From Lysobacteraceae bacterium SCN 69-320 (GTDB lineage Bacteria; Pseudomonadota; Gammaproteobacteria; Xanthomonadales; Rhodanobacteraceae), in contig MEFP01000012.1 of the NCBI GenBank assembly GCA_001725155.1, positions 310,001 to 374,000 of the forward strand: a stretch of DNA of 64,000 bases. The letters run 5' to 3'. This document shows positions 1-64,000 of the stretch, one piece after another. Numbering within the stretch: position 1 is the first letter of the stretch; the number at the start of each line of letters is the position of its first letter. The notes below the pieces were generated by a model. The model saw only the letters and a program-made list of their open reading frames with translations. It was not told where the DNA came from and did no database searches. The translations under genes and the position numbers were made by a program.

Positions 1-53
1 AGGACACTGAGGCGTGCGATGCTCGCCGGTCAGCCTCATCCAAGACACTCGCC

Positions 54-779
54 ATGCCACTTTCCGAAGCCCCGGACACCGTACCGCGCGCACTGACCGC
101 TGCTCAAAAGGCCCATGCCGCCGGCTGGGTTCTGTATGCATTGGGCATCGGCTGGCGATTGGTCGCGGGCGATCGCGCAGGGCAAGGCACGCTCTTCGCG
201 ACGGGAACCGCCTGCTTTATCGTCGGGTTCGTCTTGACCGTTTATCCGTGGTTGCGCCGCTTGTGGGGCAGCGCCGTCGCGCAGTTTTTCCACATTGTCC
301 TGCATGCCATCATTCTTGTTGTGTCGTTGATCTTCGCGCGCAATCAAGTGGCGGAAATTCTTCGGCTACCGCCGCAGGACTTTGAGGTTGCGGTCGGTAT
401 GGTCGGGCTGTTGACCTACGTCGTCACCTGGTGGGTCGTCATCGTCGCCATCGCCAACCTCGTGGGTATGATTACACTGGGCATTGGCTTCCTGCCCAGT
501 GAGCGCGACAGGTTGAGTCAGATGTGGCTCTTCGGCAACGCCATCGGCGCGTTCGCCTTTGCGATAGCCGCCGCCTATGCACTCCAAGGCGGCATTGACA
601 ACCGGACGCTACTCAACCCTTTGGTGGAATGGGCCGCTTACTGGGGTGACTACCACCGGGTTGATGCATATCCTGGCGTTCCGCCCGGTGCACGGGTGCG
701 CTTGCACGAGAACGGCGTCGTCTCGTTTGCATCCGTAGTGGATGGGCGGGTCGTCATTCGCGTGACGCGAATGCAGTAA
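54..779 (+). CDS. Hypothetical multi-pass membrane protein
   Basis: 241-aa ORF with several hydrophobic segments (VLYALGIGWRLV, FIVGFVLTVYPW, FFHIVLHAIILVVSLIF, FAFAIAAAYAL); no family recognised. Confidence 0.6.
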   Translation: MPLSEAPDTVPRALTAAQKAHAAGWVLYALGIGWRLVAGDRAGQGTLFATGTACFIVGFVLTVYPWLRRLWGSAVAQFFHIVLHAIILVVSLIFARNQVAEILRLPPQDFEVAVGMVGLLTYVVTWWVVIVAIANLVGMITLGIGFLPSERDRLSQMWLFGNAIGAFAFAIAAAYALQGGIDNRTLLNPLVEWAAYWGDYHRVDAYPGVPPGARVRLHENGVVSFASVVDGRVVIRVTRMQ

Positions 780-931
780 AGCGGCGCGTGGCGCCACGCA
801 CGCATTGTTTCGAGCGCAGTATCGCGCAGCGGCTCGTACGAAATGCGGCGACGAGGGTTTTGCGACGAGTCGTCTCGCGCAGGGTCGTGCGATCGATGTG
901 GCGGCCGACCGAAGCCGGGATCGCTGCATTG

Positions 932-1300
932 CTATGGCTGCGGCACACCTGCTGCCTCGCTCGCCGGCCGCGCACGGTCGTAACGTTTCGGCGTACCATC
1001 GAGCATATCCGCAGTGACGCACGGCGCTTGCGCCAAGCCCGTCACCCGCGCATGCCCGACAGTGGAATAGCGCGGTGTAGCGGGCGTTCCTTTTGAGAAC
1101 GGGATCCACTCCCGAACGATCGTGATCGTGTCGCCAATAGCTGGCGGTGATGTGCGACGAAAGCACACTTCCAGGACGCTGCCATTGATCTTCGCAATAA
1201 CACCGTCGCGTGTTCGGTCCGACGGGGCGGCCGATGTGGGCAAGGGCAATGTCGCCGCTAGAACGGAAAGCAGCACCACCAGGGAGTAAACGCGTTTCAT
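932..1300 (-). CDS. Hypothetical exported protein
   Basis: MKRVYSLVVLLSVLAATLPLPTSAA signal peptide; internal start of the 932..1321 ORF. Confidence 0.5.
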   Translation of the reverse strand: MKRVYSLVVLLSVLAATLPLPTSAAPSDRTRDGVIAKINGSVLEVCFRRTSPPAIGDTITIVREWIPFSKGTPATPRYSTVGHARVTGLAQAPCVTADMLDGTPKRYDRARPASEAAGVPQP

Positions 1301-1703
1301 CACTATCTCCTTTGAGCGCATTACGCGGGGTCGCGCCGGCGACGCCGGTGCGGTTCAGCAGTACGATTTCGGTAGGCCGTCGATCCGCCGTCGCTTCCGG
1401 CGCAGCAAAGCGACATGCCGTTTCGTCGCAACCCACGGCCGACGCTCTGAACGAACTCGCCAACGACACACTCACAGCAATCGGGTAGTTGTCCAGTGCG
1501 TCTGGTGCTCCCCGGCAGTGCCGCGTCACGCTCGCCGAGCACAAGCGGGGTCCGCACGCGGACGTGCCCGACTCCGACAAGAACGGCAAGCTGAGTGCGG
1601 TCAAGTTCGATGCCGGGTACGCAACACGGGCGCGATACGCGGCCAGGATCATGGCAGCGCTTCTCGCCAGAACAGCTTCCGCCACCGCGCCTGTACCCGC
1701 GGA

Positions 1704-3005
1704 TCATGACGGTATCCGCAAATAGACCGGCGCAAAGCCGCCGCCGGGCGTACGGAAATTGGTGGTTTGGCCCTGATAGAGCCGCGCAGCTGACCATTGC
1801 ACCCCACCGTCGTAAACGTAGTTGCGTATATCGAACTTCAACGTCTGCGAACCGGTTTGGCGGGAGAGGGGCCGTTGACCGGGGGTAACGATCGCCTGGG
1901 CGACGTAGTCGCCGGCCCGGATATCGTCCCAGGTGCGCCGAGTGAGCTTGTCGCCGCGGTAGGCTGCGCGGCTGCCAAACCCTGTTGCCGGCTTGAAGAA
2001 CAGTCCGCCGCGCTCACGCCACAGACGCTCGGCGTTGGCAGGCGTGACAAGCTCTGTGCGCGGGACGCCCGACAGCAGGATGTCGCGAGTAGCCGCGGGC
2101 ACGCCCAGTGCTTGCAGGGTGGACTCGTCACTGAGCAAGGCCAGATTGCGTTTGTCGGCGTAAAGCGCGTGCGCCTGTGGATGGGGCGTCAGCACCACCG
2201 CGTGCTGCAGGTACGCTTCGCGCAGGACACCGTTACCGGGCGTTTCCAGCGAGAAGTCCGTCAGGCGGTTGTAGACCAGGTCGATCGCCGTGTCGCCCTG
2301 CCTGAGTACGCCGCGATGCAACGTCAATTCCGACGGATCGGCGATGACCGCCTGCAGGCCGTGTTGCCGAAACAATCGCTGGAACAACACAAACTCAGGG
2401 TACAGGTATTGCCGCGCGGGTGCCTCGTCGACAATCGCGATGCAGCGCAGCGGGCCAGTCCGATTACTCACGCGCCATTCGTTGCGGAACATCGCGACGA
2501 TGGCGGCTTCCATCGCTGCCGCGGCGGGCGCGGGGTCCGGCAGCGACGGGCAGCACCGATGTTGCGCCCGCGCGAGAACGGTGTTGAGCATCGCGCCGCC
2601 GGCATTGGTGTTGATTTCGATCAAGCCCAGGGTTTCCGCGGTCACGTGGAAGTCGTAGCCAAAAAAGACGCTGAGGGCGCCACCGGGGGCGTGTCGGGCG
2701 ATCGCGGGTGATCTGGCAAGTACTGCTTCGCGAAAACCCGGCAAGGCCACGACCGATGTCACGGCGCGAATGATCTCTACCATGCGTTCCTGCTGGGCGT
2801 GGGTGATGAACACCGGCCGTGCGGAAAACAGGGTCGGCAGGCGCTCATCGAGCCATGTCATCAGGTCGGGATCGCGCAATTGGGATTGCATCTCGTCACG
2901 CAAGGCGCTGGCGTCGAGCGTGATGCAAAAGCAGTCGCCGTCGAGCGGTTCGACGGTGCAGCCGGCGTAGGATGCCGACGGGGGGAGAGGAGGGGGAGAG
3001 GTCAT
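1704..3005 (-). CDS. ATP-grasp-like ligase/synthetase of unknown substrate
   Basis: Start MTSPPPLPPS; motifs GLIEINTNAGGAML, GGLFFKPATGFGSRAAYRGDK and KFDIRNYVYDGGVQW resemble ATP-grasp nucleotide/metal-binding segments. The longer ORF upstream is probably not coding. Confidence 0.6.
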   Translation of the reverse strand: MTSPPPLPPSASYAGCTVEPLDGDCFCITLDASALRDEMQSQLRDPDLMTWLDERLPTLFSARPVFITHAQQERMVEIIRAVTSVVALPGFREAVLARSPAIARHAPGGALSVFFGYDFHVTAETLGLIEINTNAGGAMLNTVLARAQHRCCPSLPDPAPAAAAMEAAIVAMFRNEWRVSNRTGPLRCIAIVDEAPARQYLYPEFVLFQRLFRQHGLQAVIADPSELTLHRGVLRQGDTAIDLVYNRLTDFSLETPGNGVLREAYLQHAVVLTPHPQAHALYADKRNLALLSDESTLQALGVPAATRDILLSGVPRTELVTPANAERLWRERGGLFFKPATGFGSRAAYRGDKLTRRTWDDIRAGDYVAQAIVTPGQRPLSRQTGSQTLKFDIRNYVYDGGVQWSAARLYQGQTTNFRTPGGGFAPVYLRIPS

Positions 3006-3403
3006 GCGGGGCGAAGCTCCGCTCGATGAGATGGTCTTCCCGTTCGCCCGACGGGCAAGGGCCCTCGCCAGCACGACCCCATCGGCGGGCGGCTTGGGGA
3101 CGGCAGCGCGGGAGACTGTCGGGGTAATCGCCGTGGGTCCGCGCCGGGGCGTAGCAATGGTCGTCCCGCGCCATTCCCGTGCGAGGACGACGGGCTTCGT
3201 GCCCACCCCTTCGCGGACCGACGATGCGGCGACCTGTTCGGCCGACGCGCCAGCGTCGAGTGAACGCCAGACGACGGGACTGGCCTGGACCTGAGCCGGG
3301 GGCGGGATCCTTCGCCCCCGTCCCGCGTGCCGTGCCGGCATCCGGCCGGTAACGTCGGATTGGTGGTCACTCCACCAACGGAGAAGTTCAACTCGTGTGC
3401 CAT

Positions 3404-4666
3404 TCAACGCCTCTCTTGCGTCGATACCGCGGTCGCCGGCGTCGCGGCGTCGGGCGACTGCAGTGCGCTCCATCGCCGCGCCAGCTGCCAGGCTGCCCAC
3501 GCTGCACCGGACAGTGCCACCAGGATCAGGCCGCGCAGGCTCCAACCCAGGGCACTTGCCACAAACGCGAATCCCCCCAGGAACGATCCGCTGGCTTGAC
3601 CGAGCGAGGTCAACGCGGCACGAATACCGAGGCCCCATCCGACGGTCGGTCCGGCCGTGCGCGAGGCCCAGTACGTCAGTGCCGGCTGCAATACGCCGGC
3701 GCCGGCCGCCACAAATGCCACGCCCAGGCTCAGCGCAATGCCGGAACCGGCGTAGTCCAATGCGAGGATGCCCGCCGCGGACAATAAAAAAGCGGGCGGT
3801 ACCCAGCGCCAGACCCGGCGCGGGTCATGGCCGCGGTGGAACACCAGCCATTGCGTGACCAGCATGACCGCACCGCACCCCGTGAACATCATCCCGATGT
3901 CGCTCGGGTCGAGATCAAGTCGGGTCTGGGCGCGAGTGGCGACACCCACCTCATAGACGCCCATCGCCAGACCGGCCAGCGCCGCCAGTGCAATCAAGAG
4001 AGCCAATCGGCTGCGGTCACGTCCGCCGGGAGTCCCCTGAACGGCGTTGGCAGCTCGATGGCGGGCGTCGGAGACGTGCCGTGGCAGCAGGACGAAGGCA
4101 ATAACCGTGATCGTACTCGCCAGCAGTACTGGCACCACCAAGACGGTGCCCTGTGCGAACCATCCTCCCAGCCCGGGCCCTAGTAGACCGCCGAGCAGGG
4201 CGCCCCGTGACAGGCGAGCGAACATCTCCGAGCGCGCCTCTTCCGAGGTGGCGAGCGTGGACATCCAGGTCAGTGCGGCCGGCAACACCGCGGCAGCCAG
4301 TGCCCCCTGCATCACGCGGGTCAGGTACAACAGCGGAAGCGTGACCGGCAACAGTAGCAGCAACAGCGCCATGCCCTGGCCGATGAGGCCGATCCGCAAG
4401 ACATTCACCGGGTGAGCGCGGTCACACGCGCGCCCCCACAGCGGTGCGGTCAGCACGCCTGTCAAGGTATAGACGCCCATTAACCAGCCGGTATGCCGGG
4501 CGATGTCCGCCGGTTCGGTGCCCGTTGCAGCGATCAGCAGGGGCAGGACCGGCAGCGCAATGCCGTAACTCAAGGCCGACGCCAATGCGGCACCGGCCAA
4601 GCGGATGGCGGCCCCGCGCAATGAGCCACTGGTGTGCGCCGGAACGGGCGTGTCAATGGCGTTCAA
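3404..4666 (-). CDS. MFS transporter
   Basis: About 12 hydrophobic segments; MGVYTLTGVLTAPLWGRACDRAHPVNVLRIGLIGQG matches the MFS motif-A region. Start uncertain (possible TTG near 4666). Confidence 0.75.
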   Translation of the reverse strand: MNAIDTPVPAHTSGSLRGAAIRLAGAALASALSYGIALPVLPLLIAATGTEPADIARHTGWLMGVYTLTGVLTAPLWGRACDRAHPVNVLRIGLIGQGMALLLLLLPVTLPLLYLTRVMQGALAAAVLPAALTWMSTLATSEEARSEMFARLSRGALLGGLLGPGLGGWFAQGTVLVVPVLLASTITVIAFVLLPRHVSDARHRAANAVQGTPGGRDRSRLALLIALAALAGLAMGVYEVGVATRAQTRLDLDPSDIGMMFTGCGAVMLVTQWLVFHRGHDPRRVWRWVPPAFLLSAAGILALDYAGSGIALSLGVAFVAAGAGVLQPALTYWASRTAGPTVGWGLGIRAALTSLGQASGSFLGGFAFVASALGWSLRGLILVALSGAAWAAWQLARRWSALQSPDAATPATAVSTQERR

Positions 4667-5047
4667 GAGCTTCTCGATGCCGATGCCGTGATGGCGCGGC
4701 GGCTCACCATCAGCGCCGGCACGAATGCAGCAACCATTGGCCTTCCCACTTGCCGGAGGCGCAACTTGGCGCCGTGAACCCATCGCAGCCTGCCGGCGAT
4801 GGACTGCTGCCACGTCGCCCGTGCCAACCGGTTGCCGGCACGGGTCAACCCATGGCAGAGCGTACTGAAACACAACTCGCGACCGCGTATGGGGTGGATC
4901 GCGAGCCGGAACGAAATCGCAGCCGTGGTGGAGTCGCCCTGCCAGGTGGCACAACGTCGCGTCAGCGCGCCGATTCCCAGAGGTTGGACAGTGGCAATGG
5001 TGGATGGGCACATAGCGGATCCTGGGCGAAGGAGGGCCGGGGCACGA

Positions 5048-6208
5048 TCAGCGCGGGGCTACGTAGCCGCCGGGTCGGCCCTCGGGCGAGAGCACGATTT
5101 GCCACAACTGGCATTTGCGCACGCGGAACGTAGCCATGCTGGCAGCCAGGTAAAACTGCCACATACGCCGGAAGCGTGTGTCATAACGCGCCGGCAGGCG
5201 GTCCCAGCCGGCTTCGACATTGTCGCGCCAAGCCTGCAGGGTGCGATCGTAGTCCGCACCGAAGTTGTGCCAGTCCTCGAGCACGAACCGGCCCTCGGTG
5301 GCCGCGGCGATCTGCATCGCCGACGGCAGCATCGAGTTGGGGAAGATGTAGCGATCAATCCAAGGATCGGTGCGGTTGGTCGAGACGTTCGTACCGATCG
5401 TATGCAGCAGCATCAATCCATCGGCTGGCAGGCAGCGCGCCGCGAGGTCGAAGAACACGCGATAATTTCGCACGCCCACGTGTTCGAACATGCCGATCGA
5501 GAAGATCCGGTCCACCGGTTCGACAAACGCTCGGTAATCCTGCAACCGGATTTCGATCGGAAGGCCGTGGCACAGCGCGCGGGCGTACGCTGCCTGCTCA
5601 CCAGAGATCGTCAAACCGATGCCGCTGACGCCGTAGCGCTCGGCGGCAAACTTGAGCGCCTCGCCCCACCCGCAGCCGATATCGAGCACGCGCTGGCCCG
5701 GCGTGAGTTGAAGCTTGCGGCAGACCAGATCGAGCTTGGCCACCTGAGCCGCGTCGAGGTCCGAGGCCGTGCGCCAATACGCGCAGCTGTACACGAGTCG
5801 CTGGCCCAGCATGATCCGATATAGGTCGTTGCCCAGGTCGTAGTGACGCTTGCCCACGGTAAACGCGCGACGCCCGGCCTGGGCGTTGATCAACCGGGCC
5901 CGCAGCGCCGCCCAGCGATCACCCCACCCCATCACGTGGTGGTCGAGCCGGGCGGCCAGTAGCCGCGCGAGGAGCTGATCCAGGGCGGCCGCGTCCCAGT
6001 CCCCGTCCATGTAGGACTCGCCCAGGCCGAGCGAGCCCTGCGCGAGCACGCGGGCAAACACCCGGGGGTGGTGTACCTGCAGGTCCCACGGCTGGTCGCC
6101 GTCCACCTGCACCTGTGCCCGCGCCAGCAACGCGGCCACGCGCTGGCGCAGCCGTTCGTCCCGGCAACGAGGCCGCGGTACTGGCGAAATGGGAGCAGAT
6201 GGCGTCAT
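5048..6208 (-). CDS. cfa: Cyclopropane-fatty-acyl-phospholipid synthase family protein
   Basis: GESYMDGDWD, HYDLGNDLYRIML, YSCAYWRTASDLDAAQ, VLDIGCGWGEALKFAAERYGVSGIGLTIS, RIFSIGMFEHVGVRNY: canonical CFA synthase motifs. Start MTPSAPIS overlaps the ackA stop. Confidence 0.93.
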   Translation of the reverse strand: MTPSAPISPVPRPRCRDERLRQRVAALLARAQVQVDGDQPWDLQVHHPRVFARVLAQGSLGLGESYMDGDWDAAALDQLLARLLAARLDHHVMGWGDRWAALRARLINAQAGRRAFTVGKRHYDLGNDLYRIMLGQRLVYSCAYWRTASDLDAAQVAKLDLVCRKLQLTPGQRVLDIGCGWGEALKFAAERYGVSGIGLTISGEQAAYARALCHGLPIEIRLQDYRAFVEPVDRIFSIGMFEHVGVRNYRVFFDLAARCLPADGLMLLHTIGTNVSTNRTDPWIDRYIFPNSMLPSAMQIAAATEGRFVLEDWHNFGADYDRTLQAWRDNVEAGWDRLPARYDTRFRRMWQFYLAASMATFRVRKCQLWQIVLSPEGRPGGYVAPR

Positions 6209-7332
6209 GGCAACGTTCGGTCCAACGCGGCCAGGGCCAGTTCCCACGCTTCGTCAGCGCGTACGGTGAACGCTGCGATGGTCGAGTCACCGGCATCGAT
6301 CCGTGCGAGCCCAGCGTCATTGGCGGCGGCTTCAAGACGCAGACCGGTCCAGCGCAGGTGCTCGGCCACCCGGGCCCGGATCGGGGCGGCACCCTCGCCG
6401 ATACCGCCCGAGAACACGACCGCGTCCATGCCGCCCACGCTGGTCGCCATGGCGGCAATGGCCTGGGCGATGCGCATCGCGTACTGCTCGCGGGCGCCGA
6501 TTGCCGCATCGCTGGGGTCGGCCAGGAGCACACGCATATCGCCGCTGCCGCCCGCGAGACCGCGCAGGCCGCACTCGTGCCACAGCAGGTGCTCGATCTC
6601 GGGCAACGGCATGGCCACGGTGAGGGCCAGATACAGCACAACGCCCGGATCCAGCGTGCCCGACCGCGTGGCCATCGGGACGCCGTCAAGCGGCGTCAGT
6701 CCCATGGTGGTGTCGACACTGCGGCCGTTTACCACCGCGCACAGGCTTGAACCGCCGCCCAGATGCACCAGTACGAGACGTGCCGCCGCCACGGCAGGGG
6801 CCAGGACGGTGAGTTGACGCATCGCCGAAGCAAACGCCAAGCCGTGGAAGCCGTAGCGCTGGACGCCTGCGGCATGCAGCGACGCCGGCAGCGGCAGACG
6901 CCGGGACCAGGGCGCCAGGGTTGCATGCCAGCTGGTGTCGAAGGCAGCGACCTGTGGCGCCGCCGGCCAGCGTCGACGGGCTGCATCGATCAGGCGCAGG
7001 GCTGAGCGTTGATGCAGGGGCGCCAACGGCGTCAGCGCCGCCAATTCCGTCATCAACGCCTCGGTGACGATGGCAGGACCCGGCCGGGTCGCTCCGTGCA
7101 CAACCCGGTGCGCCACCCGCGCGGGCTGCCCGGCCCCCGCCGGCAACTGCAGCAGTAGCTGCGACAACCAGCGCTCTGCACTGCGGGCATCATCGCTATC
7201 TTCGGGCCGCACGGCGATGGTGGCGCGGGCCGCCGGCGCGACCGGGATGCCGTCAAGGCCCACCGCGTAATATGCCGCCTTGACGGTCGCCGAGCCGACA
7301 TTGAGCGTTAACACGTTGCGCGGCGCATTCAT
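6205..7332 (-). CDS. ackA: Acetate kinase (acetate/propionate kinase family)
   Basis: MNAPRNVLTLNVGSATVKAAYY, RVAHRVVHG, AFDTSWHATL, RYGFHGLAF, LVHLGGGSSLCAVVNGRSVDTTMGLTPLDGVPMATRSGTLDPGV, FSGGIGE. Confidence 0.93.
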   Translation of the reverse strand: MNAPRNVLTLNVGSATVKAAYYAVGLDGIPVAPAARATIAVRPEDSDDARSAERWLSQLLLQLPAGAGQPARVAHRVVHGATRPGPAIVTEALMTELAALTPLAPLHQRSALRLIDAARRRWPAAPQVAAFDTSWHATLAPWSRRLPLPASLHAAGVQRYGFHGLAFASAMRQLTVLAPAVAAARLVLVHLGGGSSLCAVVNGRSVDTTMGLTPLDGVPMATRSGTLDPGVVLYLALTVAMPLPEIEHLLWHECGLRGLAGGSGDMRVLLADPSDAAIGAREQYAMRIAQAIAAMATSVGGMDAVVFSGGIGEGAAPIRARVAEHLRWTGLRLEAAANDAGLARIDAGDSTIAAFTVRADEAWELALAALDRTLP

Positions 7333-8933
7333 AAGTGCCCCGAGCGCGAGATGGCACGTACAAGCCGCCAGGACAGTACGAGCGCGGCCGCGAAGGCGAG
7401 CGCCGAGAGCACGGGAAGGTGCCCCCACAGGCGGGGACCCGCGCCGTGCTGCATCATCACCGAGCCCGCCAGGTATAGACCGAGCGTCACCAGCGCCAAG
7501 GCGAGGCGATTGCCGGTGCGCGCCAACGTCGTTTCCATCGGCTCCAGACCGCGGTGATGCAGCGGCAGCGCGGGTCGACCCTCATCAAGCTGCAGCTGTC
7601 GAAGCATCTGCATCGCCACGACCGGCAACTGCTCGGCGCTCCTGAGCAACTGCTCATGCATCGGACGGCCCACCGTCCGTGGCTGGAGGGTTTGGGCCCT
7701 GCGCTGAGCGTCCCCCAGGGCCTGCATCAGATCCAGCTTCGGATCCAGGGCGCGCAAGGTGTTCTCGACGAGGAACAGCGTGCGCATCAGCACCAACAGG
7801 TGCCGCGGCAGGCGGAAGTTCGCCCCGGCGCCGATCCGGGCCACACGCCAGATGGCATCGGCCATTGACCATTCGTTCAGGGGTAAAGTGGCCAAGCTGC
7901 TGAGGATTTCGCTGATGGCGCGCACGTAGGCCCGCCGATCAATCGGGCCGGAAATAAAACCCATCGCCACGACGGCATCAAGCACGCTCGCGGCGTCATC
8001 GATCATCAGCCCCTCGATCAGTTGGGCGAAGGCCGTGCGTGATGCGGGGTCCAGGAAACCGATGGAGCCAAAGTCGTGGAAGCACAACCGGCCGTCAGGC
8101 AGTTCGAACAGGTTGCCGGGGTGGGGATCGGCATGGAATACCCCGTCGCCCAGGAGCTGGTGCACGTACGCGTCCAGCAGCAGGCCGGCCAACTCACGCC
8201 CGCGCGGCGTACCATTGCGGGTGGCCAGTGGCGCGCCATGGCTGAACTCCTGCACGATGACTGCCGGGGCGACCCGGGGTTCGATCACATGGGGCAGGGC
8301 CAGATAGGGCACAGGGTCGAATGTGCTGGCCAGTCGCCGCATATTGCGGGCTTCCTGGACCATGTCGATTTCCTGGTGCAAGCACTGCCCCAGCTCATCG
8401 ATCAAGTCCAGCGGTTGGTAGCGCCGCAAACCCGGCACCAGCCACTGCCCGACGCGGACGCATCGCCGTAGCAGGCGCAGGTCGGCATGCACCTGGGCCA
8501 CGATGCCGGGCCGGCGTACTTTGACCGCCACCGTGCGTCCGTCCGGCAGTTGAGCCCGATGCACTTGCGCCACCGACGCAGCGGCAAACGGCACCGGCTC
8601 GAACTCGGCGAAGAGCTGATCCACGGGCTGGCCGAAGGCCGATTCAATCGCCGCGACGGCCAATACCGACTCGAAGGGCGGCACATGGGCGTGCAAGGCC
8701 TCGAGCTCGACCAAGAAGGGCGCTGGCAGGAGATCACGGCGCAGGCTCAAGCCTTGCCCGAGCTTGACGAAGGTCGTGCCCAGGCGCTCGAGCGTCTCGC
8801 GCAGGCGGGCCGGAAGGGTGTCCGGAGAGCGCCGGTGCCGTCGCCACCACGCCCAGCCAAAGCCGGCCAGGGCGCTGGCGATCTGCAGGCTGCGCGGCAG
8901 GCGCGATGCGGTCCGGGACCGGGGTATACTCAT
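7329..8933 (-). CDS. ABC1/AarF/UbiB-family atypical kinase
   Basis: LGTTFVKLGQGLSLRRDLLPAPF, AAASVAQVHRAQLPDGRTVAVKVRRPGI, GVFHADPHPGNLFELPDGRLCFHDFGSIGFLD; C-terminal TM segments. Confidence 0.9.
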   Translation of the reverse strand: MSIPRSRTASRLPRSLQIASALAGFGWAWWRRHRRSPDTLPARLRETLERLGTTFVKLGQGLSLRRDLLPAPFLVELEALHAHVPPFESVLAVAAIESAFGQPVDQLFAEFEPVPFAAASVAQVHRAQLPDGRTVAVKVRRPGIVAQVHADLRLLRRCVRVGQWLVPGLRRYQPLDLIDELGQCLHQEIDMVQEARNMRRLASTFDPVPYLALPHVIEPRVAPAVIVQEFSHGAPLATRNGTPRGRELAGLLLDAYVHQLLGDGVFHADPHPGNLFELPDGRLCFHDFGSIGFLDPASRTAFAQLIEGLMIDDAASVLDAVVAMGFISGPIDRRAYVRAISEILSSLATLPLNEWSMADAIWRVARIGAGANFRLPRHLLVLMRTLFLVENTLRALDPKLDLMQALGDAQRRAQTLQPRTVGRPMHEQLLRSAEQLPVVAMQMLRQLQLDEGRPALPLHHRGLEPMETTLARTGNRLALALVTLGLYLAGSVMMQHGAGPRLWGHLPVLSALAFAAALVLSWRLVRAISRSGHL

Positions 8934-11395
8934 GCCGGGCGGAGGATCAGGGAGGGGTCGCCGCAGCCCGCCAATGCCGATTGTTCGTCGGCGTTCAGGC
9001 TGTCGACCATGGGCCGACCCAGGACCGCCAGCGCCGCGGCGACCGTGTGCGCCCAGGTGCAGCCGTTGGCAAACAGCAGTCCCGGCACGTCCAGCGTGCC
9101 GCCCTGGTTCAGGAAGCCCAGTGCCCGTGTGGTGGCAGGGCCGGTGTCGATCCGGCGCAGGGCGCCCAGGTAGGGCTCCGGGCGGGTGTGGGTGACAAAG
9201 ACGCGCGGCCGGCCGACCGGAAAGTGACGCAGCACCGCGGCATCGGGCAGCACGTAGGCGGACTCCCGGGCGTCGCGCCCGGCCCGCAGCCGCCCTGGCT
9301 CACCGATATAGAGGACCGCCGCGTCGATGCCGGACTCCTGCAGTCGCCGATACGCCTTTAGCACCTCTGCCAGTTGGTAGGCGCCGGTCGCGGCCAGCAG
9401 GACCGCGGCGGTGCCGGGATCGCCGTGCAGCACGAGTAGCCCTTCGTCGGCCAACTGCCGGGCTTGGGTCGGCGTGAGCCGATTGGGCACCTCGCGCTTA
9501 GGCACCACCAGCGCCGTGATCGTGCCAGCGGCCAGCAGGCTATGGGTCAGGGCCACCATGGCGCTATTGCCGTCCGGCGGAAAGCACACGCGGGCACCAT
9601 CGGCCATTTCGCCCAGCAAGGCTTCGGCCAGCGTCGGATCCTGGTGGGATTGCTCGTTCTTGGCGTTCTCCCAGGTGTGCGAGGTCAACACCACCGGCAC
9701 GCCGAGCCACCCCGGTGGGCGACCCGCCTCGCGCAAGTGCCGCGAGAAGATGAGTTCCTGGCGCAGGGCGCCGAGCATCTTCGGGGCGAAGGCCTCGTAC
9801 GTCACTACGAGGTTGAGCCCACCCTTGTTCGCCAGCGCCGCGCACACGACGGCCTCCTCGTTGAGCGCCGTGATCACAGCGCCGGTACGGGATTCGGCGA
9901 CGCCGGGCTCTGGGACGTGGACCCGGTGCTTGAGCCAATCCAGAGTCGCGTCGAGCTTGTTGCTGCGCAATTCATCGGGATTGCCCACGCGCGGGCGTAA
10001 GTGCGGATTGGCCTGCACCAAGCGCACGAACTGGCCGTCGAGCGCTGCCATCGGCGAGCCGCTCGTCCCCGGCGCTGCCCACGCCGGCTCGGGCACGGTT
10101 GGCAGCGTCACAAGGCGGGTCACCAATGCATGATCGCGCTCGCGCGGCCGCCCCTGAACCGCGTGGGTATTGATGGCCGCAACCGCCGCCTGAAGGTCGG
10201 CGGGGGGCACGTACAGCGGCGCGCAACCGGCATTGAACTGCTCGCGGGCAGCAGCATCGCGATGGGGGTTACCCGACAGCGGGAGGTTATGGGCTGCATT
10301 GGTGCCGGCGCCGGGAAACCCGAAGCCCTTGGGCGCTTCGGCCACGCCGTAGCGCAGCGGGATCCGGAAATCACGGTCGGGATGCAGCGCGGCCGCCTCG
10401 GTGCACGCCTGAAGCCGTGACTCGATGGCATGGATGCCCCAGGCGATGCTGGCCGGGTCGCGGCCATCCAGGCCAATGGGCTCGAACCCATTGAGCTGCA
10501 GGTGGCGATGTAGCCAATCGTCACCGCCTTGCTGCGCGATTTGGCTGCGCTGCTCAATGCGTCGGCCATTGAGCACCATGATCGGGGCGACCAACCCGGA
10601 GTCATCCGGACGCCACCAGCGCGGCGCCCAGTCACCGCCGCGCTGCTCTTCAAAGGCGCCATCGCTGAGAAACGTGACCAGCCGTTCGCCAGGCAGCGGC
10701 GCGTGCACGTAGTGCAACTCCGCAAAGCCCAGGTAACCGCCCTCCTGCAGGCCGCCGGCGGTGTGGGCGTTGACGTGCGAGCCCAATGGTGAGGCCGGGC
10801 GCCCTTCGGGCGTCAGCGCGTAGGAGTAAAAGTCGGCCACGAACTGCGCCAGCTGCGGCTCGCTCAAGCCGTAGCGAGCGGCATGCGCAGGACTCATGTT
10901 GTCCACGATCACATTGATCGCATCGATTGCCGCCACGCAGTGGCCTTGGCCCATCATCCAGGCGCGGGTCCTGCCGTCGAGCGCGTTCATCACCAGATAA
11001 CCCGTGTAGGCGGGCACCATATTCAACGCGCCGCCGGTATGGCCCTCGGGCTGCGGCTTGAAGTCCTCGGCAGTCAGCCCGACGCCGTCAAGCCGCACCC
11101 GTCGAGCGTACGTCATGTGTGCCACCAACCACATTCCCGCGCAGGCAATCCGGTCGGCTGCACACAGTCGTCGGTAGCCGGTCGCCGTGTCTGGCAGCGC
11201 GCCCGTGGCAACCAGTTCCTCGAGCATGGCACGCACGCGGAGCTGCGTGATCGGCGTGTGCTCGATGACGCCATAGCCGGCGGCCCACGCGGCGAAGGCA
11301 GGCTCAGCCTGGGCATAGCGCCGGGCTAACTGATCAATCCGGTGTTGCTCAATCGCGCCAGTGGCGCGGGCGAGGCAGGAGGTCAGGTCGTTCAT
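8930..11395 (-). CDS. xfp: Xylulose-5-phosphate/fructose-6-phosphate phosphoketolase
   Basis: EGHTGGALNMVPAYTGYL, MMGQGHCVAAIDAINV, HVNAHTAGGLQEGGYLGFAELHYVHAPLPGERLVTFLSDGAFEEQRGGDWAPRWW, PPDGNSAMVALTHSLLA. Start MNDLTSCLARATG. Confidence 0.94.
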   Translation of the reverse strand: MNDLTSCLARATGAIEQHRIDQLARRYAQAEPAFAAWAAGYGVIEHTPITQLRVRAMLEELVATGALPDTATGYRRLCAADRIACAGMWLVAHMTYARRVRLDGVGLTAEDFKPQPEGHTGGALNMVPAYTGYLVMNALDGRTRAWMMGQGHCVAAIDAINVIVDNMSPAHAARYGLSEPQLAQFVADFYSYALTPEGRPASPLGSHVNAHTAGGLQEGGYLGFAELHYVHAPLPGERLVTFLSDGAFEEQRGGDWAPRWWRPDDSGLVAPIMVLNGRRIEQRSQIAQQGGDDWLHRHLQLNGFEPIGLDGRDPASIAWGIHAIESRLQACTEAAALHPDRDFRIPLRYGVAEAPKGFGFPGAGTNAAHNLPLSGNPHRDAAAREQFNAGCAPLYVPPADLQAAVAAINTHAVQGRPRERDHALVTRLVTLPTVPEPAWAAPGTSGSPMAALDGQFVRLVQANPHLRPRVGNPDELRSNKLDATLDWLKHRVHVPEPGVAESRTGAVITALNEEAVVCAALANKGGLNLVVTYEAFAPKMLGALRQELIFSRHLREAGRPPGWLGVPVVLTSHTWENAKNEQSHQDPTLAEALLGEMADGARVCFPPDGNSAMVALTHSLLAAGTITALVVPKREVPNRLTPTQARQLADEGLLVLHGDPGTAAVLLAATGAYQLAEVLKAYRRLQESGIDAAVLYIGEPGRLRAGRDARESAYVLPDAAVLRHFPVGRPRVFVTHTRPEPYLGALRRIDTGPATTRALGFLNQGGTLDVPGLLFANGCTWAHTVAAALAVLGRPMVDSLNADEQSALAGCGDPSLILRPA

Positions 11396-11432
11396 CGAAT
11401 CTCCAAGGCGCAGCGGGCCGATAGCGGCGCTA

Positions 11433-12350
11433 TCACGGGGCGGGGACGGGCGGCGTGGGCGCCGCGAGCAGCGCCTCGCAGGCCAGCGCCAATTCCGGCG
11501 CCATCGCGATGGCATTGCATGCCGGGTGCGGGATCGTGTCGGTGCTGACGACGCGCCGGGCACCGACGGCAAGCAGTCGCTCGTAGGCGTCCTCAGCAAA
11601 GACGGCGTGGGTAACCAGACACGTTGCCGGGGGCAGGCCCAGGACCGCGAGGTGCTTGAGGGTTTCGATCATCGTGTGGCCGGAGGAGACGATGTCGTCA
11701 ACCACCACCGGCGTGCGGCCGCGAGCGGCGATAGAATCGGGCAGGCTCACGCGTACGGCGCGATCGCCCTCCCGGACTTTGGTCAGCACCTGAAAAGGCA
11801 CGCGCGCCCGCGCGGCGATGTCGCCGACCCACTGGGCCGATTCGCTGTCGGGGCCAATCAGGATCGCGTCGGGCACGTTGGCCTGCACCCACGCCGCCAT
11901 CGCCGCCGCCGCGGCAACATGGCGCGTAGGGATCGAGAACAACCCATCCAGGCGCGGATTGCGGTGCAGGTGCGGATCCACCGTCACCAGCCAGTCGACG
12001 CTCTGCTGCAGGAAGCGGGCAAAGATCGGCGCGCTGATCGCTTCGCCGGCATGAAATCGCTTGTCCTGGCGCATGTAGGGCAGGTACGGAGCGACCAGAC
12101 CGACTGAACGGGCGCCCAGCTCGCGGGCTGTCTCGGCGACGAAGCGCAGCGCCAGCGCGACCGAGTCCACATTCCTCAGCCCAGCCACAACGACCACGTC
12201 GGCACCGCCAAGTTGGGGGTCGAGCGTCACGAGTGATTCCCCGTCGGGGAATCGGCGCCAGCCCACGGGTGCCGTGCGCGCATGCAAGCGCGTCCCGAGT
12301 TCCAGGGCCAGGGGTTGCAGATCGGGAAAGGGGATCAGGACGCGGCTCAT
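11433..12350 (-). CDS. prs: Ribose-phosphate pyrophosphokinase (PRPP synthetase)
   Basis: RRFPDGESLVTL, APYLPYMRQDKRFHAGEAISAPIFARFLQ, VTVDPHLHR, PVVVDDIVSSGHTMIE. Confidence 0.92.
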   Translation of the reverse strand: MSRVLIPFPDLQPLALELGTRLHARTAPVGWRRFPDGESLVTLDPQLGGADVVVVAGLRNVDSVALALRFVAETARELGARSVGLVAPYLPYMRQDKRFHAGEAISAPIFARFLQQSVDWLVTVDPHLHRNPRLDGLFSIPTRHVAAAAAMAAWVQANVPDAILIGPDSESAQWVGDIAARARVPFQVLTKVREGDRAVRVSLPDSIAARGRTPVVVDDIVSSGHTMIETLKHLAVLGLPPATCLVTHAVFAEDAYERLLAVGARRVVSTDTIPHPACNAIAMAPELALACEALLAAPTPPVPAP

Positions 12351-13858
12351 GTTGCCTCCAGGAACACAATCTCGGGGTGGGCCCGGGCGTAGGCCAGGGC
12401 ATAGTCAAGCTCGCCAGGAGATTGAGCGTGTACGGTGTACAGCGGTTGCCCGGCCGTGACTGGATCACCGAGGCGCAACGTGCAAGCAAGGCCCGCCATG
12501 GCCGCGCCGGGCGCGCCGGCCAGCTTGGCCAGTTTGGCCAGACGCCGGTTGTCGATGGCGCCGACGCGCCCGGCGCGGGGTGCCAATACCGGCGCCTGAT
12601 ACGGCGCCTCGCGCGGCTCCGTGAAGCCGCCTTGCGCCTCACAAATCGCCAGGAACTTGGCCCACGCCCGCCCGGAGTCCAGCGCCTGTGTGGCGAGAGC
12701 GAGCCCTTGGCCCGGTGACGTGCCCGGAGCTAAGTCCAGCAACGCGCCGGCGACCGCCAAGGCACGCGTGCGCAGATCGGCGGGCGCGTCAGGCGCGACG
12801 CGCAGCACGGCCATCACGTCGCGGGCCTCCAGCGCCGGGCCGATACCTATGCCGACCGGCTGGCGGCCGTCTGTACGATGCACGGCCAAATTCAGGCCCA
12901 TGGCCATCCCGGTCGCCGTCAATCGTTCCGTCAGCGCCTGCGCCGCGGCGTCGGATCGCACTTTGGCGGTAGGTCCGACCGGCATATCGATCAACACGTG
13001 GCTCGCGCCGGCTGCGACCTTCTTGGACAGCACGCTGGCGACCAATTGCCCATCGCTGTCAAAATCCAGCGGGCGCTCGACGCGGATGAGGACATCGTCG
13101 GCCGGACTCAGGCGCACATTGCCGCCCCAGACGATGCAACCGCCCTCGCGCTCGACCACGCGACGCATCGCCGCAAGATCCAACGCAACGGGCGCCATAA
13201 CCTCCATCGTATCGGCCGTGCCGGCCGGTGAGGTGATCGCCCGGGAGGAGGTCTTGGGGATGCAGTGCCCCAGCGCGGCGACGATGGCGACCACGATCGG
13301 CGTGGTGCGATTGCCGGGCAGGCCGCCCACGCAGTGCTTGTCCAGCACCGGGCCGCCACCCCAGTCCAGCGTCTGTCCCACCGCCACCATCGCGCGGGTG
13401 AGGGCCAGGGTCTCAGCGTGATCCAGACGCTCTCCGGCGCACGCCGTCACGAACGCCGCCAGCTCGATGTCTGAGAGACCGTTGTCGGCTGTGTCGCGCA
13501 TCAGGGCGAGGTAATCGGCGTCGTTGAGGCGAGCCCCGAACACCTTGGCGCGCAATGCCCTCGCCGAGGCGGCCGGCTCGGGATGCTGGAACGTGGCGAA
13601 CGCCCCGTCGACGGGCGTGACGGCCGACCAGGCGGCGTCCGACAATGCCACTTCGTCGACGGCCAGGTGATCACCCGTCACGACATTGAGGGTGGCGATC
13701 ACCTGCTGTGCGCCCACCTGCATCTGGAGCCGCGTCAGGGCGGCAAAGCCTTCCGACCGACAGACCGGGCAATCGCGGTGCATGTAGACGACGGGTTGCT
13801 GGTAGGTGTCGATGCCCGCGCGCACGACACGCAAGCGATTGTGGGCGTGCTCGGTCAT
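12347..13858 (-). CDS. Thymidine phosphorylase family protein (AMP phosphorylase-like, with N-terminal extension)
   Basis: GLSDIELAAFVTA, GPVLDKHCVGGLPGNRTTPIVVAIVAALG, KTSSRAITSPAGTADTMEVM, VRSDAAAQAL. Start MTEHAHNRLRVVRAG. Confidence 0.9.
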   Translation of the reverse strand: MTEHAHNRLRVVRAGIDTYQQPVVYMHRDCPVCRSEGFAALTRLQMQVGAQQVIATLNVVTGDHLAVDEVALSDAAWSAVTPVDGAFATFQHPEPAASARALRAKVFGARLNDADYLALMRDTADNGLSDIELAAFVTACAGERLDHAETLALTRAMVAVGQTLDWGGGPVLDKHCVGGLPGNRTTPIVVAIVAALGHCIPKTSSRAITSPAGTADTMEVMAPVALDLAAMRRVVEREGGCIVWGGNVRLSPADDVLIRVERPLDFDSDGQLVASVLSKKVAAGASHVLIDMPVGPTAKVRSDAAAQALTERLTATGMAMGLNLAVHRTDGRQPVGIGIGPALEARDVMAVLRVAPDAPADLRTRALAVAGALLDLAPGTSPGQGLALATQALDSGRAWAKFLAICEAQGGFTEPREAPYQAPVLAPRAGRVGAIDNRRLAKLAKLAGAPGAAMAGLACTLRLGDPVTAGQPLYTVHAQSPGELDYALAYARAHPEIVFLEAT

Positions 13859-15246
13859 ACCGTGGCCTCGCCGGCGAGCGACACACGTTCCAGGTGCTCG
13901 GGGACCCGGCAGCGCCAGCCGAGTTCCCGCTCGATACGGCCGCGAAGGGCGTCGGCCGCGTCCGGCTCGCCATGGGTGATGTAGGTCATCGTGGGCGGGA
14001 CCGGTGCCGGGCGCAGCCAAGTGAGCAGTTCCTCGCTGTCGGCGTGGCCCGAGAAGCTCTCCATGGCGACGACCTCGGCATTGATCGGCACTTCGCGGCC
14101 GAAGATGCGCAGCGATTTCTCGCCGCGCTCCAACGCGGCACCGCGAGTGCCGCCGGCCTGATAGCCCGCCAGCAGGATTGCGTTGCGCGAGTCCTGGCCA
14201 AAGGCGAGCAGATGGTGCAGAACCCGCCCGCCGGTGAGCATGCCGCTGGCCGAGATGATGATCATGGGCCCGCGTTGCAGGTTCAGCGCTTTGGATTCTT
14301 CCACCGTACGTACCATCGTGGCCAGGTCGTACATGTCCCGGCACTCGGCATCGGTGACGTGATGTTCACTGTGGTGGCGGTGGTAGAGGTCGGTGGCGTT
14401 GATGGCCATCGGGCTGCTGAGATACACCGGCACCCGTGGGATTTCATCGCGCTGACGCAGCCGGGCGATATGGAGCATCAACGCTTGCGCCCGACCGACC
14501 GCAAAGGCCGGAACGATAATCACGCCGCCGCGGGCGGCCACGCGCCGGATCACCGGCGCCAGCTCGGCTTCGGCGTCGGCGACGGGATGCCGGCGGTTGC
14601 CGTATGTCGACTCGCACACCAGCACATCGGCGCCCTCGAATGGCGCAGGGGCCCGCATCAGTGCATCGCTCGTCCGGCCAAGATCGCCGGTAAAATGCAG
14701 ACGACGGCCATCGATCATCAGCGCGATCTGGGCGGCGCCAAGAATATGGCCGGCCGGAATGAAGCGGACGCTGACGCCCGGCGCCAGGATCTGCGGCTCC
14801 AGGAAGGGGCGGCCCTCAAAGTGCGTCAGGCAGGTCATCGCGTCTTCCTGCGTGTACAGGGGCAAGGGGTTTGCATGTTTGGAGTAGCCCTTCTTCTTCG
14901 CATAACGCGCTTCCTCCTCCAGCAAGTGGCCGCTGTCGGGCAGCAGCAACTGGCTCAGGTCGTGGGTGGCCTCGGTGCATAGGATCTTGCCGGTAAACCC
15001 ATGCTTGACCAGGGCCGGCAGATAGCCTGCGTGGTCGAGATGAGCATGGGTCAGCAGCACGGTATCGATCGACGCCGGCGCCACCGGAAACGGTGCCCAG
15101 TTGCGTTCGCGCAGTTGCTTGTAGCCTTGGAAGAGGCCGCAATCGACCAGGATGCGTTGACCCGCGGCCTGGACCAGGTAGCGCGAGCCGGTGACAGTAC
15201 CGGCGGCGCCGAGGAAGTGCAGCGAGCGCGTTGACGCGGAAGTCAT
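13855..15246 (-). CDS. MBL-fold / beta-CASP RNA hydrolase-like protein
   Basis: LHFLGAAGTVTGSRYLV, LLTHAHLDHAGYLPALV, VSVRFIPAGHILGAAQ, LHFTGDLGR, CESTYGNRRHP, HGEPDAADALRGRI. Start MTSASTRSLHF. Confidence 0.92.
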   Translation of the reverse strand: MTSASTRSLHFLGAAGTVTGSRYLVQAAGQRILVDCGLFQGYKQLRERNWAPFPVAPASIDTVLLTHAHLDHAGYLPALVKHGFTGKILCTEATHDLSQLLLPDSGHLLEEEARYAKKKGYSKHANPLPLYTQEDAMTCLTHFEGRPFLEPQILAPGVSVRFIPAGHILGAAQIALMIDGRRLHFTGDLGRTSDALMRAPAPFEGADVLVCESTYGNRRHPVADAEAELAPVIRRVAARGGVIIVPAFAVGRAQALMLHIARLRQRDEIPRVPVYLSSPMAINATDLYHRHHSEHHVTDAECRDMYDLATMVRTVEESKALNLQRGPMIIISASGMLTGGRVLHHLLAFGQDSRNAILLAGYQAGGTRGAALERGEKSLRIFGREVPINAEVVAMESFSGHADSEELLTWLRPAPVPPTMTYITHGEPDAADALRGRIERELGWRCRVPEHLERVSLAGEATV

Positions 15247-15664
15247 GGGGATAGTCCTTGAAAGAGAGAGAACGGGGCGCGGAGACGGCGCTCGGGAGCG
15301 GACGCCCGTGTTGTGCCGGCCCTCGGAGATCCGGGCGGGGCCGCTATGTGACGTGCGCCGATCGTTCATCGGCGGCTCAACTCGGCCACTCGCCAACGCG
15401 CCGTCGTGGGCGTGGCCGCAGCGCGACAGGGCCGGATTACGGCGAATTCCGGGCCTCTATAGCGCCGTCGTTCTCGCCCATGCCCGCCGCCCAATGCGCT
15501 GGCGTTGGACTCCGCGCCGTGAACGCGCAATAGCGCATTCTGCGTGAAGCCGACCTCGGCGGCGTCGGCGGTTCCGGCCCACGGCAGCCTCAGGACGACC
15601 ACGGCGAGCCGGCGTCGAGTACGATCGCGCAGGGATGGGAAACCGATCGAGGCGCAAACCGTCG

Positions 15665-18094
15665 TCATGACGCGGCCTCGGTGAAGGGCTCGGGGGGCGG
15701 TTCGGCCACGGCAGTGGCCAGGGGCAGGCGCTTGAGCAACAACGCATTGACCGCCACGATCACTGAGCTGCCGGACATCGATAGCGCGGCGATTTCGGGC
15801 GAGAGCACGAACGGGAAGAGCACGCCGGCAGCCAACGGGAACGCCAGAACGTTGTAGCCAACAGCCCAGGCGAGGTTTTGATGCATCTTGCGCAAGGTGC
15901 CGCGGGCGATCGTTATCGCGCGCACGACGTCGTAGGGGTCGCTGCGCATCAGCACGGTATCGGCGCTGTCGATCGCCACGTCGGTCCCGGCGCCGATCGC
16001 GAAGCCGACTTCGGCCTGGGTCAGAGCCGGCGCATCGTTGACGCCGTCGCCGACCATACCAACTTTCAGGCCTCGGGCCTGCAATTTCTTGACCTCTTCG
16101 GCTTTCTGGCCCGGCAGGACGTCGGCCAGCACGATGTCGATGCCCAGGTCCGCAGCCACCCGTTCAGCGGTAGGGCGGTTGTCGCCGGTGATCATCGCCA
16201 CCTGAACCTTGCGCCGGTGTAGCTCCTGGATCGTGGCCCGCGAGGTTGGCCGGATCGCGTCAGCGATCGCGATGACACCGGCCAAGCGCCGGTCAACGGC
16301 GACATAGATCACGGTACGGCCGGCCCCCTTGAGGTGTTCGGCGCGGGCCTCAAGCTCCGCCACGGCCACCCCCTGGGCAGTCATCAGCAACTGGTTCCCC
16401 AAATGGACCCAGCGCCCCCCAACGCGTCCCATGGCGCCCTGGCCATCGATGTTGGTGTAGTCCGTCGCACGCTCGGCGACGGGACCGGCATGCTTCAGGA
16501 TGGCTTGCGCCAGCGGGTGCTCAGAGTGAGTCTCCACCGCCGCGGCGACGTTGACGAGCGCGACCTCGTCCCATCCGATAGCAGAAACCACCTGCACGAC
16601 ATCCGGCTGACCGACCGTCAGCGTGCCCGTCTTGTCGAAGATCACCACATCCAGGCGTGCTGCCTGCTCGATGGCCTCGGCGTGCTTGAACAGGATGCCG
16701 TGGCGCGCGCCCAGACCTGTGCCGATCATGATCGCCATTGGGGTGGCGAGCCCCAGCGCGTCCGGGCAGGCGATGACAAAAACCGTGATCGTCAGGGTGA
16801 GTGCGAACAGGAGTGTTTGCCCAATCCACCAGAACCACACGACGAACGTCAGCAGGCCGATGAGGATCGCCGCCAGTACGAGCCATTGGGAGGCGCGGTC
16901 GGCGAGCAGCTGCGCCGGCGCCTTGGAGTTCTGCGCGGCCTGGACCAGTTGGATGATCTGCGCCAGCGCGGTGTCGGCGCCGACCTTGGTTGCGCGATAC
17001 GTGAAGGCGCCGCTGCGGTTGATCGTGCCACCTACCACCAGAGCTCCGGGTACCTTTTTGACTGGCATCGATTCGCCCGTCAGCATCGACTCGTCCACCT
17101 GGGACTGGCCCTCGAGCACCTCACCATCTACCGGCACCTTGGCACCCGGGCGCACAACGACCACGTCACCCACCTGGACATCGTCAGTGGCGATTTCCAC
17201 GTCGGCGTTGTCCCGGCGCACGATCGCCCGCGGCGGCGAGAGCTTGAGGAGGGCCTTCATGGCGTCGGAGGCACCGGCCCGGGCTCGCATCTCCAGCCAG
17301 TGGCCCAGCAAAATGAACGTCAGCAGGACCGAGGAGGCTTCGTAGAAGTTGGGTCCGTCGAACACAAACGTCGCACCCAGGCTGAAGCCGTAGCCGGTGC
17401 CCACGCTGAGCAGCACCAGCACCGCCATGTCCAGCACTCCGCGGCGCAGCGAGCGAATCGCGGCCGCGAAAAAAGGCCAACCCGGGTATAGAACCGCGCC
17501 GCTGGCCAGCAGCCACAACCAGAGGTTGTCGCTCAGTCCAAGCGGCGTCGGGGGCGTGCGCATCAGCCCCATCGGCGACCAGATGAACAGCGGAATCGAA
17601 AACACCAGGGCGACGATAAACCGCCGGCGCATGTCCGCCGCCGCGGCGTGCAGGTCGCTGCCATGGTTCATACCGGCATGCGCATCCGCTGCGCCCGCAC
17701 TGGACGAAGCAGGGTGTTCATGGTCTGCCCGCGGCGCGCGCGTGGCGGCCTGTGCCAGGACGGGTGGCGATGGCGCGGGTGGATGGCCGCCAGCGTGCCC
17801 GTCATGGCTGTCATGGTGGAGCGCCGGCGCAAACGGCCCCGCCGGTGGGGCGATTGCGGCAGATGGGGTTCGACAGGTGAAGCCACAGGCGCGAATGGCC
17901 GCGGTGATAGCTGCCGGATCCGTTGCGTCGCGGTGGTAGCGCACCTGTAGCGTACCGTTCGCGAAATTGGCCTGTGCATCCTGCACACCCCGAAGCGCGC
18001 GAATTTCGACCGCCAGCGCGCGGGCGCAGCCTTCGGTCAGCATGTCGCCAATCGGCCACGAACGCACCCTGATGCCGTTCACACCGGGGCTCAT
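15665..18094 (-). CDS. Heavy-metal (probably copper) translocating P1B-type ATPase with CPD motif
   Basis: [34 protein letters not shown] motif (EHPLAQAIL); TM6 [15 protein letters not shown]7 [13 protein letters not shown]8 [17 protein letters not shown]; His-rich N-terminus [12 protein letters not shown]. Confidence 0.93.
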
Positions 18095-18744
18095 GAGGTC
18101 ACCGCAGGCGCCCTGCGGCGGCGTGGGAAGAACCGCGGGACGGCATCCGCGTACAGATCGTACGCCGCGCCAAAGCGTGCGCGCGAGTCGCGCTCCTCAT
18201 TGATCGCCAAGCGCACGTAGGAGATCAGCATCACCGGGTACAGAATCACGGTCAGCAGCGTCGGCCACTGGACCAGGAAGCCCGTCATGATCAACGCGAA
18301 GCCGACGTATTGCGGATGCCGTAAGCGGGCATAGGGGCCGGTCTGGGCCAGTTCGCCGCGGCGTTGGGCCACATACAGCACGGGCCAAGCGCGGGAGAGC
18401 AGCCAGAAACCGCCGCCAATCAGCACGAAGCTCAGGATGTGGAACGGCCCGAAATGCGGATTGCTTCGCCACCCGAACAGCATCTCAAGCACATGACCGG
18501 CGTCGTGGCTGAGCCAGTTAACTTCCGGGAAGCGCGACGAGAGCCAGCCCGACAGCAGGAACAGGCTGAGTGGGAAGCCGTACATTTCGGCGAAGAGCGC
18601 GACCACGAACGCCGAGTACAGGCCGAAGCTGCGCCAGTCGCGCGTGGTGAGCGGGGTATAGAAGCTCCACGCGAAAAAGATGAAGAACGCGGCATTGAGC
18701 ACGGCCAGCGTCCACAGACCATAACCGGGAATGGCAGTATTCAT
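18091..18744 (-). CDS. CzcN-like isoprenylcysteine carboxyl methyltransferase (ICMT) family membrane protein
   Basis: [64 protein letters not shown]; paralogue of 29427..30074. Confidence 0.85.
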
Positions 18745-19085
18745 GGCAGCTCTCCCCGATGGTTGTGTGGGCGAGTCGCGCGCGGAGCCGCCGCCGGCGG
18801 CCTAGTGGAATCGCTCGCGGGTGGCACGTCCTTGGCGGCAGCGCGATCCACGTCCGGATCGTCCGGACCGCCGGGCCAACCGTGGCCGCCATGACCACCA
18901 TGACCAAACAGGTGGAGCAATGGACAGGCCAGCAAGATAAGGATCGGAAGCCAGCGCCCCAGGCCCGCTAGATGCAGCCGGTGTTCGGCAATCAGGTAGA
19001 AGGCTGCGAAACCCATCAGGACCCAGAAAACCATCCGGGTGCGGCGTCGGGCCGGCGCAGTGGAATGGACTGTAGGTTTCGTCAT
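18741..19085 (-). CDS. DUF2933-like small membrane protein
   Basis: GFAAFYLIAEHRLHLAGLGRWLPILILLACPLLHLFGHGGHGGHG; ATGA overlap with the CzcN-like gene. Confidence 0.75.
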   Translation of the reverse strand: MTKPTVHSTAPARRRTRMVFWVLMGFAAFYLIAEHRLHLAGLGRWLPILILLACPLLHLFGHGGHGGHGWPGGPDDPDVDRAAAKDVPPASDSTRPPAAAPRATRPHNHRGELP

Positions 19086-19346
19086 TGGAAAGCTCCGTTG
19101 AGCGGTGGATGGGGCTCAGGATTTGCCGAGTGTGTGTCAGCAGGCGTACAGCACCTCCCCAACGGCGCCGTCAGGGGCGCGTTATCGGCCCCGGTTTTTC
19201 CCGGGCGGCGGGCCAGAAGTGCCCCGTGCCGGTCGGCCCACGGCAGGCCACGACGGCGACGGTGTTGAGGGTCTTGGGCACGGCGGCGATGACCCATTCC
19301 GCTCGTCATCGCCAGCGTCGACGCATCGCAGGAGACGCCGCGCATG

Positions 19347-19982
19347 TCAGTTGCTCCCCTGCAAGAAAGCGAGGATGTCGTCAGCGTGGGCGCCGTCCAG
19401 GCCGGCGCGTAGCCGCATATGGGTGACGACCACCTGCCAGTTGCGATCGGATTCGGTCTTCGGATCGCGCATGGCGTGACAACGGGCGCACGTGTCAGCC
19501 CACGCTTGCGCGCCGCGGGCAAACGCGTTGGTTTGCGCGGTTCCCATGGAGAGCACCCCGTCGGACGGCGCAGGAGAGGAGGCAGCCAGCGGGGAAGTGG
19601 GCGTCCCCTTCCCAGCCGATGGGGCGGCGGCAGTGGATCGCAGGTAGGTGACGATGGCCTGCGCATCCTCCGCCGTCAGAGCGGGATTGCCGCCCTTCGC
19701 CGGCATCGCCATCGGCGAGCCGGGCGTCTGGACGCCATTGAGAATGTTGGTCACCAGTTGAGCGTCGGGCTTGCTCAGGCGCGTGGCCAAGTCAGGCACC
19801 CCCGGAATAGCGCCTTTACCGGCGGGCCCGTGGCAAGCCACGCAGGTCGATTCGTAGAGCGCCTTGCCGTCGCTGGCGGAGCCGACGCCCGGCATGGAAA
19901 AAATGGCCAATCCGAACGCCACCGCCAGGGCGCGTACGTCGCTTGCAGACAACCACATAGCGCGGTGGAGGAAAGTGGTCAT
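19347..19982 (-). CDS. Di-heme c-type cytochrome
   Basis: Two CXXCH motifs (CVACHGPAGKG and CARCHAM) plus an N-terminal hydrophobic segment. Start MTTFLHRAM. Confidence 0.88.
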   Translation of the reverse strand: MTTFLHRAMWLSASDVRALAVAFGLAIFSMPGVGSASDGKALYESTCVACHGPAGKGAIPGVPDLATRLSKPDAQLVTNILNGVQTPGSPMAMPAKGGNPALTAEDAQAIVTYLRSTAAAPSAGKGTPTSPLAASSPAPSDGVLSMGTAQTNAFARGAQAWADTCARCHAMRDPKTESDRNWQVVVTHMRLRAGLDGAHADDILAFLQGSN

Positions 19983-19993
19983 GGCGTTTCTCC

Positions 19994-21082
19994 TCAAAAG
20001 CCGTGGGCGAATTGCAGCAGCACGCGGTCGGCCTCGGCCACGGCGTCATCACTGTCATTGACCTCCCAGCTGAGCTTGAGCTGGGTACTGGGGCGAATCA
20101 GGTAGTTCAAACCGAGTGCGGTCTGTTGGACGGTCGACTCGCCGTGCGGGGAGCGCGAGTCCCCAACCCGCAGGACGGTCTCCCAACGATCAGCCCCGAA
20201 GCGGTAGGCGCCCTGCACGTACCAGGCCCGCCACGTGGCGCCAGCAGGGACCGCGCTCATCGCCGCATCGCCTACCCGCTGGCGAATCCACTCGCCGCGC
20301 AACACCACCGCACGACTGGCCTGCCAGGCGACGTCAACGCCTTCTACGCGGTAGGCGCGGGCAGGCTCGGCCATGCTGGCTCCCATCTCGCCCGAATCCA
20401 GCACGACGTCACCGCGCGTCAGCGACGCGCCCAGCTCCAAACCGGGCCGCGGCAGCCAGCCAACGCGGCCGCCCCAGACGCGCTTGCCATCCCGATTGGT
20501 CGATGAGCCTTCAACGTCCAGATCCAGGCCTTCCATGCCCTCCAACCCCAGCCGTGGCCCGTTGGCGAGGTAAAGGGCGTAGTTGAGCTGGTGACCCTCC
20601 GCGAGGGAGCGCCCGCCGCGCAATTGAACACCGACGTCAGTCAATGGCGCGGCGCCACCATGGCCAAAGCCGGCGGGGACCGATGCGAGTTTGTTGATCC
20701 AGGAAGGATGCAAGTTCTGGAAGAAATAGCCCACCGGGCTCAAGAACTTGCCAACCACCAGGGCAGAGGAGTCGCCCAGCAACCAGTTGGCGGTGGCGTA
20801 CTCCAAGCCTGCCGCCTCGCCGCCACGATCATCCGCGTCAAATTCGGCCTCGGCCTCGATCAGAAAGCGTTCACCGACTTGCAGATGAACGATGGGCGCG
20901 AACGTCACTGCGCCCAGCGTGCCAGCATCACCGGCTGTGTCAGTGACCGTGACGTCGGCGTAGCCGGCGACGTGGAGGATGACCGTGGAATCGTTCGGGG
21001 CGGTCGCCTCGGTCGGCGCGGCAGCAGCCAGCGTGGCCGCGAGGAGCCCCCCAACTAGCACAACGTGATGAGAGCGGCTCAT
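19994..21082 (-). CDS. Porin-like outer-membrane beta-barrel protein
   Basis: Signal peptide (LVGGLLAATLAAAAPTEA), alternating strand pattern, C-terminal aromatic residue (LLQFAHGF). Confidence 0.6.
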   Translation of the reverse strand: MSRSHHVVLVGGLLAATLAAAAPTEATAPNDSTVILHVAGYADVTVTDTAGDAGTLGAVTFAPIVHLQVGERFLIEAEAEFDADDRGGEAAGLEYATANWLLGDSSALVVGKFLSPVGYFFQNLHPSWINKLASVPAGFGHGGAAPLTDVGVQLRGGRSLAEGHQLNYALYLANGPRLGLEGMEGLDLDVEGSSTNRDGKRVWGGRVGWLPRPGLELGASLTRGDVVLDSGEMGASMAEPARAYRVEGVDVAWQASRAVVLRGEWIRQRVGDAAMSAVPAGATWRAWYVQGAYRFGADRWETVLRVGDSRSPHGESTVQQTALGLNYLIRPSTQLKLSWEVNDSDDAVAEADRVLLQFAHGF

Positions 21083-21085
21083 TGA

Positions 21086-21364
21086 CTATTTCTCCATCCA
21101 GCGATGCACGGTGGCGAACAGGACGCCGGCGATGAAGGCGTAGCCGGCGATCGCGAGCGAGCCGATCAGCACCGCGCCCCATCGCAATTCGCCGACGTCG
21201 GGCGAGAGTCCAGTCAGGCTCAGGCCGTGCACGATCACGCCCAACCCCGCGGCCAGGGCGCCCGGGGACCAAGCCACGACCAAGGCACACGCCAGATACA
21301 GCAGGACCGCCGTCACAGCCGCGGACACTCCGCAAGCAAGTCGCGACCCACGAGTGGTTCTCAT
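21086..21364 (-). CDS. DUF5676-like small membrane protein
   Basis: MRTTRGSRLACGVSAAVTAVLLYLACALVVAWSPGALAAGLGVIVHGLSLTGL..., two TM segments; ATGA overlap with MerR. Confidence 0.6.
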   Translation of the reverse strand: MRTTRGSRLACGVSAAVTAVLLYLACALVVAWSPGALAAGLGVIVHGLSLTGLSPDVGELRWGAVLIGSLAIAGYAFIAGVLFATVHRWMEK

Positions 21365-21873
21365 GAGAGTTTCTCCGGCGTGGCAGCGCGCCCCACCAGG
21401 CGGCGCGGGGTGGTTTTGGAAAAGGCAGCGCCCTCGCTGACCGCAACCGCCTCGATGAGGACGCATACGTCATTGCCCGTCGGTACGGCGTCGGGCAGGT
21501 GAGCCCACTGTGCAACGGCTTGCGCCATGCGCCTCTGCAGCGCCAGCAGGTGCTCAAGCTGGTCCCGCGTTTCGTCCAGGCGCCGAGCCATGATGTCGCG
21601 CACCAGCGGACACGGACTCTTGCGCTGGCGGCTGCGCCGGAGGACTTCCTCGATCTCGGCCAGCGTGAAGCCCAGCCGCTGCGCGGTTCGGATAAAGTGC
21701 AGCCGGTGCAATTCCGCTCGTGAGAACAGCTGGTAGCCGGCCTCGGTATGGCTAGCTGCCCGGAGCAGTCCGCGACGCAGGTAGTTGCGTACGACGTGTA
21801 CAGTCACGCCACCCAATTGCGCCAAGCGGCGCACGGTCATCGGTGACTCGGGCTTGCGCAGATCGGCTGTCAT
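21361..21873 (-). CDS. MerR-family transcriptional regulator
   Basis: MTVRRLAQLGGVTVHVVRNYLRRGLLRAASHTEAGYQLFSRAELHRLHFIRTAQRLGFTLAEIEEVL: MerR HTH. Confidence 0.92.
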   Translation of the reverse strand: MTADLRKPESPMTVRRLAQLGGVTVHVVRNYLRRGLLRAASHTEAGYQLFSRAELHRLHFIRTAQRLGFTLAEIEEVLRRSRQRKSPCPLVRDIMARRLDETRDQLEHLLALQRRMAQAVAQWAHLPDAVPTGNDVCVLIEAVAVSEGAAFSKTTPRRLVGRAATPEKLS

Positions 21874-21900
21874 CGCGTGCTCCCGCAGAACCTGCCGGGG

Positions 21901-21931
21901 ACCGTAAACCTGCGTGTCGGACGCAGGTCAA
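21901..21931 (-). promoter_or_regulatory. CueR/MerR-type promoter with 19-bp spacer
   Basis: Minus strand TTGACC-TGCGTCCGACACGCAGGTT-TACGGT: -35, 19-bp spacer, -10, with dyad ACCTGCGT-N5-ACGCAGGT, just upstream of the MerR gene. Confidence 0.75.
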
Positions 21932-22118
21932 GGCCCGCCGGCCAGCCGGGGGCGGCAATGATTGCTCGCGTGAAGCGAAAGATTTCCATGGTCATGGCCT
22001 CGCACGAACCGCTGCCCAGGCGGGGCGCGGTAGGAGTCGGCGGGGCAGGCCGCGCAGAGGGCGGCTGCACCGAGACGACCGGAGCCCTGGTGGGCACCGG
22101 CCGATCATCGGCGACGGC

Positions 22119-22568
22119 TCAGATCAGCAGCAGACTCGCGGGGTGCGGCGTAGGTCGGTGCCATGCGCCGCGGGGATATGCTTCTGAGGCGAAACGTGCG
22201 GCAGGCAACTGCCTCACTACTACAGCCAGCATCAGCGGCAACGGCCCCAGCGTCGGTACCGATAACACGCGCGCCGCATCCTTGCTCAGATCACCGTGGC
22301 TGCAGTGGTAGGCGCACACCGTCTCGTCGTCGCCCTGCTGTGTTTCATGACAGGGCGGAGGAGCTTGTTCAGCGGGGGAGCCAGCGCCGTGGTGGGCGTG
22401 TGAAGGCGCGGTTGCGGCCAGCGCGGGGGACGAGTACCCGGATGCCGATGCCATCGCGCGCCAGGCGCATGCCGGATGGCTGGCCAGCACCAGTTGAGCC
22501 CACACCAGTACGATCGCCACCAGGAGCGAAAGATGCGTGCACCAACGGTGGCGGCGAATGCGGTTCAT
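22119..22568 (-). CDS. CzcI/CopL-like secreted Cys/His-rich small protein
   Basis: Signal peptide; SHAHHGAG, PPPCHETQQ, VCAYHCSHGDLS; C-terminus WHRPTPHPASLLLI shared with 36552..36962. Confidence 0.65.
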   Translation of the reverse strand: MNRIRRHRWCTHLSLLVAIVLVWAQLVLASHPACAWRAMASASGYSSPALAATAPSHAHHGAGSPAEQAPPPCHETQQGDDETVCAYHCSHGDLSKDAARVLSVPTLGPLPLMLAVVVRQLPAARFASEAYPRGAWHRPTPHPASLLLI

Positions 22569-22605
22569 CGTGTGCTCATCCTAGCCAGCCTCTTCACGCG
22601 GGGGA

Positions 22606-22619
22606 TTGACCTGGATCAA
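22606..22619. promoter_or_regulatory. FNR/Anr-like dyad TTGACCTGGATCAA
   Basis: Matches TTGAY-N4-RTCAA; begins 38 nt from the start-codon edge of the CzcI-like gene (22568). Confidence 0.35.
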
Positions 22620-22797
22620 CATCGCCATTGGTAATTCACCGGAGCCGGCGTTATGACGATACGCCCAAGCGGGCGCGCGGGGCACCGTATCCGTCGTCTC
22701 CGATGCGATGATGCCACCCGTGCGGCTTCGGTCTCCTTGACGGCCGGCGACCATGCCATGCGATGCTAACCCCAACATCTTTCGCGAGCGTTGATGC

Positions 22798-24042
22798 GTG
22801 GACGAACTGACGGGCTTGCTTTTTGCGCTAGCCGCCGGCCTGTTGGTAGGTGTCGAGCGCGGCTGGCGTCAGCGCGCAGTCGCCGAAGGCCATAGGCCCG
22901 CCGGGCTTCGCACGTTCGGTGTAATTGGACTGCTGGGCGGCCTGGGCGCAGTGGGCACCCAGCGGTGGGGTCCCGGCATACTGATCGCGCTCGGCGCCGC
23001 CGTGGCACTGGCGCTGGTAGCCGGCTACCTGGCGACCGTGTGGATGCACCGCACGATGGGGCTGACCACACTGATGGCGGGCTTGGCGACCTTCCTGATC
23101 GGCGCTCTGGCCGCCGGCGGTGCACCGGCGGCGGCGGCCGGGGCAGCGGTGGTCATGGTGCTTCTTCTGCAACTCAAGGCGCCGCTGCACAGCAGCATTG
23201 CCCGACTTTCGGGCGATGAATTGGCCGCCGCCTCCCAGCTGCTGCTGATCTCGGTGGTGATCCTGCCGGTCCTGCCCGACCAAGGCTTCGGGCCTTTTGG
23301 CGCCATTAACCCCTACCGGTTCTGGTGGGCGGTGGTACTGATTGCCGGCTTGTCCTTTGCGGGATACGTTGCTATGCGCGTCACCGGCCCGCGCCGGGGT
23401 CTGCTGATCACTGCGCTGTTGGGCGGCCTCGTGTCCTCAACGGCCACGACCGCCGCCTTAGCGCGGGTGGCCGCGACGACCCCCGCCCTGGCTCGCCCGG
23501 CCGCCGCGGGTGCCATCCTGGCCTGCGCCGCGATGTTCGCGCGCATGATCGGCGTGATCGCAGTGACGGCGCCGCCCTTGCTCGCTGGTCTGGGGCCCCT
23601 TCTGGCCGCCATGGCGGCCACTGGCGGCGCACTCGGGCTGCTGTGGCACCGGTCGCCCGGCACCCCGCTGCCCGAGCCCGTTCTCCCCAATCCGCTGGCG
23701 CTGCGCTTTGCGCTGGGTTTTTCGGCCTTGCTTGCGGGGGTCGCGCTGTTCAGCCGGGCGCTGACGGAATCGTGGGGAGAAGCGGGGTTGTTCCTGACAT
23801 CGGCGATCGCCGGTCTCGCTGACGTCGACGCCATCATTGTCAGCATCGGGCGGATGGTAGGGGAAGGAATTGTGCCGGCCCAGGTCGCGGCTTGGGCGCT
23901 GCTACTCGGCGCAGCCGTCAACCAAGGCACCAAGCTGGCGCTGGCCTCAGGCCTGGCCGGGCGCGCCGTGGCCGGACCATTGGCCCTGGCGTATGCGCTG
24001 ATGGCCGCGGCAGGCGCGACGACGGTTTGGCTCGCGGCCTAG
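22798..24042 (+). CDS. MgtC/SapB-DUF4010-type membrane protein
   Basis: GTG start; LTGLLFALAAGLLVGVERGWRQR, AGLRTFGVIGLLGGLGA and many TM segments, MgtC/DUF4010-like arrangement. Confidence 0.8.
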   Translation: MDELTGLLFALAAGLLVGVERGWRQRAVAEGHRPAGLRTFGVIGLLGGLGAVGTQRWGPGILIALGAAVALALVAGYLATVWMHRTMGLTTLMAGLATFLIGALAAGGAPAAAAGAAVVMVLLLQLKAPLHSSIARLSGDELAAASQLLLISVVILPVLPDQGFGPFGAINPYRFWWAVVLIAGLSFAGYVAMRVTGPRRGLLITALLGGLVSSTATTAALARVAATTPALARPAAAGAILACAAMFARMIGVIAVTAPPLLAGLGPLLAAMAATGGALGLLWHRSPGTPLPEPVLPNPLALRFALGFSALLAGVALFSRALTESWGEAGLFLTSAIAGLADVDAIIVSIGRMVGEGIVPAQVAAWALLLGAAVNQGTKLALASGLAGRAVAGPLALAYALMAAAGATTVWLAA

Positions 24043-25154
24043 CCCAGCTTGCGCCGGAACACCCCGGCAGCGGCCGCGAACAGCGCGAGCCCAATGCCAG
24101 TCATCGCGAGAGCCTGAGGCCACAGCTCGACCCAGCCGACGCCCTTCAGGAAGATGCCCAGCAGCACCTCCATGTAATACCGCAGCGGGCTGAGCAGCGA
24201 GGCGCGCTGCAGTGCCAGCGGCATCGATTCGATCGGTGTCATGGTGCCCGACAGGAACAGCACCGGAAACAGGGCGAAGAACGCCAGCAGCAGCGCCTGC
24301 TGCAACGTGCGGGTCACCGCAGCCACGAACACTCCCATCGCGATCGCGCTGAGCTGGAACAGTCCCGCGAGCACCAGCAGCGTTACCAGACTGCCGCGCT
24401 GGGGCACGTCGAACGCTGCCACGATCAGCAGGGCCGGGAAGATCGCCAGCAGATTCACCGCCACCGTTGGGATCGTCTTGGCGGCGAACAGTTCCAGTGG
24501 GGTAACGGGCGTCACCAGCAATTGCTCGATGGTGCCATGCTCCTTCTCGCGCACGATCGATGCGGCCGGAACCATGACGCCGACCAGCATCGCAGCCAGG
24601 GCCAGCATCGAGAGCACCATGAAATTCTTGGTTTCCTGCTCGGGGTTGTACCAGACCCGGGGCACAGCCACGGCTTGACCTGCGCGCATAGCGAGCGCCA
24701 TCTGCAGCGGCGGACGATCGCCTTCGAATCGCCGCACCACCTGCATGGCGTAATGGCGTGCGTTCTCCGCGACATTGGAGTTGGTGCCATCGAGCAACAG
24801 TTGCAGCATCGGTCGGTTACCACGCTGATACGCCTGCTCAAACCCCGGCGGAATGACCCAAACCATGGCCACGCGCCCGGCCTGCAAGGCCTGTTCACCC
24901 CGTTGAGGTTGATCGCTGACCTCGCGCAGCTCAAAGGTCTCGGTCGCCTGCAGCAAAGCCACCAAATGCCGACTCGCCACACTTTGGTCCTGGTCCACCA
25001 CGGCCACGGGCAGTTCGCGGATCTCAAAGGTCAACGCCAACGTGCACATCACCGCTTCTACGGTGTACAGAAACAAAATCAGGAACAGCACGGTGCGGTC
25101 GCGCAAGATTTGCGTCACCTCTTTGCGCAGCAGACCGGCAAAACGCCCGCTCAT
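24039..25154 (-). CDS. ABC-2 type transporter permease (YbhR-like)
   Basis: MSGRFAGLLRKEVTQILRDRTVLFLILF, VPAASIVREKEHGTIEQLLVTPVTPLELFAAKTIP. Confidence 0.88.
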   Translation of the reverse strand: MSGRFAGLLRKEVTQILRDRTVLFLILFLYTVEAVMCTLALTFEIRELPVAVVDQDQSVASRHLVALLQATETFELREVSDQPQRGEQALQAGRVAMVWVIPPGFEQAYQRGNRPMLQLLLDGTNSNVAENARHYAMQVVRRFEGDRPPLQMALAMRAGQAVAVPRVWYNPEQETKNFMVLSMLALAAMLVGVMVPAASIVREKEHGTIEQLLVTPVTPLELFAAKTIPTVAVNLLAIFPALLIVAAFDVPQRGSLVTLLVLAGLFQLSAIAMGVFVAAVTRTLQQALLLAFFALFPVLFLSGTMTPIESMPLALQRASLLSPLRYYMEVLLGIFLKGVGWVELWPQALAMTGIGLALFAAAAGVFRRKLG

Positions 25155-26248
25155 GGCGCCACCTTTTGGCGCAGGCGCCACGCCGCGAAAACAAACACCA
25201 CCGCTGTGTACATCGCCAGCCACGTCAGGTTGGGGGCGAGCGCCGCCCATCCGGCATCCTTGAGTACTACATCTCGGGAAATTTCAACGAAGTAACTGGC
25301 CGGCACGAGGGTGCTGTAGAGCTGCAGCATCAACGGCATCGTGAACACGGGAAACAAGAAGCCCGAAAACAGGAACGAGGGCATCAGACTGACGATCAGC
25401 GCCACCAACATGGCGCTGAGCTGGGTGCGGGTGATGGTCGAGACCAACAGGCCGATCCCCACGGTAGTGAGCACGTAAACCCCCGACGCGGCCGCCAACA
25501 ACGCCGGACTACCGGCAAACGGCACCTCGAACCATACGATCCCCACGCCCACCAGCAACGCCATTTCCAACAGCGCAACCCCAGCATAGGGCAGGAGCTT
25601 GGCCAACACGAACTCCGCCGAGGTTACCGGCGAGGCGTAGATCTGCTCGATCGTCCCGCTTTCCTTCTCGCGCACGATCGCCAGGGCCGTGAGCAGTGGC
25701 GGAAACGCCATCAGGATCACCGCAAACAGCCCAGGAACCACGAAGTTGGCGCTGCGCAGGCCGGGGTTGTACCAGACCCGCACCTGCGTCTCGATGCGCT
25801 GGCGCGGTGCCGCGGGATAGCTGGCGACAATGGCCTCGGCATACCCCAGGGCGAGCGCGGCACTGGAGGCGAACGCACCATCCACCAACAGTTGGACCGG
25901 GGCGTCTTCGCCACGGAGCACCGATTGCTGGAAACGGCGCGGGACCACCAGCACCACCCGCACCTGACCACGCTGCAGCGCCTGCTCGACCTGGCGCGGC
26001 GTATCGAAGGTATGGCTCTGCTTGAAGTAGCCACTGGCTGTGAACCGATCCACCAGCTCCCGGCTCGCCGGCGACCGGTCGTCGTCCAGCACACCCAGGC
26101 GGATGTCGTTGACATCCAAGGTGACGGCGTAACCGAACAAGAACAGCATCACCAGGGGCATCAAGATTGCCAGGCCGATGGTCAGGGGATCACGGGCCAG
26201 TTCCCGGCACTCTTTGCCCATCAAGGCCCAAATACGCCGGTGGTTCAT
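25151..26248 (-). CDS. ABC-2 type transporter permease (YbhS-like)
   Basis: MNHRRIWALMGKECRELARDPLTIGLAILMPLVMLFLFGYAVTLDV, ALAIVREKESGTIEQIYASPVTSAEFVLAKLLPY. Confidence 0.9.
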   Translation of the reverse strand: MNHRRIWALMGKECRELARDPLTIGLAILMPLVMLFLFGYAVTLDVNDIRLGVLDDDRSPASRELVDRFTASGYFKQSHTFDTPRQVEQALQRGQVRVVLVVPRRFQQSVLRGEDAPVQLLVDGAFASSAALALGYAEAIVASYPAAPRQRIETQVRVWYNPGLRSANFVVPGLFAVILMAFPPLLTALAIVREKESGTIEQIYASPVTSAEFVLAKLLPYAGVALLEMALLVGVGIVWFEVPFAGSPALLAAASGVYVLTTVGIGLLVSTITRTQLSAMLVALIVSLMPSFLFSGFLFPVFTMPLMLQLYSTLVPASYFVEISRDVVLKDAGWAALAPNLTWLAMYTAVVFVFAAWRLRQKVAP

Positions 26249-27963
26249 ACGGTCGCTCCCGTCCGCGCCGTTGCCTGGGCAATGGCCTGCACGAACACGG
26301 CCTCGACCGTAGCGTCCCCGGGTAACCCGGTCTGAACGCGCAACGCGTCCAGCGTGCCCCAGCCGATCAGCGCCCCCTGGTGCATCAGACCGATACGGTC
26401 GCAATACGCCGCTTCGTCCAGGTAATGGGTCGTGACCAGAATGCTCATGCCGGCCTGGGCGAGGGACCGGATCAGCCACCAGAATCGGTAGCGGGCCAGG
26501 GGATCCACGCCTGACGTCGGCTCGTCCAGGAACAGCACCGCTGGCCGGTGAAGAATGGCGCAAGCTAGCGCCAGCCGCTGGCGCTCGGCCCCGGACAGCG
26601 CCGCCACCAGCTGCCCCGGGGCCAGCGTCAGTCCTAGCTGCGCGGTCGCTTGCGCGATGGCCTCGCGCGCGTGGTCACCGCCCAGCCCATAGGCGCTGGC
26701 AAAGAAAGCGAGATTCTCCTGCGCCGTCAAGTCGAGGTAGAGCGAAAACCGCTGGGACATGTAGCCGACGCGCTGGCGCACCGCCGCGATCTGGCCCGGC
26801 AGCGGCAAGCCGGCAACCTGGGCTTGGCCTTCAGTGAACGGCACCAGACCACACAAGCCCCGGATCAGCGTGGTTTTGCCCGCCCCGTTGGGTCCCAGCA
26901 GGGCCAGCAATTCTCCCGGTTGGATCGACAGCGATACCCGATCCACGGCCCGGAAGCCCCCGAACACGACCGACACATCGTGCGTCATCAGGCCGAGGCC
27001 GGAAGCCGCAAGGGTTACTGGCGCCGTCGGCGCCGGTATGTCGGGCTCAGTGGCCGTGTCATGCAGAACGAATACGTCCTCGAGCACCGGCTCCGCCGGT
27101 TGGCTGCCGGGGATGGGCGGCGAGGAGGCGAGCTCACGGGATTGGAAACGCACCCGGTCGGGCAGGACCTGCAGCCCCCTTACGTGGTCCAGGGCACGCA
27201 GGGCGGGAAGACTTTGGATGAGGTCGGCACCGCGCACCTCGAATACGCGCCCCGCGGCTTGAGCCCGCAAGCCGGCCGGCGAGTCCAGGGCCAGAGGCTG
27301 GCCATCGCGCAACAACAAGACCCGGTCACAACGTTCTGCTTCGTCCATGTAGGACGTGGCCACAATCGTCGCTACGCCGGTCTCGCGATACCGGGCGAGC
27401 ATGGCCCACAGCTCCCGCCGCGACAGCGGGTCCACGCCCAGGCCCGGTTCGTCCAGAATCAGTAGGTGCGGCGCATGAATCAGATTCGTGCACAGCGACA
27501 GCTTTTTGCGCATGCCGCCCGAGAGCTTGCCCGACAGGCGCTCGGTGAACCGCGACAGACCGGCCATGGCCAGCAACTGCGACCGACGCGGCCCGTAATC
27601 GGTGTCACTGACGCCACGCAGCCTGGCCGCCAAGCGCAGGTTCTCCTCGACGCTCAGGCGGTCGTACAGAGTGAATCCTTGCGTCATGTAGCCCAAGCCG
27701 GCGGCGATACGCTTACTCTCCCGGCGCGAGTCTCTTCCCAGGACAGTACACGCCCCCTCGCTCGGGTCCAGGATGGCCGCAAACATCTGCAGCAACGTCG
27801 TCTTGCCGGCGCCATCGGCCCCGACCACGCCCAATGTCTCGCCCGCGGCCAGGCTGATGCTGACCTCCCGCACGGCCCAGCGTGCACCAAACCGGCGACC
27901 CAGGCCTTGCGCCACCAGACGGGATTCGGGCTTCACTGCGGCACGCGCAACGGCACAGGCCAT
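26245..27963 (-). CDS. Fused ABC transporter ATP-binding protein (two ATPase domains, YbhF-like)
   Basis: Two Walker A motifs (GADGAGKTTLL, GPNGAGKTTLI), LSGGMRKKLSL and LSGAERQRLAL, two Walker B (LLILDEPGLGVDP, VLFLDEPTSGVDP). Confidence 0.92.
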   Translation of the reverse strand: MACAVARAAVKPESRLVAQGLGRRFGARWAVREVSISLAAGETLGVVGADGAGKTTLLQMFAAILDPSEGACTVLGRDSRRESKRIAAGLGYMTQGFTLYDRLSVEENLRLAARLRGVSDTDYGPRRSQLLAMAGLSRFTERLSGKLSGGMRKKLSLCTNLIHAPHLLILDEPGLGVDPLSRRELWAMLARYRETGVATIVATSYMDEAERCDRVLLLRDGQPLALDSPAGLRAQAAGRVFEVRGADLIQSLPALRALDHVRGLQVLPDRVRFQSRELASSPPIPGSQPAEPVLEDVFVLHDTATEPDIPAPTAPVTLAASGLGLMTHDVSVVFGGFRAVDRVSLSIQPGELLALLGPNGAGKTTLIRGLCGLVPFTEGQAQVAGLPLPGQIAAVRQRVGYMSQRFSLYLDLTAQENLAFFASAYGLGGDHAREAIAQATAQLGLTLAPGQLVAALSGAERQRLALACAILHRPAVLFLDEPTSGVDPLARYRFWWLIRSLAQAGMSILVTTHYLDEAAYCDRIGLMHQGALIGWGTLDALRVQTGLPGDATVEAVFVQAIAQATARTGATV

Positions 27964-28892
27964 GCCGCCTGCGCGTCCCATCGAATCCACGCATCGGCGG
28001 GCATGCCCGGCTTGAGCTGTTGCTGGACGTTGTCGATGACTAACGTCACGCCGTAGACCATCTGCGCCCGCTCATCGGGCACGTGGATGTCGCGCGGCGT
28101 GAATTGGGCATACGGATCAATCCGCGCGACCGTGGCAGCAAACAGCTGGTCCGGGTAGGCGTCGACCCGCACCCGTGCCGCATGGCCGAGCTTGACCCGG
28201 CCCGCGTCGTTGGCCGCCAGATACACCTTGAGTTCGATCCGGCGCAAATCGGCGAGCAAGGCCAGTGGCTGTCCGGGCTGGATCACCTCACCGACCTCAA
28301 CACCGCGCACCAGGACGGTGGCGTCCTGCGGCGCCTTGACTTCGGTCCGGCTGACATTGGTCTGTGCCAGCCGCACCCGCGACTCGACGCTGCTCACTTG
28401 TGCCTGCAGGCTCGACCGCTGTCCCCGCAACCGCCCCAGCTCGCCTTCGGCTTGGTTAACGGCGTCGTTGACGCTGTCCAATTCCCGGGCCGTTGCGACT
28501 CGAGTCGTTACCAGCCGCTCGATACGAGCGCGTTGTTGCCGGGCCGTCTCGACGTGATGCCGCCAGGAGGCAATTTGCGCGTCCAGGGCGGCCACGCTCT
28601 CTCGCACGGCCCGCGCCTCGTCCTGCACGCCAGTGAGCTGGTCCTGCGTGGTCACCGGATCGATGACCAGCACCACATCCCCAGCCCGGACGGGTTGCCC
28701 TTCCACCAACCGTTGCTCCACGACCCGGCCGCCCGTTTCGGCAGCCAGGCGCACTTCGGTTGCCTCCACGTGACCACTGCCGTAGGTAAACCCAGCGGGC
28801 AAAGGTGGCATCCGCAGCCATTGGTAGACGAGTGCGGCGCCGCCGGACAGCGCGACCACCGCGAGAAAACTCCATACGATTCGGCGCCCCAT
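27933..28892 (-). CDS. HlyD-family periplasmic adaptor (YbhG-like)
   Basis: MGRRIVWSFLAVVALSGGAALVYQWL; SGHVEATEVRLAAETGGRVVEQRLVEGQPVRAGDVVLVID; coiled-coil; RTEVKAPQDATVLVRGVEVGEVIQPGQPLALLAD. Confidence 0.9.
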   Translation of the reverse strand: MGRRIVWSFLAVVALSGGAALVYQWLRMPPLPAGFTYGSGHVEATEVRLAAETGGRVVEQRLVEGQPVRAGDVVLVIDPVTTQDQLTGVQDEARAVRESVAALDAQIASWRHHVETARQQRARIERLVTTRVATARELDSVNDAVNQAEGELGRLRGQRSSLQAQVSSVESRVRLAQTNVSRTEVKAPQDATVLVRGVEVGEVIQPGQPLALLADLRRIELKVYLAANDAGRVKLGHAARVRVDAYPDQLFAATVARIDPYAQFTPRDIHVPDERAQMVYGVTLVIDNVQQQLKPGMPADAWIRWDAQAAWPVPLRVPQ

Positions 28893-28932
28893 TACGTGGC
28901 TCTCCCGAGGTAGCCCAAAGCGCGACGGCCCA

Positions 28933-29430
28933 TCACGGACCGCCATGCAGGTTGTCGTACACCATATCGAACCGCTCGACGCGCTCGCCCCAGCGCACAT
29001 CAATGCGAAAGCGATGGTCGCGACCTTCGGCGATGACGAAGGTGGCCCCGAACGACTGCGTGTCTCCCAAAGCCATCGGCTCCAGCACTTTGGTCGTCGC
29101 CTCCCCTCTGGGGGGCGTGTGACGCACCGTTACCGTAGCCTGCGTGATGCGCTGGCCGGACGAGGTATCAAACAGCGCAATGACCAGATGATGAGTACCG
29201 GCAGCGAAGCGAACCGTGCCGTGCACGTCCGCAGGCGGTGGATGCGCCGAGAGGACGGCTTGGGACAGCGCGGCAGGGACCACGCCGTAATAGAGCGTGA
29301 CCCGCTCGTTTTGCATCCGTTGGTCCGTGGGGGCCGCCTGCGCCGCCGCGGCAAGCGCGACGAATGCCGCGCCGACAATGACCCTTCGCAGACGCCGGGC
29401 CTGACGATTCACGCACAGGAGCGGGCTCAT
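28933..29430 (-). CDS. Hypothetical exported protein
   Basis: Signal peptide (VIVGAAFVALAAAAQAAP); sits between CzcN-like and HlyD genes. Confidence 0.6.
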   Translation of the reverse strand: MSPLLCVNRQARRLRRVIVGAAFVALAAAAQAAPTDQRMQNERVTLYYGVVPAALSQAVLSAHPPPADVHGTVRFAAGTHHLVIALFDTSSGQRITQATVTVRHTPPRGEATTKVLEPMALGDTQSFGATFVIAEGRDHRFRIDVRWGERVERFDMVYDNLHGGP

Positions 29431-30074
29431 GCCGTCACCGCCGGCCGCCGCCGGCCCGGAATAAACGCAGGTGTCGCCGCCTGGTAGCGCGCATATGCCT
29501 CGCCATATCGCGCCAGGCTGTCGCGCTCCTCGGCTTTGGACAGCCGCCAGTAAGCGATCACCAGAATCGGAAACATTGCCAACGTGATCAGGGTCGGCCA
29601 CTGCAACAGGAATCCGAACATGATCAGCACGAAGGCTACGTACTGCGGATGGCGGATCCGGGCGTAGGGACCCGTCGCAGCCATTTTGCCCAACCGCTGG
29701 GCGCGGTAAAGCACCGCCCAGGCGCTGGAAAGTAACCAGAATCCCCAGACGATGAACACGAAGCTCATGACGTGGAACGGTCCGAAATGCGGATTGGTGC
29801 GCCATCCAACGACCATCTCGAACACGTGGCCGGCGTCATGCGATAGCCAATTCACTTCCGGAAAGCGGCTGCTCAGCCACCCCGACAGGAAATACAACGA
29901 GAGCGGAAAGCCGTACATCTCCGCGAAGAGCGCCACGATAAATGCCGAATACATGCCGAAGCTGCGCCAGTCGCGGCGGGTCGACGGGGTGTAGAAGGAG
30001 TAGGCAAAGAAGATGAAAAGCACGGCATTGAGGACTGCCAGAGTCCACAAGCCATAACCTGATCCACTGGACAT
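29427..30074 (-). CDS. CzcN-like ICMT-family membrane protein (second copy)
   Basis: Closely similar to 18091..18744 ([77 protein letters not shown]). Confidence 0.87.
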   Translation of the reverse strand: MSSGSGYGLWTLAVLNAVLFIFFAYSFYTPSTRRDWRSFGMYSAFIVALFAEMYGFPLSLYFLSGWLSSRFPEVNWLSHDAGHVFEMVVGWRTNPHFGPFHVMSFVFIVWGFWLLSSAWAVLYRAQRLGKMAATGPYARIRHPQYVAFVLIMFGFLLQWPTLITLAMFPILVIAYWRLSKAEERDSLARYGEAYARYQAATPAFIPGRRRPAVTA

Positions 30075-30088
30075 GACCGTCTCCTCGT

Positions 30089-30397
30089 TCAGTGTTGATG
30101 ACCGCCACGCGAACGGTCGGCGGTGCGCGCGGGGCGCTTAGGCGCCGGCGTGGCGGCTGGTGGGGGGGGCGATCCCGCGTGGCGATGCCCGCCGTGGCGA
30201 TGACGAGCGTGCATGCCCACGTGCAAGGCGAGGAACACGCCAATGAGGATATAGGGCAGGGCACCGAACAGATGCACGCCGTGCTCGACGACCAGAAAAA
30301 AGCCAGCAATGGCCAGAAAGCCCCAAAAAGCCAGCCGGATCCACCACGGCGCAGGGGAGCGCGACGGCGGAGCAGCGTGCAAGTCGTGGTGGGTCAT
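30089..30397 (-). CDS. DUF2933-like small membrane protein (second copy)
   Basis: MTHHDLHAAPPSRSPAPWWIRLAFWGFLAIAGFFLVVEHGVHLFGALPYILIGVFLALHVGMHARHRHGGHRH; same context as 18741..19085. Confidence 0.7.
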   Translation of the reverse strand: MTHHDLHAAPPSRSPAPWWIRLAFWGFLAIAGFFLVVEHGVHLFGALPYILIGVFLALHVGMHARHRHGGHRHAGSPPPPAATPAPKRPARTADRSRGGHQH

Positions 30398-30555
30398 GGC
30401 GAACTCCTTACGCAAATTGGAGGCAGAGCAGATCCCGTCTTACGGGGTCTGGCCAACACCGCCGGGCGACGGTCCGGTACGTTATTGCGCCCCCCGGCTT
30501 GGCGCAGCGCATGACCGGATGCCGCCTCGCGACAGGGCGCCGACGGGGTGGTAGG

Positions 30556-30586
30556 ACCCTAAAGCTAGGTGCCGCACCCAGGTCAA
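30556..30586 (-). promoter_or_regulatory. MerR-type promoter with 19-bp spacer
   Basis: Minus strand TTGACC-TGGGTGCGGCACCTAGCTT-TAGGGT upstream of the DUF2933/CzcN/ABC exporter run. Confidence 0.6.
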
Positions 30587-30604
30587 TGACCAGCCCCTGG
30601 GCGA

Positions 30605-33600
30605 TCATTGTGTTGCGTCCGACAAATTGCTGGCGGATACGGTACGGCCCCGGGGGGCCAGCAGCTCCCGGCGTTTGACCAACGCGTAGATCACCGGGAT
30701 GACGACCAGGGTCAGGATCGTGGACGACACCATGCCACCCACCATCGGAGCAGCGATGCGGCGCATCACTTCCGAGCCAGTGCCCGTGCTCCACATGATC
30801 GGTAGCAAACCGGCCATGATTGCAACGACGGTCATCATCTTGGGCCGTACGCGCTCGACCGCGCCCTCGACGATCGCATCGGTAATATCCCCCAGCGTCA
30901 ACGACTCGCCCCGACTACGGCGCGCCTTGGCGCAGGCGTCCAAGGCGTGGTCGAGGTAGATCAGCATGACCACCCCGGTTTCGGCGGCGACACCGGCCAG
31001 GGCGATGAAACCCACCGCGACAGCGACGCTGAGGTTGTAGTCCAATGCCCACATGAGCCACACGCCGCCCACCAATGCAAAGGGCACCGACAGCATCACG
31101 ATCAGCGATTCGGTGATCCGCCGGAAGTTCAAAAACAGCAGCAAGAAGATCAGCGCCAGGGTCACCGGTACCACGATCTTCATCTTCGCAATGGCCCGCT
31201 GCATGTACTCGTACTGGCCGCTCCAGGTCGCGTAGTACCCCGGCGGGAAGGTGACTGCCTTCGCCACAGCGTCTTGCGCAGCGCGCACGTAGGCCCCGAG
31301 ATCCGGCTCGCGGGTATCGACGTAGATGTAGGCCGAGAGCAACGCGTTTTCCGTACGGATCGATGGTGCCCCCTTGCGGATCGTGATGGTGGCCAACTCA
31401 CCCAGCGGCACCTGAGCTCCGTCCATCGTCGAGACCAGGACTTGCTGGGCGATCCTTTCCGGGTTGTCACGCAGTTCGCGCGGATAACGAACAATCACGC
31501 CGAAACGCTCGCGGCCTTCCACCGTCGTCGTCACCATGTCCCCGCCGAGCGCCGCTGCAATCACGTCCTGCAGCTCGCCTACCGGCAGGTTGTAACGCGC
31601 CAACTGCCGCCGATCGGGTTCGATGTCAATGTAGAAGCCGCCTGTCAGTCGCTCAGCGTAGGCGCTGGTCGTGCCTGGCACGGTCCGCACCGCCGCCTCA
31701 ATTGCCTTGGCCAGGCGCTCCATCTCCACCAAGTCCGTCCCAAACACCTTGATGCCGATTGGCGTACGGATGCCGGTGGCCAGCATGTCGGTGCGTGCCT
31801 TGATCGGCATCGTCCAGGAGTTGGCCACCCCAGGGAACTGCAGTGCACGGTCCATCTCCCCGATAAGCGTGTCGATGGTCATGCCTTCGCGCCATTGGTC
31901 TTCGGGCTTCAGGTTGATAACGGTCTCAAACATTTCCACCGGGGCCGGGTCGGTGGCGGTCAGGGCCCGACCGGCCTTGCCGAACGCCGATTCGACTTCC
32001 GGGAAAGACTTGATGATCCGGTCCTGCTGCTGCAGTAGTTCAGACGCCTTGGTTACCGACATGCCCGGCAGGGAAGCCGGCATGTACAACAACGTGCCCT
32101 CGTTGAGCGTGGGCATGAATTCGCTACCCAAGTGCGCGGCCGGCCACACCGAGGCAGCCATCACACCCAATGCGGCGACCAGCGTGGCTGTCTTGTGACG
32201 CAGCACGACGGCGATCACGGGTCGGTAAATCGCGATCAAGAATCGGTTCACCGGATTCTTTTCTTCGGGCAGGATCTTGCCGCGCACGAACAGCAGCATG
32301 AGCACCGGCACCAGCGTCACCGACAGCAGCGCGCCCCCAGCCATGGCAAAGGTCTTGGTGAACGCCAGTGGATGGAATAGGCGGCCTTCCTGCGCTTCCA
32401 GAGCGAACACCGGCAGAAACGAGACCGTGATGATCAGGAGGCTGAAGAAGAGCGCCGGTCCCACCTCACGACAAGCGTCGATGATCAGCTGGATGCGGGG
32501 CGTGGTCCCGTCATCCCGTTCAATGTGCTTGTGCGCGTTCTCGATCATCACGATCGCGGCATCCACCATCGCGCCAATGGCGATCGCAATGCCGCCCAGA
32601 CTCATGATGTTGGAGTTCATCCCCAGCAAGCGCATCGCCAGGAAGGCAATGAGCACGCCCACGGGAAGCATGATGATCGCGACCAGGGCACTGCGGACGT
32701 GAAAAAGAAACACAATGCAGACCAGAGCGACGATCACGCTCTCTTCAATCAAGGTCCACCGCAGTGTGGCGATCGCGCGATGGATCAGGTCAGAGCGGTC
32801 GTACGCGGCACGGATCGATACCCCTTCCGGCAATCCGGCTTGGATCTCGGTGATCTTTTGCTTGAGCCCTTCAATCACCGTCAAGGCATTTTCGCCGTAG
32901 CGCGCCACCGCAATGCCCGCGACCGTCTCGCCCTCGCCGTTAAGCTCCGCCACACCGCGGCGCTCATCCGGCACCAGCTCCACCCGGGCCAGATCGCCAA
33001 TGAGGATCGGGGTGCCTCCATCGGCCTTCACCACCAGATTCTCGATGTCCCCGACACCCCGCAAATAACCGCGGCCCCGGATCATGTACTCGGTCTCGGT
33101 CATCTCGACCACGCGTCCGCCCACATCGCGGTTGCTGCTGGCAATGACCTCGGAGATGCGCGACAGCGGCACCCCGTACTGGCGCAGCCGCCCCGGGTCG
33201 ACAGTCACTGAGTACTGGCGCACGAAACCGCCGACACTGGCCACCTCGGCGACACCTGGGGCCTTGGTCAGCTGGTAGCGCACAAACCAGTCCTGGATAG
33301 CGCGCAGTTGGTCGAGCGACCGCTGCTCGCCCTCAAGCACGTACTGATAGACCCAGCCCACGCCGGTGGCGTCCGGTCCCAATGTCGGGGTCACGCCCTC
33401 GGGTAGCTTCTTGGACGCAAAATTCAGGTATTCGAGCACGCGTGACCGCGCCCAGTAGATGTCGGTGCCGTCCTCGAAGATCACGTAGACGAACGAGGCT
33501 CCGAAGAATGAGAAGCCGCGCACCACCTTGGACTTGGGCACGGCCAGCATCGCCGTGGTCAGGGGATATGTGACCTGATCCTCGACTACCTGTGGCGCCT

Positions 33601-33793
33601 GCCCCGGTACTTCGGTGAATACGATGACTTGGACATCAGAGAGGTCGGGCAGGGCGTCCAGCGGAGTTCTGAGTACGGCATAGATGCCGGCAGCCGTAAT
33701 GGCCAGGGCCATGACCAGGACGAGAAAGACATTGCGGACCGACCAGTCGATCAGGCGGGCGAGCATCTCACTGGCCTCCCGAATGACGGGCAT
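30605..33793 (-). CDS. cusA: CusA-like heavy-metal efflux RND permease
   Basis: RNVFLVLVMALAITAAGIYAVLRTPLDALPDLSDVQVIVFTEVPGQAPQVVEDQVTYPLTTAML; AIGAMVDAAIVMIENAHK (monovalent Cu/Ag HME-type signature). Confidence 0.93.
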   Translation of the reverse strand: MPVIREASEMLARLIDWSVRNVFLVLVMALAITAAGIYAVLRTPLDALPDLSDVQVIVFTEVPGQAPQVVEDQVTYPLTTAMLAVPKSKVVRGFSFFGASFVYVIFEDGTDIYWARSRVLEYLNFASKKLPEGVTPTLGPDATGVGWVYQYVLEGEQRSLDQLRAIQDWFVRYQLTKAPGVAEVASVGGFVRQYSVTVDPGRLRQYGVPLSRISEVIASSNRDVGGRVVEMTETEYMIRGRGYLRGVGDIENLVVKADGGTPILIGDLARVELVPDERRGVAELNGEGETVAGIAVARYGENALTVIEGLKQKITEIQAGLPEGVSIRAAYDRSDLIHRAIATLRWTLIEESVIVALVCIVFLFHVRSALVAIIMLPVGVLIAFLAMRLLGMNSNIMSLGGIAIAIGAMVDAAIVMIENAHKHIERDDGTTPRIQLIIDACREVGPALFFSLLIITVSFLPVFALEAQEGRLFHPLAFTKTFAMAGGALLSVTLVPVLMLLFVRGKILPEEKNPVNRFLIAIYRPVIAVVLRHKTATLVAALGVMAASVWPAAHLGSEFMPTLNEGTLLYMPASLPGMSVTKASELLQQQDRIIKSFPEVESAFGKAGRALTATDPAPVEMFETVINLKPEDQWREGMTIDTLIGEMDRALQFPGVANSWTMPIKARTDMLATGIRTPIGIKVFGTDLVEMERLAKAIEAAVRTVPGTTSAYAERLTGGFYIDIEPDRRQLARYNLPVGELQDVIAAALGGDMVTTTVEGRERFGVIVRYPRELRDNPERIAQQVLVSTMDGAQVPLGELATITIRKGAPSIRTENALLSAYIYVDTREPDLGAYVRAAQDAVAKAVTFPPGYYATWSGQYEYMQRAIAKMKIVVPVTLALIFLLLFLNFRRITESLIVMLSVPFALVGGVWLMWALDYNLSVAVAVGFIALAGVAAETGVVMLIYLDHALDACAKARRSRGESLTLGDITDAIVEGAVERVRPKMMTVVAIMAGLLPIMWSTGTGSEVMRRIAAPMVGGMVSSTILTLVVIPVIYALVKRRELLAPRGRTVSASNLSDATQ

Positions 33794-35114
33794 GGGGATC
33801 GGGCTTGGCCGGAGCCTCTTGGGCGTTGGCTGGCGCCGTCGTGCTTTCGACAGTCGGCGGGGACGCCGTGCCGTGGACCATACCCTGCATAGCGGAACGC
33901 AGGTTACTTTCGGCGTCGATCAGGAAATTGGCCGACACCACCACCGCCTCGCCAACGGCCACACCCGACAGCACTTCGATTCGATCACCGGACCGAGCGC
34001 CCACGCGGACGTCCCGCGGCGCGAACCGCCCGGGCGCCGTCTGCACCAGCACCAGTTGCCGGGCGCCGGAATCAATGACCGCCGAACGCGGAATGACGAC
34101 GGCCGCTTCAATCGCAGTGCCCGCCAGCTCCACATCCCCGAACAATCCCGGTCGCAGCGCGCCCGTCGGATTCGGGAGCTCGATACGGACGCCGATCGTA
34201 CGGCTGACTGCGTTCACGACCGGCTGAATGAAGCTGACGCGGCCCTCATAACGCTCGCCTGGCAAGCTCGGGGTTTGAAAGGTCGCCGCCCCGCCTACCA
34301 GCAGACTCGCCGAGGCCGAGGTCGGCACGTCGGCCACGACCCAAACCGTGGACAGATCAGCCAAACGCAAAATGGTCTGACCCGGCTCGAAGCGGTCCCC
34401 TTGCACGACCCGTTTTTCGATCACCACGGCGTCCGCTGGTGCCGTGAGCACGAGCCGCGCATCACGGCCGCTCCGGGTGACCTGGGCGCCGACGATGTCC
34501 CAGTTGCGCAACCGCGTTCGCGCGGCATCGCGCAACTGCCGCATTGTCGCGGCGCTGGCCGGATCCGCGATATCAAGCCGCTGGGCGGCCGCCTCGGCGA
34601 TCTGGTATTCGCTTTGGGCAGCCACCAACGCTGGGCTGTAGAGCGCCATCAACGGCTGCCCCCGCCGTACCGTCATGCCAGTCTGGTTCGCGTAGAGGGT
34701 ATCGATCCATCCTTCGAACTTGGGCGCGATCACAAATTGGCGGGTCTCATCAACCTGCACAGTAGCGCTCGCCCGCACAGCACCGGCGAGCGACTCGCGG
34801 ACGGCCAGCTCGGTACGCACACCCAACTTCTGGACCTTCTCTGGCGGCAAAACCACCGTCCCGGGCTCGGCCGCCGGTTCACCGCCTGCGTAGACGGCGA
34901 CGTAGTCCATGCCCATGGCATCCTTCTTGGGCACGGGCGACGTGTCCGGTAGGCCCATCGGGTTTCGGTAGTACAGGATCTTGCGCTCCCCCGCGGCAGG
35001 CACTGAGTGCTCGGCAACCGCGGGTTTCGGGGCCGCCGATCGACCCACCCACCAACCGGTTACCAAAGCTATCCCCACAGCGATCGCCAACACACGCCAA
35101 CTCATGCGGTTCAT
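33768..35114 (-). CDS. cusB: CusB-like membrane fusion protein
   Basis: KILYYRNPMGLPDTSPVPKKDAMGMDYVAVYAG, SPALVAAQSEYQIA, ADLSTVWVVADV. Start MNRMSWRVLAIA. Confidence 0.92.
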   Translation of the reverse strand: MNRMSWRVLAIAVGIALVTGWWVGRSAAPKPAVAEHSVPAAGERKILYYRNPMGLPDTSPVPKKDAMGMDYVAVYAGGEPAAEPGTVVLPPEKVQKLGVRTELAVRESLAGAVRASATVQVDETRQFVIAPKFEGWIDTLYANQTGMTVRRGQPLMALYSPALVAAQSEYQIAEAAAQRLDIADPASAATMRQLRDAARTRLRNWDIVGAQVTRSGRDARLVLTAPADAVVIEKRVVQGDRFEPGQTILRLADLSTVWVVADVPTSASASLLVGGAATFQTPSLPGERYEGRVSFIQPVVNAVSRTIGVRIELPNPTGALRPGLFGDVELAGTAIEAAVVIPRSAVIDSGARQLVLVQTAPGRFAPRDVRVGARSGDRIEVLSGVAVGEAVVVSANFLIDAESNLRSAMQGMVHGTASPPTVESTTAPANAQEAPAKPDPHARHSGGQ

Positions 35115-36418
35115 TCGACACTCCCGACAATGGCGCGCACGGCGGCGGCACCGAGCAGTTCGTCGCGGCGGACATCGACCCGCGACAGGTCGGCGCCTTG
35201 CCACGCTTCTAGGGACTCCAACAACGTGCCGAAATCGACATCGCCGACCCGGTAACTGGCCAAGGCCGACTCAAAGTTGGCCTGCGATTGCGGCAACAAC
35301 GTCTGCTCGATCAACTGGCGCTGATCGCGGGCGCTATCGGCCTGAGCCCAGGCTTGACCCAGCTGTCCCTGCAGATCGTTGCGTATTGCCTGGACGCGTG
35401 AGCGTGCCGCGTCGCCCATTAAGATGGCCTCGCGCTCACGTTCGCGCCGGGCGCGCCGCTGCAGAGGAATCTCCACTTCGAGCATTACCTCCAGGCTGTC
35501 GACCCGGTTGGCGCGCTGCATCACCCCCATGCCTATGGTGATGTCCGGAAAACGCTGGCGGCGCTGCAACCGTGCTGCGGTGTCAGCGGCCGCAGCCAGT
35601 GCCAGACGCGCCTGCAGGGCTGGGTGCTGCGCGTCCTCCAGTCTGGCCAAAGCCTGGGCGAGCGAACCGGCCGGCACCTCCAAAATCGGCTCTCCCGCAG
35701 GCTCGGCCAACGGCGCGTCGGCTGGGCGTCCCAGCACCGCATTGAGTGTGGAGGCCGCCTCACGGCGGACGGTCAAGCGCTCGATACGCTCGCGCTGCAT
35801 GGTGGTGCGAGCGACTTGAGCCCGGATGGAATCCTGCTGCGCCGCGACGCCCACGCTGTAACGCACACGGGCGACCTCTTCGACCTGAGCCAGCAACTCA
35901 ATCAATCGATCAACGACAACGACGCTTTGGCGGGCATGCCAATAGCGCACATAGGCCTGCTCGGCCTGGGCAAGCAGCCCCAGAGCCGTCGCATCGCGCT
36001 CGAGTTGGACGGCGTACGCTTGCTGTCCGGCAATCTCTCGGGCCAAACCACGCTTGCCCCACAATGGAACGGGTTGCTTGAGGCTGTAAGTGGTCGAGCC
36101 GACGTTTGCCGGCAGCAGAGTCGGGCGATCGGCATCGATTCCCTGCAACTCGACTGAGATCATAGGGTCGGGCAGCGCCCCCGCCGGGTAGATTCGCGCC
36201 TGGGCGGCCTCGGCCTCGGCCTGCATCGCGTGAAGATCTGGGTTGTTCGCCCTTAACCATGCACGGATCGACGCCACATCGGCGCCAGGAATCGGCGTTT
36301 CAGCCTCGGCTGCCGGCATGCAGATGAGCAGGGCGGCTAACGCCAGGGCCCTCAGCAGGATACGGCGGAGCAGAATGGGGCGGGGCCCCCAGGTGGAATG
36401 AGGAAACAGGAATCCCAT
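35111..36418 (-). CDS. CusC/CzcC-like outer-membrane efflux protein (TolC family)
   Basis: ANNPDLHAMQAEAEAAQARIYPAGALPDPMISVELQGID, PVPLWGKRGLAREIA, YRVGDVDFGTLLESLEAW. Confidence 0.88.
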   Translation of the reverse strand: MGFLFPHSTWGPRPILLRRILLRALALAALLICMPAAEAETPIPGADVASIRAWLRANNPDLHAMQAEAEAAQARIYPAGALPDPMISVELQGIDADRPTLLPANVGSTTYSLKQPVPLWGKRGLAREIAGQQAYAVQLERDATALGLLAQAEQAYVRYWHARQSVVVVDRLIELLAQVEEVARVRYSVGVAAQQDSIRAQVARTTMQRERIERLTVRREAASTLNAVLGRPADAPLAEPAGEPILEVPAGSLAQALARLEDAQHPALQARLALAAAADTAARLQRRQRFPDITIGMGVMQRANRVDSLEVMLEVEIPLQRRARREREREAILMGDAARSRVQAIRNDLQGQLGQAWAQADSARDQRQLIEQTLLPQSQANFESALASYRVGDVDFGTLLESLEAWQGADLSRVDVRRDELLGAAAVRAIVGSVE

Positions 36419-36551
36419 GGTGTGCGCCTTGCACGGACTGCGGACCATGCGAGCCCGCAGGAGTGGGTAGGACGGCACCGGCCGCCAAAGGCAGCCGAGC
36501 CAATGGCACCGACGCGGCGCACAGCGGCGCCGGCCGGTCATCGGCGGGGGA

Positions 36552-36962
36552 TCAGATCAGCAGCAGGCTGGCTGGATGAGCGGTCGGTCGATGCCAAGAC
36601 CGCAAAGGCTCCGGCGCCTGCGCGTCACTTGGCCACTGGGGCAGCCACTGCACTGTCACGACCGGTACAACGGGCAACAGGCCCAGGGCCGGCACGGCCG
36701 GAATGCGAGCCACGTCCGGGCTCATATCCCCACGGCTACAGTGGGCATCGCAAACCGGTGATGTGTCCGATGAGCCGGACGAATGGCAGGGGGGCGACGT
36801 GTGGTCGGCGTGGTCAATCCCGGCAGCGTGGGCGCTGGCCATCGCCATGCTGGCTAAGGTGCAGGCCGGGTGGCTGGCTAGGAGTAGCTGCGACCACAAC
36901 AGTGCGACCATCGCCAAAAGCGCTAGTGGCGTACGTAGGCGGTGGCGGCGAAACTTCTTCAT
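36552..36962 (-). CDS. CzcI/CopL-like secreted Cys/His-rich small protein (second copy)
   Basis: Signal peptide; PPCHSSGSSDTSPVCDAHCSRGDMS; C-terminus WHRPTAHPASLLLI shared with 22119..22568. Confidence 0.65.
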   Translation of the reverse strand: MKKFRRHRLRTPLALLAMVALLWSQLLLASHPACTLASMAMASAHAAGIDHADHTSPPCHSSGSSDTSPVCDAHCSRGDMSPDVARIPAVPALGLLPVVPVVTVQWLPQWPSDAQAPEPLRSWHRPTAHPASLLLI

Positions 36963-36999
36963 CGTGCGTGAACGGTACCGATTCTGGCATGGTGGCAGA

Positions 37000-37013
37000 T
37001 TGACCTAAGTCAA
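37000..37013. promoter_or_regulatory. FNR/Anr-like dyad TTGACCTAAGTCAA
   Basis: Perfect TTGAC-N4-GTCAA inverted repeat; begins 38 nt from the start-codon edge (36962) of the second CzcI-like gene, same geometry as 22606. Confidence 0.35.
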
Positions 37014-37219
37014 TTGACCTCATCGGGCTCGGAATGGAGGGAAATTCCGATAGCCGCTGTGCGGGGACAGGGAGTGTGATGAATACACGAAAATTATCCG
37101 AAACGTAGAGGACAGGCCACTTTTTCGCCTCCCGCTCTCGTTCGTGAGCCTTCCCAAGTCGAAATTCCGAGTTCTCAGGGCGCTTCGGGGCGTTCTCATA
37201 CTTATGGACAAGGGAAATC

Positions 37220-38206
37220 ATGAAAAATCTCATCGCTGGCGCGGCTCTGGTTGCAGGCATCATGACCAGCGCCGCCAACGCGGCTGTACCCGCCATCCCC
37301 TGCAATAATTGTTCGGGAGCACAGGAAGAACAGATCGCATTGTCGACGCCGGGTCTGGGCATACGGTTTGTGTACGACCTGCAAGGCAACTCGATTCGCA
37401 AGTTCAAGGTCTATCTCGACAACCCGACGAATGTCGTCCTTGACGCGGTGCCCGTAGAGCCCCAGCCCAAACAAGACGCTCGGGTCTCTACGATTTCCGG
37501 CACGGCCGTGCGCACGCTGTGGGAAATGAGTGTCGATCCGGATGTTGTGGCGATCTTCAACGAGATGAAATCGTTGAGCGCCGCCTATCCGAATGCGTTC
37601 TCGAAGCAGTTCCGAATCGACATCACGAACCTGGGATTGACCTACGGCGACGTGGCACCGCGCTACTTTGACCCGCAGCGAATCGGCTGGGACTTCCCGA
37701 GTGGGGAAGGATTCCGGTTTATGGAGCGCGTCAACGACATGATCAGCGGCGCCAACAGCGCCTCCACGGTTGACGGGCGGCTTGCCCGCTTGATCCACGG
37801 AATTCTCAAGCCGGCGACGGCCGCCTACATTGAAGGCGGGACGGGCGGCGTCACGGGCGGTGTTCAGTTCAGCGGCATTGGCTCGGAATTTACCGTGGAC
37901 TTCTGTAGCGACGACGGTTCTTGTACGCGCGTCAAGATCTCCGTGACCACAAACGGCATTAAGTCCGAGTATGTGGGGTCGCGTGACAAGTGGGACGTTC
38001 AGTATCCGTCCGGAACTGAGACCAATATCCGCCGCTACTGGGGGCGTAACGGCTTCGAGTACGCTCGGGACATGGCTTCCTTCGTAGCCAATCGGACGGG
38101 CGGTGACTATAGAATTGAAGGTGGTGGTCCGATCTGTACGCGGGTAATGCTGGCCTGTTCTGATGCCGGCGCCCAGATGCTCTGCACGGTGTACTGCCAG
38201 CAGTAG
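37220..38206 (+). CDS. Hypothetical secreted protein
   Basis: 328 aa, signal peptide MKNLIAGAALVAGIMTSAANAA, early CNNC and several later cysteines; followed by a rho-independent terminator. Confidence 0.75.
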   Translation: MKNLIAGAALVAGIMTSAANAAVPAIPCNNCSGAQEEQIALSTPGLGIRFVYDLQGNSIRKFKVYLDNPTNVVLDAVPVEPQPKQDARVSTISGTAVRTLWEMSVDPDVVAIFNEMKSLSAAYPNAFSKQFRIDITNLGLTYGDVAPRYFDPQRIGWDFPSGEGFRFMERVNDMISGANSASTVDGRLARLIHGILKPATAAYIEGGTGGVTGGVQFSGIGSEFTVDFCSDDGSCTRVKISVTTNGIKSEYVGSRDKWDVQYPSGTETNIRRYWGRNGFEYARDMASFVANRTGGDYRIEGGGPICTRVMLACSDAGAQMLCTVYCQQ

Positions 38207-38229
38207 CTTCGGACTCGATTGGCAGGTCG

Positions 38230-38257
38230 AAAAAGGGGGCTTTGAGCCCCCTTTTTT
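38230..38257 (+). terminator. Rho-independent terminator
   Basis: aaaaaGGGGGCT-ttg-AGCCCCCtttttt directly downstream of 37220..38206. Confidence 0.9.
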
Positions 38258-38277
38258 GTCTGTGCCAGTTGTCAAAC

Positions 38278-39403
38278 CGGGTGGCTGATGCGGGACCACC
38301 ACTGACATCAACCAGTTCGAGTCTTTGAACGTGACCAAGCCGCCGGTACCCGGCTGGTTTCCACTGAATGCGACCATAGCGTCGACGAACGCGCGGTCGC
38401 GCAGAGTGACCGTAAAGGATTCCCAGCTAGACTGTGCGGGCGCGCGGTTGAAGGCACGGGGTCTGCCGAAATCCTCATGGACCGCGGCAAGCTGCTCCCA
38501 CAGCCGCCAGCTGATGCTCTCGGCCAGCCCTCGCTGCACCGGTGCGGTGTAGTGATCTCCCAGGCTCGACGCATCGGTCGTCGAGCCATTCTGGACGATC
38601 ACGAGATCATCAGCGCCAATGTCGATCTTCCAAGGGGTGCCCGCCCGCTCGCAGTACAGCCCAGTCACGGCGAATACCCCGTCGAGCACACTATGGTCGA
38701 TACGGTCTACCGTGCAATCGGCGATGAAATGTGCACCCTCTGCGCGCAGCCATGTGACGAGCGGTCTGACCAGCGCGTCGTACTGGTTGTACACGGTCCG
38801 CTTGACCCCAGCGAGCGTCTCGATGCGTGGGAATTCAGACATGAAACGATGCAAGTAGCTCCGCAACTCAACAGCGCTGTGCCACGGCTGGAACGCAAAG
38901 GTCGTTGCCCACATCAGCCAGAAATCGGTCTTGAAGAAGTGGGGTGACATCCAGTCCGTGATGCGGCTGTCACTCAACGACGCTTCGTCGGTCTCGACGA
39001 GAGCGAGCAGCTCGACGCGATCGCGCATCGAAAAACCCATCGACGAGCCCGGCACCTTCGCACGGCACTGGTTAACCAGCCGCGCCCGCGCGTGCGACAC
39101 GTGGAGCGTGTTAAAGGTGTCGGTTTCGTCGAACACGCTCTGCCCGGGATATTCTACTGACGGAATGGAGCGCAACAGATCCCACGTGCACTCGTAGTGG
39201 TCTGTGGTGAGCATGCGCCCACCGCGCAGCGTGTAGCCCCGTTCCGGATCGCCCGCGCCATCAAGCGCGCCGCCCCATTGCCGGCCGGCGTCAATGAGCG
39301 TGATTCGATCCCCCGGAACACCTCCATCGCGGATCATGAACGCGGCCGCCGCGAGCGTGCCGATACCACCGCCGATGAGGTACGCATGGGATGGGAACGA
39401 CAT
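38278..39403 (-). pseudogene. Oleate hydratase, C-terminally truncated
   Basis: MSFPSHAYLIGGGIGTLAAAAFMIRDGGVPGDRITLIDAGRQWGGALDG..., SMGFSMRDRVELLAL, DFWLMWATTFAFQPWHSAVELRSYLHRFM, NQPGTGGLVTFKDSNWLMSVVVPHQP, then sequence unlike the family. Confidence 0.82.
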
Positions 39404-39470
39404 GGATGCTCCGGACGAAATGATGTACGGGCACGCCGCCGGGTGAACCTCGACGGCGTGTTGCGGATGT

Positions 39471-39977
39471 TCAGTCGGCGGGCTGCGCGTCAAGGGCAGC
39501 CTGAAGGCGTTGCTCCACGTCAACGGGAAGCGACGTACGCAGCAGGCGTCCACCGGAGCCCTCGAGCGCAGCGATGACCTTGTCATTCGTCATCGAGCGT
39601 GCAAGCACGAACAACGCTGAACAGCAGGGCTCGACCTCCTCGCCTACCTCGCGGACGAAATCGTCGTCCAACCCGTAGTCGTCAAGGCTGCCCGACCAAG
39701 CGCCGAGGCCAGCGCCGGCTACGCCGCCGATCGCCCCCCCGAGCGGTCCGCCGAAGATCATGCCAATCAGCAGCCCCCAAAACGCGCCGGACCAAGCGCC
39801 GGTTGCAGTGAGGTTGATCGACTGCTGCAGGAAAAGCTTGCCCTTGTCGTTGCGGCGGACGATGACCGCGTCCTCCAGATCGATCAGGTATTCGTGCTGC
39901 AGGTCCTGCAGCGTCGCAAGCACCTGCGCAGCGGCTTCGGGGCGGTGCTTGTAGATGACGGCGATCAGGGTCTTCAT
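39471..39977 (-). CDS. DUF1269 domain-containing protein
   Basis: DLEDAVIVRRNDKGKLFLQQSINLTATGAWSGAFWGLLIGMIFGGPLGGAIGGVAGAGLGAWSGSLDDYGLDDDFVREV. Confidence 0.9.
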   Translation of the reverse strand: MKTLIAVIYKHRPEAAAQVLATLQDLQHEYLIDLEDAVIVRRNDKGKLFLQQSINLTATGAWSGAFWGLLIGMIFGGPLGGAIGGVAGAGLGAWSGSLDDYGLDDDFVREVGEEVEPCCSALFVLARSMTNDKVIAALEGSGGRLLRTSLPVDVEQRLQAALDAQPAD

Positions 39978-40648
39978 GGCAAATCTCCTTCAGGAACGGC
40001 GGATCGGGTGGTCATGGAGCGCAACGGACGCTTAGCGAGCGCGACGTAGACCATCACGCTCATCAGGGCGGCAAAAAAACACCAGACGGAAATGAACCAG
40101 CGCGCATAAACCGCGTACGCGACCGCAGCGGAGGCGATCGCAAGCACGCCGAATCCGCGTATGGCTGGTCGGCTCGACAGCGTGAGGCCGAGCGTCGTTG
40201 ACGCGAGGTAGAGCGTTAGCGAAACGGGTAGGAAAAAATGCGGCGAGCGATATTCGAGATGGTCACCCGTCGGTGTCACGGTAATCGGTGTCGCCACCAT
40301 AGTGGCGAGCAGAAACAGTGCGCTGAGAAAGCCACCCAGCCCGAGCACGGCCAGTGCCCAGCGACGCCACCGCACGGGTTCAACGGCTCGCACCGCCCAC
40401 GGCACGAGCACGGGCCAAAGCAGGTGGGAGAACACCGAATACACCTGGGTTGCCCAGGCTCGCAGGACCGGAGCGTCCCAGGGGTAGCTCATCCAGACCA
40501 GGCCTTCGGTGAACTGCTGGGCTGCAAACAACAGCGGGATCGCGGCGAACAGGCGCTCATGCGGCGAGCGCGTCGCACGCCAAGCGAGGATGCCGATGCC
40601 AGCTAGCAGGGCGCTGGCGGTGAAACTGGCGGTTGCGGAAAAACACAT
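39974..40648 (-). CDS. DUF6629-like membrane protein
   Basis: MCFSATASFTASALLAGIGILAWRATR, PLLFAAQQFTEGLVWM; ATGA overlap with the DUF1269 gene. Confidence 0.75.
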   Translation of the reverse strand: MCFSATASFTASALLAGIGILAWRATRSPHERLFAAIPLLFAAQQFTEGLVWMSYPWDAPVLRAWATQVYSVFSHLLWPVLVPWAVRAVEPVRWRRWALAVLGLGGFLSALFLLATMVATPITVTPTGDHLEYRSPHFFLPVSLTLYLASTTLGLTLSSRPAIRGFGVLAIASAAVAYAVYARWFISVWCFFAALMSVMVYVALAKRPLRSMTTRSAVPEGDLP

Positions 40649-40787
40649 GGCGTGGCTCCGACTAGCAAGACGCGGCGTAGCCGCCGATCCGCGCTACGGG
40701 CGCGAAGCCAGCCTGCCAGAACCGCGCATGCCGGTTGCGGAAGGCGACCATGCTCGTGCGCCGTAGTGGTCTTTTCGATCGCCTAAG

Positions 40788-41116
40788 TTCGAACATGTCA
40801 ACGGAGAACACACGGTCGAACCGGCCGTCCGCCTCGCGGTCCTGCAAGCCTCACAAAATTGAAGGGTAGGTACGGAACTCGCACACGATGCGCGCTCGTT
40901 CATGAAGATGCTGAGCCAACCCCGCTCAGGCCGTGGCTCAGCATGGCAATTCAGTGCATCGCACCAGCCAAGGCTGATGTCCGGAACGCCCATATCGCGC
41001 GCAAGCTTGAGTGCCTTGGCCAGCAGCGGCGCGACCATCAGAATCGATAGGCGCGTACGCGAACGTCGATGGCTGTGGCAGTTCATGGCAAAGGTAGATT
41101 GCACCGGGTGGCGCAA
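40788..41116 (-). pseudogene. Possible decayed SAM-dependent (CFA-like) methyltransferase fragments
   Basis: Frame-broken: ADGRFDRVFSVDMFE (about 40788-40832) resembles the CFA/MT segment GRFDRVVSVEMFEH; another frame has VAPLLAKALKLARDMGVPD. Confidence 0.3.
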
Positions 41117-41123
41117 CCGGATA

Positions 41124-41137
41124 TTGATCTAGGTCAA
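41124..41137. promoter_or_regulatory. FNR/Anr-like dyad TTGATCTAGGTCAA
   Basis: TTGAT-CTAG-GTCAA. Confidence 0.35.
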
Positions 41138-41496
41138 CCCCACGAGCTGTTACGCACGAACAGTGGGACGCGAGCGCGTCACACCCCAGCAGGTTGTCGC
41201 GCAGCGGACCATTAAGTAGTTATCGCGCCGCTCGGACAAGCGGAGCTGTAGATTTGCCCGCGCTCGCGCCTATGCTGTTTTCTCGTTGTATCTCCCGCTC
41301 GATGCGTGTTACTCGCGTGCCCATGTCCACACGGCTATTGGGGCAGTCGGTCCATGGCATGCATCAGTACAGCATGGAAGGCGGGCGTCCGTCAGCCACC
41401 GGATGTCGCCAAATCGCCGGGAAGCGTCGCCACGAGCCGCCTCGCACACAGTCTCGCCAACCCGACGGAAACAACGAGAAAAAGGATACACCGCGC

Positions 41497-41868
41497 CTAG
41501 GGTCTGCGCAGGGCCTTGGCCACCCGCAAGAGCCGGATCAGCTCCCGAGCATGGCCGGGCGAGCCGTCCCAACTGCGGTGCAAGGCGCGCTCCAACACCG
41601 TGCCCCAGGCGGCGCTCCGTGGTGGATCCGTCAGGTGATCCGCGATGTCGACGCCCGCCGCACGGCACAGGCGGTGGACGGCCGTCGAGGCGCGGGTGAA
41701 TCGGCCGGCAAGAATGCGGCTGAGCTGTCCCTGGGAGACCTGCGCGGTGCGCAGCAGTTGCGTCTGCGTGAGTCCCTGTATCCGGCGCCAGCGGTCGATC
41801 GCCCGCCCCAGGTTCTGAGCCTGGCTCGGTGAAACGGTCGCGTCGAGGTGTGCGGATTTGATGCGCAT
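41497..41868 (-). CDS. XRE-family HTH transcriptional regulator
   Basis: NLGRAIDRWRRIQGLTQTQLLRTAQVSQGQLSRILAGRFTRASTAVHRLCRAAGVD: HTH_XRE. Confidence 0.85.
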   Translation of the reverse strand: MRIKSAHLDATVSPSQAQNLGRAIDRWRRIQGLTQTQLLRTAQVSQGQLSRILAGRFTRASTAVHRLCRAAGVDIADHLTDPPRSAAWGTVLERALHRSWDGSPGHARELIRLLRVAKALRRP

Positions 41869-41890
41869 AAAGTGCTATAAGTATGCGCAT
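41861..41890. promoter_or_regulatory. Paired palindromic operator in the divergent XRE / DUF5131 promoter
   Basis: Two ATGCGCAT palindromes (41861-41868 and 41883-41890), 22 bp start to start, part of the inverted repeat ATGCGCATA-N12-TATGCGCAT. Confidence 0.6.
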
Positions 41891-41969
41891 AGTTTTCGAC
41901 CGGACGCCACCCGGATCTCAGCCTCTGAGACGGGACCGGCGTAATGAGGCGTATCCTGGAGCGGCCGTC

Positions 41970-42710
41970 ATGACGACCACCTCGAAAATCGAATGGACCG
42001 AGCAGACCTGGAACCCGATCGTGGGGTGCACCAAGATCTCTGCGGGCTGCAAGCACTGCTATGCCGAGACCATGGCAAAGCGCTTGCAGGCCATGGGCAC
42101 GCCAGGCTACGAGAATGGATTCGCGCTGCGTCTGTTACCGGAGCGCCTGGCCGACCCGGGCAAACGCCAGAAGCCCACGGTGTACTTTGTGAACTCGATG
42201 TCCGATCTCTTCCACGAGAAGGTGCCGGAGGTCTACATCGATCAGGTGTTTGCCGTCATCGCGGCCACGCCGCAACACAGCTACCAAATCCTCACGAAGC
42301 GGGCGGCGCGCCTGGCCCGGTACTTTCGCAACCGCACGGTCCCGCCCAACGTGTGGCTAGGGGTTTCGGTAGAGAACCGCCGCCATGGCGTGCCGCGCAT
42401 TGACTACCTGCGCACCGTGGCCGCGCGCATTCGATTTCTCTCCGTCGAGCCGCTGCTCGAGGATGTCGGCGAATTGGACTTGCGCGACGTTCACTGGGTC
42501 ATCGTCGGCGGGGAGTCCGGCCCAAAAGCCCGACCGATGAAACCCGAGTGGGCTGACGCGGTCCGTCGCCAATGTGCTGAACAAGAGGTCGCCTTCTTCT
42601 TCAAACAGTGGGGCGGGTGGGGCGCTGACGGCAAACGCCGCGCCAAATCCAAAAATGGACGATTGCTCAACGGCCGCACCTGGGATGAAATGCCTGCTCA
42701 CGCCTTCTAG
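41970..42710 (+). CDS. DUF5131 / phage Gp37-Gp68 family (three-Cys-motif) protein
   Basis: KIEWTEQTWNPIVGCTKISAGCKHCYAETMAKRL (Cx6CxxC), VYFVNSMSDLFHEKVP, HSYQILTKRAARL, NVWLGVSVEN, FLSVEPLLEDVG, WVIVGGESGPKARPM, FFFKQWGGW. Confidence 0.94.
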   Translation: MTTTSKIEWTEQTWNPIVGCTKISAGCKHCYAETMAKRLQAMGTPGYENGFALRLLPERLADPGKRQKPTVYFVNSMSDLFHEKVPEVYIDQVFAVIAATPQHSYQILTKRAARLARYFRNRTVPPNVWLGVSVENRRHGVPRIDYLRTVAARIRFLSVEPLLEDVGELDLRDVHWVIVGGESGPKARPMKPEWADAVRRQCAEQEVAFFFKQWGGWGADGKRRAKSKNGRLLNGRTWDEMPAHAF

Positions 42711-42722
42711 GGGGAGCGGACG

Positions 42723-43997
42723 ATGGCCCGAAAGCCGTACCAATGGCCTGCCGACGGCAAACCGGCGGTCATTCAGCAGCACAGTGTCGCTAAACACGAT
42801 GTCCTGCGCGCCTACCTCGTCGACTACATCCAGACCCTCGTGGTCTCACCGCAGCAGGAAGAATTGCGGCTGACACTGGTCGATGGATTCGCCGGCGGCG
42901 GCATTTACGTCCACGACGTCACCCGACAGACGGTCTACGGCTCGCCGTTCGCCTTCCTGCAGTCAGCGACCGCGGCCGCCGAGCTTCTCAACCGCGGCCG
43001 ACAAAGGCCGCTGCAGATGAACATCGACTACTTCTTCGTGGAGCTCGATGGCAATGCCTACGCCTCGCTGAAGCGTACGCTGATCGAGCAGGGCTACGGG
43101 GCCCGCATTGGCCAGGACATCCACCTGTTCAACAGCGCCTTCGAGGATCAGTCGGCATCCATTCTTCAGTTCATCAGTAAGAAGAGCCCGCGCGCCGGTC
43201 GCTCGATCTTCCTGCTGGATCAGTACGGCTACGCGGAAGTCCCGACCGCGCAGATCCGTGGCATTTTTGAGGCGCTGCCGGCGGCCGAGGTGTTGCTGAC
43301 CTTCAACGTCGACTCGTTTCTCACCTACGCCAACGACTCGGCGGCAACGAAGAAAACGCTCGCCGACATCGGCATTCCCGACGTCCTGCGCGATCGAACG
43401 ATCGAGGATATCAAGCGCAACGAGAAAGACTGGCGCCTGTATATCCAGAGCTGTCTGTACCGGGAACTCGTCGAGGCCTGCGGCGCCCGGTACTACACGT
43501 TGTTCTTCATCCGAACGGAAGGGCATGGAGATTACTGGTTGGTCCACCTGTCCCAACACCCCCGTGCCCGCGATGTCATGGCCCGCGTGCATTGGAGCAA
43601 GAACAACCATTTCATTCACTACGGCGGTGCCGGCATCGATATGTTTCGGGTGCTGGGCTACAGCGCGGATCGGGACCGCGCCTTCACGGGGCAGGGCGCG
43701 TTCGGGTTCCTGTTTGATGACATCGCCGGCGAATCCAGCGTCAAGTCGCTGATGACGCAATTGCCGCAGCTCATCTACGCGCACGATGAAGGGTTGTCGT
43801 TCGGTGAACTGTTCGCGACGACGTGCAACTTGTCGCCGGCGGACAGTGCTCGGTACAAAGAAGCACTGGAACAGCTTGTTCAACACAAGGAAATCGTCAT
43901 CGTCGCGCCCGATGGCGCTCGCCGCCTCAAAGCCTCGACGATCACGGACAAGGACCAGCTGCTCCCCGCTGCACAAAAGACCTTCTTAGGCTTTTGA
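42723..43997 (+). CDS. tcmP: Three-Cys-motif partner protein TcmP
   Basis: HSVAKHDVLRAYLVDYIQTL, LTLVDGFAGGGIY, YFFVELDGNAYASLKRTL, IFLLDQYGYAEVP; 12 nt after the DUF5131 stop. Confidence 0.9.
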   Translation: MARKPYQWPADGKPAVIQQHSVAKHDVLRAYLVDYIQTLVVSPQQEELRLTLVDGFAGGGIYVHDVTRQTVYGSPFAFLQSATAAAELLNRGRQRPLQMNIDYFFVELDGNAYASLKRTLIEQGYGARIGQDIHLFNSAFEDQSASILQFISKKSPRAGRSIFLLDQYGYAEVPTAQIRGIFEALPAAEVLLTFNVDSFLTYANDSAATKKTLADIGIPDVLRDRTIEDIKRNEKDWRLYIQSCLYRELVEACGARYYTLFFIRTEGHGDYWLVHLSQHPRARDVMARVHWSKNNHFIHYGGAGIDMFRVLGYSADRDRAFTGQGAFGFLFDDIAGESSVKSLMTQLPQLIYAHDEGLSFGELFATTCNLSPADSARYKEALEQLVQHKEIVIVAPDGARRLKASTITDKDQLLPAAQKTFLGF

Positions 43998-44106
43998 CCT
44001 ATCCCGATCGCGACCGCGCGCTGTGAAAGCGCGGCGCCATCCTGCCTCTTCTGACCCATCAGCGCCGCTACGCCCTCGGTGAGTGAACCGTGCGCCCCGC
44101 GACGTG

Positions 44107-45912
44107 TCATCGGGCATCGGCCGGGAAAGATGACCGGATCCGTGCCTTATCGTTGCTTCCCAACGCCGCTAGTAGCCCGTCATAGCGGAACGCCTCGCGA
44201 TCGAAATACTCGTGAGGGCCGCTCAAGGTGGGAACGGACCGCAGCGATCCCAGCAAGCCATGCAACGTGGTCTTGAGGTAATATTCCAGATTGGAACAAA
44301 GCAACAGATGATTGGCTCCTCGGCCCGCGCTGTGCACGATGTCGCAACGGGTACGCCAGATGCGTTGAAGATGCCAGCGCACGCGTTTATCGTGCTTCTT
44401 CAGGCGATCCAGCAGCGCCGCAGGACTGCCGAGGTCTGTCAACAACTCATGCACCTGGACCTGCAGGAAGGGTTCCGCGGCCAGGCCGTTGACCACAGCA
44501 GCTCGCTGCAGAGGATCTTCGATCGCTTCCCAGAGTGTCGCCATCGAGCATCTACGCACGTCGATGGGCACGGCCTGGCTGTCGTTGAGCCCCACGCCAT
44601 GATCGAGCAGCACGGTGCGCAACGCGAGCAAGAGCTTCGGTACGTAGCTCAAGCCGATCACCGGACTGACACTGTTTTCGATCGACTTGCCGATGCTTCC
44701 ACTGGCCTGGCTGCCTCGCACGAGATACTCAAGCGCCGTCCACCAGTGCACCAGCTTCGTTTCGATCGTGTCCTGATCGCGGCCTTGGCGGTAGAGCCGA
44801 AACGCGGAGGTGATGCGGTCACGTCCTTCGTCGGTGAAGTGCGCACCCGCCAACAACTCGTTGACGCTGGCCACGAACTGGGCCGCGTCGACCCCGTTGA
44901 GCGAGGTCGCCGGGTTGGGAACCACGCGCGGCAACGGATAAACGTGTCCGCCCGTCGGGCGGGCAACGTCCAGCACGGCGAAGTGATCGGGAATGTGCAG
45001 GCGCGCCTGCTCGTATTCGAAGCGAAGGAGGTTGACGATATTGGCCACGCGTTCGTAGGCATACAGCCCAGCGGCACGGCGATCAGCCGCCGAGATACCG
45101 CGCACTGTCGCGAAACGGCGCTTGGGCTGGGCCGTCAAATAGCTCGTTTTCGCATGGCCGGCCTGGAGGTTGAAGGGTGGCGTATCCGCAATCTCCAAGT
45201 TGCCCAGCGCGGCGGGCAGTTCTTCTGGCCGCGTGATGAGGTCCAGTGCGAAGGTCACGTCGTACTGGTGCGAGGGACCCGTCAAAATTTGGCGGGTCAA
45301 CCCGAGCTTGCGATCGAAGTGGTAGGCCCCCGGCACGTGCCGGGGGACCAGGATTTCCGCGTAGATCCGAAACAACGATTCCAGGGAGAAATCGCGATCC
45401 AGGAGCGTGCTCAGGAGCGCTGCGGTGACCGCGTGAATATGAGGGTAGTCCGGCGCTGGGACCGGCGCTGGCGGTTCGGCGGGCGGCAGCAGCAGACGAT
45501 CCAGGGCATCAAAGGCGCGTAAGACGTAGTGGGTTTGCAGCAGCGGCGCCAGCTCCTGCAGCGTGTAGCGCAGCATGCGCTCCTCGGTCGACCCTTTCGT
45601 CAGCGCCTTGATCTTGTCCTTGAACAGGCCCAGCAGGCGCGGCCGGAGCCCCGCGAACTCGTCGGCGAGAAGAATCGGATCAGCCGTAAGCAGACCTTCG
45701 GCCTCATCCAGGATGACGGTTTTGTCCTCTGGCTTGGCTTCGCTGAACACCAGCGCCTGCTGGATCTCCCGCACCATGGTCCCGGGGTTCATCACGCGAA
45801 CGCGGAACGCGTCAAGCGAATGGGCGTGGACGAGGTTGTACCAACATCCCAGGAAGTAGCGCTGCGCGGGTGTCGGGCCGACCAAAGCCGTCAGATGCCT
45901 GTCAGTCCGCAT
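44107..45912 (-). CDS. Large protein with C-terminal Apea-like HEPN signature
   Basis: LVHWWTALEYLVRG followed by WRTRCDIVHSAGRG (R-x4-H HEPN motif); about 380 N-terminal residues unrecognised. Confidence 0.7.
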   Translation of the reverse strand: MRTDRHLTALVGPTPAQRYFLGCWYNLVHAHSLDAFRVRVMNPGTMVREIQQALVFSEAKPEDKTVILDEAEGLLTADPILLADEFAGLRPRLLGLFKDKIKALTKGSTEERMLRYTLQELAPLLQTHYVLRAFDALDRLLLPPAEPPAPVPAPDYPHIHAVTAALLSTLLDRDFSLESLFRIYAEILVPRHVPGAYHFDRKLGLTRQILTGPSHQYDVTFALDLITRPEELPAALGNLEIADTPPFNLQAGHAKTSYLTAQPKRRFATVRGISAADRRAAGLYAYERVANIVNLLRFEYEQARLHIPDHFAVLDVARPTGGHVYPLPRVVPNPATSLNGVDAAQFVASVNELLAGAHFTDEGRDRITSAFRLYRQGRDQDTIETKLVHWWTALEYLVRGSQASGSIGKSIENSVSPVIGLSYVPKLLLALRTVLLDHGVGLNDSQAVPIDVRRCSMATLWEAIEDPLQRAAVVNGLAAEPFLQVQVHELLTDLGSPAALLDRLKKHDKRVRWHLQRIWRTRCDIVHSAGRGANHLLLCSNLEYYLKTTLHGLLGSLRSVPTLSGPHEYFDREAFRYDGLLAALGSNDKARIRSSFPADAR

Positions 45913-46048
45913 GGGTTCAGTCTGGGGGTAGTGGGCGAGACCGGGGGAGAGGTATACTGGCTCCCTGGCCCCAGCGCCACCGACAAACTAAAGGGGAAAG
46001 GAGCGTAGGTCTGGGTTCGCCCGCTACGAATTCCGCCCCGCCTCTTCA

Positions 46049-46070
46049 GAAGCCCGCGTTTGCGGGCTTC
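46049..46070. terminator. Strong hairpin, probable transcription terminator
   Basis: GAAGCCCGC-gttt-GCGGGCTTC followed by ttcattt. Confidence 0.6.
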
Positions 46071-46150
46071 TTCATTTCAGGTTGCGGCCGCAGCGACGTC
46101 TGCCGATGGCCCCCCGCGGCAGCGTGCTGTTCCTGTGTGCCGGCCAGTAC

Positions 46151-46633
46151 CTACTCGACGCTGCTCATAGGCCGGCATCCAGACTTCCGGCCGCGGTGCG
46201 CCGGGTCCTTTGAAGCCACCGAGCGAATCGACGCGGAGCGATCCGCAGACGCTTGTAGGTCGCCCAGGATCGCGCAACGTGCTCGAGCGCCGCCGGCGCA
46301 GGCCTCAATCGTGTGAGCCAGCTCCTGCGCCATGCGTTGCAGTGCCTGGATACGCCCCTGAATGTCGACGAGATGCTTGCGCGCCAGCCGGTCGACGTCG
46401 GCGCAGGACATGTCGGTTTGCTCGGCCAGGGCCAACAAGCTCTGGATTTCCTCGAGGCTGAAACCAAGCTCGCGCCCGCGCGTGATGAAGCGCAGTCGTT
46501 CCACTTCGGCGCTCGTGTAGTCGCGATAGCCGTTGTCGCGGCGGGCGGCCTTGGACAAAAGGCCGATGCGCTCGTAGTAGCGGATCGTTTCCAGATGGCA
46601 GCCACTGGCGGCGGCCGCTTCGCTGATCTTCAT
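46151..46633 (-). CDS. MerR-family metal-responsive regulator (CadR/PbrR-like)
   Basis: MKISEAAAASGCHLETIRYYERIGLLSKAARRDNGYRDYTSAEVERLRFITRGRELGFSLEEIQSLLAL; Cys at MSCADVD plus CAGGARARC. Confidence 0.9.
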   Translation of the reverse strand: MKISEAAAASGCHLETIRYYERIGLLSKAARRDNGYRDYTSAEVERLRFITRGRELGFSLEEIQSLLALAEQTDMSCADVDRLARKHLVDIQGRIQALQRMAQELAHTIEACAGGARARCAILGDLQASADRSASIRSVASKDPAHRGRKSGCRPMSSVE

Positions 46634-46637
46634 CGAC

Positions 46638-46668
46638 TTGACTCCGGAGCGACTACGGACTTTAGACT
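46638..46668 (+). promoter_or_regulatory. MerR-type promoter with 19-bp spacer
   Basis: TTGACT-CCGGAGCGACTACGGACTT-TAGACT between the divergent MerR and sterol-desaturase genes. Confidence 0.75.
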
Positions 46669-46712
46669 AGCGCCCTTCGAAGTCCCTGACCAGGGGCGTC
46701 AGGAGATCGACC

Positions 46713-47906
46713 ATGCTTGTTGTTGCGGTGCGCTACGGCGCCTATCCCCTCGTCATGGGCGCGATGGCGACGGTAGCCACGGTCGTGTTTCTAGGCGTCC
46801 TGCCGGCGTGGCCGACGCTGCTGATCGCCGCGGCCGCCAGCATCGGCGCGGTGGCGCTGCTCGAGCGCCTGCAGCCGTTCGAGCGTGCTTGGCAGCGTGA
46901 TCATGGCGACACGCGTGCGGACGTGCTGCACGGTGTGGTCAACTTCGGGCTGCTGGCCGGCACGGCCTACGGGCTGCACGCGCTACGCACGGCCGTACCA
47001 GCGGCCATTGCGTGGCCCGCGACTTGGCCCGTGTGGGTGCAGTGCCTGTTCGCCGGCGCGATCCTGGACCTTGGCCTGTACACGATGCACCGCGTGAGCC
47101 ACCGATTCGCGTGGGCCTGGCGACTGCACGCGATTCACCACAGCGCCGAGCGGTTGTACTGGCTCAACGGCGAACGCCGGCATCCGCTGAGCGCGCTGCT
47201 GATGGCCGGCCCCGGCCTGCTCGTGGTCGTGGCGCTGGGCGCTCCTGCGCTAATCGTGAGCGTGTGGCTCGCGATATTGAGCGTGCATCTGGCGTTCCAG
47301 CACGCCAACCTCGACTACTCGGTGGGGACGCTGCGGCGTTGGCTGGGGACGGCTGAGCTGCACCGCTGGCACCACAAGCGCGAGTACGAGAACGCGCAGG
47401 TCAATTTCGGCGAATTCTGGCTGGTCTGGGACCGCGTTTTCGGCACGTTTCTCGATCGTCCCGGCGACGTCGGTGCCGGCGATGTGGGGCTGCGGGAGGA
47501 CACCGTTCCGGCGGCTTATGGCGCACAGCTTCGCTGGCCGTTCCAACCGGCGCTACGAACGATCGGTCCGCGCGACGCCGCGTTCCACGCGGCGTTGACG
47601 CAGGGCTACGCGGCACTCGATGCCAGAGACGCCGCGGCTGCCTACGCCGCGTTTGAGCGTGCCCATGTGTTGGGACAACCTCGCACGCGAACGCACGTGC
47701 GTAGCCATGTGGCGTTCCTGCGCTGGGCAATCCGCCGACGCGATACCCGAGAAATCGCCGGGCAGTTATTCCGCATTGTCGCAGCCGCGCTGTTCACCTG
47801 GCTCTGGATGCCGCGCGGCAACACCGGCGGCGCCCGCGTCAGCGCGTTTGCGCGCATGCCGATATCGGCCGAGATCACGAACATCACCGAAGGGAATCCC
47901 CGATGA
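46713..47906 (+). CDS. Sterol desaturase / fatty acid hydroxylase family protein
   Basis: Histidine boxes HRVSH, HAIHHS, HRWHHKRE. Confidence 0.9.
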   Translation: MLVVAVRYGAYPLVMGAMATVATVVFLGVLPAWPTLLIAAAASIGAVALLERLQPFERAWQRDHGDTRADVLHGVVNFGLLAGTAYGLHALRTAVPAAIAWPATWPVWVQCLFAGAILDLGLYTMHRVSHRFAWAWRLHAIHHSAERLYWLNGERRHPLSALLMAGPGLLVVVALGAPALIVSVWLAILSVHLAFQHANLDYSVGTLRRWLGTAELHRWHHKREYENAQVNFGEFWLVWDRVFGTFLDRPGDVGAGDVGLREDTVPAAYGAQLRWPFQPALRTIGPRDAAFHAALTQGYAALDARDAAAAYAAFERAHVLGQPRTRTHVRSHVAFLRWAIRRRDTREIAGQLFRIVAAALFTWLWMPRGNTGGARVSAFARMPISAEITNITEGNPR

Positions 47907-48526
47907 GCGACTGCGGCTGCCATGCCGAGGCGAACACGGCCGCCGAGCGGCGCGTGTTATGGATCGCACTGGCCCTGAATGCGGCAATGGCCGTCATCGG
48001 GTCACTGGCTGGTTGGCTGGCCCAGTCGACGGGCCTGCTGGCCGATGCCCTGGATATGCTGTCGGACGCCACGGCCTATGCGATTGGCTTGGCGGCGATC
48101 GGCCGCAGCGCGCGATTCAAGCAACGGGCCGCGGGCGTGAGCGGCAGCCTGTTGCTGCTGCTGGGTGTCGGCGTACTGATTGAGGTCGGCCGCCGGGCCT
48201 GGGTAGGCAGCGAACCGGTCGGCTGGCCCATTGTTGCCACGGCGTTGGTGTCGCTGGCCGCCAATCTCGCCGTGCTGCGCCTACTGCGGCCGTTCCGCAG
48301 AGGCGAAGTGCATTTGCGCGCGACCTGGATTTTTACTCGGGCCGACGTTGTGGCCAACATCGGCGTCATCGTTTCCGGTGTACTGATTCTGGCAACGGGG
48401 TGGCGCTATCCGGACCTCGTCGTCGGCGCACTGATCGGCCTGTACGTCAGCAAGGAGGCGCTGGAAATCCTGTCTGAGGCGCGCAATGCCGGGCGGTTGC
48501 CCGCCGCGCCTGAGGAGCGCGCATGA
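47903..48526 (+). CDS. Cation diffusion facilitator-type transporter (short)
   Basis: ERRVLWIALALNAAMAVIGSLAGWLAQSTGLLADALDMLSDATAYAIGL, ADVVANIGVIVSGVLI, PDLVVGALIGLYV. Confidence 0.85.
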   Translation: MSDCGCHAEANTAAERRVLWIALALNAAMAVIGSLAGWLAQSTGLLADALDMLSDATAYAIGLAAIGRSARFKQRAAGVSGSLLLLLGVGVLIEVGRRAWVGSEPVGWPIVATALVSLAANLAVLRLLRPFRRGEVHLRATWIFTRADVVANIGVIVSGVLILATGWRYPDLVVGALIGLYVSKEALEILSEARNAGRLPAAPEERA

Positions 48527-50511
48527 GCGCCAGGCATACGAGGCTCTGGGAAACGGTCGGGCAACGCCTGCGGCGCTCCATCGCGATTGCTATGGTGCTC
48601 GCCGGGGGGGTTCTTGCCGCAGTGCCGACACACGCAGCGCCGTCGGCGGCGCTCGACAGTGACGTGCGGCAAATCTGGCAGTTGCTCGACTACGTCGGCG
48701 TCGACTACGGCGGTGCGGTCGCGAACCACGCGGTCGTGAGCGCGACCGAATACCAGGAAATGCAGGACTTCGTGGCCACGGCGCGGACTCGACTGGCGGC
48801 GCTACCGGCCGGGCCGGACCGTGACACGCAGCTCGCGCAGGCCGACCAGTTGGTGGCCGCGGTGGCCGCCAAAGCTGACGCGGCCGAGGTCGCACGCCGG
48901 GCGCAGGGGCTGGCCGATACACTGCTCGCGGCCTACGGCATTGCCGTCGCCCCGCGCGGACTTCCGGACCTTACACGTGCCGAGACGCTGTTCGCGACCC
49001 AGTGCGCCAGTTGCCACGGCGTGACAGGGCTGGCGGACGGGCCTGCCGCGGCGGCGTTAATGCCGCCGCCGATTGCCTTTGTCGACGCCGCGCGGGCGCG
49101 CGAGCGCAGCGTCTTTGCGCTGTATCAGGTGATCAGCCAGGGCGTGGCCGGTACCGCCATGCCGGCGTTCACGGCGCTCTCGGACGCTGATCGCTGGGCG
49201 CTGGCGTTTCGTGTGGGGTTGTTCGCCTATTCGCCGGCGTTGCAACGCGAGGGCGAGCAACGGTGGCAATCGACACCGGCGTTGCGGTCGCACTTTCCCA
49301 GTCTTGACGCCGTCACCCGGGCCACGGAAGCGGAACTCGCTGTGAGTGTGGGCGAACCCACCGCCCGTGCGGTGGTCGCTTTCGTGCGCGCTCACCCGGA
49401 GGCCGTGGCCGCCGGTAGCACGTCAGCGGCGAGCCTGGTCTTGGCCCGCCAGCGGCTCGTGGAGAGCCAAGCGGCCTATGCCGGCGGCGACCCTGAGCGC
49501 GCCACCGCATTGGCCCTATCGGCGTACCTGGACGGCTTCGAGCCGATCGAGCCGGCGTTGGCATTGCGCGATCGCGGCTTGCTAGATCGCGTCGAGCACG
49601 CGATGGGCGAGTACCGCGCGCGCATCGCGCGCGGCGACACGGTGCCGGCGATTGCCGAGCAAGCCCAGGTGCTGCAATCGCTGATCGATGACGCCGATTC
49701 GGCGCTGAACGCGGCGAACGCCGATGCGACGGCCGCATTCCTCGGCAGCCTGACCATCCTGCTGCGCGAAGGGCTCGAAGCCCTCCTGATCGTGATTGCC
49801 ATGATCGCGTTTCTGCGCAAGGCCGAACGCGTCGACGTGCTGCGCTACGTGCATGCGGGCTGGATCGGTGCGCTGGTCGCCGGCGGGCTCACGTGGGGCG
49901 TGGCGACCTACGCCGTCGGCATCAGCGGCGCGGGTCGCGAAGTCACCGAGGGCGTATCGTCGTTGTTTGCCGCCACTGTGCTGTTGGGCGTGGGCATCTG
50001 GATGCACCAGAAGAGCCTGGCCGGTCGTTGGCAGCAATACGTGCGCGAGAAACTATCCGCCGCGCTGACGCGGCGCTCGGCGTGGTTTTTGTTCGCGCTT
50101 GCGTTTATTTCCGTGTACCGCGAGGTGTTCGAGACGATCCTGTTCTACATCGCGCTGTGGAACGAGAACAACGGCATGGCCCTGCTGGCAGGTCTGCTGA
50201 CGGGTGTCGTGTTGCTGGGCGTGATCGCCCTCGTACTCCTGCGCTACAGCAAGCGGCTGCCGATCGCCCAGTTCTTCACCGGGAGTTCGCTGCTGATTGC
50301 GGTGCTCGCCATTGTGCTCGCGGGCAAGGGGGTTGCCGCGCTGCAGGAGGCCGGTTGGATCGGCGTGCGTCCGATCGACGGGCCGCGCGTCGCGCTCCTG
50401 GGCGTGTATCCGTCGCTGCAGCCGCTGCTCGCGCAGCTTCTCGTGCTGATCGCGGCGGTCGCGGGGTTTGTCTTGAACCGGCGTAGCGGTGTGAAGAAGT
50501 CCCCTGGGTAA
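48523..50511 (+). CDS. Cytochrome c - FTR1 permease fusion (PbrT-like lead/iron uptake family)
   Basis: CXXCH in LFATQCASCHGVTGLADG; FTR1 motifs LREGLEALLIV and YREVFETILFY (REGxE / REVFE). Confidence 0.9.
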   Translation: MSARHTRLWETVGQRLRRSIAIAMVLAGGVLAAVPTHAAPSAALDSDVRQIWQLLDYVGVDYGGAVANHAVVSATEYQEMQDFVATARTRLAALPAGPDRDTQLAQADQLVAAVAAKADAAEVARRAQGLADTLLAAYGIAVAPRGLPDLTRAETLFATQCASCHGVTGLADGPAAAALMPPPIAFVDAARARERSVFALYQVISQGVAGTAMPAFTALSDADRWALAFRVGLFAYSPALQREGEQRWQSTPALRSHFPSLDAVTRATEAELAVSVGEPTARAVVAFVRAHPEAVAAGSTSAASLVLARQRLVESQAAYAGGDPERATALALSAYLDGFEPIEPALALRDRGLLDRVEHAMGEYRARIARGDTVPAIAEQAQVLQSLIDDADSALNAANADATAAFLGSLTILLREGLEALLIVIAMIAFLRKAERVDVLRYVHAGWIGALVAGGLTWGVATYAVGISGAGREVTEGVSSLFAATVLLGVGIWMHQKSLAGRWQQYVREKLSAALTRRSAWFLFALAFISVYREVFETILFYIALWNENNGMALLAGLLTGVVLLGVIALVLLRYSKRLPIAQFFTGSSLLIAVLAIVLAGKGVAALQEAGWIGVRPIDGPRVALLGVYPSLQPLLAQLLVLIAAVAGFVLNRRSGVKKSPG

Positions 50512-50520
50512 GACGGGCAC

Positions 50521-50877
50521 TCACTCCGAGCCTCGCCGGCGTTCGGTCATCCAGCGGTGCAGCATCGGCAGTCCCAGCAGCAACCAGGCCGCCCCCAGGC
50601 CGGCACCGGCCAGGAGCAGCAACGTCACCCGCGGGTGGTGGCCGCAGCGATGCCACTGCGGCGGCCACCGCAGGGCGCTGGCCAACAAGGCGTATGCGAC
50701 GAAGGCCCAGACGTGCAGCAGTCCGATGCCGAGCGCGCGGCGGCCGGAGCGCTCGGCGCCTTGTGCGAATACGAACAGCGCGCTGCACGCGGCGAAGCCT
50801 GCGCCGAACGCGAGCCAGTGGCTCAGCGCGGCAAGCCCCGCCACTGCCTCGCCCAGCGGAAAGCTCGCCGGCGGCAC
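50521..50877 (-). CDS. Hypothetical small membrane protein
   Basis: GTG start overlapping the AraC stop by one base; TM segments (SHWLAFGAGFAACSALFVFAQGAE, LHVWAFVAYALLASAL, VTLLLLAGAGLGAAWLLLGLPML). Confidence 0.5.
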   Translation of the reverse strand: MPPASFPLGEAVAGLAALSHWLAFGAGFAACSALFVFAQGAERSGRRALGIGLLHVWAFVAYALLASALRWPPQWHRCGHHPRVTLLLLAGAGLGAAWLLLGLPMLHRWMTERRRGSE

Positions 50878-51572
50878 TATGGCGCAGCAGCGGCCGAACG
50901 GCCGTCGTGACAGGCGCCCAAGAGCATGGTCGGCGACAGCCCGAACAGCAGCCGGAATGCGCGGGTGCAGTGGCCCATGCTCGGAAATCCGGCCTGCCGT
51001 GCCGCCTGCTGCAGCGCGGTACCTTCGCGACAGACCTCGACGGTACGCGCTACTCGCTGCCAGGCGAGGATCGCCGCCGTCGCGATTCGCGCCTCGACGG
51101 CGTGGATGAGGTGAGTACTGTCGACCCTGCCGTGGACTGATGTTGCCAGCAGCGCGCCCAGGTCGGTCGATGGATCTAACGCGAATAACAGGCGTCGCCA
51201 CTGCGCGGCGCGGTTGCTGATGAGCCGCTGCACCGGCAATTTGGCATGGGTTTCCAACCAACGGCCGCCCGGTAAGCGAGCATCGGCAAACAGCACCATG
51301 ACCTGGGGGCGCTCTCCATCGATGCGGCACGTTTCCCCGCTGCGCAGGATCATCCCCGCCACGGGCAGCGCCGCAGTCGCGTGTGTCGCAATCCGGGTCC
51401 AGCTGCAGATCGCCGTGATGACCTGCACTGAGCGGCATGCCGTCGGCGCGACAGCGCCGGCCCGGCCAAAAAACCGGGCCCAGCCGTCGCCGACGATCAG
51501 CTCGCCCCGCCAGGCGTCGACTGGCACGATATCGATAGGACTTTGGGACTCCCGATCAGGCGTGGTCCGCAT
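50877..51572 (-). CDS. AraC-family transcriptional regulator
   Basis: C-terminal HTH GTALQQAARQAGFPSMGHCTRAFRLLFGLSPTMLL. Confidence 0.75.
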   Translation of the reverse strand: MRTTPDRESQSPIDIVPVDAWRGELIVGDGWARFFGRAGAVAPTACRSVQVITAICSWTRIATHATAALPVAGMILRSGETCRIDGERPQVMVLFADARLPGGRWLETHAKLPVQRLISNRAAQWRRLLFALDPSTDLGALLATSVHGRVDSTHLIHAVEARIATAAILAWQRVARTVEVCREGTALQQAARQAGFPSMGHCTRAFRLLFGLSPTMLLGACHDGRSAAAAP

Positions 51573-52500
51573 GGCCCGGGGCTTCGTCGAGCAGTTGGCA
51601 CGCCGTGGTACTGCACGCTACGTGCTCAAGCTGCAGTGTCGTGTGGTGCAGGTCAAACCGCGTTTGCAGGCGTTCACGCACGGCCGCCAGGACGTCGGCG
51701 TCTGAGCCGCCGACCGCGGTGTCGCGCACCACGTGGGCGGTCAAGAGCGCCTTGCCAGAGGTCACCGCCCACACGTGCAGGTCGTGGATACCGATCACAC
51801 CCGGTACGGCGCGCATCTCGGCATCGATCTCGGCGACAGCCAGCCCGGAGGGCACGCCTTCGAGCAGAATGTTGAGGCTGTCCTTGAGCAGCACCCACGT
51901 GCGCGGCAGTACCCAAAAGCCGATCAGCACCGCCACGATCGGATCGATCGGTCTCCAGCCGGTGAACTGGATGATGAGACCGGCGATCAGCACGCCGACC
52001 GAGCCGAGCATGTCGCTCCAGACCTCCAAGTACGCGCCCTTGACGTTGAGGCTCTTTTGGCTGCCCGCGCTCAACAAGCGCATCGATATGATGTTGATGA
52101 CGAGGCCCAGGATGGCAATCACCATCATGCCGGTCGACTGGATGGGCGGCGGCGAGCGGAAGCGTTCGATCGCCTCCCACAGTATGTAGATCGCGACCAA
52201 GAACAATAGAACAGCGTTGAACGCGGCGGCCAGGATTTCAAAGCGCGCATAGCCAAAGGTCCGGCGCGCATCCGCAGGCCGTTTGCCGATGCGGATCGCC
52301 ACCAGCGCGATGGCCAGAGCGGCTGCATCGGTGAACATGTGGGCCGCGTCCGACAACAGCGCCAGGCTGTTGGTCAGCAAACCGCCGATGACTTCGGCGA
52401 TCAGAAAACTGCCGGTGAGCAGCAGCGCCCACCGCAGCGAACGCTCCGGGGCCGTGGCGACCCCGTGATCGTGGGCACCGCTGGCGTGATCGTGACTCAT
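51556..52500 (-). CDS. czcD: CzcD-like cation diffusion facilitator
   Basis: RWALLLTGSFLIAEVIGGLLTNSLALLSDAAHMFTDAAALAIAL, EVWSDMLGSVGVLIAGLII, HDLHVWAVTSGKALLTAHVV. Start MSHDHASGAHDHG. Confidence 0.93.
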   Translation of the reverse strand: MSHDHASGAHDHGVATAPERSLRWALLLTGSFLIAEVIGGLLTNSLALLSDAAHMFTDAAALAIALVAIRIGKRPADARRTFGYARFEILAAAFNAVLLFLVAIYILWEAIERFRSPPPIQSTGMMVIAILGLVINIISMRLLSAGSQKSLNVKGAYLEVWSDMLGSVGVLIAGLIIQFTGWRPIDPIVAVLIGFWVLPRTWVLLKDSLNILLEGVPSGLAVAEIDAEMRAVPGVIGIHDLHVWAVTSGKALLTAHVVRDTAVGGSDADVLAAVRERLQTRFDLHHTTLQLEHVACSTTACQLLDEAPGHADHA

Positions 52501-52543
52501 GAAACGCTCCTGGTGAGACGTCGTCCGGATCGGGCCGTGATCG

Positions 52544-52885
52544 TCACGGCGACGTGAGTACGGCCGCATCGGGCGCGTGCAGCGCTACGATTGCTTCGAG
52601 AGGCAGCACGTACGCGCAGGCTGTGCCCTCGTGGTAGGCGGCCGCGTGTGCGCGGATCGCATCGATCACGCGAGGGACGTCGATATCGGGGCAAATCACC
52701 TCGAGCTTCACGTCGGCGAACGTTGGACCACCCATCTGCGGCAAGTGCGCGCGTGCGGCCGCGGTCATTGGCCATAACGACGCACCGACCGTGACAACCG
52801 TCAGCTGCGTCAACCCCGCGATGCGCAGCACCGCCACGATGTCGGCGACGCAGTCGCCGTTGAGGTAGGCAAAAACGGCCTTCAT
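52544..52885 (-). CDS. PII-like protein (P-II family, metal-efflux associated)
   Basis: MKAVFAYLNGDCVADIVAVLRIAGLTQLTVV...VKLEVICPDIDVPRVIDAIRAHA; ferredoxin-like PII pattern, paralogue of the next gene. Confidence 0.75.
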   Translation of the reverse strand: MKAVFAYLNGDCVADIVAVLRIAGLTQLTVVTVGASLWPMTAAARAHLPQMGGPTFADVKLEVICPDIDVPRVIDAIRAHAAAYHEGTACAYVLPLEAIVALHAPDAAVLTSP

Positions 52886-52939
52886 GATGTTCTCCTCTTG
52901 AGAAAGCGCGCCGGAGCAGGAGCTCCGGCGCGCGCGCGG

Positions 52940-53284
52940 CTAGGGTCGCGGCGGCAAGGCTTTGGTTTCGCCACCCTCGATCGGCAACGCTAGATCGACC
53001 GGGCTGATGTAGACCCAACCGGCAATGGCTTGTCCGGTGCGACCGAACGTCCGAATCAGTTGCACCGCGCGATCGACGTCCTCGTCGGGACACACGAGGC
53101 CCAACTGCACCTCCGAGGTCACCTTCTCGCCGAGCGCAATCGAGTATTGCGACTCGCGCTCGTTCAAGGCCCGCAAGAGCCCTTTGACATCGAACACGCT
53201 CAACTGGCGGTAGCCGGCCGCTTCCAGCGCATGGACGATGTCGGCGACGCGGCCGCGGTGCACAAATGCCTTGATCTCTTTCAT
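52940..53284 (-). CDS. PII-like protein (P-II family, metal-efflux associated)
   Basis: MKEIKAFVHRGRVADIVHALEAAGYRQLSVFDVKG...VQLGLVCPDEDVDRAVQLIRTFGRTGQAIAGWVYISPVD; stop codon overlaps nothing, start overlaps the czcA stop. Confidence 0.85.
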   Translation of the reverse strand: MKEIKAFVHRGRVADIVHALEAAGYRQLSVFDVKGLLRALNERESQYSIALGEKVTSEVQLGLVCPDEDVDRAVQLIRTFGRTGQAIAGWVYISPVDLALPIEGGETKALPPRP

Positions 53285-56200
53285 GCCGATTCCTCCGCAG
53301 CGCGCCGTTCGGCACGGGTTTCGATCCATTCGTACAGCACAGGCAATAGCACGAGCGTGAGCAGGGTCGAGGTGATCAGGCCACCGATGACCACGGCTGC
53401 GAGTGGTCGTTGGGTTTCCGCACCGACGCCCGTTGACAGCAGCATCGGCACGAGGCCCAGGACGGCCACGCTGGCGGTCATCATCACCGGCCGCATGCGC
53501 AGCGCCGTGCCTTGGACGACGGCTTCGCGAATGGACAGGCCGCGTTCGCGCTGCTCGTTCAAGAAGCTCACCAGCACGATGCCGTTCAACATGGCGACAC
53601 CGAACACCGCGATGAAGCCGATCGCTGAGGGCACCGAGAGATACTGCTGCGTGATCGCCAAGGCCAGGATGCCGCCGATGGTGGCGAACGGCACGTTGGC
53701 CAGAATCAGCCCGGCATAGCGCACCGAGTTGAACGCGGTATAGAGCAACACGAAGATGAAGAAGATCGTGACCGGCACGATGACCGCGAGCTTGGCCAAC
53801 GCGCGCTGCTGGTTGGCGAACGCGCCCCCCCATTCGATCCAGTAGCCCGCCGGCAGCTTCACCTGTTGAGCGATCGCCGCGTTGGCTTCCTGCACAAAGC
53901 CGTCGATGTCGCGGCCGCGCACGTCCATCTGAATGACCGCGTAACGTTGCAACTGTTCACGGCGCACGAACGAATAGCCTTCGGCCGTCGTCACTTCCGC
54001 GACCTGGCCCAGCGGCACGATCGCGCCGGTCGCCGTGCGCAGCGGAATCTGTTCGGTCGCCGCAACCGATGTCTTGGACGCGTCCTCCAACCGCACCGCG
54101 ATATCGAATCGCTTGACGCCATCGAGCAAGGTCGACACCGGCTCGCCCCCCATGCCGTTGCGCACGACGGTCAGCACATCCTCGGCGTTGAGTCCATAGC
54201 GGGCCAGCGCGTCGCGGTTCACGCTCACCTTGATCTGCGGCTTACCCACGTTCGCTTCGAGCGAGAGATCCGCCACACCAGGCACCTTGGACAGCACCGC
54301 CTTAAGGGCTTGGCTCTGACGGTCGAGCTCGACCAAGTCTTCGCCGTAGAGCTTCAGCGCAAGCGTCGCGCGCACGCCGGAAATCAGCTCCTCCACGCGC
54401 ATCTGGATCGGCTGGGTGAAGCTCGGCACGGTGTTCGGCACGACCTGCTCCAGCGTCTCCTGCATGGCTTCTTCGAGCTGCTTGATGTCGCGCTTCGTCG
54501 TCCATTCGCCGGGTGGCTTCAGCGCTGTATAGATTTCCATGTAGTTCACATCAGCGGTTTCGCCCTTCTCGGCGCGGCCGATCATCGCGAGCGTCGTTTC
54601 CACTTCGGAAAACTGCTTGAAGGCGTCAGCGATCTTCTTGGACACCGCGATCGATTCGTCGAGCGAGGTCGACGGAATGGAGGTCACGCGCCACATGATT
54701 GAGCCTTCCTGCAACTGCGGCATGAATTCCTTGCCGAGGAACGGGAACAGAACAAGGCTCCCCACCAGAGCCGCGCTCGCGATGCCCAAGGTTGCTTTCT
54801 TGCGCTCCAACGCCCACGCGAGTACCGGCGCATAACCGCGTTTGAGGCGGGCCACGAGCCACGTGTCTTTCTCTTCCTTGGGCTTCAGGATCATCGACGC
54901 GAGCACGGGAATCAGCGTCAGCGACAGCAGCAACGAGCCCACCATCGCGAAGCTGATCGTAATGGCCATCGGCTTGAACAGCTTGCCCTCCAGCCCCTCG
55001 AGGCTGAACAGCGGCAGAAACACCACGACGATGATGCCGATCGCGAAAGCGATCGGATTGGCCACCTCGCGCGCGGCCGTCAGTACCGTCGCGGTCTTGT
55101 CGACCCGTTCGCCGTGTTCGTGGCGCTCGGCCATCAGACGAAACACGTTCTCGACCATGACGACGGCGCCATCGACCATCATGCCGATACCGATCGCGAG
55201 CCCCGCCAGCGACATGAGGTTGGCGGACATGCCAGTCTCGCCCATGCAGATGAAGGCAATCAGCATGGCCATCGGCAAGGCCACAATCACCACCAACGCC
55301 GAGCGCAGTTCGCCAAGGAACAAGAACAAGATGACCGCAACGAGAATCGAGCCTTCGACCAGTGCCCGTACGGCGGTGTTGACGGCTTTGTTGACGAGAT
55401 CGGTGCGCTCGTAAATCGGCTTGAGCACGACCCCTTCGGGCAGTGCTGTACGTACCGTGTCGAGTTTCCCCTTGACCGCTTCGACCACGTTCTTCGCGTT
55501 CTCACCGATGCGGGCCAGGGCCATACCGAGCACGACTTCTTCGCCGTCGCGCGTTACCGCACCAAAGCGGGGCGCGGGTGCGGGTACGACGTTGGCCACG
55601 TCGCGCACATAGACCGGCGTGCCGTCTTCGCTCTTGAGCACGATGTTGCCGATGTCCTGTGCGTTCTTGACGAGTCCCAAACCGCGCACCAGGTATTGCT
55701 CGCGGCCGACGTCGATGAAGTTGCCGCCGACCTGGCCATTGTTGGCCTCCAGCGCCTCGATGACCTGCTTGAAACCGAGCTGGTGTTTGATCAGCTTCAA
55801 CGGATCGATCTGGACCTGGAACTGGCGTTCACCGCCGCCCCAGGACGTCACGTCATCCACGCCCGGCGCCGTGCGTAGCATCAGGCGCACCGTCCAGTCC
55901 TGCAGCGTGCGCAGGTCCATGTCGGTGATGGTGTCCTTGAGCTTGGCGTCTGCACGCTCGATCGTGTACCAGAGCACCTGGCCCAGGCCCGAAGCATTCG
56001 GGCCCATTTCCGGACGGCCGTAGCCGGCGGGCAGCCGATCACCGACTTCCTGTAGCCGTTCGTTGACGAGTTGGCGGGCGAAGTAGATCTCCATGTCGTC
56101 GGCGAAGTACACCGACACGTAGGAAAGGCCGAACAAGCTGACCGACCGGATCTCCTGCACCTTGGGCAGTCCGGCCATGGCCGATTCAACCGGGAACGTC

Positions 56201-56394
56201 AGCAGTTGCTCGACGTCTTCGGCGGCGAGGCCCGGCGACTCGGTATAGATATTCACCTGTGCCGGCGTGACGTCCGGGAAGGCGTCGATCGGCACAGTGC
56301 TGACCGCGCGATAGCCCAGAAATGCCAGCACCACAAACCCGATCAGGACCAGCACTTTGTAGCGCAGCGAAAGTTCAACGAGGCCGTTTAGCAT
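53281..56394 (-). CDS. czcA: CzcA-like heavy-metal efflux RND permease
   Basis: RYKVLVLIGFVVLAFLGYRAVSTVPIDAFPDVTPAQVNIYTESPGLAAEDVEQLLTFPVESAM; AIGIGMMVDGAVVMVENVFR. Confidence 0.93.
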   Translation of the reverse strand: MLNGLVELSLRYKVLVLIGFVVLAFLGYRAVSTVPIDAFPDVTPAQVNIYTESPGLAAEDVEQLLTFPVESAMAGLPKVQEIRSVSLFGLSYVSVYFADDMEIYFARQLVNERLQEVGDRLPAGYGRPEMGPNASGLGQVLWYTIERADAKLKDTITDMDLRTLQDWTVRLMLRTAPGVDDVTSWGGGERQFQVQIDPLKLIKHQLGFKQVIEALEANNGQVGGNFIDVGREQYLVRGLGLVKNAQDIGNIVLKSEDGTPVYVRDVANVVPAPAPRFGAVTRDGEEVVLGMALARIGENAKNVVEAVKGKLDTVRTALPEGVVLKPIYERTDLVNKAVNTAVRALVEGSILVAVILFLFLGELRSALVVIVALPMAMLIAFICMGETGMSANLMSLAGLAIGIGMMVDGAVVMVENVFRLMAERHEHGERVDKTATVLTAAREVANPIAFAIGIIVVVFLPLFSLEGLEGKLFKPMAITISFAMVGSLLLSLTLIPVLASMILKPKEEKDTWLVARLKRGYAPVLAWALERKKATLGIASAALVGSLVLFPFLGKEFMPQLQEGSIMWRVTSIPSTSLDESIAVSKKIADAFKQFSEVETTLAMIGRAEKGETADVNYMEIYTALKPPGEWTTKRDIKQLEEAMQETLEQVVPNTVPSFTQPIQMRVEELISGVRATLALKLYGEDLVELDRQSQALKAVLSKVPGVADLSLEANVGKPQIKVSVNRDALARYGLNAEDVLTVVRNGMGGEPVSTLLDGVKRFDIAVRLEDASKTSVAATEQIPLRTATGAIVPLGQVAEVTTAEGYSFVRREQLQRYAVIQMDVRGRDIDGFVQEANAAIAQQVKLPAGYWIEWGGAFANQQRALAKLAVIVPVTIFFIFVLLYTAFNSVRYAGLILANVPFATIGGILALAITQQYLSVPSAIGFIAVFGVAMLNGIVLVSFLNEQRERGLSIREAVVQGTALRMRPVMMTASVAVLGLVPMLLSTGVGAETQRPLAAVVIGGLITSTLLTLVLLPVLYEWIETRAERRAAEESA

Positions 56395-56424
56395 CGCGCG
56401 GCTCCCGCCATCGATCGACGCAGA

Positions 56425-57561
56425 TCAATGACCATGACCTTCTCCCAGCGCCGATTTCAGCAATCGTGCTTTGAGGGCGTACGCCCCCTTGACGGCAATG
56501 GTCGTACCGGCCTCCAGTCCGCCGGTGACGACGGTCCATTCACCGCGCACCTCGCCGAGCGTGATCGGCAGCGTTTCGAAATGGCCCGGCTCCTCCGCCA
56601 CGAAGACACTCGGCTGTCCCTGCAACTGAACGATGGCTTCGGTGGGTATCGCCAACGCCTGCGTCGTGCTGGCTGTCGCGATATACACCTCTACAAATTC
56701 CCCGGTGTGCAGCAGGTCGCCGTCGTTGCCGACCTCAATGCGCGCGGGCGACGTGCGCGATCCTTCCTGGGTACGATGCGAGAGTTGAACGACTTTGCCG
56801 GTCAGCGTCTGCGTATGGGCGATCACGCGAACCGCCGCACCGGCCACGACACGCTCGGCCGCTGACGGCGCGAGCTGCGCCTCGACCCACACGGTCGCTT
56901 CGTCCACGATGGTGAACAGGACTTTGCCCGGCTCGACGCGTTCGCCGACGATGAAATCGTCCGACGTGAGGCGGCCCGCCTGCGGGGCGACCAGCGAGAA
57001 TTCACCGCTGGCGCGCGCCGACCCTTGCTTCAGCAGGGCGGCAATTTCGCCGTCGCCGATGCCGTAGGCGCGGAGCTTCGCTCGCGCCTGGTCGCGGGCC
57101 ACCTGCGATTCGGTGAAGCGTTTGCCGGACACCGCTTCCGCGCCTAGCGCCTGCACGCGCTGCCATTCCCGCTCAGCGACGATGTAGGCACCTTGCGCCT
57201 CGGCGACCTCTACACTGGAGAGAATGACCAGCGTTTCGCCGGCCTTGATCTCATCACCGAGTTTCTTCAGCCGACGCACGATCTGCGCAGGAATGCGCGG
57301 CGACACCAACGTTGTGGCATAGGCATTAGCCTTGACCTCGCCGGGGGCCTTGAGCTCTTCCTCCAGCGTGCGCCGCTCGGCGATGCCGGTGACGATGCCG
57401 AGCTGTTTTTGGGTCGCGGCATCGATGGCCAAGGGGCTTTCTTCGGCGTGTTCCTCGCCTTGTTCTTTGCCGGGCGCTTCGGTCTTTGGTTTGGGCTCAA
57501 CGGCCATCAGGGCAGCACTAAGTCCCGCCAACGCGAAGGCCAGCATCCAGTGTCGTTTCAT
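56425..57561 (-). CDS. czcB: CzcB-like membrane fusion protein
   Basis: EELKAPGEVKANAYATTLVSPRIPAQIVRRLKKLGDEIKAGETLVILSSVEVAEAQGAY; FTIVDEATVWVEAQL. Confidence 0.92.
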   Translation of the reverse strand: MKRHWMLAFALAGLSAALMAVEPKPKTEAPGKEQGEEHAEESPLAIDAATQKQLGIVTGIAERRTLEEELKAPGEVKANAYATTLVSPRIPAQIVRRLKKLGDEIKAGETLVILSSVEVAEAQGAYIVAEREWQRVQALGAEAVSGKRFTESQVARDQARAKLRAYGIGDGEIAALLKQGSARASGEFSLVAPQAGRLTSDDFIVGERVEPGKVLFTIVDEATVWVEAQLAPSAAERVVAGAAVRVIAHTQTLTGKVVQLSHRTQEGSRTSPARIEVGNDGDLLHTGEFVEVYIATASTTQALAIPTEAIVQLQGQPSVFVAEEPGHFETLPITLGEVRGEWTVVTGGLEAGTTIAVKGAYALKARLLKSALGEGHGH

Positions 57562-57565
57562 CGGT

Positions 57566-58885
57566 TCATTCCTTGTCGGTCAGGTCGGTGGGGGCGGCGC
57601 CGAGCCATGCGCTCAGGCGCCCCGTGGCGGCGAGCCAGTCAGCCCACGCCTGCCATACGCGAGCCCGCAGGCCCGTCGCGGTGAGTTCGGTATCGATGCT
57701 TTGCTTGAGCTGCACGAGATAGTCGGCCGTGCTCAACTCGCCGGCTTCCCACAGTCGCTGCAGTAATGCAGCGCGGTCGCCCACGCGGTTGGCACGGCTG
57801 CTTTCCCACGCAAGCCAGGCGTCGTGCATCGCGTTGTAGGCCGCACCGGCTTCATTCGCTTCAGCGATCGCCCGCAGTTGGCGATCGCGGACCAGACCAT
57901 CGGCTTGGTCCGCGTCGGCCCGGGCCGCGGTCACCTCGGCGCGATAGCTGTTGCGCACGAACAGCGGAATGCGCAGCGTCACACCCAGCAGGTTGTCGCG
58001 CAGCGGGCCATCGGTCACCCGGCCGGTGCTGAGGCTGACGGTCGGATCCGCACGCCGTTCGCGTTCGGCCACGGTGATGCGCGCTTGCGCCGCTTCGGCC
58101 TCGGCGCGGGCTTGTCGGATCGCCGGCAATGCCTCGATCAGGCCATCGGCGATCGGCAGTTCGGCTTCCGGCGGTAACGCACGCGGCAACTCCGGCAGCG
58201 TCGCCGCGTCGCCGCCAACGGCCGCCAGGGCACGCCGCGCCTGCGCCTGGTCGGCGAGCAGCTCGGCCTGCTGGGCGCGGGCCTCCTGCAGCGCTAATTC
58301 GGCCAAATCTCGCTCGAGCGATGGGATGTCGCCGGCGGTGAATCGGCGCTGCGCCAGCGCGGCGAACTGTTCCAGGATGCGGACGCGTTCGTTGCCGAGG
58401 CTCACCTGTTCGCTAGCCACCTGGAACGCGGCGTAGCCGCCGAGCCACTGCAAGCCGATGTCTTGGCGGATTTGATCGCGCTCGGCCTCCGCCGCTCGCC
58501 ACTCGGCGGTACCGACGCCCACCCGCGCTCGGCGCTTGCCTGACCAGTCGAGGGTTTGGCTGATGCCGACGCTGCGCGTGTTGACATCGGCGCGTTCCGC
58601 GCCGATCTCGACCTCCGGGTTGTAGAGCGGCTGCGCGGCCGCTTGCGAGCGCGCCTGGGCTGCGGCGGCTTTGGCCTCGGCGGCCTGCACCGCGGGGTTG
58701 CGCGCCCAGACCTCACGCAGGGCTTGGGTGAGTGCGGGCGGCGCCTGCGTGATCGCCGGCGGCGGCGCGGCGGCGAAGGGAGAAGCCGATTCCGAGGGGG
58801 GCGTAGCCGCCGCGACCGACAAGCAGACGCTTGCCGACGCTGCCAGCCACAGGACGCGCGATCGCGCCCGTGTCCGTACTGACAT
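57566..58885 (-). CDS. czcC: CzcC-like outer-membrane efflux protein
   Basis: REVWARNPAVQAAEAKAAAAQARSQAAAQPLYNPEVEIGAERAD, LRDNLLGVTLRIPLFVRNSYRAEV, LWEAGELSTADYLVQLKQ. Confidence 0.92.
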   Translation of the reverse strand: MSVRTRARSRVLWLAASASVCLSVAAATPPSESASPFAAAPPPAITQAPPALTQALREVWARNPAVQAAEAKAAAAQARSQAAAQPLYNPEVEIGAERADVNTRSVGISQTLDWSGKRRARVGVGTAEWRAAEAERDQIRQDIGLQWLGGYAAFQVASEQVSLGNERVRILEQFAALAQRRFTAGDIPSLERDLAELALQEARAQQAELLADQAQARRALAAVGGDAATLPELPRALPPEAELPIADGLIEALPAIRQARAEAEAAQARITVAERERRADPTVSLSTGRVTDGPLRDNLLGVTLRIPLFVRNSYRAEVTAARADADQADGLVRDRQLRAIAEANEAGAAYNAMHDAWLAWESSRANRVGDRAALLQRLWEAGELSTADYLVQLKQSIDTELTATGLRARVWQAWADWLAATGRLSAWLGAAPTDLTDKE

Positions 58886-58968
58886 GGAAGAACTCCGAAA
58901 AACAAAGGGGAGGACGACCGCAGGGGGCGTCCGCCAGAGCGCTCAGGCGAGCGCGGCCTTACGGGAGT

Positions 58969-59352
58969 TCAGACGATGGGCGGACGCAGGTTGTCGTCGC
59001 GCAGCGCGATCATAATCGGCGGTGACACCGATGCGATCATCATCGCTGGCGCGGGCGCGGCGGCGAGAAACCAATGGCCAGGGGCAATGGCGGATCCGTG
59101 CACACACGAACAGTGACAGCCCTGGGCGCCGCCGTGCCAGCACAGGCCGCCGTCGCCGTCCAGGGAGGGGTCCGGGCGAACATCGTTCGCGTCGGCAAAC
59201 ACCGTCATCCCCGTCGGCGCCGATGACATACCGTCAGTCAGGCACACCGTGGCGAAGCTTGCCTTGGCCAGGACCAGCAGCGCGAGCAGCCACGTCATCG
59301 CGGCCATGCGGCGGCGCAGACGGGTGAGCAATGGCGGTGTGGATGGCAGCAT
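58969..59352 (-). CDS. CzcI-like secreted small protein upstream of czcCBA
   Basis: Start MLPSTPPLLTRLRRRM; hydrophobic N-terminus, GLCWHGGAQGCHCSCVHG, C-terminus ALRDDNLRPPIV. Confidence 0.6.
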   Translation of the reverse strand: MLPSTPPLLTRLRRRMAAMTWLLALLVLAKASFATVCLTDGMSSAPTGMTVFADANDVRPDPSLDGDGGLCWHGGAQGCHCSCVHGSAIAPGHWFLAAAPAPAMMIASVSPPIMIALRDDNLRPPIV

Positions 59353-59457
59353 CGGAGACAGCCTATGCGCAACGGGCACTGTTAGACAATTGCATTTGGG
59401 CGCGCCACGACGCGAATCGCCGATCGGTCCAGCGCACCGATGAAAGCGCCGCATGCC

Positions 59458-59793
59458 TCATTCCGAGCGTCGTAAAGGCACCGCGCAGTCCGCGGTATTG
59501 ATCAGGACGCGATCGCCCTTCGCGACGGTGATCGCGTCGGGCAGCATCACAGTGTGCATGCGCCGGTAACGGCCGTGGGGGATGCCCACGACGACCCAGC
59601 GATGAGCCGTAATCTCCCCGGCACCGAGCGGCGCCACGCACGGGTGTGTGGCGCGATCCGTGATCGCAGCTCCCTCGATAATCGCCTTGACCCAACCCAG
59701 GCGCTCGTTCGACCGCGGATTGCCCAGGGACGCGCACCCCGTCATCAGTGTTGCGGCCAGAACGACGTTTGCGCAGCGAGCTCGCTCACTCAT
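59458..59793 (-). CDS. Small lipoprotein, hypothetical
   Basis: MSERARCANVVLAATLMTGCASLGNP lipobox; ATGA overlap with the CDF gene. Confidence 0.6.
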   Translation of the reverse strand: MSERARCANVVLAATLMTGCASLGNPRSNERLGWVKAIIEGAAITDRATHPCVAPLGAGEITAHRWVVVGIPHGRYRRMHTVMLPDAITVAKGDRVLINTADCAVPLRRSE

Positions 59794-60434
59794 GATTCGC
59801 GCGCGCCGCTCGGTTCCACACCGTGCCGGTACTGCGGCCAGGCGGTTCGCCAGACAATCCAGCCCGTGCGCAAGAACAACGTCGCCAGGGCGGCGCCCAC
59901 CAGCGCGTCCCACCCCATCCAGCCGGTTGCTGCTATCAGGCCAGCGGCCGCGATCACGCCAAGATTGCCCAGGACGTCGTTGCGCGAGCACAGCCAGACC
60001 GAGCGCATGTTGATGTCGTCGCCGCGGTACTGGGTCAACAGGACCAGGCACACGCTGTTGCCGACCAGTGCAGAGGTCGCGGCGATCATCATCAGCGTGG
60101 ACAGCGGTTCGGCACCGACCACCAGCGAGTAGCCCACCTCCACCAGCACGCCAACGCCAAATAGCAGTTGCAGCGCCCCTTTGACCAGCGCCGCGCCGGC
60201 GCGGGCCCGTAGCGAGCGCGCCAGCACGGCTAAACTCAGGCCGTATACCCAGGCGTCGCCGAGGCTGTCGAGCGAATCGGCTTGCAGTGCGGTGGAGCGG
60301 GCCCAGACGCCCGAACCGAATTCCCCGGCGAAGATACCCAGGTTGATAGCCAGGACCCACCACAGCACGGCGCGCTGCGCTTGGGGCCGCGCTATCGCTA
60401 CTTCCGAAGTTATTCCACAGCCAAAACCGCTCAT
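59790..60434 (-). CDS. Cation diffusion facilitator-type transporter (short, second copy)
   Basis: QRAVLWWVLAINLGIFAGEFGSGVWARSTALQADSLDSLGDAWVYGLSL, NDVLGNLGVIAAAGLI; similar to 47903..48526. Confidence 0.85.
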   Translation of the reverse strand: MSGFGCGITSEVAIARPQAQRAVLWWVLAINLGIFAGEFGSGVWARSTALQADSLDSLGDAWVYGLSLAVLARSLRARAGAALVKGALQLLFGVGVLVEVGYSLVVGAEPLSTLMMIAATSALVGNSVCLVLLTQYRGDDINMRSVWLCSRNDVLGNLGVIAAAGLIAATGWMGWDALVGAALATLFLRTGWIVWRTAWPQYRHGVEPSGARES

Positions 60435-60458
60435 GCGTCACTCCCTGGGTGAACCACG

Positions 60459-60489
60459 AGCGTAAGCCCTGTAGCTGCTACAGGGTCAA
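60459..60489 (-). promoter_or_regulatory. MerR-type promoter with 19-bp spacer
   Basis: Minus strand TTGACC-CTGTAGCAGCTACAGGGCT-TACGCT containing the perfect dyad CCCTGTAG-N3-CTACAGGG (60467-60485), upstream of the CDF gene. Confidence 0.8.
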
Positions 60490-60781
60490 GCTTTACACCA
60501 TTGCCGGCAGCGTCGGCGGTAGCAGGCCAAATGGGCATCGGCAATCGGAAGCACGTCGGCGCGAGGGTAGCAGTCGTCAAGAAAGTATAAGCAGGGGCTC
60601 GGCCGAGATACGTAGAAAAATGCCCCACAGAACCCAGAAAATTACGCCAATTCATGAGGTTGGCCGATAATTGTTCTTCGCCGCCTGGTTGGCTGCGTCG
60701 CGACTGGTGCGACGCGGGCAGCGCGGCGATGCAAGCCCAGGACCCAGCAGCGGATTCAGGCCTCAGCCAGAGTCAGCCCGC

Positions 60782-61180
60782 CTACGAACTGAATTCCGCG
60801 CGTGCAAGGGCCAGCACCCGATCCGGCTCGACGTGGAGCTCATCGGCAGGCGCCTTGCCATCAAGTGCGTCTCGCGGTCCGTATAGCCAGAACGCCCGCC
60901 GCCACCCGCCATCGTCGCCCGATGCCGGCAAGAGCGCGAGGAGCTCGTGCAGGACAGCCAGGGGCCGGCCCTCGGCATCGAACTGGCAGTCCGGATGGAC
61001 ATACGTTCCGGCGTCGGCGGCCCAACAACCGAGCAGCCGCCCATCCGCGCGGAGCTCTGCCGCGTGCTGAGCCGGATTCGACACACCCAATCTTTCGCCG
61101 ACGGCGCGCGAAGTCGGCCAGCCGCGGGCGAGCAGCGCTTGCCGCTTTGCGTGTTCGGCCTGGAAGGGCGTCAATCGCAT
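60782..61180 (-). CDS. Hypothetical protein, possibly Xre/ParS-type antitoxin-like
   Basis: C-terminal WRRAFWLYGPRDALDGKAPADELHVEPDRVLALARAEF resembles the DUF2384-type toxin-binding segment; N-terminal LGVSNPAQHAAELRADGRL HTH-like. Confidence 0.45.
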   Translation of the reverse strand: MRLTPFQAEHAKRQALLARGWPTSRAVGERLGVSNPAQHAAELRADGRLLGCWAADAGTYVHPDCQFDAEGRPLAVLHELLALLPASGDDGGWRRAFWLYGPRDALDGKAPADELHVEPDRVLALARAEFSS

Positions 61181-61578
61181 CGAGACGTGCCCAATCCGAA
61201 GGTCCGAAGCAAAAAGCGCCTACGGCGGCCTGCGTGCCCGGCGTGATCGCCCGAGCCGCCGGCCGGATTCGATCTGTCGCGCAACGATGACCGCGCCATT
61301 GACCAGCTCCGATGGACGAATCGTGACTGTATCAGTGACAGGGCGAAGGCGCACAGACGCCAGAACCACGCGCCGCCGCAGGCCGCAGTCCGGACGGGGG
61401 AGGTTGGGGCATTTCGTAACGCGAACGACGGTGTACCACGGCTGCAAGCCGGATAGGGCGGGATAATTCACCATTATCCCGCCTGTGAATTCCTGCCAGA
61501 CACGGGCCTGTTTGCCTCTTTTATAGTATGTAATTACGTGGTATGTAATGCCGTACGAAATTCACCGAGGAGCGGACC

Positions 61579-62616
61579 GTGGCCCGAGGCGGGGTGTACA
61601 AGAGCGAAGTCGAGAAGGCGCGCCAGGCGCTGCTGGCCCAGGGCAAGCACCCGTCCGTGGACGCCGTGCGCGTGGCCCTGGGCAATACCGGGTCCAAGAC
61701 CACGATCCACCGCTACCTCAAGGAGCTCGAGGCCGAGGACGCCAGCGGGGTCGGGGGCAAGTTTCCGATCAGCGACGCCCTGGCCGACCTGGTCAGCCGC
61801 CTGGCCGGCCAGCTCAGCGCCGAGGCCGACCAGCGGATCGCCGAGGCGCAGGCCCGCTGCGAGACCCAGTTACGCGAGCGTGCGGCCGAACTGGCGCAGG
61901 TCCGCGAAGAAGCCCGCGCGCTGGCCGCCCATCTGCAGCGGACCGACGAGGCCTTGCAGGCCGAACGGACGGCCCTCCAGCTCGCGCAGACCGCGCGAGG
62001 GGAGGCCAACACCACGATCCGGGAACTCCACGAGCGCATCGCCGGCCTGACCGCGCGCCTGGCCGAGCACGAGGCGCACACGCAGTCGCTGGAGCAGAAG
62101 CACGCGCACGCCCGCGAGGCGCTGGAGCACTACCGGACGTCGGTGAAAGAGCAGCGCGATCAGGAGCAGCGCCGGCACGACCACCAGATCCAGCAGCTGC
62201 AGGTGGAACTGCGCGAAGCACGCGACGGCCTCATGGCGAAAAACCAGGAACTTGTGCAGCTCAACTGGGACAATGTGCGCCTGACCGAACTGGCCGGCCA
62301 GCACGACCGCGAGGCACGTGACGCGCGCGCCCAACTACGCCGGCTCGACGAGGAGGCCCAGGCGCTCCGGCCCGTCGCCCGCGAGCACGACGCCCTGCAG
62401 ATCCGGTATGCCCACGAACACCTCGCCGGCGAGGGGCTGCGGGCGGACCTGGCGGCGATGCGCGAGGCGCTGGCCACGGAACAAGCCGCGCGCCAGGTCG
62501 CCGAGACCACCGCGGCGCAAGCCACGGCACGCCTCCAGGCCTTCGACGAAGTGCTCGCTCGGCGCGCAGCCGTCTCACCCAGCGAGACACCGTCACCCGC
62601 CCCCACGGGCACCTGA
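61579..62616 (+). CDS. KfrA-like plasmid/ICE DNA-binding coiled-coil protein
   Basis: MARGGVYKSEVEKARQALLAQGKHPSVDAVRVALGNTGSKTTIHRYLKELE (KfrA_N), then about 280 residues of coiled coil. Confidence 0.88.
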   Translation: MARGGVYKSEVEKARQALLAQGKHPSVDAVRVALGNTGSKTTIHRYLKELEAEDASGVGGKFPISDALADLVSRLAGQLSAEADQRIAEAQARCETQLRERAAELAQVREEARALAAHLQRTDEALQAERTALQLAQTARGEANTTIRELHERIAGLTARLAEHEAHTQSLEQKHAHAREALEHYRTSVKEQRDQEQRRHDHQIQQLQVELREARDGLMAKNQELVQLNWDNVRLTELAGQHDREARDARAQLRRLDEEAQALRPVAREHDALQIRYAHEHLAGEGLRADLAAMREALATEQAARQVAETTAAQATARLQAFDEVLARRAAVSPSETPSPAPTGT

Positions 62617-62713
62617 CGTCAGCACGCCAGCGCTGGCAAGGCCCGCCTTTGCAGCGCGTCCCGACGCCCGTACACTGGATCCCTCGGAGCCAGCCTATGG
62701 GAGGAGCAACGCC

Positions 62714-62935
62714 ATGGCGAAGAAAGATGCCCCCGGCATGCGCGGGCAGCGATCGCGCAACGAGAGCGGTCCGCTGCGGCAGAAGCGCGGGGACACGAAC
62801 GTCGGCACGATCGAACGGCAGTACAACCGGGACTTCGGCGTCCGTAGCGACATGCACCTCGACACGTTGTTGGAACGCACCGGTCAAGCCTCGCTGAACG
62901 ATCTGATTCGCAGCAACGCCGGCAAGAAATCCTAG
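62714..62935 (+). CDS. Conserved-looking small hypothetical protein
   Basis: 73 aa MAKKDAPGMRGQRSRNESGPLRQKRGDTNVGTIERQYNRDFGVRSDMHLDTLLERTGQASLNDLIRSNAGKKS, preceded by ggaggagc RBS. Confidence 0.65.
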   Translation: MAKKDAPGMRGQRSRNESGPLRQKRGDTNVGTIERQYNRDFGVRSDMHLDTLLERTGQASLNDLIRSNAGKKS

Positions 62936-63008
62936 ACGCGTCGCCTTTGTTGAAGCCTCAACCACGATGCGCAGGAGCCGATCGCGGCGCCACGGCCAGG
63001 CCCTTCGC

Positions 63009-63254
63009 CTATCGGCCGCGTTTCGAGCGCACAGTCTCCGCGGCCTCCAGTTCCCCGCGCAGGCGCGCGCAGTCGGCAACAAAGTGGGCCTGGATACCCT
63101 CAAACGTCCGCAGCAGCTCGACTGCCGGGACTGTGTTGAACCCGAGCCGGTGCAGCCGATCCACCAGATCGCGTTGGCGCTCAACGATTCGATGGCCGCT
63201 GGCGACGTGACGTTGCGCGACGAGAAGGCGCGCGCGGATGGCTTCACTGTGCAC
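63009..63254 (-). CDS. Small hypothetical protein
   Basis: GTG start; VHSEAIRARLLVAQRHVASGHRIVERQRDLVDRLHRLGFNTVPAVELLRTFEGIQAHFVADCARLRGELEAAE, helical. Confidence 0.5.
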   Translation of the reverse strand: MHSEAIRARLLVAQRHVASGHRIVERQRDLVDRLHRLGFNTVPAVELLRTFEGIQAHFVADCARLRGELEAAETVRSKRGR

Positions 63255-63370
63255 GGCAAGCCTCCGATCGGCCCGTGCTGATTGCCGCGCGTCACACCCG
63301 GGGTGCGGTCTGCCCATCCTGCGGCAGTTTTTACGGCGCTTCCAGCGCCAAATTTCGCGCTTCGCGGCAA

Positions 63371-63410
63371 TTTATAGTGCACTTCGGCGATTTATAGTGC
63401 ACTTCGGCGA
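63371..63410 (+). repeat. Two perfect 20-bp tandem direct repeats
   Basis: TTTATAGTGCACTTCGGCGA x2, ahead of the GNAT gene. Confidence 0.95.
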
Positions 63411-63453
63411 TTTTTTACAGCGACTCACTTGAAAAGGCACTCAGGGGAATGGT

Positions 63454-63942
63454 GTGACGGTCACGTGTGTGCTGCACACCCCGGAAACGCTCGACCAGGC
63501 CGGCCGAGCCGTCTTCGCTGCGCTGCTTCGCGAACAGGGCAAGGTTCGCGGCAACACCGCCGACAAGGTGGACCGCTGCCAGCTGCTCTGCATCGTCAAC
63601 ACCGATGCCGCTCCCATCGCCATCGGTGCGATCAAGCGCAAGACCGTCGCCGATTTTTGGCTGGCCGGATTGCCGGCGCTCGAGGAGGCCTTCGACTGGG
63701 AACTCGGCTATCTGTATACCCAGCCGACACACCAGGGGCAGGGAATTGCCGCAACGGTGGTGCGCGAGCTACTGACCGCCTACGGCCCCGGAAATCTCAT
63801 GGCTTCGACGGAAATCTCCGCGAACCCCGCCATGGTGCGGCTGCTGGAGAACCATCGCTTCAGCCGCGTCGGCCGGGCGTGGAAAAGTGCCATTCACGGC
63901 AACGACCTCGGGCTTTTCCTGCGCATGAACGACCGCCCGTGA
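63454..63942 (+). CDS. GNAT-family N-acetyltransferase
   Basis: ELGYLYTQPTHQGQGIAATVVRELL (acetyl-CoA loop-like), TEISANPAMVRLLENHRFSRVGRAW. Confidence 0.8.
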   Translation: MTVTCVLHTPETLDQAGRAVFAALLREQGKVRGNTADKVDRCQLLCIVNTDAAPIAIGAIKRKTVADFWLAGLPALEEAFDWELGYLYTQPTHQGQGIAATVVRELLTAYGPGNLMASTEISANPAMVRLLENHRFSRVGRAWKSAIHGNDLGLFLRMNDRP

Positions 63943-63962
63943 ACTCGCCTCACGGTGGAAGC

Positions 63963-64000
63963 ATGGATCCGATCTGGGCGCCGACTCCGAAATTCGGACT
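63963..64000 (+). CDS. Start of a CDS cut by the window end
   Basis: ATG at 63963 preceded by ggtggaagc: MDPIWAPTPKFG... Confidence 0.35.
   Translation, partial: MDPIWAPTPKFG

Follow-up and report, generated by a model that had tools for sequence, protein, structure and literature searches.

A candidate structured RNA gene divergent from an Ec4-type apeA in a Rhodanobacteraceae genome

ApeA is a known bacterial anti-phage family whose members cut RNA and halt infected cells, and it is usually described as a single-gene system. The ApeA family and the ApeA-NTD1 region were included in a 2013 survey of HEPN proteins (PMC3710099), and deoxydinucleotides are named as ApeA activators in the title of a 2026 preprint (10.64898/2026.01.26.701840). 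Structures are available for Ec1ApeA (9hxn), Ec2ApeA (9hxb-9hxi), Ec3ApeA (9hxj) and Ec4ApeA (9hxm), the last of which is still labelled a 'putative' antiviral protein. A different HEPN toxin, AbiF of C. difficile, is neutralised by RCd22, an RNA of ~100 nt, through direct binding (PMC12373285).

An apeA-like gene was located at positions 44107..45912 on the minus strand of the window, that is, of the whole 64,000-nucleotide stretch of Lysobacteraceae bacterium SCN 69-320 (contig MEFP01000012.1) that was analysed. These coordinates and a length of 601 aa had been given by the first-pass annotation and agreed with the ORF list; the plus-strand frame over the same interval was interrupted by stops. 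When all PDB chains were searched with phmmer, the best match was Ec4ApeA (9hxm), residues 1-567 of which aligned with residues 1-581 of the window protein at E=1.8e-36 and 24% identity, and the Ec1, Ec2 and Ec3 ApeA chains matched mainly in the HEPN region. Orthologues 83-86% identical to the window protein were found in two relatives, and the product of an E. coli IncHI2A plasmid gene (L012) matched Ec4ApeA almost perfectly from end to end. Judged by this homology, the window protein belongs to the ApeA family, and specifically to its Ec4 branch.

The general profiles were less informative. No match to the window protein was obtained with Pfam (Abi_2 included) or NCBIfam profiles, and Pfam HEPN_Apea matched none of the 13 family members tested, so that the Ec4-type branch falls outside this Pfam model. 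The PADLOC ApeA profile matched residues 365-559 only, the HEPN part, at E=1e-4 (44236..44820, minus strand), a region also covered by the Ec1, Ec2, Ec3 and Ec4 ApeA chains. Together with the strong matches to solved ApeA proteins, this bore out the Apea-like HEPN end that had been proposed from the sequence. An AlphaFold2 prediction from 3 sequences reached a pLDDT of 36.3, the alignment being too shallow, and the HEPN fold assignment was therefore based on homology to the solved ApeA structures. Among viral contigs, a single distant relative of the HEPN region was found, and three other queries gave no match.

Two motifs were recognised in the HEPN region: I383-ETKLVHWWTALEYLVRG and, 135 residues further on, I518-WRTRCDIVHSAGRG, which contains the catalytic-type motif R522-CDIV-H527 (44332..44349, minus strand). 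The pair had been described with F in the first position and a spacing of about 145 residues; both motifs and the R-x4-H arrangement were present as expected, and these two details were not. In 13 homologues from Rhodanobacteraceae, Burkholderiales, Enterobacterales and Pelobacter, the invariant residues were R522, H527, R517, N541, E543, Y545, W391 and E395, as well as N-terminal W24, S32, D34 and R37. When the set was extended to 16 homologues, down to 16% identity, R522, H527, R517, Y545, W391, E395 and D34 were still invariant. The first-pass annotation had named lack of R/H conservation among homologues as a refuting result, and R522 and H527 were conserved in both sets. Moreover, R522 aligned with R502 of Ec2ApeA, the residue replaced in the R502A mutant of PDB entries 9hxe-9hxh. 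Given the full-length E value and the invariance of R522 and H527, the HEPN motifs exceed what would be expected by chance.

The N-terminal ApeA region was assigned to residues 1-364 (44821..45912, minus strand) from the 9hxm match and the homologue alignments. About 380 N-terminal residues had been described as unrecognised, which held for Pfam, NCBIfam and PADLOC-DB, none of which gave a match, but not for Ec4ApeA, with whose N-terminal region they aligned. Because of this homology to a solved ApeA and of the conserved residues, the protein was regarded as an Ec4-branch ApeA with no new domain at its N-terminus.

The protein alone is thus an ordinary ApeA, and what is new is a candidate RNA gene paired with the Ec4 branch. 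A candidate non-coding RNA gene of ~120 nt was found back to back with apeA at 45953..46073 on the plus strand, beyond the coordinates covered by the first-pass annotation and absent from it. It was recognised as a conservation block whose body contained no start codon. Across three genomes of the genus, 92 of 100 positions were invariant over 45951-46050, and conservation fell to background directly past the terminator, while at the other end it ran on past the apeA start. A -10-like hexamer, TATACT (45953..45958), is kept in the two relatives (L021 and L022); no clear -35 box was seen in the window's own clade, and sigma-70 and terminator scans of the window gave nothing above threshold. A structured core (45983..46042) was delimited by covariation and by the covariance model R2, and in its fold an outer stem GGGG/CCCC (45993-45996 with 46036-46039) encloses an inner stem with covariation. 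The core is followed by a predicted intrinsic terminator hairpin, AGAAGCCCGC-GTTT-GCGGGCTTCT (46048..46071), with compensatory changes relative to L021 and L022; all these elements lie on the plus strand.

The conservation of the RNA was compared with that of four-fold degenerate sites. Identity was higher in the RNA in all pairs compared: 0.88 vs 0.57 between the window and L021, 0.97 vs 0.58 between L021 and L022, 0.74 vs 0.29 between L004 and L006, and 0.76 vs 0.30 between L009 and L037. The core shared by the window and Burkholderiales was made up of nested stems. In an alignment of 8 sequences, every cell of the inner stems was paired (100%), and at three pairs both partners had changed. 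In 500 shuffles neither this pairing percentage nor the covariation score was reached, and pairing in slid registers did not exceed 64%. The body of the Enterobacterales RNA was 98.8% paired, with weaker covariation. It was concluded that a strongly conserved structured RNA element exists next to apeA.

Rfam scans returned no family for this RNA, the abiF motif RF03085 included, and a known Rfam family was rejected because the only hit was at chance level, with 18 bits where the gathering score is 70. A tRNA, tmRNA or integration-site relic was likewise dismissed, as the window contains no tRNA at all. To our knowledge, the RNA gene is apparently undescribed in the literature, a statement that does not extend to the 2026 ApeA preprint.

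Copies adjoining apeA were found by both covariance models, R1 and R2, the latter built from the window/Burkholderiales core and used with a cut-off of E<0.001. At this cut-off, R2 hit only apeA-adjacent copies in 369 kb of sequence; the 5.7-Mb genome to which the window belongs yielded a single copy, and 292 further genomes of the class yielded none. When 234 genomes of the family were searched at the DNA level, credible matches came only from the three apeA-bearing relatives. Four further candidate loci were discarded, three (L033, L034, L035) because, on reading, the match proved to be a coincidence with coding sequence or with an isolated terminator, and one (L032) because the terminator segment alone matched; a weak R2 match (L023, E=0.005) was set aside since it did not adjoin the ApeA-like gene of that genome. 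One relative (L025, genome G002) retained only a C-terminal apeA remnant, with ~46 residues matched, and the fetched stretch around it contained no RNA match. Among plasmids, the RNA was present in 48 + 71 + 5 records vs 122 records with an ApeA match, these counts coming from separate lists.

A divergent RNA was observed upstream of Ec4-type apeA in Rhodanobacteraceae, in Burkholderiales, on Enterobacterales plasmids and in one Pelobacter case, and all intact Ec4-type apeA genes whose upstream region was read carried it. In Burkholderiales, Enterobacterales and Pelobacter the RNA of each clade has its own terminator. Sigma-70-like promoters pointing away from apeA were found in Burkholderiales (TTGACC-17-TATAGT) and in most Enterobacterales (TTGCGT-16-TATAAT). 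The Enterobacterales and Pelobacter RNAs had no detectable homology to the Burkholderiales/Rhodanobacteraceae RNA, the layout alone being common. A single RNA model for all clades was therefore abandoned: the Enterobacterales model missed the window-type RNA and vice versa, so the clade RNAs are called related or analogous, not of one origin. The Pelobacter element (L007, 3804-3901) is a divergent hairpin RNA with a terminator beside a plasmid apeA, and it too resembles none of the others detectably. Three Ec2-like apeA loci (L016, L018, L026) had no RNA upstream, and hence the ApeA family as a whole needs no RNA.

We proposed that the window locus is a two-part anti-phage module, in which an Ec4-branch ApeA HEPN RNase is accompanied by a divergent cognate RNA that keeps the nuclease off, and the probability of this reading was put at roughly 0.5. 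The ApeA part, with its N-terminal ApeA region and its C-terminal HEPN region carrying R522-x4-H527, would cut RNA and stop infected cells. The small structured RNA would be transcribed divergently from the shared intergenic region and, by analogy with AbiF and RCd22, may keep the nuclease off in healthy cells either by binding the protein or by limiting its expression. Infection would then free the nuclease through a small-molecule trigger, for which deoxydinucleotides are suggested by the title of the 2026 preprint, and/or through loss of a short-lived RNA. By the same analogy, the RNA would most likely be a cognate regulator of ApeA. For the window locus we infer transcription of the RNA, an RNA-protein interaction, the direction of the RNA effect, the RNase activity and the anti-phage function. 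A broader version, in which Ec4-type ApeA is generally a protein-RNA module with a divergent structured RNA controlling a large multi-chain HEPN ribonuclease and with at least two clade-specific RNA families that kept their place and terminator, is put forward tentatively, at somewhat less than an even chance.

A stand-alone ApeA was weighed against this two-part module. In that case the conserved upstream element would be no more than a promoter/operator and terminator region of divergent orientation, or else a hitch-hiking small RNA unrelated to ApeA. Such a view agrees with the Ec2-like loci that lack the RNA, with the general knowledge of ApeA as a single-gene system and with the presence of protein chains only in the 9hxm entry of Ec4ApeA. 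However, the conserved segment of ~100 nt is well past promoter length and its stems covary, and a divergent RNA occupies the same place in four clades with different neighbours; we consider this explanation unlikely.

In six disruption events apeA was broken and the RNA was intact. The gene was interrupted by IS5 (L036, with the RNA detected by the R2 search) or by IS481 (L042), truncated (L041), reduced to a fragment (L043), cut by ISKpn26 with 36 residues left (L047, L048) or left with a shortened frame (L049). The reverse case, a broken RNA beside an intact apeA, was not seen among the loci examined. The search that yielded the loci relied on similarity close to the apeA 5' end, which may account for part of this pattern of retained RNA. 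The asymmetry would fit a toxin with a harmless antidote, short of proof.

The same association of RNA and apeA would also be expected if the RNA were a positive cofactor, a guard or a decoy, that is, if ApeA needed the RNA or fired when phage factors destroyed or modified it, and ncRNAs are essential in other defence systems such as DRT2/DRT9 and retrons. Nevertheless, an intact RNA beside a broken apeA is no less expected of a harmless antidote, and a cofactor, guard or decoy role was judged rather improbable. It is very doubtful that the RNA is an antisense regulator pairing with apeA mRNA, as its adjacent and divergent position might suggest, because it does not overlap the gene and, in 9 loci, was no more complementary than shuffled controls to the leader and start region of apeA.

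On the other side of apeA from the RNA, profile matches identified an XRE regulator (41497-41868), a DUF5131 gene (41883-42710) and a TcmP gene with a GMT-wHTH domain (42723-43997), and this cassette matched two PADLOC models for phage-defence candidates, PDC-M30A and PDC-M30B. The cassette also adjoins apeA in two relatives, inverted relative to the window and with an SseB-domain gene, missing from the window, placed between it and apeA. The apeA homologues of Burkholderiales and Enterobacterales have other neighbours and no XRE-DUF5131-TcmP, which makes apeA independent of TcmP, and TcmP-DUF5131 was rejected as part of the ApeA system since it is not kept outside the genus. A single multi-gene defence system of ApeA and the cassette, for which its retention beside apeA in the two relatives would speak, is thus highly improbable in view of these homologues and of the inverted orientation. 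In IncHI2 and related plasmids, the anti-phage gene ppl often adjoins apeA homologues; Ec4-type apeA with its RNA was located beside ppl in L012 and L044 (IncHI2A) and in L010 (IncFIB). Elsewhere in the window, the gene at 46713-47906 joins a DUF3703 domain to a fatty-acid-hydroxylase domain of the sterol desaturase-like kind, and a MerR-type regulator and a CDF metal transporter are encoded beside it. An FTR1 iron-permease domain with an N-terminally fused cytochrome c domain (48523-50511) was also noted, as was a protein with a KfrA_N domain (61579-62616), of a sort characteristic of plasmids and mobile elements.

If a cognate RNA goes with the whole Ec4 branch, ApeA would no longer be purely a one-gene system, and constructs that lack the RNA may be toxic, silent or misread. 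ApeA would then join AbiF and Cas13 relatives as HEPN nucleases tied to RNA control. Clinical plasmids of the IncHI2 and IncF types carry the RNA beside apeA, so that tests in standard laboratory strains of E. coli are feasible.

Compared with the described systems, the window protein is closest to Ec4ApeA, with which it shares full-length homology, the R-x4-H HEPN motif and the residues conserved in the N-terminus. A divergent RNA also lies upstream of apeA in the E. coli copy L012, different in sequence from that of the window; the window differs further in its Rhodanobacteraceae host, in its protein identity of 24% and in not lying on an IncHI2 plasmid. With Ec1, Ec2 and Ec3 ApeA the HEPN region is homologous and the catalytic-type R is aligned, but N-terminal similarity is weak or absent by sequence, and the Ec2-like loci examined have no divergent RNA, unlike the window. 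Type III toxin-antitoxin systems (ToxIN and relatives) also combine a protein ribonuclease with a cognate RNA, as proposed here, although their protein is another one, and their RNA lies upstream in the same direction with a separating terminator, whereas the window RNA is divergent and has no tandem repeats. AbiF/Abi_2 with RCd22 (PMC12373285; RF03085) resembles the window locus in its HEPN-type toxin, its adjacent structured RNA of ~100-130 nt and its intrinsic terminator; it belongs to another HEPN family, however, and its RNA carries abiF motifs and lies upstream of the toxin gene in the same direction, whereas the window RNA is divergent and falls into no Rfam family.
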